From Arthrobacter agilis (GTDB taxonomy: Bacteria; Actinomycetota; Actinomycetes; Actinomycetales; Micrococcaceae), in the NCBI RefSeq assembly GCF_006494655.1, contig NZ_VHIM01000008.1:124001-188000 (forward strand): a DNA stretch of 64,000 nucleotides, given 5' to 3'. The notes beneath the pieces were generated by a model. The model was not told the DNA's origin. It ran no database searches and was given only the letters and a program-made list of their open reading frames with translations. Shown piece by piece: positions 1-64,000 of this stretch. Each line of letters opens with the position of its first letter. Position 1 is the stretch's first letter. The translations under genes were made by a program, and so were the position numbers.

Positions 1-2
1 CG

Positions 3-935
3 CACACCTGGTACGCGAACATGGCGGGCCACCTGTCCTCCCTCCTGCACGGGATCCCTCACGTCCTGAGCGCGCACAGCCTGGAGCCGCTCCGCCCCTG
101 GAAGGCCGAGCAGCTCGGCGGCGGGTACGCGCTCTCCTCCTGGGTGGAGAAGACCTCCTACGAGGCCGCGGCCGCCGTGATCGCCGTGTCCGCCGGGATG
201 CGCGCCGACATCCTCCGCAGCTACCCCGAGGTGGACCCGGGGAAGGTCCACGTGGTGCACAACGGCATCGATGTGGCCCAGTGGTCACGCGACGAGGACG
301 ACGACGCCCTGCGCGCCCACGGGATCGACCCGAACCGGCCCAGCGTCGTGTTCGTGGGGCGCAACACCCGCCAGAAGGGCGTGCCGTACCTCCTGCGCGC
401 GGCCGCCCGGCTGCCGTCCGAGGTCCAGCTGGTGCTCTGCCTGGGCGCAGCGGACACGCCCGAACTTGCTGCAGAGACCGAGGTCCTCATCGCCGCACTG
501 CGGGAGCAGCGCGGCGAGGACCGATCGGTCATCCTCATCGAGAGGATGCTGCCCCGGCGCGAGGTCGTCCAGATCCTGAGCCACGCCACCGTCTTCGCCT
601 GCCCCTCGATCTACGAACCCCTCGGGATCGTCAACCTCGAGGCGATGGCGTGCGGTGCGGCGGTGGTGGCCTCTGCCACCGGCGGCATCCCCGAGGTCAT
701 CGACGACGGCGTCACCGGCACCCTCGTTCCGCTCGAGCAGGTGCAGGACGGGACGGGGACGCCGCTCGATCCCGAGCGGTTCGTGAGCGACTTCGCCGCC
801 GCGCTGAACGCGCTGGTCGGTGATCCCGCGAGGGCCTCGGCGATGGGTGTCGCCGGTCGGGAAAGGGCCGAACGCCACTTCGACTGGGGGTCCATCGCGG
901 AGACGACCCTCGGCGTCTACCGGAGCGTCCTCTAG
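3..935 (+). CDS. glgA: Glycogen synthase-family GT4 glycosyltransferase (5' truncated by window)
   Basis: The reading frame is open to the left edge (codons for HTWYANMAGH precede the first internal ATG), so the N-terminal part lies outside the window. What remains is most of a GT-B fold: the end of the acceptor domain and the whole C-terminal nucleotide-sugar domain, with FVGRNTRQKG, then the retaining E-x7-E signature in SIYEPLGIVNLEAMACG. In actinobacteria this family makes glucan or maltose-1-phosphate from ADP-glucose (GlgA/GlgM type); the sequence alone does not separate these two activities. The stop is TAG at 933-935. A small VOC gene converges from the right. Confidence 0.85.
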   Translation, partial: HTWYANMAGHLSSLLHGIPHVLSAHSLEPLRPWKAEQLGGGYALSSWVEKTSYEAAAAVIAVSAGMRADILRSYPEVDPGKVHVVHNGIDVAQWSRDEDDDALRAHGIDPNRPSVVFVGRNTRQKGVPYLLRAAARLPSEVQLVLCLGAADTPELAAETEVLIAALREQRGEDRSVILIERMLPRREVVQILSHATVFACPSIYEPLGIVNLEAMACGAAVVASATGGIPEVIDDGVTGTLVPLEQVQDGTGTPLDPERFVSDFAAALNALVGDPARASAMGVAGRERAERHFDWGSIAETTLGVYRSVL

Positions 936-959
936 GCGGACACCGCGGGACGGGGCCCC

Positions 960-1310
960 TCACGTCAGCTCGGTGACGAAACCCAGGACATTCCCGTCAG
1001 GATCGGTGAGCTCGAAGAAGTCGACGGCGCCCTCGAAGCGCTGCACCTCGGACACGGTGAGCCCCTTGTCAGCGAGTGCGGCCCGCTCGGCGGCTGCGTC
1101 CTCCACGCTCACGGCGACGGTGATGCCTGCCTGGCCGGCCTGCTCCGGATCGTGGGTGAGCTGGAGCCAGAAGGGCCCCAGGTCGAATTCGACGAGTCCC
1201 TCCACCGGCACCTGGACGGGCTCTGCGAGCGAGAGCGCCGAACGGTACCAGACGACGGCAGCATCGAGGTCGCGAACGGGGAGGCAGACGGTGACGGCTG
1301 TCGCTTTCAT
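960..1310 (-). CDS. VOC (glyoxalase/bleomycin-resistance) family protein
   Basis: A 116-residue single-domain vicinal-oxygen-chelate protein beginning MKATAVTVCLPVRDLDAAV and ending with the typical DPDGNVLGFVTEL strand, where the Asp/Asn-Gly turn and following residues pack next to the metal site. Half-module VOC proteins of this length normally dimerise. The substrate cannot be deduced. The start at 1310 was chosen over a longer upstream ORF because the VOC fold begins there and a TACGGT -10 hexamer (minus strand, 1317-1322) ends six bases before the ATG, giving a leaderless arrangement. Confidence 0.8.
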   Translation of the reverse strand: MKATAVTVCLPVRDLDAAVVWYRSALSLAEPVQVPVEGLVEFDLGPFWLQLTHDPEQAGQAGITVAVSVEDAAAERAALADKGLTVSEVQRFEGAVDFFELTDPDGNVLGFVTELT

Positions 1311-1316
1311 GCCAGC

Positions 1317-1322
1317 ACCGTA
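1317..1322 (-). promoter_or_regulatory. -10 hexamer, leaderless start of VOC gene
   Basis: TACGGT on the minus strand, six bases (gctggc) before the ATG at 1310. No Shine-Dalgarno fits between them, so transcription probably starts at the start codon. Confidence 0.45.
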
Positions 1323-1383
1323 GCAGGGCCCGGAGGGGCGGAGAAGGCCGTGGTGGCCCTTCCCGCCCCCGGGGGTCCGACGA

Positions 1384-3504
1384 CTAGGACGCGCGGGCGG
1401 CCCTCTTGGCCTTCTTCGCCTTCCTGTCCTTCGCTGCGCGCGCCAGGAGGGTCTTCTCGTCGATCGGCGCAGCACCGGAGGCTCGCCGGCGGCGCATGTA
1501 CTCGGCGGCCTCCTCCTGGCGTCGGTCCTCGACACCCGTGGCGATGGCTGAACGGAGGTGCTCCTGGCCGTAGCCGAAGGCCTCGACGAGATCGAGGGCG
1601 TGCGGCGTGATTTTCACCAGGAGCCGGTTGATGTAGCCGTCGAGGGTTCGGGCGCGCTGGGACGACAGGCGCCCGTTCATGAGGAACCAGGCGAGGTCCT
1701 TCTCGATGAGGCAGAGACCGAAGAGATCCCGGAGGCGTGTCAGGACCTCCCGCGTCCCCGCGTCCCCGATGCCCTTCAGGCCCCGCGTGAAGGCCTCCCA
1801 CTGCAGCAGCTCGGCGTGCGCGTGGGCCACCTCGATGAGCTCGTTCTGGTGCTGGTTGAAGAGCGCCGCTGCTTTCTCCTGCGACATGCCCTTCGCTCCA
1901 CGGAGCACGGCGGCGAGCTCGGCCACGCGGGTCTGTACGCGATCCGACAGCAGGTCGTGCTGGGTGGACTCGTCTCGCAGGGCGATCGCCGATTTCTTGC
2001 CCGACCCGGAGTCCGCGACGGTCTGGGCCACCCTGCGGAGCCCTGAACGGTGCAGGGTCTTCCCGGCGGCCTTGGACACCGCGTAGCGGGCGAGGACACC
2101 GAAGTCGACCCCCTTGAACTCCTTCGCGTAGTCCGTCAGGAGACGCTTGGCGACGAGCTGCAGCAGCACCGTGTTGTCGCCCTCGAAGGTCACGTACACG
2201 TCGAGGTCGGCGCGCAGTGAGGCGAACCGGTTCTCGATGAGGAAGCCCTGACCGCCGGTGGCCTCCCTGCACTCCTGCAGGGTGTCCAGGGCGAGCCAGG
2301 TGCTCAGGGGCTTGAGAGCTGCGGCAAGCGTCTCCAGGTCCTGGCGGTCCTCGTCGGAGTCATGGGCGCCCGAGAAGACGTCGTCGAACTTCTCGAGGAG
2401 TTCCTCATGCGCGAAGGCTGCCGCATAGGTCGCGGCGAGGCGCGGCAGCAGCCGGCGCTGGTGCCGCTGGTAGTCCATCAGCACCTCTTCCTTGAGGTCC
2501 GAGGACGCATTGAACTGGCGGCGCTGCGTCGAGTAGGTGATGGCCGCCGTCAGCGCGAGCTTGCTCGCGGCCACCGCGGCGCCGTCCAGGGAGACGCGAC
2601 CCTGCACCAGCGTGCCGAGCATGGTGAAGAAGCGCCGGCCGGGGGAGGCGATGGGCGACGTGTAGGAACCGTCTTCGGCGACGTCGCCGTAGCGGTTCAG
2701 CAGGTTGGTGCGCGGGACCCGCACGTTGGTGAAGTGCAGGCGGCCGTTGTCGATCCCGTTGAGCCCGCCCTTGATGCCGTCGTCCTCGCCGCCCACGCCG
2801 GGCCTGAACGAGCCGTCCGCGTTCCGCAGCTCCACGTAGAGACCGTGCACTCCGTGGTTCACGCCGTTGGTGATGAGCTGGGCGAAGACGACGGCGGCGC
2901 GTCCGTCGATGGCGCCGTTGCCGATGTAGTCCTTCCAGGCGGCGCGGAACGGAGTGTCGATGACGAACTCGTCGGTCGAGGCGTCGAACGTCGCTGTCGT
3001 GGCGATGCTTGCGACATCGCTCCCGTGGCCGGTCTCCGTCATCGCGAAGCAGCCCGGGATCTCCATGTTCATGATGCCCGGGAGCCATGCCTCGTGGTGC
3101 CTGGCGGTCCCCAGGTGCATGACGGCGGACCCGAACAGGCCCCACTGGACCCCTGCCTTGATCTGCAGTGAGGGGTCGGCGACGACCAGCTCCTCGAAAC
3201 CGGCGATGTTTCCGCCGTGGTCGTCGTTGCCGCCGAACGCGACCGGGAAGGCACGGTGCACGGCCTGCTGTTCCACCAGGTAGTGCAGCTGGTCGAAGCA
3301 GCGCAGACGATGATCGTGGTGCGTGAGGCCCTCGATCTTGTGCAGCTCCGGGCGGCCGGCGAGTTCGCGGGCCACGCGACGCACGTCCGCCCACTTGCCG
3401 AGGAGCAGTTCGCCGAGTTCCGCTGTATCCACGGCTGCCCGTTCGTTGTCCTCGATGTCCACCGTGGCGGGAATCTGCTGGGGCCTGGAGATGGTCTGGG
3501 TCAT
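1384..3504 (-). CDS. Acyl-CoA dehydrogenase/oxidase-like flavoprotein (FadE)
   Basis: A 706-residue protein, longer than ordinary acyl-CoA dehydrogenases (about 380) and closer to the acyl-CoA oxidase class. FAD-contacting CFAMTETGHGSDV lies near residues 152-164; KGGLNGIDNGRL and GRVSLDG follow in the beta-domain, then RRQF, TGGQGFLIENRF and VTFEGDNTVLLQ in the C-terminal helical domain. It should introduce the alpha-beta double bond in fatty acyl-CoA; whether it uses ETF or oxygen cannot be told. Its ATG overlaps the TetR stop codon (ATGA), so the two are co-transcribed, facing away from thiolase, FabG and MaoC genes. The set resembles mycobacterial fadE5-fadA2-fabG4-htdX. Confidence 0.85.
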   Translation of the reverse strand: MTQTISRPQQIPATVDIEDNERAAVDTAELGELLLGKWADVRRVARELAGRPELHKIEGLTHHDHRLRCFDQLHYLVEQQAVHRAFPVAFGGNDDHGGNIAGFEELVVADPSLQIKAGVQWGLFGSAVMHLGTARHHEAWLPGIMNMEIPGCFAMTETGHGSDVASIATTATFDASTDEFVIDTPFRAAWKDYIGNGAIDGRAAVVFAQLITNGVNHGVHGLYVELRNADGSFRPGVGGEDDGIKGGLNGIDNGRLHFTNVRVPRTNLLNRYGDVAEDGSYTSPIASPGRRFFTMLGTLVQGRVSLDGAAVAASKLALTAAITYSTQRRQFNASSDLKEEVLMDYQRHQRRLLPRLAATYAAAFAHEELLEKFDDVFSGAHDSDEDRQDLETLAAALKPLSTWLALDTLQECREATGGQGFLIENRFASLRADLDVYVTFEGDNTVLLQLVAKRLLTDYAKEFKGVDFGVLARYAVSKAAGKTLHRSGLRRVAQTVADSGSGKKSAIALRDESTQHDLLSDRVQTRVAELAAVLRGAKGMSQEKAAALFNQHQNELIEVAHAHAELLQWEAFTRGLKGIGDAGTREVLTRLRDLFGLCLIEKDLAWFLMNGRLSSQRARTLDGYINRLLVKITPHALDLVEAFGYGQEHLRSAIATGVEDRRQEEAAEYMRRRRASGAAPIDEKTLLARAAKDRKAKKAKRAARAS

Positions 3505-4265
3505 GGTGTGTCCTTCGCTGGTCGGCGGGTCCGGGCGGGAGTCGGAGGAGTGGAGGGAGTGATCGTCTCGTAGCGGCTGATGCCGTCGAAGAGCCAGGCC
3601 GTGATGTGGCGGGCCATCTGCTCCTCGGTCGGCTTGCCGGGAGTGTCCGGGGTGGCGAGCCAGTGTTCGCCGGCTGCACGGACCATGCCGATGGCGGCCG
3701 CGGGCCAGTACTCGGGAGCGGCGTCGTCAGGGCCCGCGGGCCGCTCGGGGGAGAGGAGGTAGGCGCGCATGGGGCGGGACACCATCTCGGTGACGGCGGA
3801 CAGGAAGTGGGCGAGTGTGTCCTGGGCGCCGTCGTCGTGCGCGCCCGACTCGGTGATACCGACCCGCGTGACGAAGGCATAGACGTTCGGGGAGGTCCGT
3901 GCCATCTGCAGGTAGGCGAGGACCATGGACTGCAGGCCCTCGCGGGGAGTGGTGGCTGCCTTCGCGGCGTCCAGCACCTTCTGCTGCATCTGGAGGATGA
4001 CCACCTCGGCCACGGCCCGCTGCAGCCCCGTCTTGTCACCGAAGTAGCGGTAGTACACGGATTTGGACGTATCGGCCGCGGCAGCGATGTCCTCCATCGA
4101 GGCACCGGGACCGAGGGCGTCGATGGCACGCCTCGCGGTCCGGATGAGAGCCCTGCGCCGCTCCGCGCGGTGCTCCTCCCAGCGGCTGGACCGTCCGTCG
4201 GCGACGGACGGCGCGCCGTCGGACTCCTGGCGGGAGACGCCCTTCAGGGCAGCGGCGAGCTTCAT
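3501..4265 (-). CDS. TetR/AcrR family transcriptional regulator
   Basis: 254 residues. The N-terminal HTH reads AIDALGPGASMEDIAAAADTSKSVYYRYFGDK, the standard TetR helix-turn-helix with the KSVYYRYF recognition helix. The remainder is an alpha-helical ligand domain. The gene is divergent from the thiolase operon and co-transcribed with the acyl-CoA dehydrogenase, so a fatty acyl-CoA-responsive repressor of both units is a reasonable inference. The start MKLAAALKG at 4265 was chosen because TACGCT on the minus strand ends seven bases upstream (leaderless). A longer ORF to 4331 would run through this promoter. Confidence 0.85.
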   Translation of the reverse strand: MKLAAALKGVSRQESDGAPSVADGRSSRWEEHRAERRRALIRTARRAIDALGPGASMEDIAAAADTSKSVYYRYFGDKTGLQRAVAEVVILQMQQKVLDAAKAATTPREGLQSMVLAYLQMARTSPNVYAFVTRVGITESGAHDDGAQDTLAHFLSAVTEMVSRPMRAYLLSPERPAGPDDAAPEYWPAAAIGMVRAAGEHWLATPDTPGKPTEEQMARHITAWLFDGISRYETITPSTPPTPARTRRPAKDTP

Positions 4266-4329
4266 GATACCCAGCGTATCAGGTACGGTAGGTATCGGTA
4301 ATCCACCCTCTCGGACCAGGAGTTGTTCC
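4266..4329. promoter_or_regulatory. Divergent TetR/thiolase promoter region with repeated GGTA-type motifs
   Basis: 64-bp intergenic region. TACGCT (minus, 4273-4278) is the -10 of the TetR gene. GATACC (4266-4271) is mirrored by GGTATC (4291-4296), and GGTAC-GGTA / GGTATC-GGTA direct repeats lie at 4282-4300. These could be the autoregulatory operator, but arm spacing is unusual for TetR sites. CAGGAG at about 4318-4323 is the thiolase ribosome-binding site. Confidence 0.35.
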
Positions 4330-5646
4330 ATGGCAGATCAGGCCGGCACGCAGAATGCTGCCCCGTCACCCCGCACGGCAGTCGTCATCGGCGGCAACCG
4401 CATCCCCTTCGCCCGGGCAGGCGGCGCGTACGCCTACTCGTCCAACCGGGACATGCTCATCGCAGCGCTCGACGGGCTTGTGGCGCGCTTCGGGCTGCAG
4501 GGGGAGCGGATCGGTGAAGTCGCCGCGGGCGCCGTGCTCAAGCACTCCCGGGACTTCAACCTGACCCGCGAGGCCGTGCTCGGTTCCGCGCTGTCTCCGG
4601 CGACACCCGCCTACGACCTCCAGCAGGCCTGTGCCACGGGACTCGAGACCGTCGTGGGGCTGTCCAACAAGATCAAGCTCGGGCAGATAGAGTCCGGGAT
4701 CGCGGGCGGCGTCGATTCCGCCTCGGATGCACCGATCGCCGTGAGCGAGGGCCTGCGCCGCGCGCTCCTCGATCTCTCACGCGCGAAGACCACCCAGCAG
4801 AAGATCCGTATCCTCAGCAAGCTCCGTCCGAGGGACCTCTCGCCCAACGCCCCGGGAACGGGCGAGCCCCGCACGGGTCTCTCCATGGGGGAGCACCAGG
4901 CCATCACCACCGCCGCCTGGCAGATCACGCGCGAAGCGCAGGACGACCTCGCCTACCGCAGCCACCAGAACCTCGCGGCGGCCTTCGAGCGGGACTTCTT
5001 CTCGGATCTCATGACGCCGTATCGCGGACTCACGCGCGACGCGAATCTCCGCGCCGACACATCGCTCGAGAAGCTGGCGACCCTGAAGCCCGTCTTCGGC
5101 ACGGGCCTCGACACCCCGGCGACCATGACGGCCGGCAACTCGACGCCGCTGACGGACGGCGCCGCCGTCGTCCTGCTCGGCAGTGAGGAGTATGCGCGGA
5201 CCAACAACCTGCCCATGCTGGCGAACGTCGTGGACGCCGAAGCGGCAGCCGTGGACTTCGTGCACGGGGAGGAGGGCCTGCTCATGGCGCCGGTCCATGC
5301 GATGCCACGCCTCCTCGAGCGCAATGGCCTGACCTTCGACGACTTCGACTTCTTCGAGATCCACGAGGCCTTCGCCGGCACCGTCCTCAGCTCGATCGCC
5401 GCGTGGGAGGACGAGGACTACTGCACGCGCGTCCTCGGTCTCGACGGCGCGCTCGGGAGCATCGACCGGTCCAGGCTCAACGTCCACGGCTCATCCCTCG
5501 CCACCGGACATCCCTTCGCGGCGACGGGTGGACGGATCGTCGCGTCCCTCGGGAAGACGCTCTCCGAACAGGGTGGCCGCGGGCTGATCTCCGTCTGCGC
5601 CGCCGGTGGGCAGGGCGTCGTGGCGATTCTCGAGGCGAGGAACTGA
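4330..5646 (+). CDS. Thiolase (acetyl-CoA C-acyltransferase, FadA2/FadI-like)
   Basis: 438 residues. The nucleophilic Cys lies in QQACATGLETV (about residue 98), the His-containing loop in EIHEAFAGT, and the C-terminal catalytic Cys in SVCAAGGQG. It should cleave 3-ketoacyl-CoA to acetyl-CoA and a shortened acyl-CoA, or run in reverse. Starts at ATG 4330 with a CAGGAG ribosome-binding site. Its TGA overlaps the ATG of the FabG-like gene (TGATG), giving tight translational coupling in a thiolase-reductase-hydratase operon. The long insert between residues 150 and 220 (KIRILSKLRPRDL region) is typical of FadI-like rather than FadA-like thiolases. Confidence 0.9.
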   Translation: MADQAGTQNAAPSPRTAVVIGGNRIPFARAGGAYAYSSNRDMLIAALDGLVARFGLQGERIGEVAAGAVLKHSRDFNLTREAVLGSALSPATPAYDLQQACATGLETVVGLSNKIKLGQIESGIAGGVDSASDAPIAVSEGLRRALLDLSRAKTTQQKIRILSKLRPRDLSPNAPGTGEPRTGLSMGEHQAITTAAWQITREAQDDLAYRSHQNLAAAFERDFFSDLMTPYRGLTRDANLRADTSLEKLATLKPVFGTGLDTPATMTAGNSTPLTDGAAVVLLGSEEYARTNNLPMLANVVDAEAAAVDFVHGEEGLLMAPVHAMPRLLERNGLTFDDFDFFEIHEAFAGTVLSSIAAWEDEDYCTRVLGLDGALGSIDRSRLNVHGSSLATGHPFAATGGRIVASLGKTLSEQGGRGLISVCAAGGQGVVAILEARN

Positions 5647-7022
5647 TGGCCGATACCTACCTGAACCTGGTCAACTCACCCCTGCCCGCGAGGATCGCCA
5701 AGGCGCTCGGGCTTCCCCGGCCCTCCGTGCTCCGCCGGTACACCGAGGGAGAAGTCCTCGCACCGCACCCCGTCCTCGTCGCCGGAGCAGGGGCGGGGGC
5801 CGATGCGCTCGCCGAGGTGCTGCTCGGCTGGGACATCGAGGTGCGGCGCCACGTGCTGCCCGGGGAGGCGCTGAGCGCAGCCGTCGTCGTCCTGGACGCA
5901 GCGACAGAGCCCGCCGAGCTCGCCGCTCCCATGCTCGAACTGGGACAGGCCGTGCGGCTGCTGGTGCCCGGCGGACGCGTGGTCGGCGTCCTCCGCTCGG
6001 TCGCGGACGCGTCCGGTCCCGCGGAGGCCGCAGCCCGGCAGGGGATCGACGGGGCGCTCCGATCCGTCGCGCACGAGCTGCGCGCAGGCGCGACGGCGAA
6101 CGGCATCATCCTGCGGGGAGAGGCAACGACGACGGACGCCGCCACCCTCGCGGCCCTGCGCTTCTTCCTCTCGGGCAGGAGCGCGTACGTAGACGGCCAG
6201 TTCATCGAGGTGTCCGCGGTCCCGACAGGGAGCGTCACGGACCTGGCCGCCGCCACCGCTGCGGCCGGCGAGGGCGTGTCCGATCAGCCCCTGGCCGGGA
6301 AGACCGCGGTGGTCACGGGGGCGGCCCGCGGTATCGGGGCCGAGATTGCACGCGTGCTGGCCCGGGAGGGGGCGCGCGTCGTCGCCGTCGATGTCCCAGC
6401 CGCCGGTGAGCAGCTCGCTGCGGTCGCCAACAGTGTCCGTGGGACCGCGCTGCAGCTCGACATCACGGCGCCGGAGGCCGCTGCGCGCATCCTCGACCAT
6501 GTCCGGGAGCGCTTCGGGGTCCTCGACATCGTGGTGCACAACGCCGGAATCACCCGCGACAAGCTGCTCGCCAACATGGACGCGGCCCGCTGGGACTCGG
6601 TGATCGCGGTCAACATCGCCTCGCAGCTTCGGATGAACGAGCAGTTCCTCGCCTCTGACGCCTTCTCGGACACGGGCCGGATCATCAGCCTGGCCTCGAC
6701 GAGCGGGATCGCCGGCAACCGTGGGCAGAGCAACTATGCGGCGTCCAAGGCGGGCGTGATCGGCATGGTGCGTGCCCAAGCGGCCGGCTTCGAGGGCACC
6801 GGTCGTACCATCAACGCGGTGGCCCCCGGGTTCATCGAGACCGACATGACGGCCAGGATCCCGCCACTCACGCGCCAGGTGGCGCGGCGCCTCAGCAGCC
6901 TCCAGCAGGGCGGCCTCCCCGTGGATGTCGCGGAGACCGTCGCCTTCCTCGCCGCCGCTGCCGCTGCCGGCATCAACGGGCAGGTGGTCCGCGTGTGCGG
7001 CCAAAACCTGGTCGGCGCGTGA
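5646..7022 (+). CDS. fabG: FabG4-like two-domain 3-oxoacyl-(CoA/ACP) reductase
   Basis: 458 residues, about twice the length of an ordinary FabG. The first ~210 residues form a flavodoxin/Rossmann-like domain without an intact cofactor motif. The second half is a complete SDR: GAARGIGAE nucleotide loop, VVHNAGITRD, Ser in LASTSGIAG and the YAASK catalytic Tyr/Lys. This architecture matches mycobacterial FabG4 (454 aa), an NADH-linked 3-ketoacyl-CoA reductase. Overlaps the thiolase stop and is itself overlapped by the GTG of the hydratase gene. An SDR, a thiolase and a MaoC hydratase in this order form a beta-oxidation or chain-extension module. Confidence 0.88.
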   Translation: MADTYLNLVNSPLPARIAKALGLPRPSVLRRYTEGEVLAPHPVLVAGAGAGADALAEVLLGWDIEVRRHVLPGEALSAAVVVLDAATEPAELAAPMLELGQAVRLLVPGGRVVGVLRSVADASGPAEAAARQGIDGALRSVAHELRAGATANGIILRGEATTTDAATLAALRFFLSGRSAYVDGQFIEVSAVPTGSVTDLAAATAAAGEGVSDQPLAGKTAVVTGAARGIGAEIARVLAREGARVVAVDVPAAGEQLAAVANSVRGTALQLDITAPEAAARILDHVRERFGVLDIVVHNAGITRDKLLANMDAARWDSVIAVNIASQLRMNEQFLASDAFSDTGRIISLASTSGIAGNRGQSNYAASKAGVIGMVRAQAAGFEGTGRTINAVAPGFIETDMTARIPPLTRQVARRLSSLQQGGLPVDVAETVAFLAAAAAAGINGQVVRVCGQNLVGA

Positions 7023-7957
7023 GCGGGGACGCAGCCGGCCTCGTGCAGCTGACGGATGTGCCCGATCTCGGGGGCCTCTACCGCCGGGCGATCGGCCTGG
7101 CCCTGCGCCGTCGCGTGACCCGCCGAACCGTGCCGCCGACCCTCCCGGACGCACGGCACGGCGTGACCGGCGTGCGGGTGGACCTGGCGGACCTGACCCG
7201 GTTCCAGCAGTTCCTCGGCTCCGCGGTGCTCGACCGCGTGCCCTCGGCCTATCTGCACACGATCGCGTTCCCCGTGGCGATGAGCGTGCTCGCACGGCCC
7301 GACTTCCCGATGCCACTGCTCGGCCTGGTGCACCTCCGCAACGAGGTGCACCAGGACCGCCAGGTCGGGGCTTCCGAGCTGCTCGACGTCGTGGCCTGGA
7401 GCGAGGACCTCCGGCCGCACGCGGCGGGCGCTCAATTCGACCTCGTGACCGAGATCAGCGTCGGTGGGCACCGGGTCTGGTGTGGGCGCTCCGTGTACCT
7501 GGCCCGGGGTATCCGCCTCGAGCCGTCGCACTCGCGCCCTGCAGGGGAGGACCGCCCGGCGTTCGTTCCTCCCGTGCGGACGGGCGTGTGGCGTCTCGAT
7601 GCGGCAACGGGCAGGCACTACGCGGCCGTGTCGGGGGACTGGAACCCGATCCACCTGAGCGGGCCGTCGGCCAGGGCGTTGGGCATGAAAGGGGCGATCG
7701 CCCACGGCATGTATCTCGCCGCGCGCATGGTGGACGAGGCCGTGCCCGCTCCGACGGGTGCCCTGTCCTGGCGGATCGACTTCGCAACACCGGTGCTCCT
7801 GCCCGGATCCGTGACGACGGCGTTCCTCGCCGTGCCCGGCGGGATGGACGGCGGCGGGCTGGACGGCGGCGGGGCCGCGGGACCCCGGACCGACGTCGTC
7901 GGGTGGGACGCGAAACGCCGCCGGCCGCACTTCACGGGCTGGGTCCGCGCGGAATAG
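7019..7957 (+). CDS. MaoC-like 3-hydroxyacyl dehydratase/enoyl hydratase (HtdX-like)
   Basis: 312 residues from GTG 7019, which overlaps the preceding TGA. A double hot-dog protein. The C-terminal half carries the hydratase-2 motif SGDWNPIHLSGPSARALG followed by IAHGMYLAA, with the Asp and His that activate water. The N-terminal half lacks the motif, as in other two-domain MaoC proteins. It should catalyse (R)-3-hydroxyacyl-CoA/enoyl-CoA interconversion alongside the FabG-like reductase. A Gly-rich stretch near the C-terminus (GGMDGGGLDGGG) is low complexity and probably a loop. The operon ends at a hairpin 37-79 bp downstream. Confidence 0.85.
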   Translation: MSGDAAGLVQLTDVPDLGGLYRRAIGLALRRRVTRRTVPPTLPDARHGVTGVRVDLADLTRFQQFLGSAVLDRVPSAYLHTIAFPVAMSVLARPDFPMPLLGLVHLRNEVHQDRQVGASELLDVVAWSEDLRPHAAGAQFDLVTEISVGGHRVWCGRSVYLARGIRLEPSHSRPAGEDRPAFVPPVRTGVWRLDAATGRHYAAVSGDWNPIHLSGPSARALGMKGAIAHGMYLAARMVDEAVPAPTGALSWRIDFATPVLLPGSVTTAFLAVPGGMDGGGLDGGGAAGPRTDVVGWDAKRRRPHFTGWVRAE

Positions 7958-7993
7958 TCGTGTACAGGAAGGGCCCTGCCCAGAGAGCCGGTG

Positions 7994-8036
7994 GGCAGGA
8001 GAGGCTGTTCCCTACGGAGACCAGCCCTCTCCTGCC
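7994..8036 (+). terminator. Hairpin after the thiolase-FabG-MaoC operon
   Basis: Perfect 11-bp stem GGCAGGAGAGG (7994-8004) / CCTCTCCTGCC (8026-8036) with a 21-nt loop, between the MaoC stop and the kynureninase promoter. There is no U-tract, as is common in high-GC actinobacteria. Confidence 0.5.
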
Positions 8037-8074
8037 GTCCCCGCCGGACGGCCGGCGCGGCGCACCCGCGGTCC

Positions 8075-8080
8075 TAGACT
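8075..8080 (+). promoter_or_regulatory. -10 hexamer, leaderless start of kynU
   Basis: TAGACT, followed by six bases (ggggcg) and the ATG at 8087. There is no room for a ribosome-binding site. Confidence 0.5.
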
Positions 8081-8086
8081 GGGGCG

Positions 8087-9352
8087 ATGACCGGCACCAC
8101 CATCGCTGACAGGGCGGCCGAGCTCGACGCCGCCGACCCGCTCGCGCGCTATCGCACGCTCTTCCTCGGGACCGGGGACGATTCCGTGCTCTCCTACCTG
8201 GACGGCAATTCGCTCGGCCGGCCGCTCACGACGACGCTGGGCAGCCTCACGTCGTTCGTCGAGGGCCAGTGGGCGGGGAGGCTCATCCGGGGCTGGGACG
8301 AGGGCTGGCTGGAGCTACCCCAGCAGATCGGCGACCGGATCGGGCGGGTGGCCCTCGGTGCGGCGGCGGGGCAGTGCATCGTCGCCGACTCGACGAGCGT
8401 CCTCCTGTACAAGCTGGCGCGGGCCGCCGTGGCCGCCCGTCCCGAGCGCACCGAGATCGTGATCGACCGCGACAACTTCCCCACGGACAGGTTCATCGTC
8501 GAGGGCATAGCGCGCGAGCGGAACCTCACCGTGCGGTGGCTCGACGTGGCGTACGACGCCGGTGCGACGACCGCCGACGTCACCGCTGTCCTCGGACCGC
8601 AGACCGCCCTGGTGCTGCTCAGTCACGTGGCCTACCGCTCCGCCCACATCGCCGATGTCCCCGGCATCACCCGCGCCGCCCACGAGGCGGGGGCACTTGT
8701 CCTGTGGGACCTCAGCCATTCGGTGGGGTCCGTCCCGGCGGAGCTCGATGCGTGGGGAGTCGACTTCGCTGCGGGCTGCAGCTACAAGTACCTCAACGGG
8801 GGCCCCGGCGCCCCGGCCTGGGCGTACGTGGCCGAGCGCCACCTGCCGACGCTCGACCAGCCCATCCCGGGCTGGCTGGGCAGCGCCGACCCCTTCGCGA
8901 TGGGTGGCGCGTACCGGCCCGCGGACGGTATCCGCCGGCTCGTATCCGGCACGCCACCCATCCTCGGCATGCTGGCGATGCGGGACATGCTGGACCTCCT
9001 CGAGGAAGTGGGTATGCCCGCCGTACGCCAGAAGTCGGAGCAGCTGACCGCGTTCGCCGTCGAAGCCGTCGACGAGCAGCTGGCGCAGTACGGAGTGGTG
9101 GTCGCCTCGCCGCGGACGCCCGCCGAGCGCGGTGGGCACATCACGATCGACCATCACGGGTTCGCCCGCATGGTGCCCGAGCTCTGGGCCGACGGGGTCA
9201 TCCCCGACTACCGGAACCCGAACGGTATCCGCCTGGGCCTCTCACCCCTGACCACCTCCTTCGGGGAGGTCGCGCTGGCGGTCGATGCGATCGCCCGTCG
9301 GCTCGCCGCCGCAGCAGGGGCGCCCTCGTCCACGGGCGCCGTGACGACCTGA
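8087..9352 (+). CDS. kynU: Kynureninase
   Basis: 421 residues, the usual length of the family. YLDGNSLGRP near residue 40 and the PLP-lysine segment GCSYKYLNGGPGAP near residue 230 are kynureninase signatures; IPGWLGS and the C-terminal IRLGLSPL strand also fit. The enzyme is PLP-dependent and cleaves L-kynurenine to anthranilate and alanine (or 3-hydroxykynurenine to 3-hydroxyanthranilate). No tryptophan dioxygenase or kynurenine formamidase lies beside it, so the pathway partners must be elsewhere. The leaderless -10 at 8075 fixes the start. Confidence 0.92.
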   Translation: MTGTTIADRAAELDAADPLARYRTLFLGTGDDSVLSYLDGNSLGRPLTTTLGSLTSFVEGQWAGRLIRGWDEGWLELPQQIGDRIGRVALGAAAGQCIVADSTSVLLYKLARAAVAARPERTEIVIDRDNFPTDRFIVEGIARERNLTVRWLDVAYDAGATTADVTAVLGPQTALVLLSHVAYRSAHIADVPGITRAAHEAGALVLWDLSHSVGSVPAELDAWGVDFAAGCSYKYLNGGPGAPAWAYVAERHLPTLDQPIPGWLGSADPFAMGGAYRPADGIRRLVSGTPPILGMLAMRDMLDLLEEVGMPAVRQKSEQLTAFAVEAVDEQLAQYGVVVASPRTPAERGGHITIDHHGFARMVPELWADGVIPDYRNPNGIRLGLSPLTTSFGEVALAVDAIARRLAAAAGAPSSTGAVTT

Positions 9353-9357
9353 GCGGA

Positions 9358-10107
9358 GTGCGGCAGGAATCCGTGCAGTCCTTCACCGCTGAGCTGTGGG
9401 AGCGCATCGTCGACGGTCTCGCGCAGGGCGTTCCGCCGGTGATCGGCCTCCCCGGCCTCATCGGCATCGTCGTGGCCGCCGTCGCCCTGTCGATACCGCG
9501 GCGCTCGTGGCGGTACTTCGGGCTCTTCGTCACGGTGGTGCACGAGCTCGGACACGTGGCGGCGTCACTGCTGACACTCCAGCGCGTCACCGGGCTTACC
9601 CTCCGGCTCGATCATTCCGGGACGACCACGAGCATGGGGCGCCGTGACTGGCGCTCCCGGGTGACGACCTTCTCGGGCTATCCGGCCCCTGCCGTCGTCG
9701 GCGCGGCCCTCCCGTGGAGCGCGGCCCACGGCTGGGCGGGTGCGGCCCTGTCCGTCGGCGCCCTGGTCCTGGTCGCGGCGCTGCTCCTGATCCGCAACGG
9801 ACAGGGTGTGCTCATTCTCGGTGGCAGTGCCGCCGTCGCCCTGGGACTGGTCTGGTTCGGGGGAGAGGAACCGGCTTGCTACGCATGCGTGGTCCTCGGG
9901 ATCGCCCTGCTGGTCGGAGCCTGCCGCGACTGGGTGAAGGTGACTCGGGTCCACACGCGTGGGCGACGGCTCGACTCCTCCGACGCCCACCTCCTGGCAA
10001 CCTCCACAGGGGTCCCGGCGGCCGTCTGGCTGGCGCTGTTCGCCGTCGTCATCTCATTGGCGCTGGTCCTGTCCCTCCGCCCCCTCATCTCGCTCGTCGT
10101 CGTCTAG
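9358..10107 (+). CDS. M50B-like membrane zinc protease family protein
   Basis: 249 residues from GTG 9358, six bases after the kynU stop, so probably the same transcript. Five or more hydrophobic segments are visible: PVIGLPGLIGIVVAAVAL, the segment carrying VVHELGHVAASLL, GALVLVAALLLI, VVLGIALLVGA and the C-terminal ALFAVVISLALVLSL. HELGH is the HEXXH zinc motif of M50 site-2-type proteases, here in a membrane segment. GYPAPAVVGAALPW probably forms the second conserved region. The function is unknown; homologues in actinobacteria are usually annotated as M50B-like. The link to kynureninase is positional only. Confidence 0.8.
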   Translation: MRQESVQSFTAELWERIVDGLAQGVPPVIGLPGLIGIVVAAVALSIPRRSWRYFGLFVTVVHELGHVAASLLTLQRVTGLTLRLDHSGTTTSMGRRDWRSRVTTFSGYPAPAVVGAALPWSAAHGWAGAALSVGALVLVAALLLIRNGQGVLILGGSAAVALGLVWFGGEEPACYACVVLGIALLVGACRDWVKVTRVHTRGRRLDSSDAHLLATSTGVPAAVWLALFAVVISLALVLSLRPLISLVVV

Positions 10108-10138
10108 GCGCGGCGTACGCGGCCGCTCCGTCCGGAGG

Positions 10139-10414
10139 TCAGCTCTCGCCGTGCCGCGCGCGGCCCGAACTGTAGGGAGCGCCGCGCTGGCGGCACAGAT
10201 CGTCGTAGAGTTCGTTCACAGCCTGCGCGACGCAGTCCCGCTCGTAGTCGGGGAGGTCGATCAGCCCGTGGAGATAGGCATTGACCTCGTACTCGTCCAC
10301 ACCCCCGCCCATGCTGAAGTAGTGCAGCCACAGGTCACCCACGGAGATGTTGACGCGCTTCATCGCATCGAACGTCAGGGCGAACTGCTGCTGATCGGGG
10401 TCCGGCTCGTCCAC
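10139..10414 (-). CDS. Conserved small protein of unknown function
   Basis: 91 residues from GTG 10414, chosen because GGAAGG sits six bases upstream on the minus strand; an upstream GTG at 10441 lacks this. Mostly helical and acidic, with MKRVNISVGDLWLHYFSMGGG and an LIDLPDYERDCVAQAVNELYDDL helix. No signal peptide, membrane segment or known catalytic motif. The family is not recognised; the compositional balance and the ribosome-binding site argue that it is real. It converges with the M50B-like gene, 31 bp away. Confidence 0.65.
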   Translation of the reverse strand: MDEPDPDQQQFALTFDAMKRVNISVGDLWLHYFSMGGGVDEYEVNAYLHGLIDLPDYERDCVAQAVNELYDDLCRQRGAPYSSGRARHGES

Positions 10415-10612
10415 GTCATGCCTTCCATGCACTCGAGACACACGGCGCTGGTCCGGCGCTGTGTGGCGGTCAAATCAGCATACGCAGAACCCGCATTCCG
10501 TCGGATGCACCTGCCGCGCTTGCCTCGCATTCCGGATGCCCTGTAGAGAGCCTGCCGCGCGGAACGGGTCGCAGGGGAGGACGCCGATTCACGGAGCGGG
10601 GCGAAGTCGTGT

Positions 10613-10618
10613 TAGAGT
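10613..10618 (+). promoter_or_regulatory. Candidate -10 for tRNA-Leu
   Basis: TAGAGT about 45 bp before the mature tRNA 5' end. A TTCACG at about 10588 could be the -35 but the spacing (19 bp) is long. The rest of 10415-10662 shows no ORF or repeat I can support. Confidence 0.3.
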
Positions 10619-10662
10619 CTTTCTCGTTGCTTTCGCCGGTTTCGACCGCGAAAATACCACCC

Positions 10663-10746
10663 GCGCGGGTGGCGGAATGGCAGACGCGCTAGCTTGAGGT
10701 GCTAGTCCTCTTATTGAGGGTGGGGGTTCAAGTCCCCCTCCGCGCA
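10663..10746 (+). tRNA. tRNA-Leu (anticodon GAG)
   Basis: 84-nt class II tRNA. Acceptor arm GCGCGGG (10663-10669) pairs with TCCGCGC (10739-10745), with discriminator A. Anticodon stem CTAGC/GCTAG encloses loop TTGAGGT, anticodon GAG at 10696-10698, reading CUC/CUU leucine codons. The variable arm is long (about 15 nt), as expected for Leu. The T arm is GGGGG-TTCAAGT-CCCCC. CCA is not encoded. A strong terminator follows directly. Confidence 0.95.
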
Positions 10747-10753
10747 CAAAGAA

Positions 10754-10778
10754 AACCCCGGTTCGCCGGGGTTTTTTT
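10754..10778 (+). terminator. Rho-independent terminator of tRNA-Leu
   Basis: Stem AACCCCGG (10754-10761) / CCGGGGTT (10766-10773) closed by a TTCG tetraloop and followed by a run of seven T, a textbook intrinsic terminator 7 bp after the tRNA. Confidence 0.9.
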
Positions 10779-11008
10779 GTGCCCTCGACCACGTGGTCCC
10801 TCGAGCCGGCGCGCACCCTTCGGACGGATCGGTGGCACACCCGCCCGCCTGAGGCTGACGGCGTACGTGAGAATGGCGGCGTCGGAATACTAACGGCTCC
10901 ACTCCACCTTCCGACAGTGAGCCGCACACGGGTACTTTAGAGACCAGGGACAGCCCGGCCTCAGTAGCACCCGGAACGCAGATCACCTGCCCGTTCGAAG
11001 GACCGAGA

Positions 11009-13573
11009 GTGTTCACCAAGCAGCTCCGCCGCACCCTGGCCTCCGCCGCTGTCGCCGCAGCCGTCGGCCCGCTCCTCGTGGGTACCGCGCTACCGGCTTC
11101 GGCGGCGACCCCCTGCGACTCGATGACCCGGCCGATCCTGCAGAGTGTCAATCCGACGTCCGGCGCGTCCCTGCTGACCGCGTCGACGACCGAAGTGGTC
11201 AGTGCCGCCACCAAGCACGGCTTCACCGACAGGCGCGGTGCAGTTCTCTCGGCGTCCGCGACAGCCAAAGCGGGACTTGTTCCCGTGTACCGGATGTACA
11301 AGAAGGGCGACTTCCTGTTCGTCCCCGACACCACGGGCATCGGGGAATACGAGAACGCGAAGAGCCGCTACGGATACGCCAGCGAAAAGGTCGAGTTCTA
11401 CGCCTCAGCGACGAAGATCAGCTGCGGGCTCGAGGTGCGCCGTTACCTGAAAGGGTCGATGCACCGCTTCTCAGCATCCCCGAGCGATCAGGCGAAACTC
11501 AAGGCCGCCGGCTGGCAGGACGAGGGCGCGAAGTTCTGGGCCCGGGCCCCTGTCGCGCCGGTAGCGGTACCGGCGCCCACCCCCAGCACTGCGGCGCCTG
11601 CGCCGAAGCCGACCGCTGCTCCGACGCCGACGACCGCGGCGCCTGCGCCGAAGCCGACCGCTGCTCCGACGCCGACGATCGCGCCGCCTGCGCCGAAGCC
11701 AACCGCTGCTCCGATACCGACGCCGACCACTGCCGCGCCTGCACCGACACCGACGACAGCTGTGGCCGCGCCGAAGCCCACGACCGCCCCGGTAGTGGCG
11801 CCGACACCGACCACTGCTCCGACGACGCCGGCGCCGGCTCCCACCGTCAGCGCGCCACCCATGCCGGCTCCTGCCGTTCCCACGCCTCCCGTGGCGGTTC
11901 CCGCTGCCCGGTCGGGCGGTTCCGCGCCGATCGGCACGACGTCCTATCCCGTACCCTCGGATGCCCTCTTCGTCGCAGGGAACGGAAGCGATACCGGCCG
12001 CGGGACCAGTGACTCCCCGCTGAGAACGATCAAGGCGGCCATCGCGAAGGCCAGCAGCGGGCAGACGGTCGTGCTCCGGGGTGGCTCCTACCTCGAGGCG
12101 GTACGAATTCCTGCGACGAAGCGCATCACGCTCCAGTCCTTCCCCAGGGAGGAGGTGTGGCTCGACGGGAGTGTCGCGGTCTCGGGCTTCACGCCTGAGG
12201 CAGGTGCCTTCGTCGTCAACGGATGGACGGCGGAGTTCGACGCCAGCCCGACGTATTCGTGGGGGAAGGCGGACGGAACCGAACCAGGGTGGTCCTTTGT
12301 CAATGCGAGCCGCCCCCTGGCATCGCACCCCGACCAGGTGTGGGTCGACGGCGTTGCCCAACGGCAGGTGGGATCCGTCGGCGAGTTGGTGGCGGGCTCC
12401 TTCTTCGTCGACTACAGCAGTGACAGACTCTTCCTCGGATCGGACCCGGCGGGTAGGCAGGTGAGAGCCAGTTCCATCGCGAAAGCCATCTCCGTGCAGT
12501 CCGCCGGATCGACGATCAGAGGTATCGGTGTCCGCCGCTTCTCCCCGTCGGTACCCCATATGGGCGCCGTGACGCTCGAGAGCAGCAACATCACGGTCGA
12601 GAACGTCGTCATCGATCAGACCTCGACGACAGGACTCGCCGTCTCCGGGACCGACGTGAGGTTGGCGGACATCACCCTCACCCGCAACGGCATGCTCGGC
12701 GCGTCGGCCACCTATGCGGACCGTCTGACCGCCGTCAACCTCAAGGTGGCGGACAACAACACCGAGGGCTTCAACAGTGCCCCGGTGGCAGGCGGCTTCA
12801 AGATCGGCCGAACCCGGACTGTACTGGTGCATGACAGCACGTTCGCGGGGAACAGCGGCACCGGACTGTGGTTCGACGAATCGGTCCACGACGCAACTGC
12901 CACCGGTAACAGGATCACCGGGAACAGCAGTCACGGGATCTCGGTCGAGATCTCCGCCCGCGCCCTGATCGCCGGCAATGTGATCGCCGGGAACAGGGGA
13001 AACGGGTTGAAGATCAACGACACGAGCGACGTCGAGGTCTGGAACAACTCGTTCATCGGCAACGGGCGTCCGATCAACATCGTGCAGGACGCTCGACGAG
13101 CCTCGGATCGCAGCACGCCGGGTCACGATCCGCGGCAATCCTTCCCCGATGCGTCCATGACCTGGATCAACGGGCCGGTGGCCGTTCGCAACAACGTCAT
13201 CTCCGGCACCACGGGGAATTGCCTGCTGTGCGTCGAGGACTATTCGGGCACCTTCTCGGCGGAAGCGATGGGCGTCACGTCGGCGGGGAACGTCTTCCAC
13301 CGGGCCACACCGTCCTCCCCGACCTGGCTCGTCGTCTGGTCACGCGGAACCGGGAACCCGGCCGTCTTCACCGCACTGGAAGGTTTCCGGAACGCGACCG
13401 GGCAAGGAAAAGCCGACACGGAGCTGATCGGCGGTGCCGTCGTCGACCCTGCAACCTTGCAGGTGACCGCCGGCGCGCGGGCTGCAGCTGCTGCCCAGCC
13501 GCTCACGGATCGGGTCGCGGGGCTGCTGCGGCTTGCTCCGGGCAGCCGGACGATCGGGCCACCGGTTACCTAG
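11009..13573 (+). CDS. Secreted parallel beta-helix surface protein with Pro/Ala/Thr linker
   Basis: 854 residues from GTG 11009 with AGGA upstream. Residues 1-32 are a Sec signal peptide (RR near the N-terminus, alanine-rich core, ALPASAA cleavage). Residues about 85-185 form a DUF5648-like module (VYRMYKKGDFLFV ... KAAGWQDEG). Residues about 190-300 are a Pro/Ala/Thr-rich linker with 15-residue repeats. From about residue 310 (VAGNGSDTGRGTSDSPLRTI) to the end is a DUF1565/right-handed beta-helix domain with repeated NNxI and GNxI turns, typical of polysaccharide lyases and surface adhesins. No sortase motif. Probably acts on, or binds, extracellular carbohydrate; no catalytic triad can be assigned with confidence. 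Confidence 0.8.
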   Translation: MFTKQLRRTLASAAVAAAVGPLLVGTALPASAATPCDSMTRPILQSVNPTSGASLLTASTTEVVSAATKHGFTDRRGAVLSASATAKAGLVPVYRMYKKGDFLFVPDTTGIGEYENAKSRYGYASEKVEFYASATKISCGLEVRRYLKGSMHRFSASPSDQAKLKAAGWQDEGAKFWARAPVAPVAVPAPTPSTAAPAPKPTAAPTPTTAAPAPKPTAAPTPTIAPPAPKPTAAPIPTPTTAAPAPTPTTAVAAPKPTTAPVVAPTPTTAPTTPAPAPTVSAPPMPAPAVPTPPVAVPAARSGGSAPIGTTSYPVPSDALFVAGNGSDTGRGTSDSPLRTIKAAIAKASSGQTVVLRGGSYLEAVRIPATKRITLQSFPREEVWLDGSVAVSGFTPEAGAFVVNGWTAEFDASPTYSWGKADGTEPGWSFVNASRPLASHPDQVWVDGVAQRQVGSVGELVAGSFFVDYSSDRLFLGSDPAGRQVRASSIAKAISVQSAGSTIRGIGVRRFSPSVPHMGAVTLESSNITVENVVIDQTSTTGLAVSGTDVRLADITLTRNGMLGASATYADRLTAVNLKVADNNTEGFNSAPVAGGFKIGRTRTVLVHDSTFAGNSGTGLWFDESVHDATATGNRITGNSSHGISVEISARALIAGNVIAGNRGNGLKINDTSDVEVWNNSFIGNGRPINIVQDARRASDRSTPGHDPRQSFPDASMTWINGPVAVRNNVISGTTGNCLLCVEDYSGTFSAEAMGVTSAGNVFHRATPSSPTWLVVWSRGTGNPAVFTALEGFRNATGQGKADTELIGGAVVDPATLQVTAGARAAAAAQPLTDRVAGLLRLAPGSRTIGPPVT
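11596..11730 (+). repeat. Three tandem 45-bp repeats encoding a 15-residue Pro/Ala/Thr unit
   Basis: Units begin at 11596, 11641 and 11686 (each starting GCCTGCGCCGAAGCC). They encode APKPTAAPTPT-type segments in the linker of the beta-helix protein. The first two are nearly identical and the third has diverged. Shorter PTPTTA units continue to about 11840. Such arrays often vary in copy number between strains. Confidence 0.85.
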
Positions 13574-13592
13574 GCGCTCCACCTGGGAGTTC

Positions 13593-13622
13593 CGGGAGAC
13601 CCGCCGTTCCACGGGTCTCCCG
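13593..13622 (+). terminator. Hairpin after the beta-helix gene
   Basis: Perfect 11-bp stem CGGGAGACCCG / CGGGTCTCCCG with an 8-nt loop, 20 bp past the stop. No U-tract. Confidence 0.6.
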
Positions 13623-13729
13623 CTGATCCGGCCCGAACGCTCGGGTCTAACGGGCGCAAGCGCACCCGCCATGCTGGAACGGGTCGCCCGGCCCGTCCGC
13701 CGTCGCCTGACCCGTCTGGTCGGGTCGAC

Positions 13730-13735
13730 TACCCT
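13730..13735 (+). promoter_or_regulatory. -10 hexamer, leaderless start of 66-aa membrane protein
   Basis: TACCCT, six bases before ATG 13742. Confidence 0.35.
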
Positions 13736-13741
13736 CGTCCT

Positions 13742-13942
13742 ATGCGACGGGACCGACGAATCATCATGTTCATCATCGGAGCATCCCTGCTCGCCCTGGT
13801 CATCGCCGCCCGCCGCCTCGGAGTGGGCGTCAGTTCCGACGGCCCCCCGGAACTCTGGCTCGCGCTGATGTTCGTCGTGGGCGCAGCCCTCGTGGTCGTC
13901 GTCGGGATCGACCGCCTCGTCGCGCTCCTCCGCAAGCGGTGA
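13742..13942 (+). CDS. Small two-helix membrane protein
   Basis: 66 residues. Two hydrophobic segments, about residues 8-24 (IIMFIIGASLLALVIAA) and 38-57 (LWLALMFVVGAALVVVVGI), are separated by a short polar loop (RRLGVGVSSDGPPE), with basic residues at both ends, so both termini should be cytoplasmic. No known family recognised. A TACCCT hexamer six bases before the ATG supports the start. It precedes the M20 peptidase gene by 71 bp, which has its own promoter-like TAGGCT (13978-13983) and ribosome-binding site. Confidence 0.6.
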   Translation: MRRDRRIIMFIIGASLLALVIAARRLGVGVSSDGPPELWLALMFVVGAALVVVVGIDRLVALLRKR

Positions 13943-14013
13943 CCACGTCGGTGCGGGCGGCACCCGGCCGCTCTGAGTAGGCTGGGGAAGCAACCACTAC
14001 CCAGGAGGACCAC

Positions 14014-15315
14014 GTGGGCATCACACCCGAAGATGAAGTCGTCAGGATCTGCCAGGAACTGATCCGGATCGACACCTCGAACTTCGGGGATAACGCCGGC
14101 CCCGGGGAGCGGACCGCCGCCGAGTACACCGCCGGGCTCATCGAGGAGGTGGGCCTCACCACTCGCCTGTTCGAGGCCGCGCCCGGGCGAACCTCCGTCG
14201 TCGCCCGGATGGAGGGTACCGATTCCTCCCTCCCCGCGCTCGTGGTGCACGGCCACCTCGATGTCGTCCCCGCCCAGAAGGAGGACTGGACCGTCGACCC
14301 GTTCGGCGGCGAGGAGAAGGACGGCCTGATCTGGGGCCGCGGCGCCGTGGACATGAAGGACATGGATGCCATGATCCTGTCGGTCCTGCGCTCGATGCAG
14401 CGAGACGGTGTCAAGCCCCGGCGGGACCTCATCTTCGGCTTCTTCGCCGACGAGGAGGCAGGAGGCTCCTACGGTGCGTCCTGGCTCGTGGACAACAAGC
14501 CGGAGATCTTCGAGGGGGCCACCGAGGCCATCTCCGAGGTGGGCGGGTTCTCCGCGACCATCGGCGGGCAGCGCACCTACCTGCTGCAGACGGCCGAGAA
14601 GGGGATCTCCTGGCTCCGCCTGGTGGCCCACGGACGCGCCGGGCACGGGTCGCAGATCAACACGGACAACGCCGTGACCGCGCTCGCACGGGCCGTCACA
14701 AGGATCGGCGACCACGCGTGGCCGATCGAACTCACACCGACCACGCGGCAGTTCCTGGACGGCGTCACGGAGCTCACCGGCGTCGAGTTCGACCCCGACA
14801 ACCCCGACGTCCTGCTCAGGGAGCTCGGCACCGTCTCCCGGTTCGTGGGAGCCACCCTGCAGAACACCGCGAACCCGACGGTCCTCAAGAGCGGGTACAA
14901 GCACAACGTCATTCCCGGCACCGCCGAGGCGCTGATCGACGTACGGACGCTGCCCGGCCAGCAGGACCAGGTCCTCGAGATCATCCGGGGACTCGCGGGC
15001 GACGGCGTCGACGTGACGTACGAACACAAGGACACCTCGCTCGAGGTACCGTTCTCCGGCAACCTCGTGGACTCGATGATCGACGCTCTGCACGCGGAGG
15101 ACCCCGGGGCGAAGGTGCTGCCCTATACGCTTTCCGGTGGCACGGACAACAAGTCGCTGAGCAGGCTCGGCATCACCGGCTACGGCTTCGCACCCCTGCA
15201 GCTTCCGGACGAGCTCGACTTCACCGGCATGTTCCACGGTGTCGACGAGCGGGTGCCGACGGACTCGCTCCGCTTCGGCGCCAAGGTGCTCGCCCGTCTC
15301 CTCACCACGTACTGA
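14014..15315 (+). CDS. M20/M25/M40 family metallopeptidase
   Basis: 433 residues from GTG 14014, with AGGAGG seven bases upstream. Metal-site motifs in order: VVHGHLDVVP, WGRGAVDMKD, FADEEAGGSYG and the C-terminal LSGGTDN, with a dimerisation insert of typical size (about residues 200-320, containing GRAGHGSQ). Members hydrolyse peptides or acylated amino acids with two zinc ions; the exact substrate is not apparent. No signal peptide, so cytoplasmic. The acyl-CoA dehydrogenase gene follows 29 bp downstream with its own ribosome-binding site and may be in the same operon. Confidence 0.88.
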   Translation: MGITPEDEVVRICQELIRIDTSNFGDNAGPGERTAAEYTAGLIEEVGLTTRLFEAAPGRTSVVARMEGTDSSLPALVVHGHLDVVPAQKEDWTVDPFGGEEKDGLIWGRGAVDMKDMDAMILSVLRSMQRDGVKPRRDLIFGFFADEEAGGSYGASWLVDNKPEIFEGATEAISEVGGFSATIGGQRTYLLQTAEKGISWLRLVAHGRAGHGSQINTDNAVTALARAVTRIGDHAWPIELTPTTRQFLDGVTELTGVEFDPDNPDVLLRELGTVSRFVGATLQNTANPTVLKSGYKHNVIPGTAEALIDVRTLPGQQDQVLEIIRGLAGDGVDVTYEHKDTSLEVPFSGNLVDSMIDALHAEDPGAKVLPYTLSGGTDNKSLSRLGITGYGFAPLQLPDELDFTGMFHGVDERVPTDSLRFGAKVLARLLTTY

Positions 15316-15344
15316 CGCGGCGCACCGGTCACGGGAGAGGCGAG

Positions 15345-16514
15345 ATGACGACGACGCCGTGGGCCGCACACCCGCTTTTGACGGACGACCTGCTCGGGCG
15401 CTTCCGGAGCCGGGCTGCCGAGTACGACGCCGCGAACATCTTCTTCACCGAGGATTTCGACGAGCTGCAGGCGGGTTCCTACCTGCGCATGCTCGTAGAG
15501 TGCCCGCCCGGCGACGCCGGCGGTATGGCCCGGGCTGCCGCGTCGCAGCGGCGCCTGGCATCGGCTGCACCGGCGACGGCGCTGGGCAGCTCCATGCACC
15601 TCGTGTGGACGGCGGTGGCAGGGCTGCTGGCGCAGCGCGGCGACCCTTCCCTGGGCTTCGTGCTCGACGAGGCGGAGCGGGGGGAGGTCTTCGCCTTCGG
15701 GGTCTCCGAGCCCGGGAACGACGCCGTCCTGTTCGATTCGCTGACCCGCGTGGAGCAGATCCCGGGCGGAGGCTACAGCTACACCGGCACGAAGGTGTTC
15801 ACCAGCCTCTCACCGGTCTGGACGCGCCTGGGGATCTTCGGCAAACTGCAGGCGGACGACGGCGCCGACGACGCCATCCTCCACGCCTTCGTCCCGCGAG
15901 GCACGGCCGGCGTGGAGACGCTCACCGACTGGAACCCTCACGGCATGCGGGCCACGCAGTCCAACACCACGCGGCTCACGGACGTCCGGGTTCCCCCCGA
16001 CGCCGTCTTCCGCAGCCTCCCGGTCGGACCGAACAGGGATCTCCTGGTGTTCGGCATCTTCGCGGCGTTCGAGACCCTGATCGCCTCGGTCTACCTGGGG
16101 ATCGCCGACCGTGCGCTCGAGCTCGCCGCCGAGGCTCTCCTGCGTCGGCGGAGCCACACCGCGGGCCGTCCGCTGGCCGACGACCCGGTGCTGCGCAACC
16201 GGCTGGCGGCGGCAGCGATGCGCCGGACGGGCGCGGAGGCAGAACTCTCCGGGGTCGTGCGCGACCTCGACGGAGGTATCGAGGCGGGGTCGGCGTGGTT
16301 CCCGCGCCTCGTCACGCTGAAGACCCACGCGGTCGAGGCGGCGGTGGAAGCGACGAACATCGCGCTGCACGTCGGGGGAGGATCGGGCTTCTCGGCGTCT
16401 TCGGAGGCGGTGCGCCTCTCGAGGGACGCGCTTGCCGGTCAGTTCCACCCCTCGACCGAGGAATCCGCACGAGCCTCTGTGGCCACGTCCCTCCTGGGTG
16501 CGCCGTCCTCCTGA
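15345..16514 (+). CDS. Acyl-CoA dehydrogenase family protein
   Basis: 389 residues from ATG 15345 (GGGAGAGG upstream), the standard length of a medium-size ACAD. It has an N-terminal helical domain, a beta-domain with AFGVSEPGNDAVLF and YTGTKVFTS (flavin/substrate contacts), and a C-terminal four-helix bundle ending VGGGSGF and RDALAGQFHPSTEE. The TETGHGS-type loop is changed to SEPGND and the usual catalytic Glu position is not obvious, so it may be one of the divergent monooxygenase-like ACADs. It lies beside a peptidase gene with no fatty-acid genes, so context gives no substrate. Confidence 0.78.
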   Translation: MTTTPWAAHPLLTDDLLGRFRSRAAEYDAANIFFTEDFDELQAGSYLRMLVECPPGDAGGMARAAASQRRLASAAPATALGSSMHLVWTAVAGLLAQRGDPSLGFVLDEAERGEVFAFGVSEPGNDAVLFDSLTRVEQIPGGGYSYTGTKVFTSLSPVWTRLGIFGKLQADDGADDAILHAFVPRGTAGVETLTDWNPHGMRATQSNTTRLTDVRVPPDAVFRSLPVGPNRDLLVFGIFAAFETLIASVYLGIADRALELAAEALLRRRSHTAGRPLADDPVLRNRLAAAAMRRTGAEAELSGVVRDLDGGIEAGSAWFPRLVTLKTHAVEAAVEATNIALHVGGGSGFSASSEAVRLSRDALAGQFHPSTEESARASVATSLLGAPSS

Positions 16515-16571
16515 GGAGGCCGGAGCACCGGCAGGCGACGAAGCGCGGCCGGTGAAGAAGGCGGAACGACG

Positions 16572-16805
16572 CTAGGCGGTGCGCTCCACGCGCAGCACCT
16601 TCCGACGCAGCCAGTAGCGCCTGCTGCCCCCCAGATAGATGCAGCTCCGCTCGAGTTCCCACTTGCCGTACTCGGCGTGCTCGGTGACGAGTTTCCGCGC
16701 TGCGGGTAGGGGTTCACCGGCATTGACCGTGAGGACCAGGTACTCGTACTGGCGCCCGTAGTCGCGCTTCCGGACGGCAGTCGCATTCAGAAATTGTTCT
16801 CGCAT
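16572..16805 (-). CDS. DUF5703 family protein
   Basis: 77 residues. The family core is visible: YEYLVLTV, then ARKLVTEHAEYGKWELERSCIYLGG and the RRYWLRRKVLRV C-terminal strand. Small conserved actinobacterial protein of unknown role with several Trp, Arg and Tyr residues. Starts at ATG 16805 with GGAGGG seven bases upstream. TAAAGT on the minus strand (16824-16829) is a likely -10. It is divergent from the acidic-protein gene. Confidence 0.75.
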   Translation of the reverse strand: MREQFLNATAVRKRDYGRQYEYLVLTVNAGEPLPAARKLVTEHAEYGKWELERSCIYLGGSRRYWLRRKVLRVERTA

Positions 16806-16833
16806 TTCCCTCCAATTCGGATCACTTTACCGA

Positions 16834-16839
16834 TAACGT
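16834..16839 (+). promoter_or_regulatory. -10 hexamer, leaderless start of acidic protein gene
   Basis: TAACGT, seven bases before ATG 16847. It partly overlaps the likely promoter of the divergent DUF5703 gene. Confidence 0.4.
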
Positions 16840-16846
16840 CTAGGCC

Positions 16847-17128
16847 ATGAGCATAGATCCGCGTGTCGCGCTCCAGTCCCTCGTGACAGCCCTCGAGGAG
16901 CATCTCGCAGCCTCGGCGTCGCGACGCCGGGAGGACGACCCCGCGGTCGAGGCGGCCTACGTCGGGATCGTCGATGCCTTCGAAGTCTACGAAGAAGCCC
17001 TGTACGACGCCTTCGGCGAGGTCACTCCGCTCGAGATCTACGAAGAGACGGACGGCGACGACGATGACGACGATAATGACGACGCGGATTACGCGTCGGA
17101 CCTCGTCGACGCGGAGGTCGAGCACTAG
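16847..17128 (+). CDS. Small acidic conserved protein
   Basis: 93 residues: a helical N-terminal part (RVALQSLVTALEEHLAASASRR, then AFEVYEEALYDAFGE) followed by a strongly acidic tail with seven consecutive Asp-rich positions (about residues 70-84) and a very low pI overall. The family is not recognised and no catalytic motif is seen. The tail could bind a basic partner or mimic DNA, but that is speculation. The leaderless -10 at 16834 supports the start. Converges with the aldo/keto reductase gene 59 bp downstream. Confidence 0.65.
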   Translation: MSIDPRVALQSLVTALEEHLAASASRRREDDPAVEAAYVGIVDAFEVYEEALYDAFGEVTPLEIYEETDGDDDDDDNDDADYASDLVDAEVEH

Positions 17129-17187
17129 GCGCCTTCGAGCGGCACGTTTCCCCGACGCTGCCCCGACGCGAGGGGTGGGACCGGCTG

Positions 17188-18123
17188 TCAGGGCGCGATC
17201 GCCGACACCTCGTCGAGGACCTCGGCGATGGGTCCGGCCATGGGCGCGCTGCCCGACTGGAGGATCTCCTTGAGCTGCTGCGGCGTCCGGGCGCCGACGA
17301 TGGCCGACGCCACCCCGGGTCGGTGCAGCATCCAGCGCAGCGCCAGTTCGTGCGGCTGCAGATCCAGCCCCCGCGAGGCCGTGCAGACTGCTTCCGTGAT
17401 GCGCTGCGGCTTGCCGCTCAGGTACGGCTCGATGTACGGGGACCAGACGTCGGACGCGCCCCGGGATTCGGAGGGAATCCGCCCGCGGTACTTCCCGGTG
17501 AGCACACCCCGGCCCAGTGCACCCCACGCCAGGATGGCGGCACCCGAGGCAGCCGCGGCTGGAACCACCTCGCGCTCGGCACCCCGGTTCAGGAGGGAGT
17601 ACTCGACGTCGTTGACCACCAGGGGGAAGCCGGCCGTCGCTGCAGCGCGCGCGAATTCCCACCCGGAGTAGTTGGAGACGCCCACGTACCGCGCGCGCCC
17701 GCTCGAGTACGCGGCCTCGAGGGCGCTCAGGGTCTCGTGCAGCGGAACGATCGGATCGGGCGAAGGGGCGAGCCAGACGTCGACGTGGTCCGTCCCCAGC
17801 AGGGACAGCGACGCATCCAGGGAGTCGAGGAGTCCACGGCGTGACCCGTCCAGGCGCCTGCTTCCGGATCGGGTGGTCCCGCCCTGCACCACGAGTACCA
17901 GCTCGGACCGCGCGACGGTGTCATTGATGAAGCCGCCGAGCAGAGCTTCGGCCTGGCCCTCGCCGTAGCGTGCAGCGCTCTCGACGAGGGTGCCGCCGGC
18001 CTCGACGAAGAGGCGCAGCTGCTCCCGGGCTGCCTCCTCGTTGACCTCCTGGCCCCAGTTCATGGTCCCGAGTCCCAGAGCGGAGACGGACAGGCCGCTC
18101 TCTCCCACATTTCGCCGTTGCAT
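17188..18123 (-). CDS. Aldo/keto reductase-fold protein with altered catalytic tetrad
   Basis: 311 residues, a (beta/alpha)8 aldo/keto reductase by overall pattern: LGLGTMNWGQ at the start, YVGVSNYSGWE, NDVEYSLLNR, AWGALGRGVLTGKYRG and the cofactor region VASAIVGARTPQQLKE. Of the catalytic Asp-Tyr-Lys-His tetrad only Tyr53 (ARYGEG) is kept: Asp is Glu48 (VESA), the Lys strand ends in VVQGG, and the DLYxxH position reads DVWLAP. It may therefore bind NADPH without ordinary reductase activity. Divergent from uppP; the TAGGCT seven bases upstream of the ATG indicates a leaderless mRNA. Confidence 0.8.
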   Translation of the reverse strand: MQRRNVGESGLSVSALGLGTMNWGQEVNEEAAREQLRLFVEAGGTLVESAARYGEGQAEALLGGFINDTVARSELVLVVQGGTTRSGSRRLDGSRRGLLDSLDASLSLLGTDHVDVWLAPSPDPIVPLHETLSALEAAYSSGRARYVGVSNYSGWEFARAAATAGFPLVVNDVEYSLLNRGAEREVVPAAAASGAAILAWGALGRGVLTGKYRGRIPSESRGASDVWSPYIEPYLSGKPQRITEAVCTASRGLDLQPHELALRWMLHRPGVASAIVGARTPQQLKEILQSGSAPMAGPIAEVLDEVSAIAP

Positions 18124-18130
18124 GGTGCCA

Positions 18131-18136
18131 AGCCTA
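18131..18136 (-). promoter_or_regulatory. -10 hexamer, leaderless start of AKR gene
   Basis: TAGGCT on the minus strand, seven bases before the ATG at 18123. Confidence 0.45.
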
Positions 18137-18160
18137 GGGCCTGTCCCCGGCCGGATGCCT

Positions 18161-18166
18161 TAGGGT
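18161..18166 (+). promoter_or_regulatory. -10 hexamer, leaderless start of uppP
   Basis: TAGGGT, seven bases before GTG 18174. With 18131-18136 it forms a compact divergent promoter pair. Confidence 0.45.
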
Positions 18167-18173
18167 CGAGAGC

Positions 18174-18998
18174 GTGCATTGGATAGAAGCGATCATCCTG
18201 GGACTCGTCCAGGGCCTCACGGAGTTCCTCCCCATCTCGTCGAGCGCGCATCTGCGGATCGTCGGCGAACTCCTGCCGAACGCCCAGGATCCTGGTGCGG
18301 CCTTCACCGCGATCACCCAGCTGGGTACGGAGACCGCCGTCGTCGTCTTCTTCTGGCGGGATATCGTGCGCATCATCAGGGCCTGGTTCGGGGCCCTGCG
18401 GGGGACGGTGCCCCGCGATGATCCCGATGCCCGCATGGGGTGGCTGGTGATCCTCGGCAGTATCCCGATCGTGGTGCTGGGCCTCCTCTTCCAGGACCAG
18501 ATCGAGAGCACGTTCCGCAGCATGTGGATCGTGGCGACCATGCTGATCGTGTTCGGGCTGATCCTCGGGGTCGCGGACCACGTCGGACGGCAGACGCGCG
18601 ACCTCCGCAGTCTCACCTACCGCCACGGCATCCTGTACGGATTCGCGCAGGCGCTGGCGCTCGTCCCGGGCGTGTCGCGCTCCGGTGGAACCATCACGGC
18701 CGGCCTGCTCATGGGCTACACCCGCGAAGCAGCGGCTCGCTATTCGTTCCTCCTGGCGATCCCGGCCGTGTTCGGCAGCGGCGTGTTCCAGCTCGTCAAG
18801 AGCTACGACGAACCCGGCCCCTACGCCCTACCCGAGACGGCGCTCGCCACCGTCGTGGCCTTCGTGGTCGGCTTCGCGATCATCGGGTGGTTCCTCAAAT
18901 TCGTGACCACGCGCGGCTACGGCCTCTTCGTGGGGTACCGGATAGCCCTCGGGCTGGCTCTCTACGTGCTCCTCGGATTGGGTGTCATCAGCGCCTGA
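18174..18998 (+). CDS. uppP: Undecaprenyl-diphosphatase
   Basis: 274 residues, integral membrane protein with about eight hydrophobic segments. Both family motifs are intact: [14 protein letters not shown] near residues 17-30 and [12 protein letters not shown] near residues 163-174, supplying the Glu, Ser and Arg of the active site. It dephosphorylates undecaprenyl diphosphate to recycle the lipid carrier for peptidoglycan and other wall polymers. mshC follows 23 bp downstream with its own -10. In mycobacteria uppP also lies near mshC and PAC2/phosphatase genes, so the neighbourhood is conserved. Confidence 0.93.
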
Positions 18999-19008
18999 CG
19001 CCGCGCCG

Positions 19009-19014
19009 TAAGCT
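19009..19014 (+). promoter_or_regulatory. -10 hexamer, leaderless start of mshC
   Basis: TAAGCT, seven bases before GTG 19022. Confidence 0.4.
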
Positions 19015-19021
19015 GGAACGT

Positions 19022-20296
19022 GTGATTTCCTGGAATGCAGCCCCTGTGCCGGACCTCGTCGGCACCCGTTCGGGCGTCAGCCTCTTCGACACCGCCCGGC
19101 AGGACACGGTCCGGTTCGAGCCGGGCGGGCAGCGCAGCCTCTATGTGTGCGGCATCACCCCCTATGACGCCACGCATCTCGGCCACGCTGCCACCTACGT
19201 CGCCTTCGACCTCCTGAACCGCACCTGGCGTGATGCCGGTGCCACGGTTGCCTACGTTCAGAACGTCACCGACGTCGACGATCCGCTGCTGGAACGGGCG
19301 ACGGCGACCGGCGTTCCGTGGCAGGAGCTCGCCGCCCACCAGATCGCCCTGTTCCGCGAGGACATGGAAGCGCTGAACGTCCTGCCGCCGGATCACTACA
19401 TCGGAGCCGTCGAGGCCATCGACTGGATCGTCCCGGCGGTCGAGGCGCTGGTGGCGCGCGGTCTTGCGTACCCGGTCCCCGGTGCGGGGAGCGAACCCGA
19501 CGGCGACATCTACTTCTCCCTCGATGCGGTCGCCCGGCTCGACGAGGGCGACGACGCACGGTGGTTCCTGGGGCAGGTCTCCCACCTCGAGGCGCAGACC
19601 ATGCTCGCCCTGTCCGCCGAACGCGGGGGCGATCCGACGCGCCCGCACAAGCGTAACGCGCTCGATCCACTGCTCTGGCGGACGGCCCGGGAGGGCGAGC
19701 CCAGCTGGTCGGGAGCATCCCTCGGCGACGGCCGGCCCGGGTGGCACATCGAATGCGCCGTGATAGCCCGGCGTTTCCTCCCGGCGCCGTTCACCGTGCA
19801 GGGCGGGGGATCGGACCTCGTCTTCCCCCACCACGAGATGAGCGCGTCGCACGCCTGGGCGGCAGGCGGCACGCCCCTCGCCCAGCACTACGCCCATGCG
19901 GGGATGGTGGGGTATGACGGCGGGAAGATGAGCAAGTCGCGGGGGAACCTCGTCCTCGTCTCGACGCTGCGGCGGTCAGGCGTGGATCCTGCGGCGATCC
20001 GGCTCGCGATCCTCGCCCACCACTACCGTTCGGACTGGTCCTGGACGGACGACGCCCTGGAGCGCGCGACGACGAGACTCGCCGCGTGGCGTGCGGCCGC
20101 CGCGTGCGCGGGGGAGAGCGACGCCGCCGTCGTCGTGCAGGGGGTGCGGGACCACCTCGGTGCCGACCTCGACGCACCGTCCGCACTCGCGGCGGTCGAC
20201 ACCTGGGCGGAGGGCGCCGCTGCACGTGGCGGCACGGGCACTCACACGCGGGCCGTGGCGGACGCCCTGGACGCACTGCTCGGCGTCCGGCTGTAG
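19022..20296 (+). CDS. mshC: Mycothiol cysteine ligase MshC
   Basis: 424 residues, a class I cysteinyl-tRNA synthetase-like enzyme without the C-terminal tRNA-binding part. [16 protein letters not shown] supplies the zinc Cys and the HIGH-type signature, GWHIECAV the second zinc region, and [10 protein letters not shown] the KMSKS loop. It joins cysteine to GlcN-Ins using ATP, the step before acetylation by MshD in mycothiol synthesis. It is told from CysS by length and by the [12 protein letters not shown]-terminus. GTG at 19022 is preceded by a TAAGCT -10 and no ribosome-binding site. Confidence 0.93.
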
Positions 20297-20412
20297 CGGA
20301 GCCCGCCCCCGTCCGAGGGCGGAGCCCCTGCGCCTGCGTGGAGACCGGGCCCGTACAGGGCAAGGCAGCTCCTGAGCCCGGGGCCGCTACGCGGGGTGAC
20401 GCGGCAAGGCTG

Positions 20413-21303
20413 CTACTGCTCGCGCCGCCGTTTCTTGAGGTACCGCTCGAACTCGCGCGCGATCGACTCGCCGCTGGCTTCGGGAAGGTCCACCGTGTCC
20501 TTCGCCTCCTCCAGCTGCCGCACATAGGCGGCCACCTCGGGGTCCTCGGTGGCGAGTTCGTCGACGCCGCGCTCCCAGGCCTCCGATTCCTCGGTCAGGA
20601 CGTGAGTTTCCACGGAGATCTGCAGGAGTTCCTCGAGTCGGTTGAGGAGCGCGAGCTGCGCCTTCGGCGACGGCGACTGCCCCACGTAATGCGGGACCGC
20701 GGCCCACAGCGACATGGTCGGGATGTCCGCGAGCAGTCCCATCTCCGCCAGGACGCCCACGATCCCGATCGGGCCCTCGTACGTGGAGGGCTCGACGTCG
20801 AGGCTCTCCCGCACCAGGTCGTCGTCCGATGTCACGGTCACCGGGATGGGCCTCGAATGCGGCACGTCTGCAAGGAGTGCGCCGACCAGCACGATGCAGT
20901 CGACACTGAGCTCCTTCGCGAGTGCCACCAGCTCCGCGGTGTACGCGCGCCACTTGTACGAGGGTTCCACGCCGTTGACGAGGATCAGGTCGACGGTGGA
21001 ACCCGGCACCACGGCCTTGCTGATCCTGGTGTTGGGCCACTTGATGCGGCGCTGCCCCGAGGAGTTCCGCTTGATCATGGGACGCGTGAACTGGAAGTCG
21101 TAGAACTCGTCCGCATCGATCGTGGAGATGCGTTCGCTGCCGAAGAACCGGCCCATGTACTTCAGGGCGTCACTCGCAGCCTCGCCGGCGTCGTTCCAGC
21201 CCTCGAAGGCTGCGAGCATGACGGTGATCCGCCGCTCTGGCTCGGCCGCGTCCTGGAAGAGATCCTGAACGCCGGTCGGCTGCTGTTCCTCGAAGCTGTC
21301 CAC
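20413..21303 (-). CDS. PAC2 family (proteasome assembly chaperone 2-like) protein
   Basis: 296 residues. Core PAC2 pattern: LAAFEGWNDAGEAASDAL at the start, RPMIKRNSSGQRRIKWP, then VLVGALLADVPHSRPIPV and MSLWAAVPHYVGQSPSPKA, and a charged C-terminal tail (FERYLKKRRREQ). The fold relates to eukaryotic PAC2 and purine nucleoside phosphorylases. Its biochemical role in actinobacteria is not established, though genes of this family sit near proteasome and mshC loci, as here. GTG start at 21303 with TAGGGT six bases upstream. Divergent from the HAD gene. Confidence 0.88.
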   Translation of the reverse strand: MDSFEEQQPTGVQDLFQDAAEPERRITVMLAAFEGWNDAGEAASDALKYMGRFFGSERISTIDADEFYDFQFTRPMIKRNSSGQRRIKWPNTRISKAVVPGSTVDLILVNGVEPSYKWRAYTAELVALAKELSVDCIVLVGALLADVPHSRPIPVTVTSDDDLVRESLDVEPSTYEGPIGIVGVLAEMGLLADIPTMSLWAAVPHYVGQSPSPKAQLALLNRLEELLQISVETHVLTEESEAWERGVDELATEDPEVAAYVRQLEEAKDTVDLPEASGESIAREFERYLKKRRREQ

Positions 21304-21309
21304 GTTCTC

Positions 21310-21315
21310 ACCCTA
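21310..21315 (-). promoter_or_regulatory. -10 hexamer, leaderless start of PAC2 gene
   Basis: TAGGGT on the minus strand, six bases before the GTG at 21303. Confidence 0.45.
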
Positions 21316-21463
21316 GACCCCGCCGCTCGGGCATGTCAGGAAGGCTTGGCCGGCTACGCGGAGAGCTGATGCGATGCACGGCTGCCCTGCCGGCGCCCGC
21401 TCCACCGACAGGGCAGAACGGGCGTCCATCCCTTGTCGTCCATCCCCTGTCAAGGGGGGAACG

Positions 21464-21469
21464 TAGACT
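21464..21469 (+). promoter_or_regulatory. -10 hexamer, leaderless start of HAD gene
   Basis: TAGACT, seven bases before ATG 21477. Confidence 0.45.
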
Positions 21470-21476
21470 TGGGGAT

Positions 21477-22229
21477 ATGGCCAACCACCCTCTCGGAAGC
21501 GTCCAGACTCTTGCCCGAACGGCGCCGCTCCCCGCCACCGATCCGACCGGCGGGAACCTTCACGGACTGCAGGGCGTGCTGTGGGACATGGACGGCACGA
21601 TCGTGGACACGGAGCCGTACTGGATCCGGGCGGAGAAGGATCTCGTGGAGGAGCACGGCGGTACCTGGAGCACCGAGCAGGCCACGGCCCTCGTGGGTCA
21701 GGCGCTCGACTTCTCCGCAGGGCTGCTCCAGGAGGCGGGGGTGGACCTCGGGATCCGTTCGATCATCGAACACCTGACGGGCCGCGTGGCAGCCGCCGTC
21801 GCGCAGGCCGTCCCCTGGCGCCCGGGAGCCCGCGAGCTGCTCGCCGACCTGCGACGCAGGGAGGTGCCCTGCGCGATGGTCACGATGTCCGAGCCCCTGC
21901 TCGCCACCGCCGTCGCGTCGCGACTCCCGGAGGGCACGTTCTCGCACCTCGTCACCGGGGATCGCGTGCGCTCGGGCAAGCCGGACCCTGAGGCCTACCA
22001 GCTGGGATTCGACCTGCTGGCGTCGGAGGTACCCGGTCTCCGGAAGGACCGCGTGATCGCCATCGAGGACTCCCTGCCGGGCGTGACGTCGGCCCTGGGA
22101 GCCGGTCTGGTGACCCTCGCGGTGCCCCATTTCGTCGCTCTGCCGGCCGATGAACGCCGCACCGACTGGGAGACCCTGCAGGGCCGGACGGCGCTGGACC
22201 TCGCCGCCCTGCTGGAGCGGCGCGCGTGA
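21477..22229 (+). CDS. HAD superfamily phosphatase (beta-phosphoglucomutase/CbbY-like)
   Basis: 250 residues from ATG 21477. All four HAD motifs are present: WDMDGTIVDTEPYW (I, nucleophile Asp and general-acid Asp), MVTMSEP (II), SGKPDPEAY (III, Lys) and AIEDSLPG (IV). A helical cap lies between motifs I and II, so a small soluble phosphate ester or phosphosugar is the likely substrate. The leaderless -10 at 21464 excludes a longer ORF starting at 21333. The stop overlaps the GTG of the M50 protease gene (GTGA), which implies co-translation. Confidence 0.88.
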   Translation: MANHPLGSVQTLARTAPLPATDPTGGNLHGLQGVLWDMDGTIVDTEPYWIRAEKDLVEEHGGTWSTEQATALVGQALDFSAGLLQEAGVDLGIRSIIEHLTGRVAAAVAQAVPWRPGARELLADLRRREVPCAMVTMSEPLLATAVASRLPEGTFSHLVTGDRVRSGKPDPEAYQLGFDLLASEVPGLRKDRVIAIEDSLPGVTSALGAGLVTLAVPHFVALPADERRTDWETLQGRTALDLAALLERRA

Positions 22230-23377
22230 CCGCCACCCCTCCGGCCAGGGCCGAGCGGAGCCCGGGACTGTCACTGGGCCGGATCGCCGGGATCCCCGTG
22301 GTCCTCGCCTGGTCCTGGTTCGTCGTCACGGTGTTCATCGTGCTGGTCTTCGGTCCCCGCGTCACCAATGCCTTCCCCGGGATCGGCCTGGGTGCCTACG
22401 CCGTCGCGCTGGGGTATGCGCTCCTGCTCGCCGCGTCCGTGCTCATCCACGAACTCGCCCACGCACTCACGGCGCGCTCGTTCGGGTGGCCGACCACGAG
22501 GATCGTCCTGAACCTGTGGGGCGGCCACACGCAGTTCGCCAGTTTCAACGCCTCGCCCGGGCGGTCCCTCCTGGTGGCGCTGGCCGGGCCGGCCGCCAAC
22601 TTCGTGCTCGCTGCCCTCGGGTGGGGACTCCTGCAGACCATGACCCCGGGAACCGTCACCTACCTCCTCGCCACGATCCTGGTGTGGGCCAATCTGCTCG
22701 TCGCGGTCTTCAACGTCCTCCCGGGGCTGCCCCTCGACGGTGGCCGCCTCGTGGAGAGCGCCGTGTGGAAGGCGACGGGCAGCCAGGAGAAGGGGACGGT
22801 TGCGGCGGGATGGGCCGGCCGGATCATCGTGATCCTGCTCCTCGGACTGGTGATCGGGCTCCCACTGGCCCAGGGCCGTGGTCCGGATCTCACCGTGATC
22901 CTCCTTGCCGTGGTCATGGGAGCCTTCCTCTGGATGGGAGCCACGGCCGCGATCGAGAATGCGAAGATGCGACTGCGCCTGCCGAGGATCAGCGCCGGGC
23001 GGCTGCAGCAGCGCGCCGTCGGGCTGCCCGCAGGGACGACGGTCCTCGCGGCGCGGCGGCTGCTGCGTGAGCAGCCGGGCGCGGCCGTCGTGCTCACCGG
23101 ACCATCGGGGATTCCCGAGGCCGTCGTCGACGAGCCTGCCCTCCGCGCCGTCCCCGAGGAGGTCGCGGGCTCCACGTCCGTCGACGCTGCTGCCCGTCGA
23201 CTCGCCGCGGGCGCCTACGTTCCGGAGTCGGCGGAGGGCCAGGAACTGGTCCAGTTCCTCGCCCGCCTCGAAGGGAACGAGTACGCCGTGGTCGATCGGC
23301 GGGGCGTCGTCACCGGTGTGCTGCATCAGCGCACGGTGGTCCGGGCCATCACCGGGAAGAACGCCCCGGGCGCCTGA
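22226..23377 (+). CDS. M50 site-2 protease family with C-terminal CBS pair
   Basis: 383 residues. Membrane segments frame HELAHALTARSFGW (HEXXH zinc motif, about residue 75) and NVLPGLPLDGGRL (the N-x2-PxxxLDG motif that completes the zinc site, about residue 168). After the last membrane helix, residues about 250-383 form a CBS-domain pair (AGTTVLAARRLL ... EYAVVDRRGVVTGVL), which usually senses adenine nucleotides. A Rip3-like regulatory intramembrane protease; the substrate is unknown. Coupled to the HAD gene by a 4-bp overlap and followed 132 bp later by trmI. Confidence 0.88.
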   Translation: MTATPPARAERSPGLSLGRIAGIPVVLAWSWFVVTVFIVLVFGPRVTNAFPGIGLGAYAVALGYALLLAASVLIHELAHALTARSFGWPTTRIVLNLWGGHTQFASFNASPGRSLLVALAGPAANFVLAALGWGLLQTMTPGTVTYLLATILVWANLLVAVFNVLPGLPLDGGRLVESAVWKATGSQEKGTVAAGWAGRIIVILLLGLVIGLPLAQGRGPDLTVILLAVVMGAFLWMGATAAIENAKMRLRLPRISAGRLQQRAVGLPAGTTVLAARRLLREQPGAAVVLTGPSGIPEAVVDEPALRAVPEEVAGSTSVDAAARRLAAGAYVPESAEGQELVQFLARLEGNEYAVVDRRGVVTGVLHQRTVVRAITGKNAPGA

Positions 23378-23509
23378 TGTCGCTGGTAGCACCCAGGCGC
23401 GACCGGCCCTCCGACCTCTCCATCCGCTGAACCTCCACCACCTCATACACCTGCCTCACACACCTGTCTCATCCATGCCGGTTCGCCCGGCGCCTGCCGA
23501 AGGATCCCC

Positions 23510-24598
23510 ATGAGCGATACGCCGACCACCCGACCGATCCCGACCCCCGCTGCCGGACCGGCTCCGCACGGAGCAGCGGCCCGTCGCGGGCCCTTCCGAC
23601 CCGGCGAGCGCGTGCAGCTCACGGACGAGAAGGGCCGGATGAACACCGTCACCCTCACGCCTGGAGGAGCGTTCCACACCCACAAGGGCTTCCTGCAGCA
23701 CGACGCCATCATCGGCACGGCCGAGGGGACCATCCTCGAGAACACGAGCGGTCAGCTGTACCAGGCCCTCCGACCGCTGCTGTCCGACTTCGTGCTGTCC
23801 ATGCCGCGCGGAGCCGCAGTCGTCTACCCCAAGGATGCCGGCCAGATCGTCACGATGGCAGACATCTATCCCGGCTCGCGCGTGGTCGAGGCAGGCGTCG
23901 GGTCCGGCGCGTTGTCGATCTCGCTGCTGCGCGCCGTCGGCGACTCCGGCTACCTCCACTCCTTCGAGCGCCGCGAGGAGTTCGCCGACATCGCCCGCGG
24001 CAACGTCGAGACCATCTTCGGCGGTCCGCACCCGGCCTGGCAGATCACCCTCGGCGACTTCCAGGAGCAGGTCGTGGAGCACGAGGAGCCCGGATCGGTG
24101 GACCGCGTGGTCCTCGACATGCTCGCGCCCTGGGAGTGCCTCGACGCCGTAGCCACCGTCCTCGCCCCGGGTGGGGTCTGGATCAGTTACGTCGCGACCG
24201 TCACTCAGCTCTCGAGGACAGCGGAGGCCATCCGAGCCGACGGACGGTTCACCGAGCCGGAGGGCTGGGAGTCCATGGTGCGCGGCTGGCACCTGGAGGG
24301 GCTCGCGGTCCGCCCGGACCACCGGATGGTCGCCCACACGGGCTTCCTGCTGACCACGCGGCGGCTCGCCGACGGTGCGGTCGGGTTCACCCCGAAGCGC
24401 CGTCCCTCCAAGACCGGCTTCAGCGAGGAGGACCTCAACGCGTGGACGCCGCAGGCCGTCGGCGAGCGCGAGGTCTCCGACAAGCGTCTCCGCCGGGTGG
24501 CACGCGACGCCGCCTCGACCATCCAGCGCGGCTCGCTTCCTCCTGAGGAGGCACAGGCGCGACGCGACGCCCTTGCGGAGGGCGGCACGGTCGAGTAG
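23510..24598 (+). CDS. trmI: tRNA (adenine-58-N1)-methyltransferase
   Basis: 362 residues. AdoMet-binding motif I is VVEAGVGSGALSISLLRAVG (about residues 123-142), preceded by YPKDAGQIVTMADIYPG, a signature of TrmI, and followed by DRVVLDMLAPWE (motif IV). The N-terminal part carries the small beta-domain (FRPGERVQLTDEKGR ... FHTHKGFLQHDAIIG). It methylates A58 of the tRNA T loop as a homotetramer. A tail of about 80 residues beyond the catalytic domain is longer than in Thermus but usual in actinobacteria. It commonly sits just upstream of arc/mpa, as here. Confidence 0.92.
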   Translation: MSDTPTTRPIPTPAAGPAPHGAAARRGPFRPGERVQLTDEKGRMNTVTLTPGGAFHTHKGFLQHDAIIGTAEGTILENTSGQLYQALRPLLSDFVLSMPRGAAVVYPKDAGQIVTMADIYPGSRVVEAGVGSGALSISLLRAVGDSGYLHSFERREEFADIARGNVETIFGGPHPAWQITLGDFQEQVVEHEEPGSVDRVVLDMLAPWECLDAVATVLAPGGVWISYVATVTQLSRTAEAIRADGRFTEPEGWESMVRGWHLEGLAVRPDHRMVAHTGFLLTTRRLADGAVGFTPKRRPSKTGFSEEDLNAWTPQAVGEREVSDKRLRRVARDAASTIQRGSLPPEEAQARRDALAEGGTVE

Positions 24599-24702
24599 CG
24601 GCGACGCGTGCTGTGGCTGTCGCCGGAGGGGCGGCGGGCGGCGTCGTCAACCCCCGGACGTCACGCGGGCTGCCCGTGGGCTCCGTGGGGTGGGGTCTGC
24701 GC

Positions 24703-24708
24703 TAAGGT
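24703..24708 (+). promoter_or_regulatory. Candidate -10 for the arc-dop-pup-prcBA-pafA operon
   Basis: TAAGGT, 42 bp before the arc ATG, in the 152-bp gap after trmI. AGAGGTGG at 24735-24742 is the probable ribosome-binding site. No clear -35. Confidence 0.35.
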
Positions 24709-24750
24709 CGAAAGACAGCCGACGGAACGATCAAGAGGTGGCGAGCAGCA

Positions 24751-26511
24751 ATGCCGGAATCCGACGACAACACGTCCGCCGCTGACCAGCGGGGCACCAC
24801 GCCGGCGGCGTCAGCCGACGCGGCGATGGCCCAGCGTCAGCTGAACGTCCTGCGCGACAAGCTGCGCCACATCGATCGGCAACTGGCCGCGGCCACCCAG
24901 AACAACGGGAAACTCGTCAGCGCCCTCGAGGCCGCACGGACGGAGATCGTCCGGCTGAAGGCGGCGCTCGAGAAGGAGGGGGCGGCACCCTTCAGTTTCG
25001 CGACCGTGATGCAGGTCAATCCGAAGCGGCCCAGCGAACCGGGCACCACCACCGAGGCGACGGTGCAGGACACGGCGGACATCCTCCAGTCCGGACGCAA
25101 GCTCCGTGTGACGGTCAGTCCCCTCATCAGCGTGCGGCAGCTCGCCGCCGGCCAGGAAGTCCTCCTGAACGAGTCCCTCACGATCGTGGCGGCACTCGGC
25201 TACGAGCGGGCGGGTGAACTGGTCACGGTCAAGGAGCTCATGGGGACGGACCGCGCCCTCGTGGTGGGACGGACCGACGACGAGCGCGTCATCAGGCTCA
25301 GCGGACCGTTGCAGGCCGCGAAAATCCGCGTGGGCGACGCCCTCGCGGTCGACACGAAATCAGGCTACGGACTCGAGAAGGTGCCCCGCAGCGAGGTCGA
25401 GAACCTCGTGCTGGAGGAGGTGCCGGACATCGCGTACGGCGACATCGGCGGCCTGGGTCCGCAGATCGAACAGATCCGCGACGCCGTCGAACTGCCCTTC
25501 CTGCACCCGGACCTGTACCGCGAACACGGCCTCAAACCACCCAAGGGGATCCTCCTCTACGGCCCTCCCGGCTGCGGGAAGACCCTGATCGCGAAGGCCG
25601 TGGCCAACTCCCTCGCCGCACGTGCCGCAGAACGCGCCGGCCTCGAGCAGATCCGCAGCTACTTCCTCAACATCAAGGGGCCGGAGCTGCTGGACAAGTA
25701 CGTCGGCGAGACCGAGCGCCACATCCGCCTCATCTTCGCCCGTGCGCGTGAGAAGGCCTCGGACGGGAGTCCGGTCGTCGTGTTCTTCGACGAGATGGAC
25801 TCGCTGTTCCGCACGCGCGGCACCGGTGTGTCCTCCGACGTGGAGACCACGATCGTGCCGCAGCTACTGAGCGAGATCGACGGCGTCGAGAAGCTCGAGA
25901 ACGTGATCGTCATCGGCGCCTCGAACCGCGAGGACATGATCGACCCCGCCATCCTGCGCCCCGGTCGCCTGGACGTGAAGATCAAGATCCAGCGGCCCGA
26001 TGCCGAGGGCGCGGCCGAGATCTTCGCGAAGTACATCACCCCGGACCTCCCGCTGCACGCGGACGACCTCGCCGAGAACGGGGGAGACACGCGGACGACC
26101 ATCTCCGAGATGATCCGACGCACCGTGGAGCAGATGTACTCGACGGACAAGTCCAACGAGTACCTCGAGGTGACCTACGCCAACGGCGACACCGAGATGC
26201 TCTACTTCAAGGATTTCAACTCCGGGGCCGTCATCCAGAACGTCGTGGACCGTGCGAAGAAGTACGCGATCAAGGACCTGCTGCTGGACGGGAGCAAGGG
26301 GCTGCGGATCGAGCACCTGATGCGTGCCGTGGTGGACGAGTTCCGCGAGCACGAGGACATGCCGAACACCACCAACCCGGACGACTGGGCCCGGATCTCC
26401 GGCAAGAAGGGCGAGCGGATCACTTACATCAGGACCATCGTGCAGGGCAAGGCCGGGCAGGAGCCGGGCAAGTCCATCGAGACCACGGCGAATACGGGCC
26501 AGTATCTGTGA
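24751..26511 (+). CDS. arc: Proteasome-associated AAA ATPase ARC/Mpa
   Basis: 586 residues. N-terminal coiled coil (about 30-75, [20 protein letters not shown] onward), which captures Pup; two OB-fold subdomains (about 90-235); then the AAA module with Walker A GPPGCGKT, Walker [12 protein letters not shown] and the arginine-finger region [15 protein letters not shown]. It ends in Gln-Tyr-Leu, the gate-opening tail that docks in the 20S alpha ring. The hexamer unfolds pupylated proteins. The dop start codon overlaps its stop, so it heads a tight operon with dop, pup, prcB, prcA and pafA. Confidence 0.97.
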
Positions 26512-28154
26512 TGGACACGGGTGGACGGCGCGAGGGCTCCCGGGCCGGGCTCCCGCCCGTCGGTGAAGGCATCTCCGTCCATCGGGTCATGGGGACGGAG
26601 ACCGAATACGGGATCATCGCGCCCGGCGCCCCGTCCGCCAATCCCACCCTGCTCGCCTCGCAGGTGGTCAACGCCTACGCCGCGACGCTGCGTGAAGGCC
26701 TGGGCAATCTCGCGGGCACCCGCTGGGACTACACCGACGAGACCCCGCTGACCGACGCGCGGGGTTTCAGGATGGACCGGGACCGGGCGCACCCCAGCCA
26801 GCTGACCGACGAGCCGGTGGAACTGACCGCCGAGCAGATCGCCCTAGAACGCGGCGAGCCCACCGAGGCGGCGGTCCTCATGAATCTCGTCCTGAACAAC
26901 GGTGCGCGGCTCTACGTCGACCACGCGCACCCCGAGTACTCCTCTCCCGAGGTGACCAACCCGCTCGACGCCGTCCTGTGGGACCGGGCGGGAGACAGTG
27001 TCGCCGTGGCCGCGATGGAGCGGATCGCCGCGACACCCGGATTCTCACCGGTGATCCTCTACAAGAACAACACGGACAACAAGAGCGTCTCCTACGGATC
27101 CCACGAGAACTACCTCGTCCCGCGGAGCGTGCCGTTCTCCGGGCTCGCGGAGGGACTCATCCCGTTCTTCGTGTCACGGCAAGTCATCTGCGGCGCCGGC
27201 CGGGTGGGAATCGGGCCCCTCAACCAGGAACCGGGCTTCCAGATCAGCCAGCGCGCCGACTTCTTCGAGAACGAGATAGGCCTGGAGACCACGGTGCGGC
27301 GCCCCATCATCAACACACGGGACGAGCCGCATGCCGTTGCGGAGAAGTACCGTCGGCTGCACGTCATCATCGGCGACGCGAATCTCCACGAGGTGTCCAA
27401 CTACCTGAAGACGGGAACCACGGCGCTGGTCCTCGCGCTGATCGAGCAGGGGCTCGCCCCGGTCCCCGCCCTCGAGGATCCCGTGGGGGCCCTGCAGGCG
27501 ATCAGTCACGACCCGTCCCTCAGGGCGACCGTCAGGCTGATGGACGGCAGGTCCCTGAGCGGGCTCGATCTGCAGGAGGTGTACTGCGAGGCGGTGACGG
27601 CTGCGCTTCCCCCGGACGCCGACGAGCAGACGCGCGACGTCGTCGAGCGCTGGCAGTCCCTGCTCACGACGCTCCGGCGGGATCCGATGGACGCGGCCCG
27701 GCAGGTCGACTGGATCGCGAAACTGAAGGTCCTCGAGGCCTACCGGCAGCGGGACGGGCTCGCCTGGACCGATGCCCGGCTCGCGCTCGTCGACCTGCAG
27801 TACGCGGATCTGCGCCCCGAGAAGGGGATCTACCAGCGCCTGGCCCGGCGCGGCGACGTCGAACTGCTCGTCGCTGCCGCGGACGTCGCCCGGGCCGCCG
27901 TCGAACCTCCCCGCGACACACGCGCCTACTTCCGGGGGCGCTGTATCGCCGAGTATCCCGCGCAGGTGGTCGGCGCCAGTTGGGATTCGCTCATCTTCGA
28001 GCTGGCAGGCGAGCGCCGGTTGCAGCGGGTGCAGACCCGCGAGCCGCTGCGGGGCACGGCGGAGCTCACCGCGGAGTTGTTCGACGCAGCTGCCGATGCC
28101 GAGGACTTCCTGGCCCGATTACTGAGCGGCCCGGATCGACGCGTGGCACCATAG
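26508..28154 (+). CDS. dop: Pup deamidase/depupylase Dop
   Basis: 548 residues from GTG 26508 (or ATG 26511, the next codon), overlapping the arc stop. The catalytic core begins at [12 protein letters not shown] (about residue 26), so the first 25 residues are an extension. [14 protein letters not shown] holds the nucleophilic Asp, and [19 protein letters not shown] and [12 protein letters not shown] bind ATP and metal. It shares the glutamine-synthetase-like fold of PafA and differs by its longer N-terminal loop (residues about 65-105). It deamidates the Pup C-terminal Gln and removes Pup from substrates. Confidence 0.95.
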
Positions 28155-28223
28155 GAAGCGCAGCAGGAAGCACCGCACGAAGCACGTCAGCGCACGCATC
28201 GCGACCACGAAAGGGTGGCCATC

Positions 28224-28427
28224 ATGGCTTCACAGGACCGCATCTCCACCGGCGGCTCGTCCTCGGAATCGGCGGAGGAACTCCCCGAACCCGCGCCGGC
28301 CGCGCCCGCCGCCCAGGAGTCCGCCCAGACGCAGGGCGTGGACGATCTGCTCGATGAGATCGACGGCGTCCTCGAGTCCAATGCCGAGGAGTTCGTGCGC
28401 GGGTTCGTGCAGAAGGGCGGCCAGTAG
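28224..28427 (+). CDS. pup: Prokaryotic ubiquitin-like protein Pup
   Basis: 67 residues from ATG 28224, preceded by AAGGGTGG at a good distance; a GTG nine bases upstream overlaps that site and is less likely. Mostly disordered and acidic, with the helix QGVDDLLDEIDGVLESNAEEFVRGFV that binds the ARC coiled coil, and the terminal Gly-Gly-Gln. The encoded Gln means Dop must deamidate it to Glu before PafA can ligate it to lysines. It lies 69 bp after dop and 3 bp before prcB. Confidence 0.96.
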   Translation: MASQDRISTGGSSSESAEELPEPAPAAPAAQESAQTQGVDDLLDEIDGVLESNAEEFVRGFVQKGGQ

Positions 28428-28430
28428 CGG

Positions 28431-29258
28431 ATGCTCCCGGACGATGCAGCGGCTGCGGTTCCCCGGGCCGCCTCGGCCTCCTTCACCGCCTACCTCGGTG
28501 AGCACCATCCGGGCCTGCTGCCGACCAATCGGACGCTCGGCCCCGTGACGGCCTCCACCGATGCCTCCCATCTCGCCCCGCATGCCACCACGATCGTGTC
28601 ACTGACGTTCCCCGGGGGAGTGCTGATGGCCGGCGACCGCCGGGCGACGATGGGCAATGTGATCGCGAGCCGGCACATCGAGAAGGTGTTCCCCGCCGAC
28701 CACTTCTCCGTCCTCGGCATCGCCGGTAGCGCCGGTATCGGCCTGGACCTGACACGCCTCTTCCAGGTGGAGCTCGAGCACTACGAGAAGATCGAGGCCA
28801 CCATGATGAGTCTCGACGGCAAGGCGAACCGCCTCGCGGCCATGGTCCGGCAGAATCTGCCCATGGCCATGCAGGGACTCGCCGTCGTCCCCCTCTTCGC
28901 AGGGTTCGACACCGACCGTCACGTGGGCCGTCTCTTCTCCTTCGACGTCACGGGTGGGCGGTACGAGGAGCACGAGCATCACTCGGTGGGCTCCGGCTCG
29001 GTGTTCGCCAGGGGTGCCCTGAAGAAACTGTGGAGTCCGCGCCTGGACGAGGCCTCGGCGGTGCGCGTCGCGGTCGAGGCGCTCTACGACGCGGCCGACG
29101 ACGATTCCGCGACCGGCGGACCCGACACCGTGCGTGGTCTCTGGCCTGTGGTCTATGTCGTCGACGGCGCAGGAGCACGGCGTATCCCGGAGCGCGACCT
29201 GGAACTCGTGGCGCACGCCATCATCGGGGCGCGGTCGTCCGCGGGAAGAGAGGCATAG
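28431..29258 (+). CDS. prcB: 20S proteasome beta subunit
   Basis: 275 residues. A propeptide of about 52 residues ends at HLAPHA, after which Thr1 of the mature enzyme begins [24 protein letters not shown]; the Thr nucleophile, Asp17 and Lys33-type residues follow the family pattern. The subunit self-cleaves on assembly of the four-ring particle. It starts 3 bp after the pup stop and is followed 3 bp later by prcA, so the subunits are produced in step. Confidence 0.95.
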
Positions 29259-29261
29259 GTC

Positions 29262-30008
29262 ATGACCCAGCAGTTCTACGTCTCGCCCGAACAGCTGATG
29301 AAGGACCGCGCGGACTTCGCGCGGAAGGGCATCGGGCGGGGCCGGTCCGTGGTGGTGATGAGCTGCCGCGACGGTATCGCCCTCGTCGCCGAGAATCCGT
29401 CGCCGTCCCTGCACAAGCTCGGCGAGATCTACGACCGCATCGCCTTCGCCGCGGTCGGCAAGTACAACGAGTTCGAGAGCCTCCGGCAGGCCGGGGTGCG
29501 CTACGCCGACGTCCGCGGATACTCCTACGCGCGTGAGGACGTCACGGCCCGCGGCCTCGCGAGCGTCTACGCGCAGAGCCTGGGCGCCGTCTTCACGGCC
29601 GAGAGCAAGCCCTTCGAGGTGGAACTCGTGGTGGCGGAGGTGGGACGCACCCAGAACAGCGACCACCTGTACCGCCTCACGTTCGACGGCTCCATCGCCG
29701 ACGAGACGGGCTTCGTGGTCATGGGGGGTGCCGCGGACGCCGTCGTGGACGGTCTGCGGGAAAACTGGAGCGCGGAGCTCAGCCTCCCGGAGGCGGTCCG
29801 TGCCGCAGCCCGGTCACTGCGCCACGACGGCCTGGCCACGCCGGGCGCGGGTGACCCGCAGCCCTCCTCGCAGCCCGTGGACCCGACGCTCCTCGAGGTC
29901 GCCTTCCTCGAACGCGACCCGGACACCCTGCGTGGGAGCCGCCGAGCCTTCCGCCGGATCGGCGGCCCGGAGCTGGAGCACCTGCTCGAGCAGGGGGAGG
30001 ACGCCTGA
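29262..30008 (+). CDS. prcA: 20S proteasome alpha subunit
   Basis: 248 residues. The N-terminal [23 protein letters not shown] gate helix is followed by the proteasome fold ([19 protein letters not shown]), with no catalytic Thr. Alpha rings form the gated entrance of the 20S core and receive the QYL tails of ARC. The C-terminal segment beyond about residue 190 ([20 protein letters not shown]) matches the actinobacterial extension. The stop overlaps the pafA start by one base. Confidence 0.95.
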
Positions 30009-31369
30009 TGGAACGCCGCATCTTCGGTGTCGAGACCGAGTTCGGGATCTCCTACTCGGGGCCCAACTCGCGCCCGCTGTCCCCCGAGGAGGTCGCACGC
30101 TACCTCTTCCGCAAGGTGGTCAGCTGGGGCCGGTCGTCCAACGTCTTCCTCACGAACGGCTCCCGCCTCTACCTGGACGTCGGCTCCCATCCCGAGTACG
30201 CGACGGCGGAGTGCGACGACCTCGCGCAGCTCATCGCCCACGACCGCGCCGGGGAGCTGATCCTGGAGGATCTCGTCGGGGAGGCGCAGCGGAAGCTCGC
30301 CCAGGAGGGTTACGACGGCCGGATCTACCTGTTCAAGAACAACACGGACTCCGCGGGTAACTCCTACGGGAGCCATGAGAACTATCTGATCCCGCGCAAG
30401 CTCGAATTCGCGCGGCTCGCAGACATCCTGATCCCGTTCCTCGTCACGCGCCAGCTGCTCGTCGGCGCCGGCAAGGTGCTGAAGACACAGACCGGCGCCC
30501 TCTACGCCTTCTCCCAGCGTGCCGACCACCTGTGGGAGGGAATCTCCTCGGCCACCACCCGCTCCCGTCCCATCATCAACACCCGGGATGAACCGCACGC
30601 TGACGCAGAGCACTACCGGCGCCTCCACGTGATCGCCGGCGACTCGAACATGTCCGAGACCACCACGCTGCTGAAGATCGGCTCGGTGGACCTGCTGCTG
30701 CGCATGGTCGAGGCCGGGGAGCTGATGCGCGACTTCCGGCTGGAGAACCCGATCCGGAGCATCCGGGAGATCTCCCACGACCTCAGCGGTCGCCAGCTGC
30801 TGAAGCTGGCGAACGGGCGGCAGATGACGGCGCTCGAGATGCAGCGCGAGTACCTGGCCCGGGTCTCCGCCTTCGTCGAGCAGAACGGCGTCCACAACGA
30901 GCACGTGCCCGCGGTCCTGGACCTCTGGCAGCGGGTCCTGGATGCGGTGGAGACCGGCAACACCTCGGCCGTCGACACCGAGATCGACTGGGCCATCAAG
31001 AAGAAGCTGATCGACCGCTACCTGCTGCGCTCGGGCGGGGACCTCGATTCCGCCAAGGCAGCGCAGCTGGACCTGACCTACCACGACATCTCGCGATCCC
31101 GAGGTCTCTTCTTCCTGTTGCAGGCGCGCGGGGAGGCCGCGCGGGTGGTCGAGGAGACCACCGTCAAGGAGGCCGTCGACCTCCCACCGCAGACCACGCG
31201 CGCCAGGCTGCGGGGCGAGTTCGTCCGACGGGCCAAGGAAGCGAACCGCGACTACACGGTCGACTGGGTGCACCTCAAGCTCAACGACCGCGCCCAGCAG
31301 ACCATCCTCTGCAAGGACCCGTTCACGTCCGTCGACGAGCGCGTCGAGGCGTTGTTGCAGCAGCTGTGA
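30008..31369 (+). CDS. pafA: Pup-protein ligase PafA
   Basis: 453 residues. [22 protein letters not shown] at the N-terminus, [15 protein letters not shown] with the catalytic Asp, [23 protein letters not shown] and [23 protein letters not shown] for ATP/Mg binding, and a small C-terminal domain. It forms the isopeptide bond between the Pup C-terminal Glu and substrate lysines after phosphorylating Pup. Last gene of the continuous operon from arc; a 138-bp gap follows before the lipoprotein gene, which has its own TAGGCT -10 (31443-31448). Confidence 0.96.
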
Positions 31370-31507
31370 CCGGCAGGTGCCCTCTGAACGTCCCCGCCGT
31401 GCAACCCCTTCTTCCCGGGAGCACCAGCGCGGCCGCACCCGTTAGGCTTGTCGAGGCCCATTGCTCTGCAGGCGGTCCGGACCGGATACCAACCCGAAAG
31501 TAGTCCC

Positions 31508-32473
31508 GTGCGAAAAGTACTCACAATCCTCCTTCCGCTGCTGGTGGTCCTCACCGCCTGTGGCGGGCCCACGACGGACAACCTGACCGGCCGCGACGCC
31601 GGCAACGCAGCAGGTGCAGGCGAGATCTTCGACTCGGTGACCGTCAGCGGCGGGTCCGACGACGAGGCACCCACCGTCGAGTTCGACGCGCCCATCGACA
31701 CCAGAGAAGCCGCCGCCAAGACCGTCGCCGAGGGCGACGGCGACGAGATCGAAGCCGGGCAGCAGATCGGCGTCAAGCTGGTCGCGCTGAACGCGGAGGA
31801 CGGCTCGGTCCTCGGCGAGACCTACAGCCAGGGCGAACCACAGGTCCTGCCCCTCGACGACACGTTCAAGCAGGAGTTCCCCGAGCTGTTCGAGGTCCTC
31901 ATCGGTTCCAAGGTCGGGGCCCAGGTCGCCTTCTCCTCCCCGGCCCCCGAGGCCGCCGAGGGAGCAGCGGACACACCCGAGCAGATCCTCGTCCTCAAGG
32001 TCCTCTCGGCCGAGCAGCCGCCGCCCGAGCCGGAGGTCCTCTCACCCGAGGACGTGCAGACGCTCGACGACGAAGGCCGCCTGCCCACGTTCACCTTCAC
32101 CGAGGACGGCGCACCCGAGGTCAGCATCCCGGACAACGAGCCGTCGGACGACCTCGTGGTCAAGGTCCTCAAGGAGGGCACCGGCGAGGTGATCACCGAG
32201 GCCGACACCATCAAGGCGAACTACAGTGGCTGGCGCTGGGAGGACGGCGAGCAGTTCGATTCGAGCTTCGAGCGCGGAGAAGCCTCCGAGTTCCCGCTCA
32301 CCGGCGTGATCGAGGGCTGGACGAAGGGCCTGAGCGGCCTGAAGGTGGGCTCGCAGGTGCTCCTCGTCATCCCCGCGCCGTGGGCCTACGGGGACCCCGC
32401 GCAAGAGGGCCGCCCCTCCGGCACGCTCGTCTTCTTCGTCGAGATCACCGAGAAGGTCGACCCCGCCCAGTAG
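31508..32473 (+). CDS. FKBP-type peptidyl-prolyl isomerase lipoprotein
   Basis: 321 residues from GTG 31508. The signal peptide VRKVLTILLPLLVVLTACGG has lipobox LTAC, so the protein is probably anchored in the outer leaflet of the membrane by a lipidated Cys. There are two domains: residues about 50-185 resemble a degenerate FKBP, and residues about 205-321 form the catalytic domain (DTIKANYSGWRWEDGEQFDSSFERGE ... GWTKGLSGLKVGSQVLLVIP). It catalyses proline isomerisation in exported proteins. A cytoplasmic FKBP gene follows 43 bp downstream. Confidence 0.9.
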   Translation: MRKVLTILLPLLVVLTACGGPTTDNLTGRDAGNAAGAGEIFDSVTVSGGSDDEAPTVEFDAPIDTREAAAKTVAEGDGDEIEAGQQIGVKLVALNAEDGSVLGETYSQGEPQVLPLDDTFKQEFPELFEVLIGSKVGAQVAFSSPAPEAAEGAADTPEQILVLKVLSAEQPPPEPEVLSPEDVQTLDDEGRLPTFTFTEDGAPEVSIPDNEPSDDLVVKVLKEGTGEVITEADTIKANYSGWRWEDGEQFDSSFERGEASEFPLTGVIEGWTKGLSGLKVGSQVLLVIPAPWAYGDPAQEGRPSGTLVFFVEITEKVDPAQ

Positions 32474-32516
32474 GGCGCACACCAGCAGTTCCATCCACCG
32501 CACCAGAGGAGAACCC

Positions 32517-32912
32517 ATGTCATTCGGTCAGCGCGATTTCGACCGCCAGAAGCCGGAGATCGACTTCCCCGGCCACGACGCCCCCACCGATCTCGTGATC
32601 GAGGACCTGATCGAGGGCAAGGGTGAGGAGGCCAAGGCGGGTCAGACCGTCTCGACCCACTATGTGGGCGTCGCCTTCTCCACCGGCGAGGAGTTCGACG
32701 CGTCCTGGAACCGGGGCACCCCGCTCGATTTCAAGGTGGGCGTGGGCCAGGTCATCCAGGGCTGGGACCAGGGTCTGCTCGGGATGAAGGTCGGCGGTCG
32801 GCGTCGGCTGGAGATCCCGTCGAACCTCGCCTACGGCGCCGCCGGAGCAGGGTCGGCGATCGGCCCGAACGAGGCGCTGATCTTCGTCGTGGATCTGCTG
32901 GGCGTCCGCTAG
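32517..32912 (+). CDS. FKBP-type peptidyl-prolyl isomerase (cytoplasmic)
   Basis: 131 residues, single FKBP domain: TVSTHYVGVAFSTGEEFDASWNRGTPLDF, then VIQGWDQGLLGMKVGGRRRLEIP and LAYGAAGAG with the C-terminal IFVVDLLGV strand. Active-site Tyr, Asp, Trp and Phe positions are conserved. No signal peptide. AGAGGAG lies eight bases before the ATG. Probably co-transcribed with the lipoprotein paralogue; a strong hairpin follows 40 bp after the stop. Confidence 0.93.
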   Translation: MSFGQRDFDRQKPEIDFPGHDAPTDLVIEDLIEGKGEEAKAGQTVSTHYVGVAFSTGEEFDASWNRGTPLDFKVGVGQVIQGWDQGLLGMKVGGRRRLEIPSNLAYGAAGAGSAIGPNEALIFVVDLLGVR

Positions 32913-32952
32913 GACGAATCCGCACCAGGGCAGGTCCTGCCCTGGACATTTC

Positions 32953-32990
32953 CGGAAGGGACGCGGGCTGCCCGGCCCGCGTCCCTTCCG
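32953..32990 (+). terminator. Strong hairpin terminator after FKBP genes
   Basis: Perfect 16-bp stem CGGAAGGGACGCGGGC (32953-32968) / GCCCGCGTCCCTTCCG (32975-32990) with a 6-nt loop, no U-tract. It separates the proteasome/FKBP block from pafBC. Confidence 0.75.
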
Positions 32991-33005
32991 CCACGTCGGC
33001 GAGGG

Positions 33006-33011
33006 TAGGGT
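33006..33011 (+). promoter_or_regulatory. -10 hexamer, leaderless start of pafBC
   Basis: TAGGGT, six bases before GTG 33018. Confidence 0.5.
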
Positions 33012-33017
33012 TTCCCC

Positions 33018-35006
33018 GTGTCTGCAAAACGTACCGAACGCCTGCTCACCCTCGTGATCATGCTCCTGTCGAGCCGCCGCGGGTTTACCAAGGAGGAATT
33101 GTTCGAGGAGATCGATCTGTACCGGGAGGCAACGTCCGTCGCGGCCCGGGAGAAGCTCTTCGACCGGGACAAGGCCGCACTCCGGGAGCAGGGGATCCCC
33201 CTCGAAGCCTTCAGCGAGGACACCCTCTTCGACAACGACAACACGGTCCAGCGCTACCGCATCAGCGCCGAGGACTACCGGCTCGGCGGAGTGACGTTCC
33301 TCCCGGAGGAGTACGCCGTCCTCAACCTGGCCGCCGGTGTCTGGGATCAGGGATCGCTCGACTCGGCGGCCTCCCGGGCGCTGCGGAAGCTCAGCTCCCG
33401 CAGCTCCGACGGCGGAACGGAACTCACGCCGCTCATCCAGCCGCGCATCACCACGGACGCTCCCTACTGGGACGTCGTGTGGCTCGCCCTGACGTCGCGC
33501 AGCCCCCTGCGCTTCCCCTACCGGGCGGCGAGCACGGGCCGTGAGGAGGTGCGGACCATCCACCCCTGGGGCATGGGCGCGCGGTTCGGCCACTGGTACG
33601 TGGTGGGGTACGACACCCTCCGCGAGGCCGAGCGATTCTTCCGGCTGTCGCGCATGACGGGCGAACCGGCAGTACTGAAGGGGACCTTCGACGTCCCGGC
33701 GTCCTTCGACATGAACGCGACGCTCTCCTCCCTGTCACGCAGCGAGCCGGACCGCACCGCCGTCGTCGCCCTGCGTCCCGGCTCCTGCCAGGTGCTGAGG
33801 GTCCGCAAGGACGCGGAGGTCCTGCAGACGGGCGAGGAGTGGGACACCCTCCGCGTGCCGTACGCCGCATCGAGTCCGATGGCGGCGACCATCGCGGGCC
33901 TCGGCGTCAACGCCCGGGTCGAGGAGCCCCAGGACCTCGCGGCCCAGGTGGCACGCCTGCTGGAGAGCGCCTACGAGGCAGCCCTCGCCGCGCCGCACGG
34001 GCTCGAGATCACGGAGGGGATCCGACCGGTTCCGCGGCGGAAGTCGTCCTCCCAGGACCATCTGCTGCGCCTGCTCGACCTCGTGCCCTATCTGCTGGCC
34101 CACCCAGGGTCCGAAGTGGGGGAGACCGCACGGAAGTTCGACGTCACGGAGAGCCAGCTCACCAAGGACCTCGACCTCCTGTTCGTCAGTGGGCCGCGGC
34201 ACTACCCCGACGCCCTCATGGACGTGAACATCGAGGACGGCAGGATCTACCTGACCAACGCACGCGATCTCGCGGAGCCGGTCAAGCTGAGCATGGACGA
34301 GGCCTGCTCACTGATCGTCGGTCTGCAGGCGCTCCGGGAACTCCCCGGCATGCGGAACAACGAGGCAATCGTCAGTGCCCAGACGAAGCTCACGGCGGCA
34401 GCCGGGGACGCCGCCCACATCGGCACGGCCGTGGCGACCAAGCTGACCGAGGACGACATCGACCCGACGCTCGAGGTCCTGCAGGCTGCGCTGCAGACCG
34501 GCGTCCGCGTCGAAGTGGACTACTTCGTCCCGACGCGTGACGAGATCACGCACCGTCTGCTGGAACCGATCAGGATCTTCCTGCACCAGGACACGTGGTA
34601 CCTCGAGGCCTGGTGCGTCGACTCGGACGGGCTGCGCAACTTCCGTCTCGACCGAATCCAGAGTGCCTCGCTGACGGACCAGCCGGCGACGGCGAACGTG
34701 GACGAGGCGTCGCTGGCGCGCGGCCGCCGGTCGGCGTCGCCCTACCGCTCAGGTTCCTCGGACCATGCGGTGACGCTGGTCCTCGAGCCGAGGGCCCGCT
34801 GGATCGCGGACCAGTACAACGCGGACGCTGTCGAGGAACTGGGTGAGGACCGGCTGGCGGCACGGTTGAGGGTCGCCTCGACCTCCTGGATCCCCGGCCT
34901 GGTGGCAGGGCTGGGCGGTGGAGCCGCCGTCGTCGGCCCGGAGGACCTCCGCGAGGAGACCCTCCGGTGGCTGCAGGCAGCCCGGGCGCACCAGAGGCTG
35001 GCCTAG
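33018..35006 (+). CDS. pafBC: Fused PafBC WYL-domain transcription activator
   Basis: 662 residues, PafB joined to PafC in one chain. Each half has a winged HTH (RTERLLTLVIMLLSSRRGFTKEEL, residues 4-27, and HLLRLLDLVPYLLAHPGSEVGETARKFDV-type around 350) and a WYL domain (GHWYVVGYDTLREAERFFRLSR and TWYLEAWCVDSDGLRNFRLDRIQ). In mycobacteria PafB and PafC are separate and together activate RecA-independent DNA-damage genes; the single-chain form is known from Arthrobacter. Leaderless -10 (TAGGGT) six bases before the GTG. Despite the name it follows the proteasome block rather than being needed for pupylation. Confidence 0.93.
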   Translation: MSAKRTERLLTLVIMLLSSRRGFTKEELFEEIDLYREATSVAAREKLFDRDKAALREQGIPLEAFSEDTLFDNDNTVQRYRISAEDYRLGGVTFLPEEYAVLNLAAGVWDQGSLDSAASRALRKLSSRSSDGGTELTPLIQPRITTDAPYWDVVWLALTSRSPLRFPYRAASTGREEVRTIHPWGMGARFGHWYVVGYDTLREAERFFRLSRMTGEPAVLKGTFDVPASFDMNATLSSLSRSEPDRTAVVALRPGSCQVLRVRKDAEVLQTGEEWDTLRVPYAASSPMAATIAGLGVNARVEEPQDLAAQVARLLESAYEAALAAPHGLEITEGIRPVPRRKSSSQDHLLRLLDLVPYLLAHPGSEVGETARKFDVTESQLTKDLDLLFVSGPRHYPDALMDVNIEDGRIYLTNARDLAEPVKLSMDEACSLIVGLQALRELPGMRNNEAIVSAQTKLTAAAGDAAHIGTAVATKLTEDDIDPTLEVLQAALQTGVRVEVDYFVPTRDEITHRLLEPIRIFLHQDTWYLEAWCVDSDGLRNFRLDRIQSASLTDQPATANVDEASLARGRRSASPYRSGSSDHAVTLVLEPRARWIADQYNADAVEELGEDRLAARLRVASTSWIPGLVAGLGGGAAVVGPEDLREETLRWLQAARAHQRLA

Positions 35007-35009
35007 ACT
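35004..35009 (+). promoter_or_regulatory. -10 hexamer, leaderless start of small membrane protein gene
   Basis: TAGACT, six bases before ATG 35016. The hexamer overlaps the pafBC stop codon. Confidence 0.45.
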
Positions 35010-35015
35010 GATCCC

Positions 35016-35366
35016 ATGCTGTGGTGGATGTGGATCGTACTCTGGGTCGCGGTGGTGGCCGTAAGTGCCATTTTCCTGGTGGTGGTGGGCTACCGCGTGT
35101 TCCGACGCGGGATGCGAACACTCGGTGAATTCGGGGAAGCCATGGATCGCCTGGAGGTGAACGTCCCACCATCGGCGGGGGCTGCGCGTACCCCGTCCAC
35201 GCTGACCGGCATCCCGATTCCCGCAGTCTTCTCCGCGCCCGAGGACGTGCGTGGCGCGCGCGAGCTGGCCGCGACGCGCCGCAGGGACGATCGCCGCAGC
35301 AGGCGCGTCCGGACGCGTGACAGGCTCGGACAGCCACAGCTCCTGCAGGACATGCCCCACCTGTGA
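35016..35366 (+). CDS. Single-pass membrane protein of unknown function
   Basis: 116 residues. One N-terminal membrane helix (MWIVLWVAVVAVSAIFLVVVGYRVF, residues 4-28), then an amphipathic helix (GEFGEAMDRLEVN) and a basic C-terminal part (ARELAATRRRDDRRSRRVRTRDRLG), which should be cytoplasmic. It lies between pafBC and tatA, 37 bp before tatA, where similar small proteins are found in other actinobacteria. No known domain. Its own leaderless -10 is at 35004. Confidence 0.65.
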   Translation: MLWWMWIVLWVAVVAVSAIFLVVVGYRVFRRGMRTLGEFGEAMDRLEVNVPPSAGAARTPSTLTGIPIPAVFSAPEDVRGARELAATRRRDDRRSRRVRTRDRLGQPQLLQDMPHL

Positions 35367-35403
35367 CCTAAACTGTGCAGGGGATCAACGAGAGGAATTG
35401 GGC

Positions 35404-35769
35404 ATGAGGCTCGAAGGCTGGCACATCGTCATCATCATCGTTCTTGCGATCGTTCTCTTCGGAGCGCCGAAGCTCCCGGGCCTCGCCCGCAGCGTCGGCC
35501 AGTCGCTGCGGATCTTCAAGTCCGAGGTGAAGCAGATGAAGGACGAGAACAACACCGGCGAGACCGGCACGGACCCCGTCGAGGGCCGTGTGGTCTCCAA
35601 CCCCGCACCGCAGACGTATACGCCGACGTCCCCGGCGCCCGGGCAACCCGCCCACCAGGAGCCTCCGCGCTATCAGGGCGACGGACGAGCCGACAGCCCG
35701 ACGTCCCAGCCCGGTCCGTCGCAGCCGGGTCCGTCCCAGCAGAGCGGTTCGTCGCACACCAACCAGTAG
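35404..35769 (+). CDS. tatA: Sec-independent translocase subunit TatA
   Basis: 121 residues. The short N-terminal helix GWHIVIIIVLAIVLFGAPKLPGLARSVGQSLRIFKSEVKQM shows the TatA pattern: membrane helix, FGAPKLP hinge and amphipathic helix. A disordered Pro/Gln/Ser-rich tail (PSQPGPSQQ...) is long but common in actinobacteria. TatA polymerises to pass folded proteins with TatC. Ribosome-binding site GAGAGGAA before ATG 35404. tatC starts 15 bp downstream. No tatB is seen here. Confidence 0.92.
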   Translation: MRLEGWHIVIIIVLAIVLFGAPKLPGLARSVGQSLRIFKSEVKQMKDENNTGETGTDPVEGRVVSNPAPQTYTPTSPAPGQPAHQEPPRYQGDGRADSPTSQPGPSQPGPSQQSGSSHTNQ

Positions 35770-35784
35770 CCGGAGTCCGTTCCC

Positions 35785-36624
35785 GTGTCACCCGCACAAG
35801 CAGGCGCACGCGGCAGGAAGGCGAACCCGGAGGGCAGGATGGCCCTCAAGGAGCACCTGCGCGAGGCCCGCAACCGTCTGTTCAAGTCCGCCCTGGCCGT
35901 GCTCGTCGGCACGGTGGCCGGCTTCTTCCTCTATGACCCGGTCCTGGAAGCCCTCGGGGCTCCGATCGTGGCGATCGACCGGCAGGACGGCCGGACCGCG
36001 TCCCTGAACTTCGACACGGCGGCCTCCCCCTTCGACCTGCTCATCCAGGTGTCCATCTTCCTGGGTGTCGTGATCTCCAGCCCGGTCTGGCTCTACCAGC
36101 TGTGGGCGTTCATCACCCCGGGGCTGAGAACCAAGGAACGCCGCACCGCGCTCGGGTTCATCGCCGTCGCCGTCCCGCTGTTCCTCGCCGGTATCTACCT
36201 CGCCTGGCTGATCCTGCCCAACGCGGTGCGGGTCCTGACGGATTTCACCCCCGACCAGTTCTCCAACCTGATCAGCGTCACCGTCTATTTCGCGTTCGTG
36301 CTGCGACTGATGCTGGCGTTCGGGATCGCGTTCCTGTTGCCCGTGATCCTGTTCGGTCTCAATCTGGTGGGACTCCTCTCCGGACGACAGATCCTGAAAG
36401 CGTGGCGGATCACGGTGTTCCTCGTGTGCCTGTTCGCCGCGATGGCGGCCCCCGGCGGCGATGCGCTGAGCATGTTCTACCTGGCTGTGCCCCTGCTCCT
36501 ATTGTTCTTCGTCGCGATCGGCCTGTGCCTGCTCAACGACAGGCGGCGCGCCCGCCGGAACGCCGCACGGGAAGAAGCCGTCGAGGCGGGTGCGGACCGG
36601 GCCACCAGGCTCGAGGACCTGTAA
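35785..36624 (+). CDS. tatC: Sec-independent translocase subunit TatC
   Basis: 279 residues from GTG 35785. The N-terminal MALKEHLREARNRLFKSALAVLVG region carries the Glu and Arg involved in twin-arginine signal recognition. Six membrane helices follow, with SPVWLYQLWAFITPGLRTKERR (cap and loop), the FLAGIYLAWLILPNAVRVL helix and DALSMFYLAVPLLLLFFVAI at the end. A charged cytoplasmic tail closes the protein. Cotranscribed with tatA. Confidence 0.93.
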   Translation: MSPAQAGARGRKANPEGRMALKEHLREARNRLFKSALAVLVGTVAGFFLYDPVLEALGAPIVAIDRQDGRTASLNFDTAASPFDLLIQVSIFLGVVISSPVWLYQLWAFITPGLRTKERRTALGFIAVAVPLFLAGIYLAWLILPNAVRVLTDFTPDQFSNLISVTVYFAFVLRLMLAFGIAFLLPVILFGLNLVGLLSGRQILKAWRITVFLVCLFAAMAAPGGDALSMFYLAVPLLLLFFVAIGLCLLNDRRRARRNAAREEAVEAGADRATRLEDL

Positions 36625-36694
36625 CGCGGACGGCCTCCCACGGGCAGTCCCCACGCTCTGCGCGTACACGGCATACCCGGCCCCGCGATGCGTC

Positions 36695-36700
36695 TAGGGT
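36695..36700 (+). promoter_or_regulatory. -10 hexamer, leaderless start of helY
   Basis: TAGGGT, six bases before ATG 36707. Confidence 0.45.
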
Positions 36701-36706
36701 GGAGAA

Positions 36707-39532
36707 ATGAGCACCCCCGCGGAGAGATATGCAGCTGCGAAGGCCCGTTCGACGCACTCCCGGACCCAGCTGTCCAGGTTCGAGCAGACAGTCGACTTCG
36801 AGCTCGACCCGTTCCAGACGGAAGCCTGCACGTCGCTCGAGAACGGCAGGGGAGTGCTCGTCGCGGCTCCGACCGGCGCGGGCAAGACGGTTGTCGGTGA
36901 GTTCGCCGTCTTCATGGCACTGCAGCGCGGCCTCAAGGCGTTCTACACCACACCCATCAAGGCCCTCAGCAACCAGAAGTACTCGGAGCTCGCCGCGGTC
37001 CACGGCAGCGAACGGGTCGGTCTGTTGACCGGCGACACGAGCATCAACGCGGACGCAGACGTCATCGTCATGACCACCGAGGTGCTGCGCAACATGCTGT
37101 ACGCGGACTCCGACGCCCTCGACAACCTCGGGTACGTCGTCATGGACGAGGTGCACTACCTCGCCGACCGCTTCCGCGGTGCCGTGTGGGAGGAGGTCAT
37201 CATCCACCTCCCCACCGAGGTGAAGCTCGTGTCGCTCAGTGCGACCGTCTCCAACGCGGAGGAGTTCGGTGCGTGGCTCGACACGGTCCGGGGCGATACG
37301 GACGTCGTCGTGTCCGAACACCGTCCCGTTCCCCTCTGGCAGCACGTCATGGTCGGCCAGAACCTGATCGATCTCTTCGCCGGCGACATCGCGTTCGACG
37401 AGGCCGCACCGGCGGGCGCCGAGGCCGGAGCCCGCGACCAGTACGACGTCAATCCCGAACTGCTCGACCTCGCGAGCAACGAGATCAGACTCAACCAGCG
37501 TGCCAACTGGGGTGCCGGTGGACGTCGCGGCAAGTCGCGGAACGGCGGCCGCGGCGGGCCGCCGCAGCAGACCGTCGTGCGGCGCGCCACGAGACCGCAG
37601 GTGATCAGCGTGCTGGACCGCGCGGATCTGCTCCCCGCGATCACCTTCATCTTCTCCCGCGCCGGGTGCGAGGGCGCCGTGTCCCAGTGCCTGCACGCCG
37701 GGCTCTGGCTGACCACGGAGGACGAGCGGGACGAGATCAGCGCGACGATCGATGCCGCGACGATGGACATCCCACGGGACGACCTCGAGATCCTCGGTTT
37801 CTGGACCTGGCGGGAGGGCCTCATCCGGGGCTTCACGGCCCACCACGCCGGGATGCTGCCCACCTTCAAGGAGATCGTGGAGCGCCTGTTCGCGGCGGGA
37901 CTCGTGAAGGCGGTCTTCGCGACCGAGACGCTCGCTCTCGGTGTGAACATGCCCGCCCGCACCGTCGTCCTCGAGAAGCTCGACAAGTTCAACGGCGAGG
38001 CGCACGTCAACGTGACGGCGGGGGAGTACACGCAGCTGACAGGCAGGGCCGGACGACGGGGTATCGACGTCGAGGGCCACGCCGTCGTGCTCTGGCCGCC
38101 CGGCACGGATCCCGGTGCCGTCGCGGGCCTGGCATCACGCCGGACGTACCCGCTGAACTCGAGTTTCCGCCCCACCTACAACATGAGCATCAACCTCGTG
38201 GGGCAGTTCGGGCAGGCCCGATCGCGGGAGATCCTCGAGACCTCCTTCGCGCAGTTCCAGGCGGACCGCTCCGTCGTCGGGCTCGCGAAGCAGGTGCGCA
38301 GCCGCGAGGAGTCCCTCCGGGGCTACGAGAAGTCGATGACCTGCCACCTCGGCGACTTCCGCGAGTACGCGAATCTGCGGAGGGAGCTCTCCGACCTCGA
38401 GTCGAATGCGTCCCGCGATCGCTCCCGGACCCTTCGGTCCGCGGCAGAGGCATCCCTCGAGTCGTTGCGGCCGGGAGACGTCATCGACGTTCCGGGCGGG
38501 CGGAGCCAGGGATTCGCCGTGGTCCTGGACAGCGACACGTCGCGCGAGCCCCGGCCCACGGTCCTGACGCTCGAGACGCAGATTCGGCGCGTCGGTGTGC
38601 AGGACCTCGACGGACCGGTCCAGGTGCTGTCGAGGATCCGCATCCCGAAGCACTTCAGCGCGCGGAGCCCGAAGGACCGGCGGGACCTCACCTCGTCCCT
38701 CCGCGACGCACTGCGCGACAACCGGCCGCCCCGCAACGGCGCGGACCGGATCGCGGCAGGCTACTCGGCATCCGCCGCCGCGGAGGAGCGGGCCATCACC
38801 GAACTCCGCCGTCGCCTGCGGGCCCACCCCTGCCACGGGTGCAGCGAACGCGAACAGCACGCCCGATGGGCCGAACGATGGTGGAAGCTGCGCCGCGAGA
38901 CTGACAAGCTCGCAGGCCAGATCCGCGGCCGCACCAACACCATCGCCAAGACCTTCGACCGGGTGTCCGAGGTCCTGGCGCACTACGGCTACCTCGAGCG
39001 CCGGGAGGATGCCGTGGTGGTCAGCGCGGCCGGCCAGAAACTGCGCAGGATCTATGGTGAGAAGGACCTCCTGATCGCCCTGTGCATCGAGGCGGGGGCC
39101 TTCACCGAGCTCGACGCCGCCGAGCTCGCGGCGCTCACCACGGTGCTGGTCTACCAGGCCAAGCGCGAGGAGCGTGGAGTGCGGCCGGTGATGCCGAGCA
39201 TCGCCCTGGAGGGCTCCGTCGAGACCATCGTCCGCCAGTGGTCGCAGCTCAACGACGTGGAGGAGCAGCACCGGCTTCCTGTCACGGGGGAGCCGGAACT
39301 CTCCCTCGTCTGGCCGATGTTCAAGTGGGCGCAGGGCCGTTCCCTGCAGGCGGCGCTCAGCGGCACGGAACTCGCGGCAGGAGATTTCGTGCGCTGGACG
39401 AAGCAGGTGATCGATCTCCTCGATCAGCTGGCGAAGGTCCCGGACCTGCCCGCGGGTCTGCAGCAGTCGTGCGTGCGTGCCATCAGGCTGGTTCGCCGGG
39501 GCGTGGTGGCATACTCGAACATCAGTGAATAG
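36707..39532 (+). CDS. helY: Ski2/Mtr4-like DEAD/DEAH RNA helicase HelY
   Basis: 941 residues. Helicase motifs: Q region FELDPFQTEAC, Walker A AAPTGAGKTVVGEF (about 52-65), DEVHYLADRFRG (II), LSATVSNAEEFG (III), ATETLALGVNMPARTVV (V) and QLTGRAGRRGID (VI). A Gly/Arg-rich insert (GAGGRRGKSRNGGRGG, about 265) precedes motif IV. The C-terminal DSHCT-type helical domain ends near the stop. Members act in RNA turnover or processing. It often sits just downstream of tatC in actinobacteria. Confidence 0.92.
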   Translation: MSTPAERYAAAKARSTHSRTQLSRFEQTVDFELDPFQTEACTSLENGRGVLVAAPTGAGKTVVGEFAVFMALQRGLKAFYTTPIKALSNQKYSELAAVHGSERVGLLTGDTSINADADVIVMTTEVLRNMLYADSDALDNLGYVVMDEVHYLADRFRGAVWEEVIIHLPTEVKLVSLSATVSNAEEFGAWLDTVRGDTDVVVSEHRPVPLWQHVMVGQNLIDLFAGDIAFDEAAPAGAEAGARDQYDVNPELLDLASNEIRLNQRANWGAGGRRGKSRNGGRGGPPQQTVVRRATRPQVISVLDRADLLPAITFIFSRAGCEGAVSQCLHAGLWLTTEDERDEISATIDAATMDIPRDDLEILGFWTWREGLIRGFTAHHAGMLPTFKEIVERLFAAGLVKAVFATETLALGVNMPARTVVLEKLDKFNGEAHVNVTAGEYTQLTGRAGRRGIDVEGHAVVLWPPGTDPGAVAGLASRRTYPLNSSFRPTYNMSINLVGQFGQARSREILETSFAQFQADRSVVGLAKQVRSREESLRGYEKSMTCHLGDFREYANLRRELSDLESNASRDRSRTLRSAAEASLESLRPGDVIDVPGGRSQGFAVVLDSDTSREPRPTVLTLETQIRRVGVQDLDGPVQVLSRIRIPKHFSARSPKDRRDLTSSLRDALRDNRPPRNGADRIAAGYSASAAAEERAITELRRRLRAHPCHGCSEREQHARWAERWWKLRRETDKLAGQIRGRTNTIAKTFDRVSEVLAHYGYLERREDAVVVSAAGQKLRRIYGEKDLLIALCIEAGAFTELDAAELAALTTVLVYQAKREERGVRPVMPSIALEGSVETIVRQWSQLNDVEEQHRLPVTGEPELSLVWPMFKWAQGRSLQAALSGTELAAGDFVRWTKQVIDLLDQLAKVPDLPAGLQQSCVRAIRLVRRGVVAYSNISE

Positions 39533-39608
39533 CGGCCGATTCAGGCCTGCCGCACGCCCTCCCAGCACCCCTCCGACCATCCCCTACGGAAAGCCCTCCA
39601 GCATCGCG

Positions 39609-41243
39609 ATGCCCACTCCACAGCGCCCCGTCCTCTACCGCAACGGCTCGGTCTACAGTCCGGCGGATCCCTTCGCGACCGCCATGCTGGTCGACGGCGA
39701 CACCCTTGCCTGGGTCGGCACCGAGCATGCCGCCACGAATCTCGCGGGCCCCGACGTCCGAAGCGTGGATCTCGACGGTGCACTCGTCACCCCCGGGTTC
39801 GTCGACGCACACGCCCACGTGACGGAGACCGGGATAGCGCTCGGCTCGCTCGACCTGACGTCCTGCCGGTCGCTGGGGGACCTCCTGGACGCCGTGGCCG
39901 CGGCGGCCGACGCCGGGGCGACGACGATCCTCGGTTTCGGCTGGGACGAGTCGCAGTGGCCCGGGAAGCGGATCCCGACGGCGGCGGAGCTCGATCGCGC
40001 CAGTCGGGGCGCGCTCGTGTACCTCGTGCGCGCGGACATCCATTCGGCGGTCGTCTCGGGAACCCTGGCGGCGGGACTGGGCCTGGCCGCGGTGGACGGC
40101 TGGACGGACGGCTTCGTGGTGCGCGCCGCACACGTCGCGGCACGCCAGGCCACCCGGCGCCTCGACGCGGAGCAGCGCCGTTCCTATCAGCAGGCCGCCC
40201 TGCTGCACGCCGCGTCGCGCGGATATGTCGCGGTCACCGAGATGGCTGCGCCCCACATCGCGCCACGCGAGGACCTCGAGACGCTGCTCTCGGTCGATGG
40301 ACCCGGCGGGGCACTCCCGCTGCCGGAGGTGATTCCCTACTGGGCCGAGCTGACGTCCACGAGGGCGGAGGTCGGAGCGCTCATGCAGGGATTCGACGGC
40401 AGACTCGCCGGGCTCGCCGGAGATCTCAACGTCGACGGCTCGATCGGCTCCCGCACAGCCGCCCTGCGGGAGCCCTATGCGGACGACCAGGAGTCGCGCG
40501 GCACGCTGTACCTGACCGAGGAGGACGTCGCGGCCCATCTGATGGCCGCGACCGCCGAGACCGTGCAGGCGGGCTTCCACGTCATCGGTGACGCCGGACT
40601 CGACGTCGTGTTGCGGGGCTTGGAGCGAACTGCCCGGGAGTTGGGGATCGAGGAGGTGCGCCGGGCGCGCCACCGGCTGGAGCACGTCGAGATGGCCGAC
40701 GACGCCGCGATCGCAGCGCTCGTGCACTTCGGGGTGGCCGTCAGCGGCCAGCCCGTGTTCGATGCTCTGTGGGGTGTCGAGGGAGGACTGTACGAGCAGC
40801 GGTTGGGGGAGCGGCGCGCGGGGATGAACCGCTTCGCCTCCCTCCTCTCGGCGGGCGTCCTGGTGGCACTCGGGTCGGACAGCCCCGTCACGCCGCTGGA
40901 CCCCTGGGCATCGGTCCGGGCCTGCCTGCAGCACAGCAGCGGGGCGGAGAACATCTCGGCCCGGGCAGCGTTCATCGCCCACACTCGGGCGAGTTGGCGG
41001 TTGTCCGGCGGCAGCCCGATGATGGGTCAGCTGGCTCCGGGGACCCCGGCGTCGTTCGCCGTGTGGCAGGTCGACGAGCTGATGGTGCAGACACCGGACA
41101 ACCGGGTGCAGTCGTGGAGCACCGACCCGCGGGCGGGCACGCCACTGCTCCCCGCGCTCGACACCGAGAACGCTCCGCGATGCCTCCAGACCGTGCACGG
41201 TGGGGTGCAGCTGTTCGCGGCGGAGGGGTTCGCGGCTGCCTGA
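39609..41243 (+). CDS. Amidohydrolase family protein (YtcJ-like)
   Basis: 544 residues from ATG 39609. Composite beta-sandwich at the ends (LYRNGSVYSPADPFATAMLVDG and the C-terminal QVDELMVQTPDNRV) around a metal-dependent TIM barrel: GFVDAHAHVTETG (HxH metal ligands), FHVIGDAGLDVVLRGLE, ARHRLEHVEMADD and ALGSDSPVTPLDPW (final Asp). It resembles the Zn amidohydrolases that cleave N-substituted formamides or cyclic amides; the substrate is not deducible. No signal peptide. The upstream part of the ORF (39477-39608) overlaps helY and is not needed for the fold. Confidence 0.85.
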   Translation: MPTPQRPVLYRNGSVYSPADPFATAMLVDGDTLAWVGTEHAATNLAGPDVRSVDLDGALVTPGFVDAHAHVTETGIALGSLDLTSCRSLGDLLDAVAAAADAGATTILGFGWDESQWPGKRIPTAAELDRASRGALVYLVRADIHSAVVSGTLAAGLGLAAVDGWTDGFVVRAAHVAARQATRRLDAEQRRSYQQAALLHAASRGYVAVTEMAAPHIAPREDLETLLSVDGPGGALPLPEVIPYWAELTSTRAEVGALMQGFDGRLAGLAGDLNVDGSIGSRTAALREPYADDQESRGTLYLTEEDVAAHLMAATAETVQAGFHVIGDAGLDVVLRGLERTARELGIEEVRRARHRLEHVEMADDAAIAALVHFGVAVSGQPVFDALWGVEGGLYEQRLGERRAGMNRFASLLSAGVLVALGSDSPVTPLDPWASVRACLQHSSGAENISARAAFIAHTRASWRLSGGSPMMGQLAPGTPASFAVWQVDELMVQTPDNRVQSWSTDPRAGTPLLPALDTENAPRCLQTVHGGVQLFAAEGFAAA

Positions 41244-41323
41244 GCAGCAGGAGAATCCGGACCGGGTGGAGACCGCGGGGCGACGCCGGACAGGTTAAGT
41301 TCTGTGGGCGAACAAACCACCCG

Positions 41324-41357
41324 CTGACCTGCACCGAAGGGCGTTTGTGCAGGTCAG
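41324..41357. other. Perfect 11-bp inverted repeat after the amidohydrolase gene
   Basis: CTGACCTGCAC (41324-41334) / GTGCAGGTCAG (41347-41357) with a 12-nt loop, 81 bp after the stop. It may terminate the amidohydrolase transcript or be part of a structured RNA. Confidence 0.5.
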
Positions 41358-41364
41358 GGGCCCG

Positions 41365-41392
41365 TTGACACCCACTCCACAGCACGTAAGCT
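41365..41392 (+). promoter_or_regulatory. Consensus-like promoter in a gene-free region
   Basis: A perfect TTGACA (41365-41370), a 16-bp spacer and TAAGCT (41387-41392). No ORF begins downstream for more than 300 bp, which suggests a non-coding transcript or a long leader for the glycosyltransferase gene. Confidence 0.45.
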
Positions 41393-41398
41393 TTTGCC

Positions 41399-41660
41399 CT
41401 ACGGGTTAGAGGAACTCCCGCGGGAGGGAACCTGGCTGGTCTCCACAAGCGCAGCGCATCGGCCTTCTTCAATGGCGCGCGTTGCCCGTCACGGTGGGGC
41501 CGGCACTCACAAGGGCAGGTCCGCGCATCAGTAGAAAACGGTGTCTGCATCCGTGCCGGCACCGGTACGAAGGTGCGTGGACCTGCCTGAGGCCCGTCGG
41601 GGCACGGCCCGGGCGGCCGACGGCCGGACCGCGATCAGGCCCTTCGCCTATACTTGCAAA
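41399..41660 (+). other. Gene-free, highly structured segment; possible non-coding RNA or leader
   Basis: Part of the 479-bp gap 41244-41722. Downstream of the TTGACA promoter it contains a 14-bp stem (41514-41527 with 41574-41587, one G-U pair), an inner GTGCCGGCAC palindrome, and a 7-bp stem (41594-41600 with 41617-41623). I could not match it to RNase P RNA, tmRNA, 4.5S RNA or a riboswitch class. A separate TATACT (41649-41654) is the likely -10 of the following gene. Confidence 0.3.
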
Positions 41661-41722
41661 CTGGCTCCGCGTGCGGGGCAGTCCCTGCGCGATGCGCATT
41701 CCCGATGGAAAGGCCCACCTGC

Positions 41723-42448
41723 GTGCGAGTCGTCACGATCATCCCCACGTACAACGAGATCGAGTCGCTCCCGCTGACCCTGGCGCGGCTGCGCGCGGCT
41801 GTCCCCGCGTCCGATGTCCTGATCGTCGACGACAACAGCCCGGACGGTACCGGGGACCTGGCCGACCGCGCCGCGGCGGCGGATCCTCAGGTGCATGTCC
41901 TCCACCGGACCGGCAAGGAGGGCCTCGGGGCGGCGTACATCGCCGGGTTCCGCTGGGGGCTCGAGCGCGACTACGAGGTGCTCGTGGAGATGGACGCCGA
42001 CGGATCGCACAAACCGGAGCAGCTGCAGAGCCTCCTCGACGCCGTGGACCGTGCGGACCTCGTGATCGGCAGCCGTTGGGTCAGCGGGGGGAGCGTGGTG
42101 AACTGGCCTGCGCACCGGAAGCTCCTGTCCCGAGCCGGCAGCACCTACTCCCGACTCATGCTGGGGCTGCCCGTCCGCGACATCACGGCCGGCTTCCGCG
42201 CCTTCCGCCGATCCACGCTCGAGACGCTGGACCTCTCCGCCGTCGAGTCCGTCGGCTACGGCTTCCAGGTGGACATGACCTTCCGGGTGGCACGCCTCGG
42301 CCTCACGATCGTGGAAGTTCCCATCACGTTCGTGGAGCGCGAACTGGGCGCCTCGAAAATGAGCGGCAACATCGTTCTCGAGGCCATCGCCAATGTCACC
42401 CGCTGGGGACTGTCGGCTCGCTGGAGAACCCTCACCGGCCGTTCCTGA
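41723..42448 (+). CDS. Polyprenol monophosphomannose synthase-like GT2
   Basis: 241 residues from GTG 41723, with GGAAAGG nine bases upstream; ATG 41705 in the same frame lacks a ribosome-binding site. A GT-A fold of the dolichol-phosphate mannose synthase type: [41 protein letters not shown] (the DAD metal motif), [26 protein letters not shown] and [14 protein letters not shown]. It should transfer mannose from GDP-mannose to polyprenyl phosphate for lipoglycan or protein mannosylation. No Lnt domain is fused, unlike mycobacterial Ppm1. A strong bidirectional terminator separates it from rbpA. Confidence 0.88.
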
Positions 42449-42459
42449 CCGCTCTCGAC

Positions 42460-42496
42460 GACAGAAGGCACCCGCCGTCGGCGGGTGCCTTCTGTC
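42460..42496. terminator. Bidirectional terminator between GT2 gene and rbpA
   Basis: Perfect 17-bp stem (42460-42476 with 42480-42496, core ACAGAAGGCACCCGCC) and a 3-nt loop, placed between convergent genes. Confidence 0.85.
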
Positions 42497-42513
42497 ACTG
42501 CGGGCCTCGTAGT

Positions 42514-42861
42514 TCAGGCGGAGCGGCGCTCTCCGCGACGCTCCCGGAGGATCGTCAGGCGATCCTGGAGGATCTGCTCAAGCTCCTCGACGGAACGGCG
42601 CTCGAGGAGCATGTCCCAGTGGGTCCGCACCGGCTTGTCGTTCGAGGTGTCGGGCTTCTCGCCGTCGACGAGGAGCGCTTCCTTACCGGTCTTCGAGACC
42701 CAGGTCGCGGGGATGTCGGCCTCGGACGAGAACGTCACGAAGACCCGCTCGCCGTCCTCGCAGCGGTACTCGACCCGCTGGCGGGGAGCGGGCTCGACGC
42801 CGGATTCGGTTTCCATCGATTGTGCTCCGAGGCGCATGCCGCGCAGGCTGCGATCGCTCAT
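42514..42861 (-). CDS. rbpA: RNA polymerase-binding protein RbpA
   Basis: 115 residues. MSDRSLRGMRLGAQSMETESG at the N-terminus is the RbpA tail, then the core YRCEDGERVFVTFSSEADIPATWVSKTGKEALLVDGE, and the sigma-interaction helix DMLLERRSVEELEQILQDRLTILRERR. The zinc-site Cys pattern is reduced to one Cys, as in many actinobacterial forms. It binds core RNAP and group-1/2 sigma factors and stabilises open complexes. GGAG lies 7-9 bases before the ATG on the minus strand, and a sigma-R-type promoter lies about 100 bp upstream. Confidence 0.95.
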   Translation of the reverse strand: MSDRSLRGMRLGAQSMETESGVEPAPRQRVEYRCEDGERVFVTFSSEADIPATWVSKTGKEALLVDGEKPDTSNDKPVRTHWDMLLERRSVEELEQILQDRLTILRERRGERRSA

Positions 42862-42959
42862 GTTGTTCTCCTTGTCACCGTGACCCTCGACGAACGAGGG
42901 TTTCTTGCCGCTCTTGTGCTGTGCCTCCCGCGACCGGGCGCGGGGGAAGTCGTCTGTAC

Positions 42960-42985
42960 AACACCCAGGGTCGCAGGAATGTTCC
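42960..42985 (-). promoter_or_regulatory. Sigma-R/SigH-type promoter for rbpA
   Basis: On the minus strand, GGAAC (42981-42985), an 18-bp spacer, then GTT (42960-42962). This matches the GGAAY-N18-GTT consensus of thiol-oxidative-stress sigma factors. Streptomyces rbpA is known to be controlled in this way. Confidence 0.6.
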
Positions 42986-43106
42986 TGCAGAGCACCGGGT
43001 AAACACCTAAGTATACAGGTGGCTGCGGAGTGGTTGCGGGCTGGCTGCAGGGTGGTTGCGCAGCCGGCCGCGGGTGGGCGTACCGGCAGGAAACGGCCCG
43101 CTCCCG

Positions 43107-43946
43107 TCACATCCGCGTGAGGACCTGGAGAGTGAAGCGGGCGTCGACCTCGAGCGGCGTGTCTCCTCCATGGTCGAGGTCGACGCCGACACCGGTCGCC
43201 GCCGTGTGCCGCGCCGCCGGACCCATCACGAGCGCCGACCGCGCCAGCGCGAACGGCAGGGACATGGTGTAGTCGATGTCCGTCCGCTCGAGCTCCGTGA
43301 GGCGGCCGTCGAAGGCCGCGAGAACGTCGTCGGCCTTCTGCGGCGGCACGGACAGCAGGGGTCCCACGGCGTCGAGTCCCGCGAGGTGTCCCGGCCGGGG
43401 CGTCACCACGATGATGCAACCGCCCGGCGCGAGTACCCGCACAAACTCCGCGGCGTTACGCGGCGCGAAGATGTTCAGGAGGACATCCACCGTGGCATCG
43501 GCCAGCGGCAGTGGGCGCCAGATGTCCCACACCACGCTGACACCCTCGGGTAGGCGCCGTGCAGCACGTCTCAGGGCGACCTTCGAGACGTCGAGGGCGA
43601 TCGGGAAGAGGTCCGGCAGCTCCGCCGCCAGGCCCGCGAGGTAGTAGCCCGTACCCGCACCGGCGTCGAGGACGAGGCCGCGCTGCGGTGCGTGGCGGAC
43701 GGCCGCGGCGACGACCGCCTCGCGCAGTGGCGCGTACTGACCGGATCCGAGGAACTCCTCGCGGGCCTCGACCATCTCCGGTGTATCGCCGTCGAACGGG
43801 GAGCCCTTACCTGTCAGCAGGTTCACGTAGCCCTGGCGCGCCGCATCGAAGCGATGCCCCCGCCCGCAGGCGAGGTTGCGCCCCTCCAGTCCCAGGGTCG
43901 CCGAGCAGACGGGGCAGGTGAGGGCGGCGCGGGGAAGGGCGGGCAT
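43107..43946 (-). CDS. RlmA-like 23S rRNA (guanine-N1) methyltransferase family protein
   Basis: 279 residues. An N-terminal zinc motif (LTCPVCSATLGL ... LACGRGHRFD) is followed by GYVNLLTGKGSPFDGDTPEMVEAREEFLGSGQY, typical of the RlmA(I)/RlmA(II)/TlrB group. The AdoMet domain has VLDAGAGTGYYLAGL. Members methylate G745 or G748 in helix 35 of 23S rRNA; TlrB-type enzymes give tylosin resistance, but which base is modified cannot be judged here. TAGGAT six bases before the ATG (minus, 43953-43958) gives a leaderless mRNA. Divergent from the S9 peptidase. Confidence 0.85.
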   Translation of the reverse strand: MPALPRAALTCPVCSATLGLEGRNLACGRGHRFDAARQGYVNLLTGKGSPFDGDTPEMVEAREEFLGSGQYAPLREAVVAAAVRHAPQRGLVLDAGAGTGYYLAGLAAELPDLFPIALDVSKVALRRAARRLPEGVSVVWDIWRPLPLADATVDVLLNIFAPRNAAEFVRVLAPGGCIIVVTPRPGHLAGLDAVGPLLSVPPQKADDVLAAFDGRLTELERTDIDYTMSLPFALARSALVMGPAARHTAATGVGVDLDHGGDTPLEVDARFTLQVLTRM

Positions 43947-43952
43947 CGTCCC

Positions 43953-43958
43953 ATCCTA
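43953..43958 (-). promoter_or_regulatory. -10 hexamer, leaderless start of RlmA-like gene
   Basis: TAGGAT on the minus strand, six bases before the ATG at 43946. Confidence 0.45.
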
Positions 43959-43990
43959 GGGATCCCTGGCGATCGTCCCTCCGCCCACCG

Positions 43991-46069
43991 TTGACTCAGG
44001 CCACTGTTTCGGGTCTGATCGGGAGGGTGAAACCAGACCAGATCGAACTCCTGACCACCACGGGCGCACCGACCCTCCATCCGGACGGTTCCCGTCTCGT
44101 CGTCGCCGCCACCCGTCCCGATCTCCGTGCCGACAGCTATGTCGGCCAGCTGTGGGAGCTGACGCTCGACGGCGGACGGCGGCGGCTCACGCGCGGCTTC
44201 CGGGACACCTCGCCCCGCTTCGCGCCCGACGGCAGCCTCCTCGTGTTCCTGCGCGCCGCGCCGGCCGGAAAGCCACAGCTCTTCGCCATGCGTGCCACGG
44301 GCGGGGAGCCGGTCCAGCTCACGGACCAACCCCTCGGCGTCGCCCACTTCGATATCTCGCCGGATTCCTCCACCGTCGTCTTCGCGGCCCGCGTACCCGA
44401 GCACGGGCGGTACGGGACCATCGACGGCGTGGGCCCCGGGCTCGAGGATCCCCGGCTCGTCACCCAGTACAAGTACCGCATGAACGGGCTCGGGTACACG
44501 ACGGACAAAAGGTCGCAGGTCTTCACCGTCGCGATCCCGGATCTCGACGACGAGCCCTTCATCAGCCCGGTGGGCCGTATGAAGGAGACATCCGTCGCGG
44601 GGCCGGGTGAGCTCGAGGAGCAGGGAGCCGTCCCACGCGCCACGCAGGTGACGGCGGCGGACGCCGACCACCTGGAGCCGACCTTCTCCGCCGACGGACA
44701 GCGCATCCTCTTCACGGCGGCGCTGGGCGAGGACGCCGATGTGACGCTGGTCTCCGATATCCACTCGATCGCGCTGGACGGCGGCGGCCACCGACAGCTC
44801 ACGAACCAGGGCGGGACCACGCTGCTCGGTTGCGGGTCACCCCGCCCGAGCACCGACGGAACCTCCGTCTTCTTCCTCGCCTCCGATCTCTCGGCGTCCG
44901 GGCTCGACTTCGTAGCACGCAACACGGCCCTCTACGTGCTGGATCTCCACGACCCGACCACTGTGCGCAGGCTCAGCGACCCCGAGACGGTGGACTTCGG
45001 TGACGTGCAGGACCTCGTGGCGGCCGGACCGGACGCGGTCCTCGCCTTCAACCGGACCCGCGGCGCGGGCGAGCTGCTGAGGATCTCGTCCACGGGGGAG
45101 ACCGAGGTCCTGGTCACGGGCGCCACGGTCGTCACCGGGGCGGACACGGCCGGTGACGCCGTCGTGGTGTCCTACACCGGCCCCTCGACCTCGGGCGACA
45201 TCGCCGTGGTCGAGGATGCCGGGCTCCGGACTCTCTCCGACTTCTCGGCCGGCCTCCGCGCGGAGACCCGCGTCGGGGAGCCCCAGGAGCGCACCTATCC
45301 GGCACCGGACGGCACCCCCGTCCACGGCTGGGTCGTCCTGCCCGAGGGAGAGGGACCGCACCCTGTCCTGCTGGTCATCCACGGTGGGCCCTTCGCACAG
45401 TACGGCTGGGGCTACTTCGACGAGGCCCAGGTGTACGCTGCCGCGGGCTACGCCGTGCTGCTGTGCAATCCCCGTGGCGCCGCCGGGTACGGCCAGGCCC
45501 ACGGGCGGGTCATCAAGGAGGCGATGGGCACGGTGGACCTCGACGACGTGCTGGCCTACCTGGACGGCGCCGTCGCCGAGTTCGACGCCATGGACGGCGA
45601 CCGGCTGGGCGTCATGGGTGGTTCCTACGGCGGCTACCTGACGGCGTGGACCATCGCGCACGACCACCGCTTCCGGGCGGCCATCGTGGAGCGCGGGTAC
45701 CTCGATCCGCCGTCCTTCGTGGGTTCCTCCGACATCGGCTGGTTCTTCTCTGAGGAGTACACCGGCACCGACCCTGCACATGTTCAGGCACAGAACCCGT
45801 TCGCGAAGATCGGCGACGTACGCACGCCGGCCTTCGTGATCCATTCGGAGGAGGATCTGCGCTGCCCCATCGAGCAGGCCCAGCGGTACTACACGGCGCT
45901 CAAGAAGCAGGGCGTCGAGACCGAGCTGCTGGTCTTCCCGGGCGAGACGCACGAGCTCTCACGCTCCGGCTCCCCCTGGCACCGCAGGCAGCGGTTCGAG
46001 CACATCCTGCGCTGGTGGGCGCGGTACCTGCCGACGGCGGCCAACCCGTCGGACCCGTCGGTCCGGTAG
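43991..46069 (+). CDS. S9 family (prolyl oligopeptidase-type) serine peptidase
   Basis: 692 residues if read from TTG 43991. The alternative GTG 44027 starts 12 codons later, but GGGAGG abuts it too closely. An N-terminal beta-propeller of WD40/PD40-like blades (LHPDGSRLVVAA, FAPDGSLLVFLR, ISPDSSTVVFAA, FSADGQRILFTA) precedes an alpha/beta hydrolase domain with nucleophile Ser in VMGGSYGGYLTAW, Asp in IHSEEDLRCPIEQ and His in GETHELSRSG. Such enzymes release dipeptides or acyl groups from short peptides. No signal peptide. Start codon uncertain. Confidence 0.87.
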   Translation: MTQATVSGLIGRVKPDQIELLTTTGAPTLHPDGSRLVVAATRPDLRADSYVGQLWELTLDGGRRRLTRGFRDTSPRFAPDGSLLVFLRAAPAGKPQLFAMRATGGEPVQLTDQPLGVAHFDISPDSSTVVFAARVPEHGRYGTIDGVGPGLEDPRLVTQYKYRMNGLGYTTDKRSQVFTVAIPDLDDEPFISPVGRMKETSVAGPGELEEQGAVPRATQVTAADADHLEPTFSADGQRILFTAALGEDADVTLVSDIHSIALDGGGHRQLTNQGGTTLLGCGSPRPSTDGTSVFFLASDLSASGLDFVARNTALYVLDLHDPTTVRRLSDPETVDFGDVQDLVAAGPDAVLAFNRTRGAGELLRISSTGETEVLVTGATVVTGADTAGDAVVVSYTGPSTSGDIAVVEDAGLRTLSDFSAGLRAETRVGEPQERTYPAPDGTPVHGWVVLPEGEGPHPVLLVIHGGPFAQYGWGYFDEAQVYAAAGYAVLLCNPRGAAGYGQAHGRVIKEAMGTVDLDDVLAYLDGAVAEFDAMDGDRLGVMGGSYGGYLTAWTIAHDHRFRAAIVERGYLDPPSFVGSSDIGWFFSEEYTGTDPAHVQAQNPFAKIGDVRTPAFVIHSEEDLRCPIEQAQRYYTALKKQGVETELLVFPGETHELSRSGSPWHRRQRFEHILRWWARYLPTAANPSDPSVR

Positions 46070-46097
46070 CAGGCGTGCGGCCGGGAGGCGCGGCGGA

Positions 46098-46757
46098 TCA
46101 GAAGCCCAGGCCGCGCCGCGCCTCCTCGACGGTCGGCTGGGCCCAGCGCCCGTGCTCCCGGTCGGCGGACAGGGAGCGCAGCAGCGCCCGGTCCAGGTAG
46201 AGGCGCCCGTTCAGGTGATCGGTCTCGTGCTGGACGATGCGCGCCGGCCAGCCCTCGAAGATCCGTGTGGCGCTGACGCCGTCCGGCTGCGTGTAGGTGG
46301 CCTCGACGGCGTGATGTCGCTCGACGACGGCCTGATAGCCCGGCACGGAGAGGCAGCCCTCGTAGAAGGCAGCCATCGCATCGCCGGAGGCCCGGTAGCT
46401 CGGATTGACGAGCGCCGTGAAGGGGAGGGGGCGGCGGGAGCGCGCAGCGGCCACGGCGTCGTCCCCGGCCCCCTGGTCCTCGAGGACCGCGATCCTCAGG
46501 GGGACGGCGATCTGCGGCCCCGCCAGTCCGACGCCGGGAGCAGCATGCATCACGCTCCGCATACAGGCGATCAGCCGCCCGAGGAGGTCGTCGTCGAGCT
46601 GTCCGTCGAACTCCTGCGCGGGGGTCCGCAGGACCGGGTGTCCTGCCGTCACGATCGGCGGCAGGTCCCCCGCGATGACGGTCTCGACGAGGTCGACCAT
46701 CGCATCGGCGGACAGTCGCGCGCTGCCGTGTCGGGGGTGGTGATCCGAGATGCTCAT
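46098..46757 (-). CDS. def: Peptide deformylase
   Basis: 219 residues from ATG 46757 with GGAGG five bases upstream. All three PDF motifs: PGVGLAGPQ (motif 1, Ala to Gly change in the usual GLAAPQ), EGCLSVPGY (motif 2, metal Cys) and VQHETDHLNG (motif 3, HEXXH metal motif). It removes the formyl group from nascent proteins. An N-terminal extension of about 35 residues is usual for actinobacterial PDFs. It is divergent from the UvrA-like gene and not next to fmt, so it may be a second PDF of the genome. Confidence 0.92.
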   Translation of the reverse strand: MSISDHHPRHGSARLSADAMVDLVETVIAGDLPPIVTAGHPVLRTPAQEFDGQLDDDLLGRLIACMRSVMHAAPGVGLAGPQIAVPLRIAVLEDQGAGDDAVAAARSRRPLPFTALVNPSYRASGDAMAAFYEGCLSVPGYQAVVERHHAVEATYTQPDGVSATRIFEGWPARIVQHETDHLNGRLYLDRALLRSLSADREHGRWAQPTVEEARRGLGF

Positions 46758-46919
46758 GCCTCCACACAACCACAATCGCGGACAGGTCCGGGTGCGGCGC
46801 CATTGCCGGTGGGCCCGCGACGCTGGACAATCGGACGAGCCGATCCTGGACGGGTCGATGACGTGAGGGCAGGGAACGGGCGGGACGGGCCGCCGAGCGA
46901 CAGTCACGAGGGAGACGCG

Positions 46920-49319
46920 ATGAGCACGGCCACGGCGAACGACCAGCAGGAGGCGGGCCGGACGCGCGGGCACGCCGCCGACCACCACGATCTCATCAGG
47001 GTGCGGGGCGCGCGGGAGAACAATCTGAAGGACGTCACGATCGACATCCCCAAGCGAAGGCTGACGGTCTTCACGGGAGTCTCCGGGTCGGGCAAGAGCT
47101 CTCTCGTCTTCGACACCATCGCCGCGGAGTCCCAGCGCATGATCAACGAGACCTACAGCGCCTTCCTGCAGGGCTTCATGCCCACACTCGCGCGGCCCGA
47201 CGTCGACGTGCTGGAGGGGCTGACGACGGCGATCATCGTGGACCAGGAGCGCATGGGAGCCAATCCCCGCTCCACCGTCGGCACGGCGACCGACGTCAAC
47301 GCGATGCTGAGGATCGTCTTCTCCCGCCTCGGCAGGCCGCACATCGGGTCGCCGCAGGCCTTCTCCTTCAACGTGGCGTCCATCAGCGGTGCGGGAGCGG
47401 TGACCATCGAGCGCGGCGGCACCACGGTCAAGGAACGTCGCAGCTTCATGATCACCGGCGGCATGTGCCCGCGGTGCGAGGGCATGGGCTCGGTGACCGA
47501 CATCGACCTCACCCAGCTCTACGACGAGACGAAGTCCCTCAACGCGGGTGCGCTCACCATCCCCGGCTACAGCATGGAGGGCTGGTACGGGCGGATTTTC
47601 GGCGGGTGCGGATACTTCGACGCGGACACGCCGATCCGGGACTTCACGGAGCGCGAACTGCAGGACCTCCTCTACAAGGAACCGACCAAGATCAAGGTCG
47701 ACGGCATCAACATCACCTACGAGGGCCTCGTCCCCAAGATCCAGAAGTCGATGCTAGCAAAGGACCGCGAGTCCATGCAGCCACACATCCGGGCGTTCGT
47801 GGACCGCGCCGTCACGTTCACCACCTGCCCGGAGTGCGACGGCACCCGCCTCAGCGACGCGGCACGGTCCTCCAAAATCGACGGCGTGAGCATCGCCGAC
47901 GCGTGCCGGATGCAGATCAGCGACCTCGCCACCTGGGTGCGCGGCCTGGCCGAGCCGTCCGTCGCGCCCCTCCTGACGGCACTGGGGGAGACCCTCGACT
48001 CCTTCGTCGAGATCGGACTGGGCTACCTCAGCCTCGACCGGCCGTCCGGGACCCTGTCCGGCGGTGAGTCGCAGCGGACCAAGATGATCCGCCACCTCGG
48101 CTCCTCGCTCACCGACATCACCTACGTGTTCGACGAGCCGACGATCGGTCTGCACCCGCACGACATCCAACGCATGAACTACCTCCTGCTGCGGCTTCGC
48201 GACAAGGGCAACACCGTGCTCGTGGTGGAGCACAAACCCGAGCTGATCGGGATCGCCGATCATGCGGTCGACCTCGGGCCGGGTGCCGGCACCGCCGGAG
48301 GTACGGTCTGTTTCGAGGGCACGGTGGAGGGGCTGCGCAGCAGCGGCACCCTCACGGGCCGGCACCTCGACGATCGTGCGGTGCTCAAGAGCGGCCTGCG
48401 CTCGCCGACAGGAGTGCTGGAGATCAGGGGAGCGACCTCCCACAACGTGCAGGACGTCGACGTCGACCTCCCCCTTGGTGTGCTGTGCGTCGTCACAGGT
48501 GTCGCGGGGTCGGGGAAGAGCTCCCTCATCCACGGCTCGGTCTCCGGGCGCGACGGCGTCGTCGCGGTGGACCAGACGGCCATCAAGGGCTCCCGCCGCA
48601 GCAATCCCGCGACGTACACCGGCATGCTGGAGCCCATCCGCAAGGCCTTCGCGAAGGCCAACGGCGTCAAGCCCGCCCTCTTCAGTGCCAATTCGGCAGG
48701 CGCGTGCCCCACCTGCAACGGAGCGGGGGTGATCTTCACGGACCTGGCGATGATGGCGGGCGTTGCGACCACGTGCGAGGTCTGTGGCGGCAAGCGCTTT
48801 CTGGCGGAGGTGCTCGAGTACACGCTCGGTGGGAAGAACATCAGCGAGGTGCTGTCGATGCCGGTGACAGAGGCGGCCGGCTTCTTCGGCGCGGGCGATG
48901 CGAAGGTCCCGGCCGCGCACGCCATCCTCAGCCGGCTGTCCGACGTCGGACTCGGGTACGTGAGCCTGGGCCAGCCGCTCACCACGCTGTCCGGCGGCGA
49001 ACGCCAGCGCCTGAAGCTCGCCACCCATATGGGGGAGAAGGGCGGCATCCTGGTGCTGGACGAGCCGACAGCAGGGCTCCACCTCGCCGACGTCGAGAAC
49101 CTGCTGGGCCTGCTGGACCGCCTGGTGGACGCCGGGAAGTCCGTCATCGTCATCGAGCACCACCAGGCGGTCATGGCGCACGCGGACTGGATCATCGACA
49201 TCGGTCCCGGTGCCGGTCACGACGGCGGGCGGATCGTGTTCGAGGGCACGCCGGAGGAGCTCGTCGCCGGCCGATCGACCCTGACGGCCCGTCACCTGGC
49301 GGAGTACGTGGGCGGTTGA
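46920..49319 (+). CDS. UvrA-like tandem ABC protein (UvrA2/DrrC class)
   Basis: 799 residues, against about 950 for canonical UvrA, so the UvrB-binding insert is missing or reduced. Two ABC cassettes: Walker A GVSGSGKSSLVFD and GVAGSGKSSLIHG, signatures LSGGESQRTKM and LSGGERQRLKL, Walker B VFDEPTIGLHP and LVLDEPTAGLHL. Zinc modules CPRCEGMG, CPECDG and CPTCNGAG...CEVCGG. UvrA2 proteins are linked to DNA-binding drug tolerance (daunorubicin DrrC) and radiation resistance rather than core excision repair. GAGGGAG upstream of ATG 46920. Not next to uvrB or uvrC. Confidence 0.88.
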   Translation: MSTATANDQQEAGRTRGHAADHHDLIRVRGARENNLKDVTIDIPKRRLTVFTGVSGSGKSSLVFDTIAAESQRMINETYSAFLQGFMPTLARPDVDVLEGLTTAIIVDQERMGANPRSTVGTATDVNAMLRIVFSRLGRPHIGSPQAFSFNVASISGAGAVTIERGGTTVKERRSFMITGGMCPRCEGMGSVTDIDLTQLYDETKSLNAGALTIPGYSMEGWYGRIFGGCGYFDADTPIRDFTERELQDLLYKEPTKIKVDGINITYEGLVPKIQKSMLAKDRESMQPHIRAFVDRAVTFTTCPECDGTRLSDAARSSKIDGVSIADACRMQISDLATWVRGLAEPSVAPLLTALGETLDSFVEIGLGYLSLDRPSGTLSGGESQRTKMIRHLGSSLTDITYVFDEPTIGLHPHDIQRMNYLLLRLRDKGNTVLVVEHKPELIGIADHAVDLGPGAGTAGGTVCFEGTVEGLRSSGTLTGRHLDDRAVLKSGLRSPTGVLEIRGATSHNVQDVDVDLPLGVLCVVTGVAGSGKSSLIHGSVSGRDGVVAVDQTAIKGSRRSNPATYTGMLEPIRKAFAKANGVKPALFSANSAGACPTCNGAGVIFTDLAMMAGVATTCEVCGGKRFLAEVLEYTLGGKNISEVLSMPVTEAAGFFGAGDAKVPAAHAILSRLSDVGLGYVSLGQPLTTLSGGERQRLKLATHMGEKGGILVLDEPTAGLHLADVENLLGLLDRLVDAGKSVIVIEHHQAVMAHADWIIDIGPGAGHDGGRIVFEGTPEELVAGRSTLTARHLAEYVGG

Positions 49320-49422
49320 CCCGGCGGTCCGCGAGCCCTGGAATGCCCTGGAACCTGGGCCGATCGCGCTGTCCCCGGTCCGCGTCGGGTGACCCCCGGG
49401 ACGCCGGGGTGCCACGGATGGC

Positions 49423-49428
49423 TAGGGT
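49423..49428 (+). promoter_or_regulatory. -10 hexamer, leaderless start of phosphatase gene
   Basis: TAGGGT, six bases (ggaggg) before ATG 49435. The intervening GGAGGG also resembles a ribosome-binding site but lies too close to the ATG. Confidence 0.4.
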
Positions 49429-49434
49429 GGAGGG

Positions 49435-50136
49435 ATGGCGACTCTCATCCTCGTGCGGCACGGACGCACCACAGCGAATGCGACCGGGCTCCTGGCCGGG
49501 CGGACGGCCGGCGTAGGCCTCGACGAGACCGGCCGTGATCAGGCGGCGGCGACCGGCGAGCGGCTCGCCGCCGTTCCCCTGGTGGGGGTCGTGTCGAGTC
49601 CGCTGCAACGGTGTCGGGAGACCTCGCAGTTCATCCTCGATCGTCAGTCGGCTGCCCCGGTCATGTCGACCGAACCGGACGTCACGGAGTGCGATTACGG
49701 CCGGTGGCAGGGCCGCCTGCTCAGCGAACTCGCGAGCGAACCGCTCTGGCAGGTCGTGCAGTCGCAGCCGTCAGCCGTCGTCTTTCCGGGCGGGGAGTCG
49801 ATGGCTGGGATGCAGGCGCGGTCCGTCGCCGCTGTCCGCCGCCTGGATGCTGCCTTCGAGGCCGAGCACGGACCCGGCGCCGTCTGGGTGGCCGTGAGCC
49901 ATGGCGACATCATCAAGTCGATCCTCGCGGATGCGCTCGGTATGCACCTCGACCTGTTCCAGCGCATCGCGGTGGGTCCCGCCTCCGTGTCGATCGTGCG
50001 CTACGGCACGGCCCGGACCGGAGTCCATGCCATGAATACCGAGGCCGGAGACCTGTCCTGGCTGTCGAGCGACATCCCGTCCGGAGACGCACCGGTGGGA
50101 GGTGGCGCGGGTCAGCAGGCGCCGCACATCCGATGA
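49435..50136 (+). CDS. Histidine phosphatase family protein (MSMEG_4193 type)
   Basis: 233 residues. LILVRHGRTTAN holds the phosphorylated His of the RHG motif; SSPLQRCRETSQ follows, then the acid residue region CDYGRWQGRLLSEL, and VSHGDIIKSILADALGMHLD supplies the second His. The C-terminal tail (DAPVGGGAGQQAPHIR) is disordered. The gene precedes DUF3090 and SCO1664-family genes, an arrangement conserved across actinobacteria (mycobacterial Rv2135c-Rv2134c). Substrate not known. Confidence 0.88.
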   Translation: MATLILVRHGRTTANATGLLAGRTAGVGLDETGRDQAAATGERLAAVPLVGVVSSPLQRCRETSQFILDRQSAAPVMSTEPDVTECDYGRWQGRLLSELASEPLWQVVQSQPSAVVFPGGESMAGMQARSVAAVRRLDAAFEAEHGPGAVWVAVSHGDIIKSILADALGMHLDLFQRIAVGPASVSIVRYGTARTGVHAMNTEAGDLSWLSSDIPSGDAPVGGGAGQQAPHIR

Positions 50137-50139
50137 GCC

Positions 50140-50145
50140 TAAAAT
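50140..50145 (+). promoter_or_regulatory. -10 hexamer, leaderless start of DUF3090 gene
   Basis: TAAAAT, six bases before ATG 50152, the best-matching -10 in this part of the window. Confidence 0.5.
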
Positions 50146-50151
50146 AGCTGC

Positions 50152-50691
50152 ATGCCTACAATCGTTCACGAGTTCACCTGGCCCGACCGGGTTGTCGTCG
50201 GCACCATCGGCCGTCCGGGGGAGCGCACCTTCTACCTCCAGGTCCGCACCGGGAAGCAGATCGTGAGTATCGCGATGGAGAAGCAGCAGTCGGCGCTGCT
50301 CGCGGAGAAGATCGACGAGATCCTCGATCAGCTGATCGCCCTCGACGGCAATCCCTTCAGCATCCCCACGGGCACGCCGATCGAGCTCGTCGACAACGAC
50401 CAGCTCGACACCGTCGAGGAGCAGTTCCGCACCGGGGCCATGAGCCTCGGGTGGGACCCGACGACGGCGCAGGTCGTCGTCGAGGCGTATCCGCTGTCCG
50501 ATGCGGAGGGCCCGGATGACGAGCCCGAGGACGACGCTCCCGAGATGCTTCTGGTGCGGATGCCCGTCGGGACCGCCCGTGCTTTCGCCCAGCGCACGCG
50601 CGAGGTCGTGGGCGCCGGGCGGCCGATCTGCTCGCTCTGCGGTCAGCCGATCGACCCCGACGGCCACATCTGCCTTCTCCCCGAGGTCTGA
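50152..50691 (+). CDS. DUF3090 family protein
   Basis: 179 residues: FTWPDRVVVGTIGRPGERTFYLQVRTGKQ at the start, EKQQSALLAEKIDEILD, MSLGWDPTTAQVVVEAYP, and a C-terminal CSLCGQPIDPDGHICL zinc-ribbon-like end (CxxC...HxxC). Conserved in actinobacteria with no established function. Its TGA overlaps the ATG of the SCO1664-family gene, which implies a functional pair. Confidence 0.88.
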   Translation: MPTIVHEFTWPDRVVVGTIGRPGERTFYLQVRTGKQIVSIAMEKQQSALLAEKIDEILDQLIALDGNPFSIPTGTPIELVDNDQLDTVEEQFRTGAMSLGWDPTTAQVVVEAYPLSDAEGPDDEPEDDAPEMLLVRMPVGTARAFAQRTREVVGAGRPICSLCGQPIDPDGHICLLPEV

Positions 50692-51458
50692 TGCCCGCGC
50701 CCGATCTCATGACCGCCGAGCTGACGCTCACCGGCCGCATCACGACGGCGTCGAACGCGACGTTCCTGGGCAGCATCGGCGGTGAGGCCGTCGTGTATAA
50801 GCCGATCCGCGGCGAGAAGCCACTGTGGGACTTCCCGGACGGCTTCCTGGCGCACCGCGAGGTGGCGGCCTATCTGGTCTCCGAGACCCTCGGCTGGAAC
50901 ATCGTGCCGCGCACGTGGCTGCGCGACGGCCCTTTCGGTGAGGGCATGGTGCAGCTGTGGCAGGAGCAGGACCCCGCCCAGCGCGCCGTCGACCTCGTCA
51001 CGGCGGACGAGGTGCCCGGGACGGGATGGAAGCACGTCCTCGAGGGGCAGGACCAGAGCGGGAGAACAGTGGTGCTGCTGCACGAGGATTCCCCGGCGCT
51101 GAGGCGCATGGCGGTGTTCGACGTCGTCGTCAACAACGCCGACCGGAAGGGCGACCACATCCTCACCCTGCAGGGCGGACATCGGTACGGCGTGGATCAC
51201 GGGATCACCTTCCACGAGGACCACAAGCTGCGCACGGTGCTGTGGGGGTGGGTGGGAGACCCGCTCACCGCGGAGGAGCTCGAGGGAGTCGAGCGCGTCC
51301 TCCATGGTCTGGAGGCCGAACTCGGCCGGGCCCTGACGGGCCTCATCACCGCGGACGAACTCGCCGCGCTGTCGGCCCGCTGCACGGCGCTGTGCGCGTC
51401 GGGTCGATTCCCCGCCCCGAGCGGTGAGATGTCAGCGGTGCCCTGGCCGCTGTTCTGA
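50691..51458 (+). CDS. SCO1664 family protein (PI3/4-kinase-like fold)
   Basis: 255 residues. GEAVVYKPIRGEKPLWDFPDG and HREVAAYLVSETLGWNIVPRTWLRDGPFGEGMVQLW match the family, and FDVVVNNADRKGDHIL resembles the catalytic loop with HGITFHEDHKLRTVLW as the metal loop of atypical kinases. Substrate unknown. It overlaps DUF3090 by one base. Lies just before the dormancy-type island, with which it shares no regulatory box. Confidence 0.85.
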   Translation: MPAPDLMTAELTLTGRITTASNATFLGSIGGEAVVYKPIRGEKPLWDFPDGFLAHREVAAYLVSETLGWNIVPRTWLRDGPFGEGMVQLWQEQDPAQRAVDLVTADEVPGTGWKHVLEGQDQSGRTVVLLHEDSPALRRMAVFDVVVNNADRKGDHILTLQGGHRYGVDHGITFHEDHKLRTVLWGWVGDPLTAEELEGVERVLHGLEAELGRALTGLITADELAALSARCTALCASGRFPAPSGEMSAVPWPLF

Positions 51459-51503
51459 GCCGGGGGAGCCACCGCCTGCTGCGACGCCCCTGATCAGACG
51501 GAG

Positions 51504-51953
51504 TCAGCGCGCGGTCCGAAGACGCCGTCCGCGCACCTGGACAGCCGTGAGTTCGAAGAACAGATCGCGCAGCCCCGGCGCCCACGGTTCCTCGGCGGCC
51601 TTGCCCCAGAGGATGGTCAGTGTGTCGGGGTCGTCGACCCGAATCGCGGGTCCATTCACGAGGATGGTCCATCCGCTCTGTGTGGTCGCGTCCGTGTGGT
51701 CGATCTGGAAGGCCGCGTGCTCGAGGTGACTGGTCGCGATGACGCCGTCCGCGCGTGTCCTGAAGTACACGCGCTCGTCGAGCACGAAGAAGTTGACCGG
51801 GAAGATGTCCAGCAGGCCTTCACGGAAGAATCCCAGCCGTCCCACGGACTGCGTCGTCGCCAGTGCCCAGCACTGGCTGGGCGTGAGGGGATCCGAGGCG
51901 TGCAGCGCGCCCGGTGTCTCCCAGTAGGCGTCCTGCCGAGGTGGTGGAGTCAT
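51504..51953 (-). CDS. Pyridoxamine 5'-phosphate oxidase-family flavin-binding protein
   Basis: 149 residues. The split-barrel core is visible: CWALATTQSVGRLGFFREGLLDIFPVNFFVLDERVYFRT, then HLEHAAFQIDHTDATTQSGWTILVNGPA. Related small PPOX proteins bind F420, FMN or haem and recur in dormancy (DosR) regulons. A GGGTCC/GGCCC box lies between this gene and the divergent universal stress protein gene, at 52059-52072. The actual substrate is not known. A second PPOX paralogue lies at 53021-53470. Confidence 0.82.
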   Translation of the reverse strand: MTPPPRQDAYWETPGALHASDPLTPSQCWALATTQSVGRLGFFREGLLDIFPVNFFVLDERVYFRTRADGVIATSHLEHAAFQIDHTDATTQSGWTILVNGPAIRVDDPDTLTILWGKAAEEPWAPGLRDLFFELTAVQVRGRRLRTAR

Positions 51954-52052
51954 GGTGCCGTCCTTCGTCGGGAAGTGGGCTCAAGCCCTCCTCTGTTCGC
52001 GGTGCTCCGCCGTGCGTCGCCCGAGGTCGACGCTACGGGGAGTTCCGCACAC

Positions 52053-52078
52053 GGATCAGGGTCCAAAGGCCCTGATCC
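52053..52078. promoter_or_regulatory. DosR/DevR-like palindromic box A
   Basis: Core GGGTCCAAAGGCCC (52059-52072) inside a perfect 9-bp inverted repeat (GGATCAGGG 52053-52061, CCCTGATCC 52070-52078). It lies between the divergent PPOX and USP genes. The form agrees with the mycobacterial DosR half-site spacing (GGGACT-WW-AGTCCC). Confidence 0.65.
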
Positions 52079-52140
52079 GCCGTCCCTCCCTCCGGCATCG
52101 TGGAGCTGGACAGCACGGTTGTCGCAGCGGAAGGAGTCGT

Positions 52141-53091
52141 GTGGAGTCTCGTCAGTCCAGAACGGGGGGGCCGGTGCAGACGGTCCTGCCACGCTCCACG
52201 TCATCGTCCGCCGGGCAGCCCCAGGAGCCGATGCTCGTTGCGCTGCGCGATGCGGCGACGGACAGGCACACCGTCGAGTGGGCTGCCCAGCGGGCCGCAC
52301 ACTTCGCGGTTCCGCTCACGCTGCTGCACGCCGTCGCCGATCCTTCTCTCGTGGCACCCGGAACGTCCTACGAGGACGAGGTCATGGCGGGCCGGGAGCT
52401 CGTCACCCGTGAAGCGGAGCGGATCAGGCGCCGCTACCCCGGCCTGCACATCGGAACGTACCTGCACTGCGGTGAGATCACCGAGGCGTTGCTGGGCATG
52501 TCCGCAGCCGCGCCCCTGCTCGTCATCGGCGCCGACCGGAGGGATCCTGTCAGCGGGGCCTTCGCCGGCTCCGTCGCGGTACAGGTGGCGCTGAATGCGA
52601 GCGCTCCGGTGGTCGTCGTCCCGGCAGGACAGGAGTACTCCGTGGCAGGAGGGGACCGGCGAGGAGTCGTCGTGGGTGCGGACGGCTCCGAGGTGTCCCG
52701 TGCCACCCTCGCCCGGGCTGCGGATGAGGCCGACGCCGCAGGAACCGTGCTGACCGCCGTGACCGTCCTGGGGTCCCCGCCCGAGCGGATGAAGGTCGGC
52801 GCGTCGACGATGCTGCGTGACGTCACGCGGCGTCATCCCGCTCTGCCGGTGCGCTGGGTCGTGGACGATCTCCGCACTCCACTCTCCGCGCTCGCACTGC
52901 TCGGCCGCGGCGCGGCCCTGCTGGTGATCGGTCGCCATGGCAAGGGAGCCCGCTCGATCAGGGGCCTGGGGACGGTGACCCATACGCTGCTCCTGGACCC
53001 TCCGTGCCCGACCCTCGTCTTCACTCGTCGCGAGCCCGGGCCGTCTGCCGGGGGACCGGCGCGGGAGACGGTGAGAAGGAGCGCCCACTGA
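52141..53091 (+). CDS. Tandem universal stress protein
   Basis: 316 residues from GTG 52141 with GGAAGGAG four bases upstream; a GTG at 52174 in frame is the alternative. There are two USP domains: PMLVALRDAATDRHTVEWAA to VQVALNASAPVVVVPAG, then GVVVGADGSEVSRATLARAA to HTLLLDPPCPTLVFTRRE. The first half lacks a clean GxDGS loop, the second keeps it (VGADGS) and the GRHGKGARS ATP loop. Likely acts in hypoxia/stationary-phase survival. Its 3' end overlaps the convergent PPOX gene by 71 bp. Confidence 0.82.
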   Translation: MESRQSRTGGPVQTVLPRSTSSSAGQPQEPMLVALRDAATDRHTVEWAAQRAAHFAVPLTLLHAVADPSLVAPGTSYEDEVMAGRELVTREAERIRRRYPGLHIGTYLHCGEITEALLGMSAAAPLLVIGADRRDPVSGAFAGSVAVQVALNASAPVVVVPAGQEYSVAGGDRRGVVVGADGSEVSRATLARAADEADAAGTVLTAVTVLGSPPERMKVGASTMLRDVTRRHPALPVRWVVDDLRTPLSALALLGRGAALLVIGRHGKGARSIRGLGTVTHTLLLDPPCPTLVFTRREPGPSAGGPARETVRRSAH

Positions 53092-53470
53092 TCATGACGG
53101 GAACCAGCCGCATGAACCGGTCCTTCCGTCCCGCCTCCCAGGGGTGCAGGGGCAACTGCACGGTGTCCATGAGCTCGGGCGTCCGGTCGATCGTCGAGGC
53201 GTGGCCCTTCACCACGACGCTCCAGACCCGGGCACCGTCCTGCAGAAGACCATCGGCCTCGAACGCGACGGCCGCCCGCTCGGCGGAGCGGGACTTCGTT
53301 CCTTCCGAGGTGCGGAAGACGATCGAAGCGTGATCCACCACGAAGTTCACCGGGAAGATCTCGGGTTCGCCCTGGACGCACAGCGCCAGGCGACCGAAGG
53401 GGACGTCACGCAGCAATCTCCAGCACTCGTGGACTGCAAGGATATTCGTGGGTGTAGTCTCTGCTTCCAT
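53021..53470 (-). CDS. Pyridoxamine 5'-phosphate oxidase-family flavin-binding protein (second copy)
   Basis: 149 residues: CWRLLRDVPFGRLALCVQGEPEIFPVNFVVDHASIVFRT, then AAVAFEADGLLQDGARVWSVVVKGHA. Same fold and length as the PPOX protein at 51504-51953, but only moderately similar. Its last 23 codons or so overlap the end of the USP gene on the other strand. Box B (53506-53519) lies just upstream, shared with the divergent histidine kinase gene. Confidence 0.8.
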   Translation of the reverse strand: MEAETTPTNILAVHECWRLLRDVPFGRLALCVQGEPEIFPVNFVVDHASIVFRTSEGTKSRSAERAAVAFEADGLLQDGARVWSVVVKGHASTIDRTPELMDTVQLPLHPWEAGRKDRFMRLVPVMISGRSFSPSPAPVPRQTARARDE

Positions 53471-53505
53471 ATCTGGACACTATGAAGTGGTGGGTCCGAC
53501 CACCA

Positions 53506-53519
53506 GGGCCCTTGGACCC
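53506..53519. promoter_or_regulatory. DosR/DevR-like box B
   Basis: GGGCCCTTGGACCC, whose reverse complement differs from the core of boxes A and C at a single position. It lies between the divergent PPOX and histidine kinase genes. Confidence 0.6.
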
Positions 53520-53558
53520 TGATGCGGACCGCCACGGGGACCAGAAGGGGGAGAGCAC

Positions 53559-55232
53559 ATGGTCACGTACCCGGACGAGCTGCCCCGGGGATCGGACGGA
53601 CGGCCGCTGGCGGGAGTGGAGCACCTCCTGGCCGCCTTCGCCGCCATCGCGGACGACCTCGGCCTGGACACCGTCCTGGAGCGCGTCATCGCCGCCGCGT
53701 GCCAGCTCGTCGACGCACGCTACGGTGCCCTCGGGGTCATCGGTGGGGACAGGCGGCTCAGTCACTTCATCACCGTCGGCCTGGAGGAGGACGAGATCCG
53801 CCGGATCGGGCCGCTGCCCACGGGGCACGGCGTGCTGGGGCTGCTCATCACCGAACCCCGGCCCGTGCGCCTCTCGGACCTGCGTGAGCACCCCCTCGCT
53901 TACGGATTCCCGGCGCACCATCCGCAGATGACGTCGTTCCTCGGGGTTCCGATCCGGATCCACGGGCGGGTCTTCGGCAATCTGTATCTGACGGAGAAGA
54001 ACGGGGGAGCGGACTTCTCCGATGCCGACGAGCAACTCGTGGTCTCGCTGGCATCAGCGGCGGGTGTGGCGATCGAGAACTCGCGCCTCTTCGATGAAGC
54101 AACCCGCCGGACCAGGTGGCTGGAGGGCGGGCTCAACGCGGTGCGGGAACTGCTCGGTCGCCAGGGGCGGGACCGCGACGACCTCGAGATCCTCTCGACC
54201 CATGCCCTCACCGCCTCGCAGAGCATCATGTCGGCCGTCCTCAGGGAATTCGGTACCGAGCGGGACGTGATCTGCGAAGCCGCGGACGGTATCGACGTCG
54301 AGGTCATGATCGGCCGGCAGAGCCACAGCAGCACACTGCCGGAGAGGCTCCCCACGTCCCTGGCCCCGATACTCCTCGACGAGGATGATGTGGCCGTGGT
54401 GCTTCCGGGCGCAGGACGCTCCATCGGAGCGGCCCTGTGCTGCAGACTGCCCGGCGAGGGCGACCGACGCTTCCTCCTCGTCGGGCGTCCGCCGGGTGCA
54501 TCCGTGTTCTCCGACGTCGATCACGAGATGATGCGCACCTTCGCATCGCACGTGTCCCTGGCCCTGGAACTGGTCAGGGTCCACCGGCAGCAGGAACAGG
54601 AAGCAGTGTTCGGCGACCGTGACAGGATTGCACGCGACCTGCACGACCTGGTGATCCAACGGCTGTTCGCTGCCGGCCTCAGCATCCAGAGCCTGAGGAA
54701 ATACACGCCCAATACCGACGCGCTGGGCCGCATCACCGCGATCACGACGGAACTCGACGCCACCATCAAGGAGCTACGGGACACGATCTACTCGCTCCGC
54801 TCGGTTCCGCAGATCACCCCGACGTTCACCTCCACCGTCTTCGCGCTCGTTGCCGATGCCTTCGACGGCCACGAACTCGCACCCGTTCTGCAGCTCTCCG
54901 GCCCGCTGGACACCGCGGTCGACGGCGAACAGGCCGATCACGTGCGCGCCGTGCTCCTGGAGGGGCTCTCCAACGCGTTACGACATGCGGAGGCCCGTGC
55001 GATCACCGTGACGATGCGCGCTGCCGGGGACCGCCTGGTCCTCGAGATCGCCGACGACGGCCGTGGTTTCGAGGGCTCCAGCCGCAGGAGTGGCCTGGAG
55101 AACATGAAACGCCGCGCCGAGCTCTGCGGCGGGTCCCTTTCGATCACGAGCACACTCGGTGGGGGTACCACCGTCCGCCTCGAGATCCCGCTGCCTGCTA
55201 CGGCGACGACGGGCTCACCGATCGCGAGATGA
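53559..55232 (+). CDS. GAF-GAF sensor histidine kinase (DevS/DosT-like)
   Basis: 557 residues from ATG 53559 (GGGGGAG upstream). GAF-A spans about 25-172 and contains FPAHHPQMTSFLGVPIRI, whose His120/His121 pair matches the position of the haem-ligand His149 of mycobacterial DevS; FGNLYLTEKNGG follows. GAF-B spans about 190-345. The HisKA_3 motif DRDRIARDLHDLVIQRLFAAG has the phospho-His near residue 362, and the ATPase domain has LSNALRHAEA and DDGRGF. It probably senses oxygen, NO or redox state and phosphorylates the DevR-like protein encoded convergently. The two genes overlap by 35 bp at their 3' ends. Cytoplasmic. Confidence 0.88.
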   Translation: MVTYPDELPRGSDGRPLAGVEHLLAAFAAIADDLGLDTVLERVIAAACQLVDARYGALGVIGGDRRLSHFITVGLEEDEIRRIGPLPTGHGVLGLLITEPRPVRLSDLREHPLAYGFPAHHPQMTSFLGVPIRIHGRVFGNLYLTEKNGGADFSDADEQLVVSLASAAGVAIENSRLFDEATRRTRWLEGGLNAVRELLGRQGRDRDDLEILSTHALTASQSIMSAVLREFGTERDVICEAADGIDVEVMIGRQSHSSTLPERLPTSLAPILLDEDDVAVVLPGAGRSIGAALCCRLPGEGDRRFLLVGRPPGASVFSDVDHEMMRTFASHVSLALELVRVHRQQEQEAVFGDRDRIARDLHDLVIQRLFAAGLSIQSLRKYTPNTDALGRITAITTELDATIKELRDTIYSLRSVPQITPTFTSTVFALVADAFDGHELAPVLQLSGPLDTAVDGEQADHVRAVLLEGLSNALRHAEARAITVTMRAAGDRLVLEIADDGRGFEGSSRRSGLENMKRRAELCGGSLSITSTLGGGTTVRLEIPLPATATTGSPIAR

Positions 55233-55872
55233 AGACGGCAGCCTGCGTGCGCCGCTGGAAGCCCAGCTTCGCCAGCAGCGCCGACACGTAGTTCTTCACG
55301 GTCTTCTCCGCGAGGAACAGCTCGGCACCGATCTCCCGGTTGGTCAGGCCCGCGCCGATGAGAGCGAGGACTTTCTTCTCCTGGCTCGTCAGACCGGCCA
55401 GTCGCGGGTCCTCGACGGGCGTATCCCGCAGACCGGCAAGGATGCGCTCCTTCACGGCGGCGTCGAACAGCGATTCTCCCGACGCCGCGCGGCGCACCTT
55501 GTCGATCAGATCGGACCCGAGGATCTCCTTGAGGATGTAGCCTGCAGCACCTGCGAGCACAGCCCCCCGCAACGCCTGATCGTCGTCGTAGCTCGTGAGG
55601 ACCACGCAGGCCAGGGACGGGTCGACCGACCGGACGTCCCTGCACACCTCGATGCCGGTGCCATCGGGCAGCCTGGCGTCGAGGATCGAGACGTCCGGGG
55701 CCAGCGCCGGGATCCGCCGGGTGGCCTCCTCGGCAGACCCGGATTCCCCGATCACCGCGAATCCCTCGCCCTCGAGCAGCTCCCGCAGTCCGCGTCGCAC
55801 CAGTTCGTGATCGTCCAGCACGAACACCGTCAGCCGCTGAGCTCCGGCGGGGGCGTCGACGATGTCCATCAT
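55198..55872 (-). CDS. DevR/DosR-like NarL-family response regulator
   Basis: 224 residues from ATG 55872, with GGAGG five bases upstream. Receiver: VFVLDDHELVRRG, phospho-acceptor Asp65 in SILDARLPDGTG, Thr/Lys switch in VVLTSYDDD and GYILKEILG. LuxR-type HTH: LTSQEKKVLALIGAGLTNREIGAELFLAEKTVKNYVSALLAKLG, then RRTQAAVF. This C-terminal segment is close to mycobacterial DosR, where the same AEKTVKNYVSxLLAKLG helix contacts the regulon box. Two boxes (C and D) sit upstream, so autoregulation is likely. Confidence 0.9.
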   Translation of the reverse strand: MMDIVDAPAGAQRLTVFVLDDHELVRRGLRELLEGEGFAVIGESGSAEEATRRIPALAPDVSILDARLPDGTGIEVCRDVRSVDPSLACVVLTSYDDDQALRGAVLAGAAGYILKEILGSDLIDKVRRAASGESLFDAAVKERILAGLRDTPVEDPRLAGLTSQEKKVLALIGAGLTNREIGAELFLAEKTVKNYVSALLAKLGFQRRTQAAVFISRSVSPSSP

Positions 55873-55961
55873 TGATCCTCCGACTCGTGGGTTGCCGGCT
55901 GTCGCCGGCTGCGCGCATGCCGCACCAGAACCATCATCACGCGTCCTGCCCCGCTGCGGCA

Positions 55962-55975
55962 GGGTCCAAAGGCCC
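55962..55975. promoter_or_regulatory. DosR/DevR-like box C
   Basis: GGGTCCAAAGGCCC, identical to the core of box A. It lies 90 bp upstream of the response regulator on one side and of the small ORF/USP genes on the other. Confidence 0.65.
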
Positions 55976-55986
55976 GAAGGTCGATT

Positions 55987-56000
55987 GGGCCTTTCGGCCC
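55987..56000. promoter_or_regulatory. DosR/DevR-like box D
   Basis: GGGCCTTTCGGCCC, a perfect 5-4-5 palindrome. Its centre is 25 bp from that of box C, so the pair could bind two DevR dimers cooperatively. Confidence 0.6.
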
Positions 56001-56066
56001 TACGCGATAGTCGCCCGCGGGCGGCACGATGAAAACGCACGACTCACAGGACCGAGGAGCAGGAGC

Positions 56067-56201
56067 ATGCACATGATCATCACGCGCTGTCGACCACCCC
56101 GCCACGTCGTGCGTCGCGCTACCCGCGCGGCCGCCGTCGCCCGAGCCGACGGACGGCCTGCCGGCGCCGCTCCTGCCCGGCGCGGGACGGAACCGGCATG
56201 A
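56067..56201 (+). CDS. Small Arg/Ala-rich ORF upstream of USP gene
   Basis: 44 residues (MHMIITRCRPPRHVVRRATR and on). Very basic, no known domain. GAGGAGC lies a few bases before the ATG, and its TGA overlaps the ATG of the universal stress protein gene (ATGA), so translation would be coupled. It is either a true small protein or a leader peptide that tunes USP translation. Too short to judge by composition. Confidence 0.4.
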   Translation: MHMIITRCRPPRHVVRRATRAAAVARADGRPAGAAPARRGTEPA

Positions 56202-57049
56202 CGTCGGGAACAGGCGAACCGACCCGGGATGTCCAGCGGAAGCCCATCATCGTCGGATACGACGGTTCGGACGATGCACGGAAGGCGATCCTGTGGGCGG
56301 CCCGCTACGCGGCCGTGGCTGACGCGCCGCTCGTCGTCGTCCACGCCTGGATCTGGCCGTACTTCACGGAGAAGTTGGGGCCCGTTGCCGGGATCGAAGA
56401 CAGTGGGCTGCGTCGGGAAGCACGACGCATCGTCGCAGAGGGACATGATCTCGCCGTCGGCGCCGAACCGGGGCTTCAGGTGCGCACGCACCTGATCATC
56501 GGATTCCCCGCCGGAATGCTGTCCCGGCTCTCGGCCGGGGCGTCCCTGCTCGTCGTGGGAACCCGAGGCCTCGGCGGGTTCGCCGGACTGCTGATCGGAT
56601 CGGTGAGCTTCCATCTTGCAGCGAGCGCATCCTGCCCGGTCGTCGTCGTGCGCGATGCCCGGCCCGTCCACGATGTGATCGTCGTCGGTGTCGACGGCTC
56701 GCCCGAGAGCGAGCGGGCCGTGGGCGTGGCGGGGGAGATCGCGGCGACCCTCCGGAAATCCGTGCACCTGCTGCACGTCCGGCAGGCCCAGCGCGGACGC
56801 GGCTCCAGGGGGCGCGCGCAGGCCGCGGCGGACGACGCCCCCGACGTGCCGCTCGAGTTTCCCGGCGTCGTCGTCACCCGAGAGTCCGCCGTCGCGTCCT
56901 CCGTTCCGGGTCTCATCGTCCAGCGCGCCCACGCCGCCGCCTGTGTGGTCCTCGGCGCCAAGGGGAACAACACCCTGGGTGCGCGACTGGGGTCCACCGT
57001 GCACGCCGTCCTGCAGCACGCCGAGGGGAATGTAGTCGTCGTGCGATAG
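56198..57049 (+). CDS. Tandem universal stress protein
   Basis: 283 residues. Domain 1: IIVGYDGSDDARKAILWAARYA ... LLVVGTRGLGGFAGLLIGSVSFHLAASASCPVVVV. Domain 2: VIVVGVDGSPESERAVGVAG ... CVVLGAKGNNTLGARLGSTVHAVLQHAEGNVVVV. Both keep the GxDGS turn, and domain 1 keeps the G-x2-G-x9-G(S) ATP-binding loop. Boxes C and D lie 200-235 bp upstream, before the small ORF. It converges with another USP gene across an imperfect hairpin. Confidence 0.88.
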   Translation: MTSGTGEPTRDVQRKPIIVGYDGSDDARKAILWAARYAAVADAPLVVVHAWIWPYFTEKLGPVAGIEDSGLRREARRIVAEGHDLAVGAEPGLQVRTHLIIGFPAGMLSRLSAGASLLVVGTRGLGGFAGLLIGSVSFHLAASASCPVVVVRDARPVHDVIVVGVDGSPESERAVGVAGEIAATLRKSVHLLHVRQAQRGRGSRGRAQAAADDAPDVPLEFPGVVVTRESAVASSVPGLIVQRAHAAACVVLGAKGNNTLGARLGSTVHAVLQHAEGNVVVVR

Positions 57050-57155
57050 CCGGACCGGTGCGTCCCGCGAGCCCCTGCACGTCCTCGGGGAGGGGCGACC
57101 GAAAAGAGTTCCGTGTCCGCGTCCGAATTCCAGGTCTGCATTCGGTCCGGACGGG

Positions 57156-57189
57156 CTCCTGGGCCCCGGGGATTCCGGGGACCCCGGAG
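57156..57189. terminator. Imperfect GC hairpin between convergent USP genes
   Basis: CTCCTGGGCCCCGG pairs imperfectly with CCGGGGACCCCGGAG around a short ATTC loop, halfway between the two stop codons. Confidence 0.4.
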
Positions 57190-57197
57190 ACCAAAGG

Positions 57198-57647
57198 TCA
57201 GGCGTCCGACTCGTCCGCGGCTTCGTGGACCACGAGAACGGGACAGGGTGCGTGGGCGACGCACGCGCCGCTGACCGAACCGAGGAGGAGACCGCGGAAG
57301 CTTCCATGCCCGCGCCGGCCGACGATCAGCAGGGACGCATGGGCCGAGGCACTGACGAGGGCTTTCGCCGGATGGCCGAACACGACCGTGCTCTCCAGGC
57401 CGGCCGGCCGATTCTCCCCGAATGCATCACCCAGGGCCTTGTCGAGATGGATCCGGGCGGCGTCGGCGAACTCGCTGGTCCCCAGGGGTACGTAGCCCGG
57501 GTACTCGGCGGGGTAGTCCCAGGCCGCGATCACGCGAAGGGTCGCGTCGAACACCGGGGCGAGCTTCTCGGCATACCGGAGGGCCTCGATCGACTGCTTG
57601 GAGCCGTCGACTCCGACGACGATCACGGGTGCGGGTGTAGTGCTCAT
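57198..57647 (-). CDS. Single-domain universal stress protein
   Basis: 149 residues from ATG 57647, with GAGGAG seven bases upstream. VIVVGVDGSKQSIEALRYAEKLAPVF at the N-terminus and LLIVGRRGHGSFRGLLLGSVSGACVAHAPCPVLVVHE at the end give a complete ATP-binding USP. A longer upstream ORF is not supported. Box E (57804-57817) lies 157 bp upstream on this strand. Confidence 0.9.
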   Translation of the reverse strand: MSTTPAPVIVVGVDGSKQSIEALRYAEKLAPVFDATLRVIAAWDYPAEYPGYVPLGTSEFADAARIHLDKALGDAFGENRPAGLESTVVFGHPAKALVSASAHASLLIVGRRGHGSFRGLLLGSVSGACVAHAPCPVLVVHEAADESDA

Positions 57648-57803
57648 GGTGTTTCTCCTCATGGGATCGTCCGGGAAGCAGGAATCGTGCTCTCCGACAA
57701 TGCGGTCCACCCGTGCACTGACTCCAGAGTCTTTCGTCCTGATTCGCACGAGCCGGGACCGCCGGGTCCTTCCCGCCACTGCAACCACCGACCGCGCAGG
57801 AAA

Positions 57804-57817
57804 GGGACCTTCGGCCC
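57804..57817. promoter_or_regulatory. DosR/DevR-like box E
   Basis: GGGACCTTCGGCCC, same 5-4-5 layout as the other boxes with one arm mismatch. A weaker GGACC-N4-GGTCC palindrome lies at 57766-57779. Both are in the 279-bp gap between the divergent USP gene and the 94-aa gene; nothing else was recognised in that gap. Confidence 0.55.
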
Positions 57818-57926
57818 TGCCGGTTGTGCGCTCGATCACCTGGAATAGGAGGAGACCGTTCGTCGTCGCACCACCTCACGGGGTCGGCGTCGGGCGGCTG
57901 CCCGATCCGACTGGAAGGCCCTCGCC

Positions 57927-58211
57927 ATGAAGACCATCAGTACTCTGTGGCCCACGCTCGATCCCGCTGTCCGGCAGTGGTTGCTGCACAATCCGGGGAG
58001 CCTCGTCCTGCCCCGGACCCTCGTGAACAGGGTCGAGTCGACGACCGGGGAGGTGCTGAGCACCGACGCCCATGGAGAGCACCGGTTGACGGGCGACGAA
58101 CTGGTCTTCCTCCGGGCACGCCATCGAGCGGAGATGTTGCTGGGGCGCTCGGCATCGCCCTCCGGTACTTCCGGGCAGCCCGGTGTGCCCGTGGAAGCCC
58201 TGGACCGATGA
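57927..58211 (+). CDS. Conserved-looking small protein in the dormancy island
   Basis: 94 residues: MKTISTLWPTLDPAVRQWLLHNPGSLVLPRTLVNRVESTTGEVLSTDAHGEHRLTGDELVFLR is mostly helical; the tail is Gly/Ser/Pro rich. No known family. GGAAGG lies before the ATG. Its TGA overlaps the ATG of the next gene (ATGA), so the two form a pair downstream of box E. Confidence 0.6.
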   Translation: MKTISTLWPTLDPAVRQWLLHNPGSLVLPRTLVNRVESTTGEVLSTDAHGEHRLTGDELVFLRARHRAEMLLGRSASPSGTSGQPGVPVEALDR

Positions 58212-58648
58212 CCACGTCAGCCGCGCCGAAGACGGCCTCGTCCGCACTGCTGGACGGGGACAGCGTTCAGCCGGATGGCCCGCCCGCTGATACTCCGCCG
58301 ACGGTCCGCCGTCCTGACCGGGGTGCCGCGATGGCACAGCATCCGTCCTCGGTCGGTCAGAAACTCCAGGTCCTCATCACGGCTGACACCGAACTGAGGT
58401 CCGTGCGGATCATCGTCCACGGCCGCATGACGTCGGTGAACCTGCACGGGCTGGATCTGGTGGTCCGCCGGGCGGGCGCCCTGGCTCCTGGAAGTGATGT
58501 CGTCCTCGACCTCAGCGGGGCGCAGGCCTGGGAGTCGATCCGTGACGACGTGAGCACCACGGCCTTCGTCGTCCGGCTCGCGACGACGATGGGGGCTTGC
58601 GCACCACTGAACCTGCGGGTGGTGCCACCGCATTACCTGCAGCCCTGA
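58208..58648 (+). CDS. STAS-like (anti-sigma antagonist-type) hypothetical protein
   Basis: 146 residues. The first 45 are disordered (Pro/Asp/Thr). The remainder reads like a STAS fold: VRIIVHGRMTSVNLHGLDLVVRRAGALAPGSDVVLDLSGAQAWESI, with alternating strands and a DLSGA turn like that preceding the phospho-Ser of SpoIIAA-type proteins, but the Ser itself is not clear. Coupled to the preceding gene. It ends 69 bp before the dif site. Family assignment is tentative. Confidence 0.5.
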   Translation: MTTSAAPKTASSALLDGDSVQPDGPPADTPPTVRRPDRGAAMAQHPSSVGQKLQVLITADTELRSVRIIVHGRMTSVNLHGLDLVVRRAGALAPGSDVVLDLSGAQAWESIRDDVSTTAFVVRLATTMGACAPLNLRVVPPHYLQP

Positions 58649-58717
58649 GGCGTTCTCCGGGAACGACGACGGGAAAGGATGACTCGTCGGGAGCAGACCC
58701 TCTCGCTCCGACTCAGA

Positions 58718-58745
58718 AGCGCCGATAATCTACATTATGTCAACT
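58718..58745 (+). other. dif: Chromosomal dif site (XerCD resolution site), actinobacterial type
   Basis: 28 bp containing CCGATAATCTACATTATGTC flanked by AGCG and AACT. It agrees at 25 of 28 positions with the published actinobacterial dif consensus as I remember it (TTSRCCGATAAT-VN then ACATTATGTCAAGT). The inner ATAAT-CTAC-ATTAT dyad is perfect, with the 6-bp centre expected for Xer strand exchange. It lies in the gene-free stretch 58649-59011, directly before the recombinase trio. Confidence 0.8.
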
Positions 58746-58772
58746 AGAAGAGAACTTACTGCAGGATCTGCT

Positions 58773-58783
58773 GAATAGGACTC
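58773..58783 (+). repeat. Left copy of 11-bp direct repeat GAATAGGACTC
   Basis: GAATAGGACTC, 28 bp right of dif. The second copy is at 61958-61968, across the stop codon of the third gene of the trio. Candidate boundary of the element. Confidence 0.45.
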
Positions 58784-58961
58784 GGTGGTACGACTCCCCC
58801 TCGTCCTACTGCCTGGGCGCTGCGTTCCGCGTCGTTACAGGGATGTAGGGCTGTGGAGAGTTTCGGCTGGCGTCAGCGCCTTGGGTGACGAGGTTGATGG
58901 GTTGAGCGGCAGACGCAACCGGTGGTTCCGCGGATTTCCGAGGTTTCCTTGACGTGCGTTC

Positions 58962-58994
58962 GCATTTTATGCAGTCTGAGTGCATTATCTGCAG
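58962..58994 (+). promoter_or_regulatory. Tandem small palindromes before the recombinase operon
   Basis: GCATTTTATGC (58962-58972) and TGCATTATCTGCA (58981-58993) are two similar dyads about 20 bp apart, just downstream of TTGACG (58949-58954). They may be the operator of the HTH protein encoded second in the operon. Confidence 0.35.
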
Positions 58995-59011
58995 AGGCTT
59001 CGGAGGCCGTG

Positions 59012-60118
59012 ATGGACCCGTTGGAGGGCCGATTGATCAGGCTTCCGCTGCGGCAGGAAGCCGTCAGTGCGGATGCGGTGTTCGAGGACATGCTCACGGG
59101 CTGGAAGCAGCAGCAGCTGGCCCGGAACTTCACGGCGGGTACGATCCGGGGACGTGAGAGCCTGGTCCGTCGGTTCGTGGATTACACCGGGCGCTTCCCG
59201 TGGGACTGGACGGTCGGTGATGCTGATGAGTTCTTCGCTCATGAGCGCGCGATCCTGAATCTGGCCTTCGCGACGATCCGGGCGTATCAAACCCATCTGA
59301 AGGTGTTCTGCGATTTCCTGACCGATCCGGCCTATGAGTGGGACCGGATCTGTGAGCAGGGGTTCGGCCGATCCCCTGCCCAGATCATCACCGAGTTCAA
59401 CCGGGCCCGGCACGTGCAGAACAATGAACAGGCACCGGCGAAAAGGCCGTTTACCCGGGTCGAGCTGCAGGGGTTCTTCGATTTGGCTGATCTCGAGGTC
59501 GATCGGGTCCTGGTATCGGGGCGTAAGGGTGCGGTGGCTGCTTACCGGGACGCGACCGTGTTCAAGACCGCTTATGCCTGGGGGTTGCGGGCTAATGAGG
59601 TCACGCACCTGCAGACGGTGGACTTCTCCCGGAACCACCGGGCGCCGCAGTTCGGTGAGTTCGGTGTCCTGCAGGTCCGGTACGGCAAGGCGCAGCGTGG
59701 TTCCCCGCCCAAAAGACGCTCCGTCCTGACGGTTTTTGACTGGTCGCCCGAGGTCCTGGACACCTGGATTCGTGTTGGTCTGCCCTGGCTCACCCCGGCC
59801 GTGTCAGAGGTCTTTCCCACGGCCAATGGACTGCCGGTTCCCAAGTCCAACCTGCACCGCCGCTTCCGTGACTACATCGACGAGCTCGGCTATCCACCAG
59901 GGCTGGACATCCATTCCCTGCGCCGGTCCTACGTGACCCACCTTTTCGAGCACTTCGGCTTCGACCACACCTTCGTTCAACGGCAGGTCGGCCACGAACA
60001 CGCCTCGACGACCTCCCTTTATACGGCCGTTTCCAGCGACTACCAGACCAGTGAACTCAACCGTGTCCTCGAGGACATAATCGACAGGGCCGTCAGGCCG
60101 AAGGAGGAACGAGAGTGA
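59012..60118 (+). CDS. Tyrosine recombinase/integrase
   Basis: 368 residues from ATG 59012 with GGAGG six bases upstream. A SAM-like core-binding domain (about 25-125) precedes the catalytic domain with the full set: Arg193 in AYAWGLRANEVTHL, Lys near 226, His301 and Arg304 in HSLRRSYVTHLF, His328 in VGHEHASTT and nucleophile Tyr337 in SLYTAVS. It should cut and rejoin DNA through a 3'-phosphotyrosine. Not an ordinary XerC/XerD (about 300 aa). Its TGA overlaps the GTG of the HTH gene. Confidence 0.9.
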   Translation: MDPLEGRLIRLPLRQEAVSADAVFEDMLTGWKQQQLARNFTAGTIRGRESLVRRFVDYTGRFPWDWTVGDADEFFAHERAILNLAFATIRAYQTHLKVFCDFLTDPAYEWDRICEQGFGRSPAQIITEFNRARHVQNNEQAPAKRPFTRVELQGFFDLADLEVDRVLVSGRKGAVAAYRDATVFKTAYAWGLRANEVTHLQTVDFSRNHRAPQFGEFGVLQVRYGKAQRGSPPKRRSVLTVFDWSPEVLDTWIRVGLPWLTPAVSEVFPTANGLPVPKSNLHRRFRDYIDELGYPPGLDIHSLRRSYVTHLFEHFGFDHTFVQRQVGHEHASTTSLYTAVSSDYQTSELNRVLEDIIDRAVRPKEERE

Positions 60119-60453
60119 AACGGGATATCGAATACCGGTGGCGGGCCCGGGAACTGATGGCCCGGCACGGCATGCGCACGACCCGTGAGCTCGTGGGACC
60201 GCTCCGTGAACGGGGCATCACGCTCTCCGAGTCGCAGATCTACCGCATGGTCAGCCAGAACCCGGAACGGATTTCCTTCCAGCTCCTGGCTGCCCTCTGC
60301 GACATCTTCGGCGTCGAAGCCAACGAGCTGTTCACCTTCACTGCCACCGATGCCAGGTCCAAACGCCAGCAACAGGCCGTTACCTCCGGGGAAAACGTGG
60401 TCCGTTTCGCTGACGCATACAAACCCGTCCGGGCACGGATCCTTGAGGACTGA
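60115..60453 (+). CDS. XRE/Cro-type helix-turn-helix protein
   Basis: 112 residues from GTG 60115, with AAGGAGG seven bases upstream inside the recombinase gene. The HTH runs MRTTRELVGPLRERGITLSESQIYRMVSQNPERISFQLLAALCDIFGVEANELFTF, the common Cro/C1 arrangement with a final VEANELF. It probably represses the operon or acts as a directionality factor. Its 3' end overlaps the third gene by 11 bp. Confidence 0.85.
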   Translation: MKRDIEYRWRARELMARHGMRTTRELVGPLRERGITLSESQIYRMVSQNPERISFQLLAALCDIFGVEANELFTFTATDARSKRQQQAVTSGENVVRFADAYKPVRARILED

Positions 60454-61963
60454 ACCTCCCCCGCGTGGCCGGCCCCGGTCCCACGGCGAGCACCGGTGCG
60501 CCCGATGCGGGCGTATGGCAGCCAAAATCCGGGTGAACTGGCCAGACGGGCCCGTTTGCGGGATCTGCTTCACCACCGCCCTGAGAACCCAGGGAACGTG
60601 TGTCCTTTGCGGCGACGAACGACTGCTCCCGGGTAGAACCGCTGAGGGGGCAAACATTTGCCGGGACTGCGCTGGCATCACCACCACGATGACCTGCGAC
60701 GGGTGCGGCGCCGAAACCGAGAGGTTCCGTGCCGGCCGCTGCATCCGCTGCGTACTGAAGACCGACCTGGAACAGCTCCTGCACCCCAACAATCCCCCGG
60801 ACCTGCGCCTCAAACGCCTCATCGGTGTCCTAGCCGAGGCCGATCGACCCGAGAGCGTCTATACCTGGATGCGAGGAGCCAAAACCAGGTACCTCCTCGA
60901 AGGACTCGGCACGCGCACCATCGCACTCACTCACGAGGCCTTTGACGCCCTGCCCGGGTCCAGGTCCGTGGAATACCTGCGGGAACTGCTCATCCATCAC
61001 GGCATGCTCGAGGACCGGGACCGCCAACTCGCAGCCTTCGAACGCTGGCTGACTACCCGAATCTTGGACCTCGCCGGAACCCCACACATTCAGGCGCCCA
61101 TCGAACGCTTCGCCCGCTGGCACCACCTCAAACGCCTCCGCGCCATGGCCGCTCCAGAAACGGACCTGAACACTGCCGTGCGCTCCGCGAAGCAGGAAAT
61201 TACCGAATCCGGGAAGTTCCTCACCTGGCTCAACACCACCCACGGCCTGACCAGCACCGGCATACGACAGACCCACGTAAACGAATACCTCGCTACCGGC
61301 CCCTCGACCCGCCACGCCATCCGCACATTCATCGTCTGGCTCATGAAAAACAAGGACATCCCACAACTCGACATCGCGCACCGTTACGCCGCCACAACAC
61401 CGCTGATCACCCAGCACCAACGCATAGAACTCATCCGCCACTGCATCGAGTCCAACGAGCCGCCACTCACCTACCGGGTCGCGGCCCTGATCCTGCTGCT
61501 CTTCGGTCAGCCCGTCGGAAAGATCGCAGCCCTTAAATGCTCGGACCTCCAAGCCCTACCCGACGGGCTGCACCTGAACCTGGGCAACGTCCCCGTCCTG
61601 GTCCCCGCCCAAATCGCTCCCATGTTCTGGGAACACCTCCACCACCGGCCCAACCAACAGACCGGCAACCGCGGGAACCAATGGCTCTTTCCCGGCACCA
61701 TCCCCGGACAACACCTCCACGCCGACGCGATGATGGGGCAGCTCCGCGCCCTGGGCATCAACCTCAACGGAGCCCGCAACACCGCCCTGCGCGGACTCGT
61801 TCAGGAACTACCACCCACACTGGTCGCGAACGCACTCGGCTACAGCTACCAAGTCATCCACAAACACGCCACCGACGCCGGCACAACCATGGCCAGCTAC
61901 GCAGGAAAGATCACACACCCCACCCCAAACCCGTCCAAAGACCGGCAGATTGGCAGCGAATAG
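60443..61963 (+). CDS. Zinc-ribbon protein with degenerate tyrosine-recombinase domain
   Basis: 506 residues if read from TTG 60443, chosen because the first zinc CxxC (CARCGRM) lies upstream of the first ATG. Residues 19-103 hold at least four CxxC pairs (CARC, CGIC, CVLC, CRDC, CDGC, CIRC), so two or more zinc ribbons. Residues about 240-490 match a tyrosine recombinase, but the first catalytic Arg is replaced (QPVGKIAALKCSDL), the HxxR His is Asn442 with Arg445 kept, the GH motif is Gly-Tyr467 and Tyr486 is present (TMASYAGK). Probably an accessory or target-binding partner of the first recombinase. The stop lies inside the right 11-bp repeat. Confidence 0.75.
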   Translation: MRTEPPPRGRPRSHGEHRCARCGRMAAKIRVNWPDGPVCGICFTTALRTQGTCVLCGDERLLPGRTAEGANICRDCAGITTTMTCDGCGAETERFRAGRCIRCVLKTDLEQLLHPNNPPDLRLKRLIGVLAEADRPESVYTWMRGAKTRYLLEGLGTRTIALTHEAFDALPGSRSVEYLRELLIHHGMLEDRDRQLAAFERWLTTRILDLAGTPHIQAPIERFARWHHLKRLRAMAAPETDLNTAVRSAKQEITESGKFLTWLNTTHGLTSTGIRQTHVNEYLATGPSTRHAIRTFIVWLMKNKDIPQLDIAHRYAATTPLITQHQRIELIRHCIESNEPPLTYRVAALILLLFGQPVGKIAALKCSDLQALPDGLHLNLGNVPVLVPAQIAPMFWEHLHHRPNQQTGNRGNQWLFPGTIPGQHLHADAMMGQLRALGINLNGARNTALRGLVQELPPTLVANALGYSYQVIHKHATDAGTTMASYAGKITHPTPNPSKDRQIGSE

Positions 61964-61968
61964 GACTC
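61958..61968 (+). repeat. Right copy of 11-bp direct repeat GAATAGGACTC
   Basis: Same 11 bases as at 58773-58783. It is followed by CAAACCGATAAG, a partial dif-like arm (CCGATAA at 61972-61978). The left side also has GACTCA shortly before CCGATAA (58710-58728), so the two junctions look related. Confidence 0.45.
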
Positions 61969-62167
61969 AAACCGATAAGTCTCGTTCCCGCTTAAAGACC
62001 GAAAGCCCCTCTTCCGCTGTTGAAAGCACCTCTTCTCGCTGGTGAGCTCCGTAGCAGCCGCACCCGGACCGACGGTGCGCCAAAGCCCGGCAGACGCGCG
62101 ACGGCGATCCACCCGAGCGACTCATGGGACGCGGCCTGTGGCACGTGGTGCAGAGTAGCGTGAGGTC

Positions 62168-62737
62168 ATGGCTGAGTACCGGTACGACGTCGACATCCTC
62201 CATCTGCTCGTTTCTCCCGATCATGCCTATTTCGGGCGGGCGAAGGATGGCGCCGCCGACGTACCCACGGCGGATGCGGAGACCATCAACGTCGTCGCCG
62301 GCAAGGGAATTCTCGGTGACCGCTTCTTCGGGAAGGCCGCGCACATGGACGCAGCCGTGACACTGATGGCCGTCGAATCCCTCGAGGCGATCGCCGAGGA
62401 ACTCGGCGCGCAGCCGTTCGACCCCCTTCTCCCCCGCCGCAACATCATTCTGCGCGGCGCCGAACTGACACCCCTCATCGGCGAGGACTTCGTGCTCGAG
62501 ACACCGGCCGGAACCGTCTCCTTCCACGGAGGGCGTCACGCCCATCCCTGCGCCTGGATGGACCGTGTCCTGGCCCCGGGCGCCCACAAGGCCATGCGGG
62601 GTCGGGGCGGCCTGCGCTGCAGGCCGCTGACCAGCGGCATCCTGGGGCAAGGTCCAGCCGTCCTGGTCAGCCCGCTCCGGCTGGACCCCGCCAGGGCGCA
62701 CGTCGCGTCCGTGCTCCGTCCCGGACGCCTCCCCTGA
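62168..62737 (+). CDS. MOSC domain protein
   Basis: 189 residues. TINVVAGKGILGDRFFGK at about 39-56 and the beta-barrel segment RRNIILRGAELTPLIGEDFVLETPAG are typical; HPCAWMDRVLAPGAHKAM carries the Cys thought to bind molybdenum cofactor sulfur, and RGRGGLRCRPLTSGILGQGPAVLV closes the domain. Members handle Moco or act on N-hydroxylated compounds. It is the first gene right of the recombinase element; the 204-bp gap before it (61964-62167) shows nothing else supportable. Confidence 0.85.
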   Translation: MAEYRYDVDILHLLVSPDHAYFGRAKDGAADVPTADAETINVVAGKGILGDRFFGKAAHMDAAVTLMAVESLEAIAEELGAQPFDPLLPRRNIILRGAELTPLIGEDFVLETPAGTVSFHGGRHAHPCAWMDRVLAPGAHKAMRGRGGLRCRPLTSGILGQGPAVLVSPLRLDPARAHVASVLRPGRLP

Positions 62738-62831
62738 CAGTGGTCAACTCCCCCGGCCCGCGGAGCGCCACCGGCGGGAACCGAACACGTGCGGTCGCCG
62801 CACCAGGCCCGCGGAGGGGTAGACAGGGAAG

Positions 62832-62936
62832 CACGGCGCGCGAACGGCGACGGTTGCACGAGCGAGGATCAGACAGCGAACACGGCGCGCGAACGGCGAC
62901 GGTTGCACGAGCGAGGATCAGACAGCGAACACGGCG
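62832..62936. repeat. 49-bp tandem duplication at the 3' end of the isochorismatase-like gene
   Basis: Two exact 49-bp units (62832-62880 and 62881-62929, each starting CACGGCGCGCGAACGG) followed by a 7-bp partial third copy that is the true end of the minus-strand gene. The unit includes the last codons and stop, so the gene's final codons are copied twice downstream. Confidence 0.9.
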
Positions 62937-63472
62937 TCGGACGTCGAGGTGACGGCGGCGGTCCGCCCGGGAGCGGTCTGGTGCTGCCAGTACAGATTCA
63001 TGTGCGCGATGACCTTGTCCGGTGGCGGCGCACCCCACGCGCTCAGATCCTCGGTGGTGTGGGCATCGCCCATGAGTGTCACGTCGTAGCCCCGGACGAA
63101 AGCCCCATGAAGGGTGGAACGGATGCATGCATCGGACTGGGCTCCCGACACCACGAGGCGTCCCACACCTGCCGCAGCGAGCACATCCTCGAGATTCGTG
63201 GCCTCGAAGGCGTCGCCGTGCTGCTTGTGCACGAGGGCTTCACCCTCGCGGCGGCTCAGCTCGGGCACGATCTGCCAGGAGTCGGAGCCCTCCTCGAGTT
63301 CCGCGTCGGAGTGTTGCACCCACACCACCGGCACGCCCTCCGCACGGGCCCGGCCCAGAAGGGCGTCGATGTTGTTCACCACGTCATCCCGATCGTGGGC
63401 GGCCGCGACCACCCCGTTCTGCACGTCGATGACCATCAGGGCGGTCCTCGGGCGGTGGTCGAGTGTTGTCAT
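62918..63472 (-). CDS. Isochorismatase-family cysteine hydrolase
   Basis: 184 residues from ATG 63472 with GGAG six bases upstream. ALMVIDVQNGVV supplies the catalytic Asp, VHKQHGDAFEATNL the Lys-containing loop, and VVSGAQSDACIRSTLHGAFVRGYDVTL the nucleophilic Cys (SDACIRST). The family includes nicotinamidases, N-carbamoylsarcosine amidases and pyrazinamidases; the substrate is not clear. The C-terminal codons lie in the 49-bp tandem duplication. Confidence 0.88.
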   Translation of the reverse strand: MTTLDHRPRTALMVIDVQNGVVAAAHDRDDVVNNIDALLGRARAEGVPVVWVQHSDAELEEGSDSWQIVPELSRREGEALVHKQHGDAFEATNLEDVLAAAGVGRLVVSGAQSDACIRSTLHGAFVRGYDVTLMGDAHTTEDLSAWGAPPPDKVIAHMNLYWQHQTAPGRTAAVTSTSDAVFAV

Positions 63473-63656
63473 CACTGCTCCTTCTGTGCAGGTGTACCGC
63501 ACTCGACCGTCCCCAGCGAGCGGTGGGCCCTGTGCGCTGACGCCAAGAGTACGACGGCGGCGTCGGGCACGTCGGTCCCTTGCGGACAGGCCGGGTCCGC
63601 AAAGGACAGGCCGGCGTCGGCCGATGCTGTCGCGCCGTGCGCCCTACCACTCGCCG

Positions 63657-64000
63657 TCAGTCTCCGCGATAGGCGGACTCCAGGGCCGCGATGTCCAGCT
63701 TGCCCATCGACAGCATCGCGGCGACGGCACGCTGAGCCCCGTCGGCGTCCGGTCCCCCGATGAGGGACTGCAGGACCGTGGGGATGATCTGCCAGGACAG
63801 CCCGTACCGGTCCTTCAGCCACCCGCACCTGCTCTCCTCTCCCCCGTCGGTCAGGGCGTCCCAGTGCCGGTCCACCTCCTCCTGGTCGGCGCATGCGATC
63901 TGGAAGGAGACCGCTTCCGTGAAGGAGAACTGCGGGCCGCCGTTGAGCGCGACGAAGGCCTGTCCGTCAAGCTCGAACGACACAGTGAGGGCGGGGTCGC
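63657..64000 (-). CDS. PhnB-like VOC family protein (N-terminus outside window)
   Basis: The reading frame is open to the right edge; codons for DPALTVSFELDG precede the internal GTG at 63983, so the gene continues past 64000. The visible part has FVALNGGPQFSFTEAVSFQIACADQEEVDRHWDALTDGGEESRCGWLKDRYGLSWQIIP, the signature of the PhnB/3-demethylubiquinone-methyltransferase-like VOC group. The enzymatic role of these proteins is not established. The 184-bp gap 63473-63656 shows nothing else. Confidence 0.85.
   Translation of the reverse strand, partial: DPALTVSFELDGQAFVALNGGPQFSFTEAVSFQIACADQEEVDRHWDALTDGGEESRCGWLKDRYGLSWQIIPTVLQSLIGGPDADGAQRAVAAMLSMGKLDIAALESAYRGD

Follow-up and report, generated by a model that had tools for sequence, protein, structure and literature searches.

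The dif site and the element beside it

Circular bacterial chromosomes carry a conserved functional site, dif, which serves to separate chromosomes at cell division. In the window (the whole stretch of 64,000 nucleotides that was analysed), a perfect dif core lies at 58720..58744 on the forward strand, and an element of ~3.25 kb with three overlapping genes (about 58746-61994) abuts it. The core, CGCCGATAATCTACATTATGTCAAC, agrees with 19/19 specified positions of CGCCGATAAN6TTATGTCAAC and consists of a left arm CGCCGATAA, a 6-bp centre TCTACA and a right arm TTATGTCAAC, the two arms being, by analogy, the putative XerC and XerD arms. The best score for this pattern in one base shuffle of a 388-kb test set was 14/19. 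The dif site of Frankia alni is given as CACGCCGATAATGCACATTATGTCAAGT in the accessible text of the source (PMC3025954).

The 21-bp dif pattern is found in exactly one copy in 29 of 38 genomes of the genus and is absent from the other 9, and its reversed control has zero matches in the 38 genomes. A looser pattern has other matches at only two places in the window's own genome, each with two mismatches. The original prediction had looked to GC skew to confirm the replication terminus. The skew within the window is flat and uninformative, and the own assembly is fragmented with dnaA on another contig, so the position was judged from the distance between dnaA and dif in relatives. This distance is 49-54% of the chromosome-sized contig in 8/8 relatives with exact lengths, a count that sets apart the window's own genome, three genomes with rounded lengths (G031, G099 and G158; about 47-51%) and G102 (nine contigs; dif about 44% of the largest contig from dnaA). 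The terminus is thus supported by the relatives, if not by the skew. Given the 19/19 match, the single copy in most genomes of the genus and the position opposite dnaA in relatives, the predicted dif-like site is borne out: it is the chromosomal dif of the genus, a host site that has stayed intact.

All three genes that had been predicted are present on the forward strand. Gene A (59012..60118, 368 aa) encodes a tyrosine recombinase (PF00589, E=5e-13) with the complete catalytic set R-K-H-R-H-Y, and the six residues are kept in 16/16 aligned sequences. Gene B (60115..60453, 112 aa) overlaps gene A by 4 bp and encodes a Cro/C1-type helix-turn-helix protein (PF13443, HTH_26, E=9e-12). Gene C (60443..61963, 506 aa) overlaps gene B by 11 bp and combines 12 conserved cysteines of zinc-ribbon-like kind with a tyrosine-recombinase fold at residues ~213-486, in which most of the catalytic set is missing. 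Its start is most plausibly the TTG at 60443: were the ATG at 60515 used, a conserved CxxC would fall outside the protein (the sequence set behind this CxxC leaves out L045 and L073, the latter holding a stop). A Pfam search with gene C gave nothing above the cut-off, and a sequence-only PDB search gave no recombinase but weak matches, many of them to zinc proteins; the fold search, in contrast, found recombinase matches, and a profile comparison gave a weak link between A and C. In the structure alignment (44 rows; 43 of the 63 listed C sequences plus the window), no tyrosine occupies the expected column in 42/42 readable rows, whereas one invariant arginine and a nearly invariant tyrosine (Y486, 43/44) are retained. 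C is therefore apparently an inactivated recombinase, with the retained residues leaving its inactivity unproven. A defence role was looked for with PADLOC, which returned no match for A, B or C, and a phage origin of the trio was rejected since C has no match among 50,697 phage records.

The left end of the element (58746..58805, forward strand, boundary uncertain by 1-3 bp) contains a subterminal GCAGGATCTGC-like motif and the repeat GAATAGGACTC. Relatives of the element have similar left ends adjoining dif, and in two A. agilis copies the identity block begins 1 bp past GTCAAC of the dif arm. Two GCAT..TGC-type repeats, read from the sequence, mark a probable promoter/operator region of gene A at 58940..59011 (forward strand), where they may serve as operators. 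The right end (61958..61994, forward strand) consists of the GAATAGGACTC repeat, CCGATAAG and then GTTCCCGCTTA as the final bases. It was placed at about 61994: up to there the element can be aligned with the A. agilis, G212 and G028 copies, and the bases that follow in these copies differ, so the element runs on beyond the edge at 61978 first proposed for it. The predicted 11-bp direct repeat is present (58773 and 61958); since the A. agilis copies also carry it at each end, it is subterminal element sequence, and its reading as a target-site duplication was rejected. The CCGATAA at the right edge, predicted to be a partial dif arm, is replaced by ACGATAA, GCGATAA or GCGATAG in related copies; it likewise belongs to the element and is no half-dif. 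A subterminal palindrome was dropped as a strict test, because shuffles often reach its score, and only the conserved subterminal motif and its position were recorded.

Outside the element lies a host gene (62168..62737, forward strand), presumably MOSC-like, with a homologue in 37 of 38 genomes of the genus. In G203, the homologue of this gene immediately follows a trio that is distantly related (35% identity in C). For the stretch before the gene, the comparison with G203 scored 77.6, and the highest of 200 shuffles reached 74.1; part of the score comes from gene sequence, which leaves the evidence weak.

Distribution of the family and its association with dif

The window element belongs to a mainly actinobacterial family that spans many genera and is found on chromosomes and plasmids. 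The genome scan kept 80 loci, one of them (L191) from a metagenome-assembled genome titled Acidobacteria, and 75 of the 80 have C on the downstream side of A. A dif-like site scoring at least 15/19 is present in 33 of the 62 loci with at least 600 bp upstream; relative to the A match, 32 of these 33 sites fall between -335 and -386. Control regions further downstream, lying about 0.4-0.5 kb past the right junction (the junction itself being covered by a separate search of the far side), contain such a site in 0/55 cases. Of 46 trio rows, 30 have a dif-like site of at least 16/19 where one is expected; the spacing is the same in 29, and the remaining one is an internally deleted copy. The window shows the same two traits, the A-B-C order and a 19/19 dif directly outside the left end. 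Literature searches, with most subscription papers and all preprints outside their coverage, found no description of a dif-adjacent trio family.

The association differs among clades. Trios of one clade adjoin dif on its XerC side, those of the remaining dif clades on its XerD side, and a Streptomyces-rich clade has no dif beside the trio. The phylogeny itself was a quick, midpoint-rooted tree of 112 rows (100 different), with some loci entered from two sources and long branches flagged. At the cut-offs used, 16/46 trio rows and 29/62 genome-scan loci are without a dif-like site; at least 22 of these 29 fall in the single Streptomyces-rich clade, and further ones are contig-end cuts or tandem or degenerate copies. 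Four loci (L050, L182, L185 and L192) lie within dif clades and are dif-less with no such excuse. The expected proximity of homologues to dif thus holds in the dif clades and fails in the Streptomyces-rich one. The second alternative of the original prediction, a lineage-specific terminus module, is unsupported, as the trio occurs in many genera and also at dif-like sites on plasmids.

Several dif sites carry a trio-like left end with the A homologue missing downstream. These solo left ends may reflect decay, or something not understood. Excision at the GAATAGGACTC repeats, which they suggested, is unsupported, since homology extends past the repeat.

Probable mobility of the trio and competing explanations

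Identical copies were found at different sites within genomes. Three copies in a genome taken to be A. crystallopoietes are identical over 3236 bp and adjoin dif sites with the centres CCTGCC, TCTACA and TGGAGA; identical 3260-bp sequences adjoin two dif sites on two A. agilis plasmids; and an identical 3985-bp sequence is present on contigs C1 and C2 of G225. Empty sites were found for A. crystallopoietes. When the flanks of its chromosomal copy are rejoined, they align through the junction to the dif of G175 and G062 (76-77% over ~950 columns), both of which are without A at that position. For its two further copies, the rejoined flanks agree over 52-53 bp with the flanks of plasmid-type dif sites in G175 (94%) and G122 (83%), and on the opposite side of this G122 site there is a trio. 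No A homologue was found at 41 of 52 chromosomal dif sites within sequence of up to ~1.5 kb on each side, an upper bound given that L088, L098, L099 and L137 are among the dif loci cut by contig ends. Movement of trio elements is thus supported by comparison of copies and empty sites rather than by assay. Alignment to empty sites demonstrates insertion for the relatives; as for the window copy, none of 28 dif loci of the genus aligns across both flanks.

Could the trio instead be a dif-linked resolution system serving dimer resolution, comparable to XerS-difSL or to plasmid resolvases with a res site next to them? The recombinase gene adjoins dif at a conserved spacing and plasmids often carry the trio, as such a system would have it. 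However, relatives of C are present in only 71 of the 245 family genomes, identical copies occupy several sites while empty sites exist, and both sides of dif are used, a single dif in L033 even being flanked by trios on both. Moreover, in XerS, XerH and XerL systems the sole host Xer is kept beside dif, whereas 6/6 genomes tested have an Xer gene over the XerD cut-off and a second Xer-like gene below it, both elsewhere; in the window's own genome, a XerD gene and another Xer-like one, assumed to be XerC, are present at other locations. We regard a resolution system as improbable.

Slightly less probable still is an insertion at dif by host XerCD acting on a dif-like site that the element brought along, as in integrative mobile elements exploiting Xer (IMEX). 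CTXphi, TLCphi, GGI, EludIMEX-1 and LME-1 resemble the trio element in integrating at the host chromosome dif; according to the accessible text of PMC5357621 and PMC9765430, elements of this type bring a dif-like attachment site with them and rely on the Xer recombinases of the host. Such an origin would fit the insertion at dif and the two copies, L041 and L190, that have a dif-like site of at least 15/19 within 700 bp beyond C. These are the only ones among the 46 and 67 copies searched, one in each set; 45/46 and 66/67 have no such far-side site, nor was one found within that distance in the window, whose element therefore does not have dif-like sites at both junctions, and the CCGATAA of its right end is element sequence. 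The trio element also differs in having its own intact recombinase, in inserting outside the arm and not at the central region, and in leaving, as a rule, one dif only.

A further reading, which we consider very improbable, is that the element includes the dif-like sequence and takes it along, so that adjacency says nothing on targeting. This would account for the nearly constant distance between the dif arms and A. Against it stand identical elements with different dif centres, a chromosomal site that is single-copy, lies opposite dnaA in those relatives where this was measured and is mostly trio-free, and the existence of empty dif sites of both chromosomal and plasmid type.

Proposed mechanism and relation to known elements

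In our judgement the trio is most probably an autonomous element that its own recombinase A inserts about 1-3 bp outside one arm of a dif or dif-like site, with dif neither destroyed nor duplicated. The predicted targeting of dif by the element's own recombinases is supported by comparative evidence, namely adjacency far above controls, identical copies and empty sites; the intact catalytic set of A and the rarity of a far-side dif-like site suggest that this recombinase, rather than XerCD, is responsible. A would catalyse strand exchange, and C, apparently inactivated and bearing zinc ribbons, may be a partner without a catalytic role, responsible for reading the dif arm or for completing the synapse. 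B may repress the operon and/or shape the ends through GCATCWGATGC-like sites, and movement would proceed via a circular intermediate. The window copy presumably arrived by the same route as its relatives. With dif on the chromosome and dif-like sites on many plasmids, the element would find on circular replicons a landing pad where it does no harm, and it could be ferried between hosts by plasmids. As only one dif remains as a rule, XerCD/FtsK would be without a second dif with which to excise the element.

A more specific scheme is possible, though we hold it rather doubtful: C would read one dif arm, possibly via bound XerC or XerD, and hand the site to A, clades would have specialised in the XerC or XerD side, and one clade would have left dif on entering hosts with linear chromosomes. 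If C does read the dif arm for A, target choice would be tied to the chromosome-dimer-resolution complex.

A widespread family with its own recombinase and dif as an unconsumed landing pad would, if confirmed, be a solution different from the use of host Xer enzymes. Chromosomal and plasmid dif sites would then be insertion hotspots in actinobacteria, and the family would provide a natural set of recombinases with which to study recognition of dif from each of its sides. The pairing of an active and a degenerate recombinase offers a testable model of the requirement for several recombinase-fold proteins in multi-recombinase transposons.

The trio was predicted to be unlike Tn554 and RIT elements, and it lacks the defining traits of both. 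Tn554 and the actinobacterial Tn554-related elements are also small multi-gene tyrosine-recombinase transposons of chromosomes and plasmids, with identical copies per genome. The latter have recombinases of 611-828 aa and ~350 aa, both with a potential catalytic motif, and an optional TnpC (Van Houdt 2012; PMC3414803, in whose main text the term "dif site" is absent). The trio, in contrast, has the order A (368 aa, active set), helix-turn-helix protein (112 aa) and zinc/degenerate recombinase (506 aa), and thus not the Tn554-type make-up of two catalytic recombinases, one above 600 aa in the actinobacterial group, with a small TnpC or none; it is set apart by description. RIT elements similarly have three overlapping genes that include recombinase-fold proteins, but RitA, RitB and RitC are described as three recombinases, each with a possible catalytic motif (PMC3414803), whereas in the trio B is an HTH_26 protein and C is without most of the catalytic set, including the expected tyrosine. 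GInts and strand-biased integrative elements (SEs) share recombinase operons, helper proteins and target specificity with the trio. In the accessible text of PMC5385486 and PMC10214605, GInts are four-gene ginABCD operons of proteobacteria, with examples in Bacteroidetes and Firmicutes, and the insertions named there lie at the ends of genes and in intergenic regions, ssb being one example; SEs are four-gene intA-tfp-intB-srap operons of Gammaproteobacteria. Between the compared ends of the trio element lie three genes, which by description sets it apart from both.

The element and its chromosomal dif site

The genome is assembled in 48 contigs (3.24 Mb in total) and, judging by relatives, belongs to the family Micrococcaceae; the window lies within one contig of 194.6 kb. 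At 58720-58744 it carries a dif core, CGCCGATAATCTACATTATGTCAAC, in which 19 of the 19 specified positions are matched, and an element of about 3.25 kb has its left end 1-3 bases past the right arm of this site. The element holds three overlapping genes, all on the + strand: A (59012-60118) encodes a tyrosine recombinase (PF00589, E=5e-13), B (60115-60453) a Cro/C1-type HTH protein (PF13443, E=9e-12), and C (60443-61963) a zinc-ribbon-like degenerate recombinase with no Pfam match over the cut-off. The G+C content is 63-64% at 58001-62000, against 67-73% in the remainder of the window. The right end was set by alignment to the Arthrobacter agilis, G212 and G028 copies, which terminate in GTTCCCGCTTA or a close variant of it. 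Elsewhere in the window, an identical 47-bp sequence occurs twice (62838-62884 and 62887-62933, starts 49 bp apart), and a tRNA-Val (gac) was called by ARAGORN at 31117-31212 (-) that is absent from the Rfam results at the gathering score.

The site in the window is the chromosomal dif of its host. Exactly one copy of the 21-bp dif pattern is present in 29 of the 38 genus genomes, the other nine have none, and a reversed control pattern has zero occurrences in these 38. Eight of the 10 genomes from the genus to which G163 (A. crystallopoietes) belongs also carry the pattern once, as do 15 of 15 genomes of G225's genus when the centre is loosened. Among the eight relatives with exactly measured contigs (G104, G135, G152, G163, G174, G182, G207 and G225), dif lies at 49-54% of the contig from dnaA; not counted were G102, whose assembly is fragmented (a distance of about 44% of the largest contig), and three genomes with rounded sizes, G031, G099 and G158 (about 47-51%). 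A looser pattern is present in 121 of 245 family genomes, where the control matches none, and several of them have additional copies on other contigs. The Frankia alni dif given in PMC3025954 agrees with the pattern used here. The other contigs of the window's own genome carry an XerD gene that passes the cut-off and another Xer-like gene that does not; the latter is taken as XerC. Further dif-like sites, both occupied and empty, were found on other contigs of many Micrococcaceae genomes (G212, G119, G225, G122, G175 and others), some of these contigs surely being plasmids; a few such sites are followed by a ATGTTGACG-type sequence (locus L269).

Adjacency to dif and the side used

A dif-like site scoring 16-19 of 19 stands at the expected place in 30 of the 46 trio rows drawn from the window and 43 fetched loci. 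Twenty-nine of these sites are located between -1677 and -1803 relative to the beginning of the C match; the remaining one, at -519, belongs to a copy with an internal deletion. Shuffling the same 388 kb once gave a best score of 14/19. Sixty-two genome-scan loci had 600 bp or more of upstream sequence; in 33 of them a dif-like site of at least 15/19 was present, positioned at -335 to -386 in 32, and loci below this cut-off scored 10-14. The same cut-off was reached in 0 of 55 downstream control regions. In the 700 bp beyond C, such a site was found in one copy out of 46 and in one out of 67.

A tree of A was built by a quick method (rows: 48 dif+, 10 dif-, 35 none, 19 unknown). The ten rows with dif in opposite orientation all fall within one 11-row clade, in which the element is on the XerC-arm side of dif (arms named by analogy), while the other dif clades, including that of the window, have it on the XerD-arm side. 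At locus L033, a single dif has a trio on both sides. Of the 35 dif-less rows, 26 fall in a single 32-row clade, whose other 6 rows are of unknown state and in which Streptomyces and further mycelial genera are prominent. Its members (L213, L218, L221, L216, L210, L227 and relatives) have in common a left-end motif, GCCGCCAATTGCATCGGATGCGAACTCGCGAC, about 300 bp before A; outside it, only some members have a TTAGCGSTAA-like stretch, possibly another target site for this clade.

Mobility, insertion and known systems

A 3260-bp block that is identical on two A. agilis plasmids begins, in each, directly after a different dif site. In A. crystallopoietes, three copies identical across 3236 bp occupy the chromosomal dif, a second dif-like site of the same contig, and plasmid pLDW-10, with dif centres TCTACA, CCTGCC and TGGAGA. 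The rejoined flanks of the chromosomal copy align unbroken across the junction to the dif sites of G175 (76%, 953 columns) and G062 (77%, 949 columns), at both of which A is absent. Those of the other two copies align over 52-53 bp to sequence flanking plasmid-type dif sites in G175 and G122 (94% and 83%); the 5.1 kb fetched at the G175 site holds no trio, and the G122 site has one on the opposite side. The insertion point is about 1-3 bp outside the dif arm, and duplication is not evident. For the window copy itself, the 28 genus dif loci compared include no alignable empty site. Across 52 chromosomal dif sites from three genera, two of them picked for holding trios, A was on the XerD side in 6, on the XerC side in 4, on both in 1 and on neither in 41, the last count being affected by loci that end short of the survey's reach of up to ~1.5 kb.

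Most likely, A, co-expressed with B and C, recombines the ends of the element with the outer border of a dif arm. Dif would thereby stay intact and usually single, so that the host would retain dimer resolution and XerCD would be without a site pair to excise the element. Many left ends have a GCATCWGATGC-like motif about 13-15 bp in from the boundary, and similar repeats precede A; B may bind these motifs and repeats, and C may recognise the arm of dif or occupy the non-catalytic half of the synapse.

IMEX insert at the same place, dif, but exploit host Xer enzymes and dif-like attachment sites (PMC5357621, PMC9765430); the trio element apparently inserts by other means. Tn554, RIT, GInt and SE elements are likewise recombinase operons, yet differ from the trio in gene content (PMC3414803, PMC10214605, PMC5385486, PMC8138268). 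Searches of open-licence papers turned up no earlier account of a recombinase trio adjoining dif.

Family spread and the neighbourhood of dif

Relatives of C occur in 71 of 245 family genomes and in 241 of 72,556 plasmid records (top genera Streptomyces 108, Rhodococcus 57 and Arthrobacter 19), with zero found in phage records. A genome scan with the A profile gave at least 595 matching stretches, 492 of them encoding a relative; C lies downstream of A in 75 of the best 80 of these 492, which were retained for locus analysis. The order A-B-C is kept at every fetched locus with all three detected, and parts are missing at loci that are truncated or lie at contig ends.

The host gene downstream of the element (62168-62737, +) has a homologue within about 3-47 kb of dif in 13 of the 17 genus relatives carrying both on one contig, and more than 1 Mb away in the other four (G099, G158, G182 and G245). 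A trio sits between dif and this gene in the window and in G203. The stretch close to dif resembles a hotspot for insertions.

Some dif sites have a trio-like left end without A; such ends may be remnants of decayed copies, or non-autonomous elements mobilised in trans. At L276:2527-2851, beside dif, lies a MITE-like deletion derivative of ~0.3 kb that keeps both ends and lacks the trio genes. YhcG/DUF1016 PDDEXK nuclease genes are found beside dif and a trio-like left end at L281:1358-2362 (+) and L295:1730-2791 (-); their type is the PADLOC candidate PDC-S02, and candidate defence genes may accumulate preferentially at dif. On pLDW-10, the trio has an annotated PDDEXK nuclease gene immediately upstream (L297:4606-5673). 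A RES-domain gene adjoins a plasmid-type dif site (L278:1241-2026, -), and the annotation of A. agilis plasmid pAAG24-152 places a RES-family gene near its trio (L031:3000-3680).
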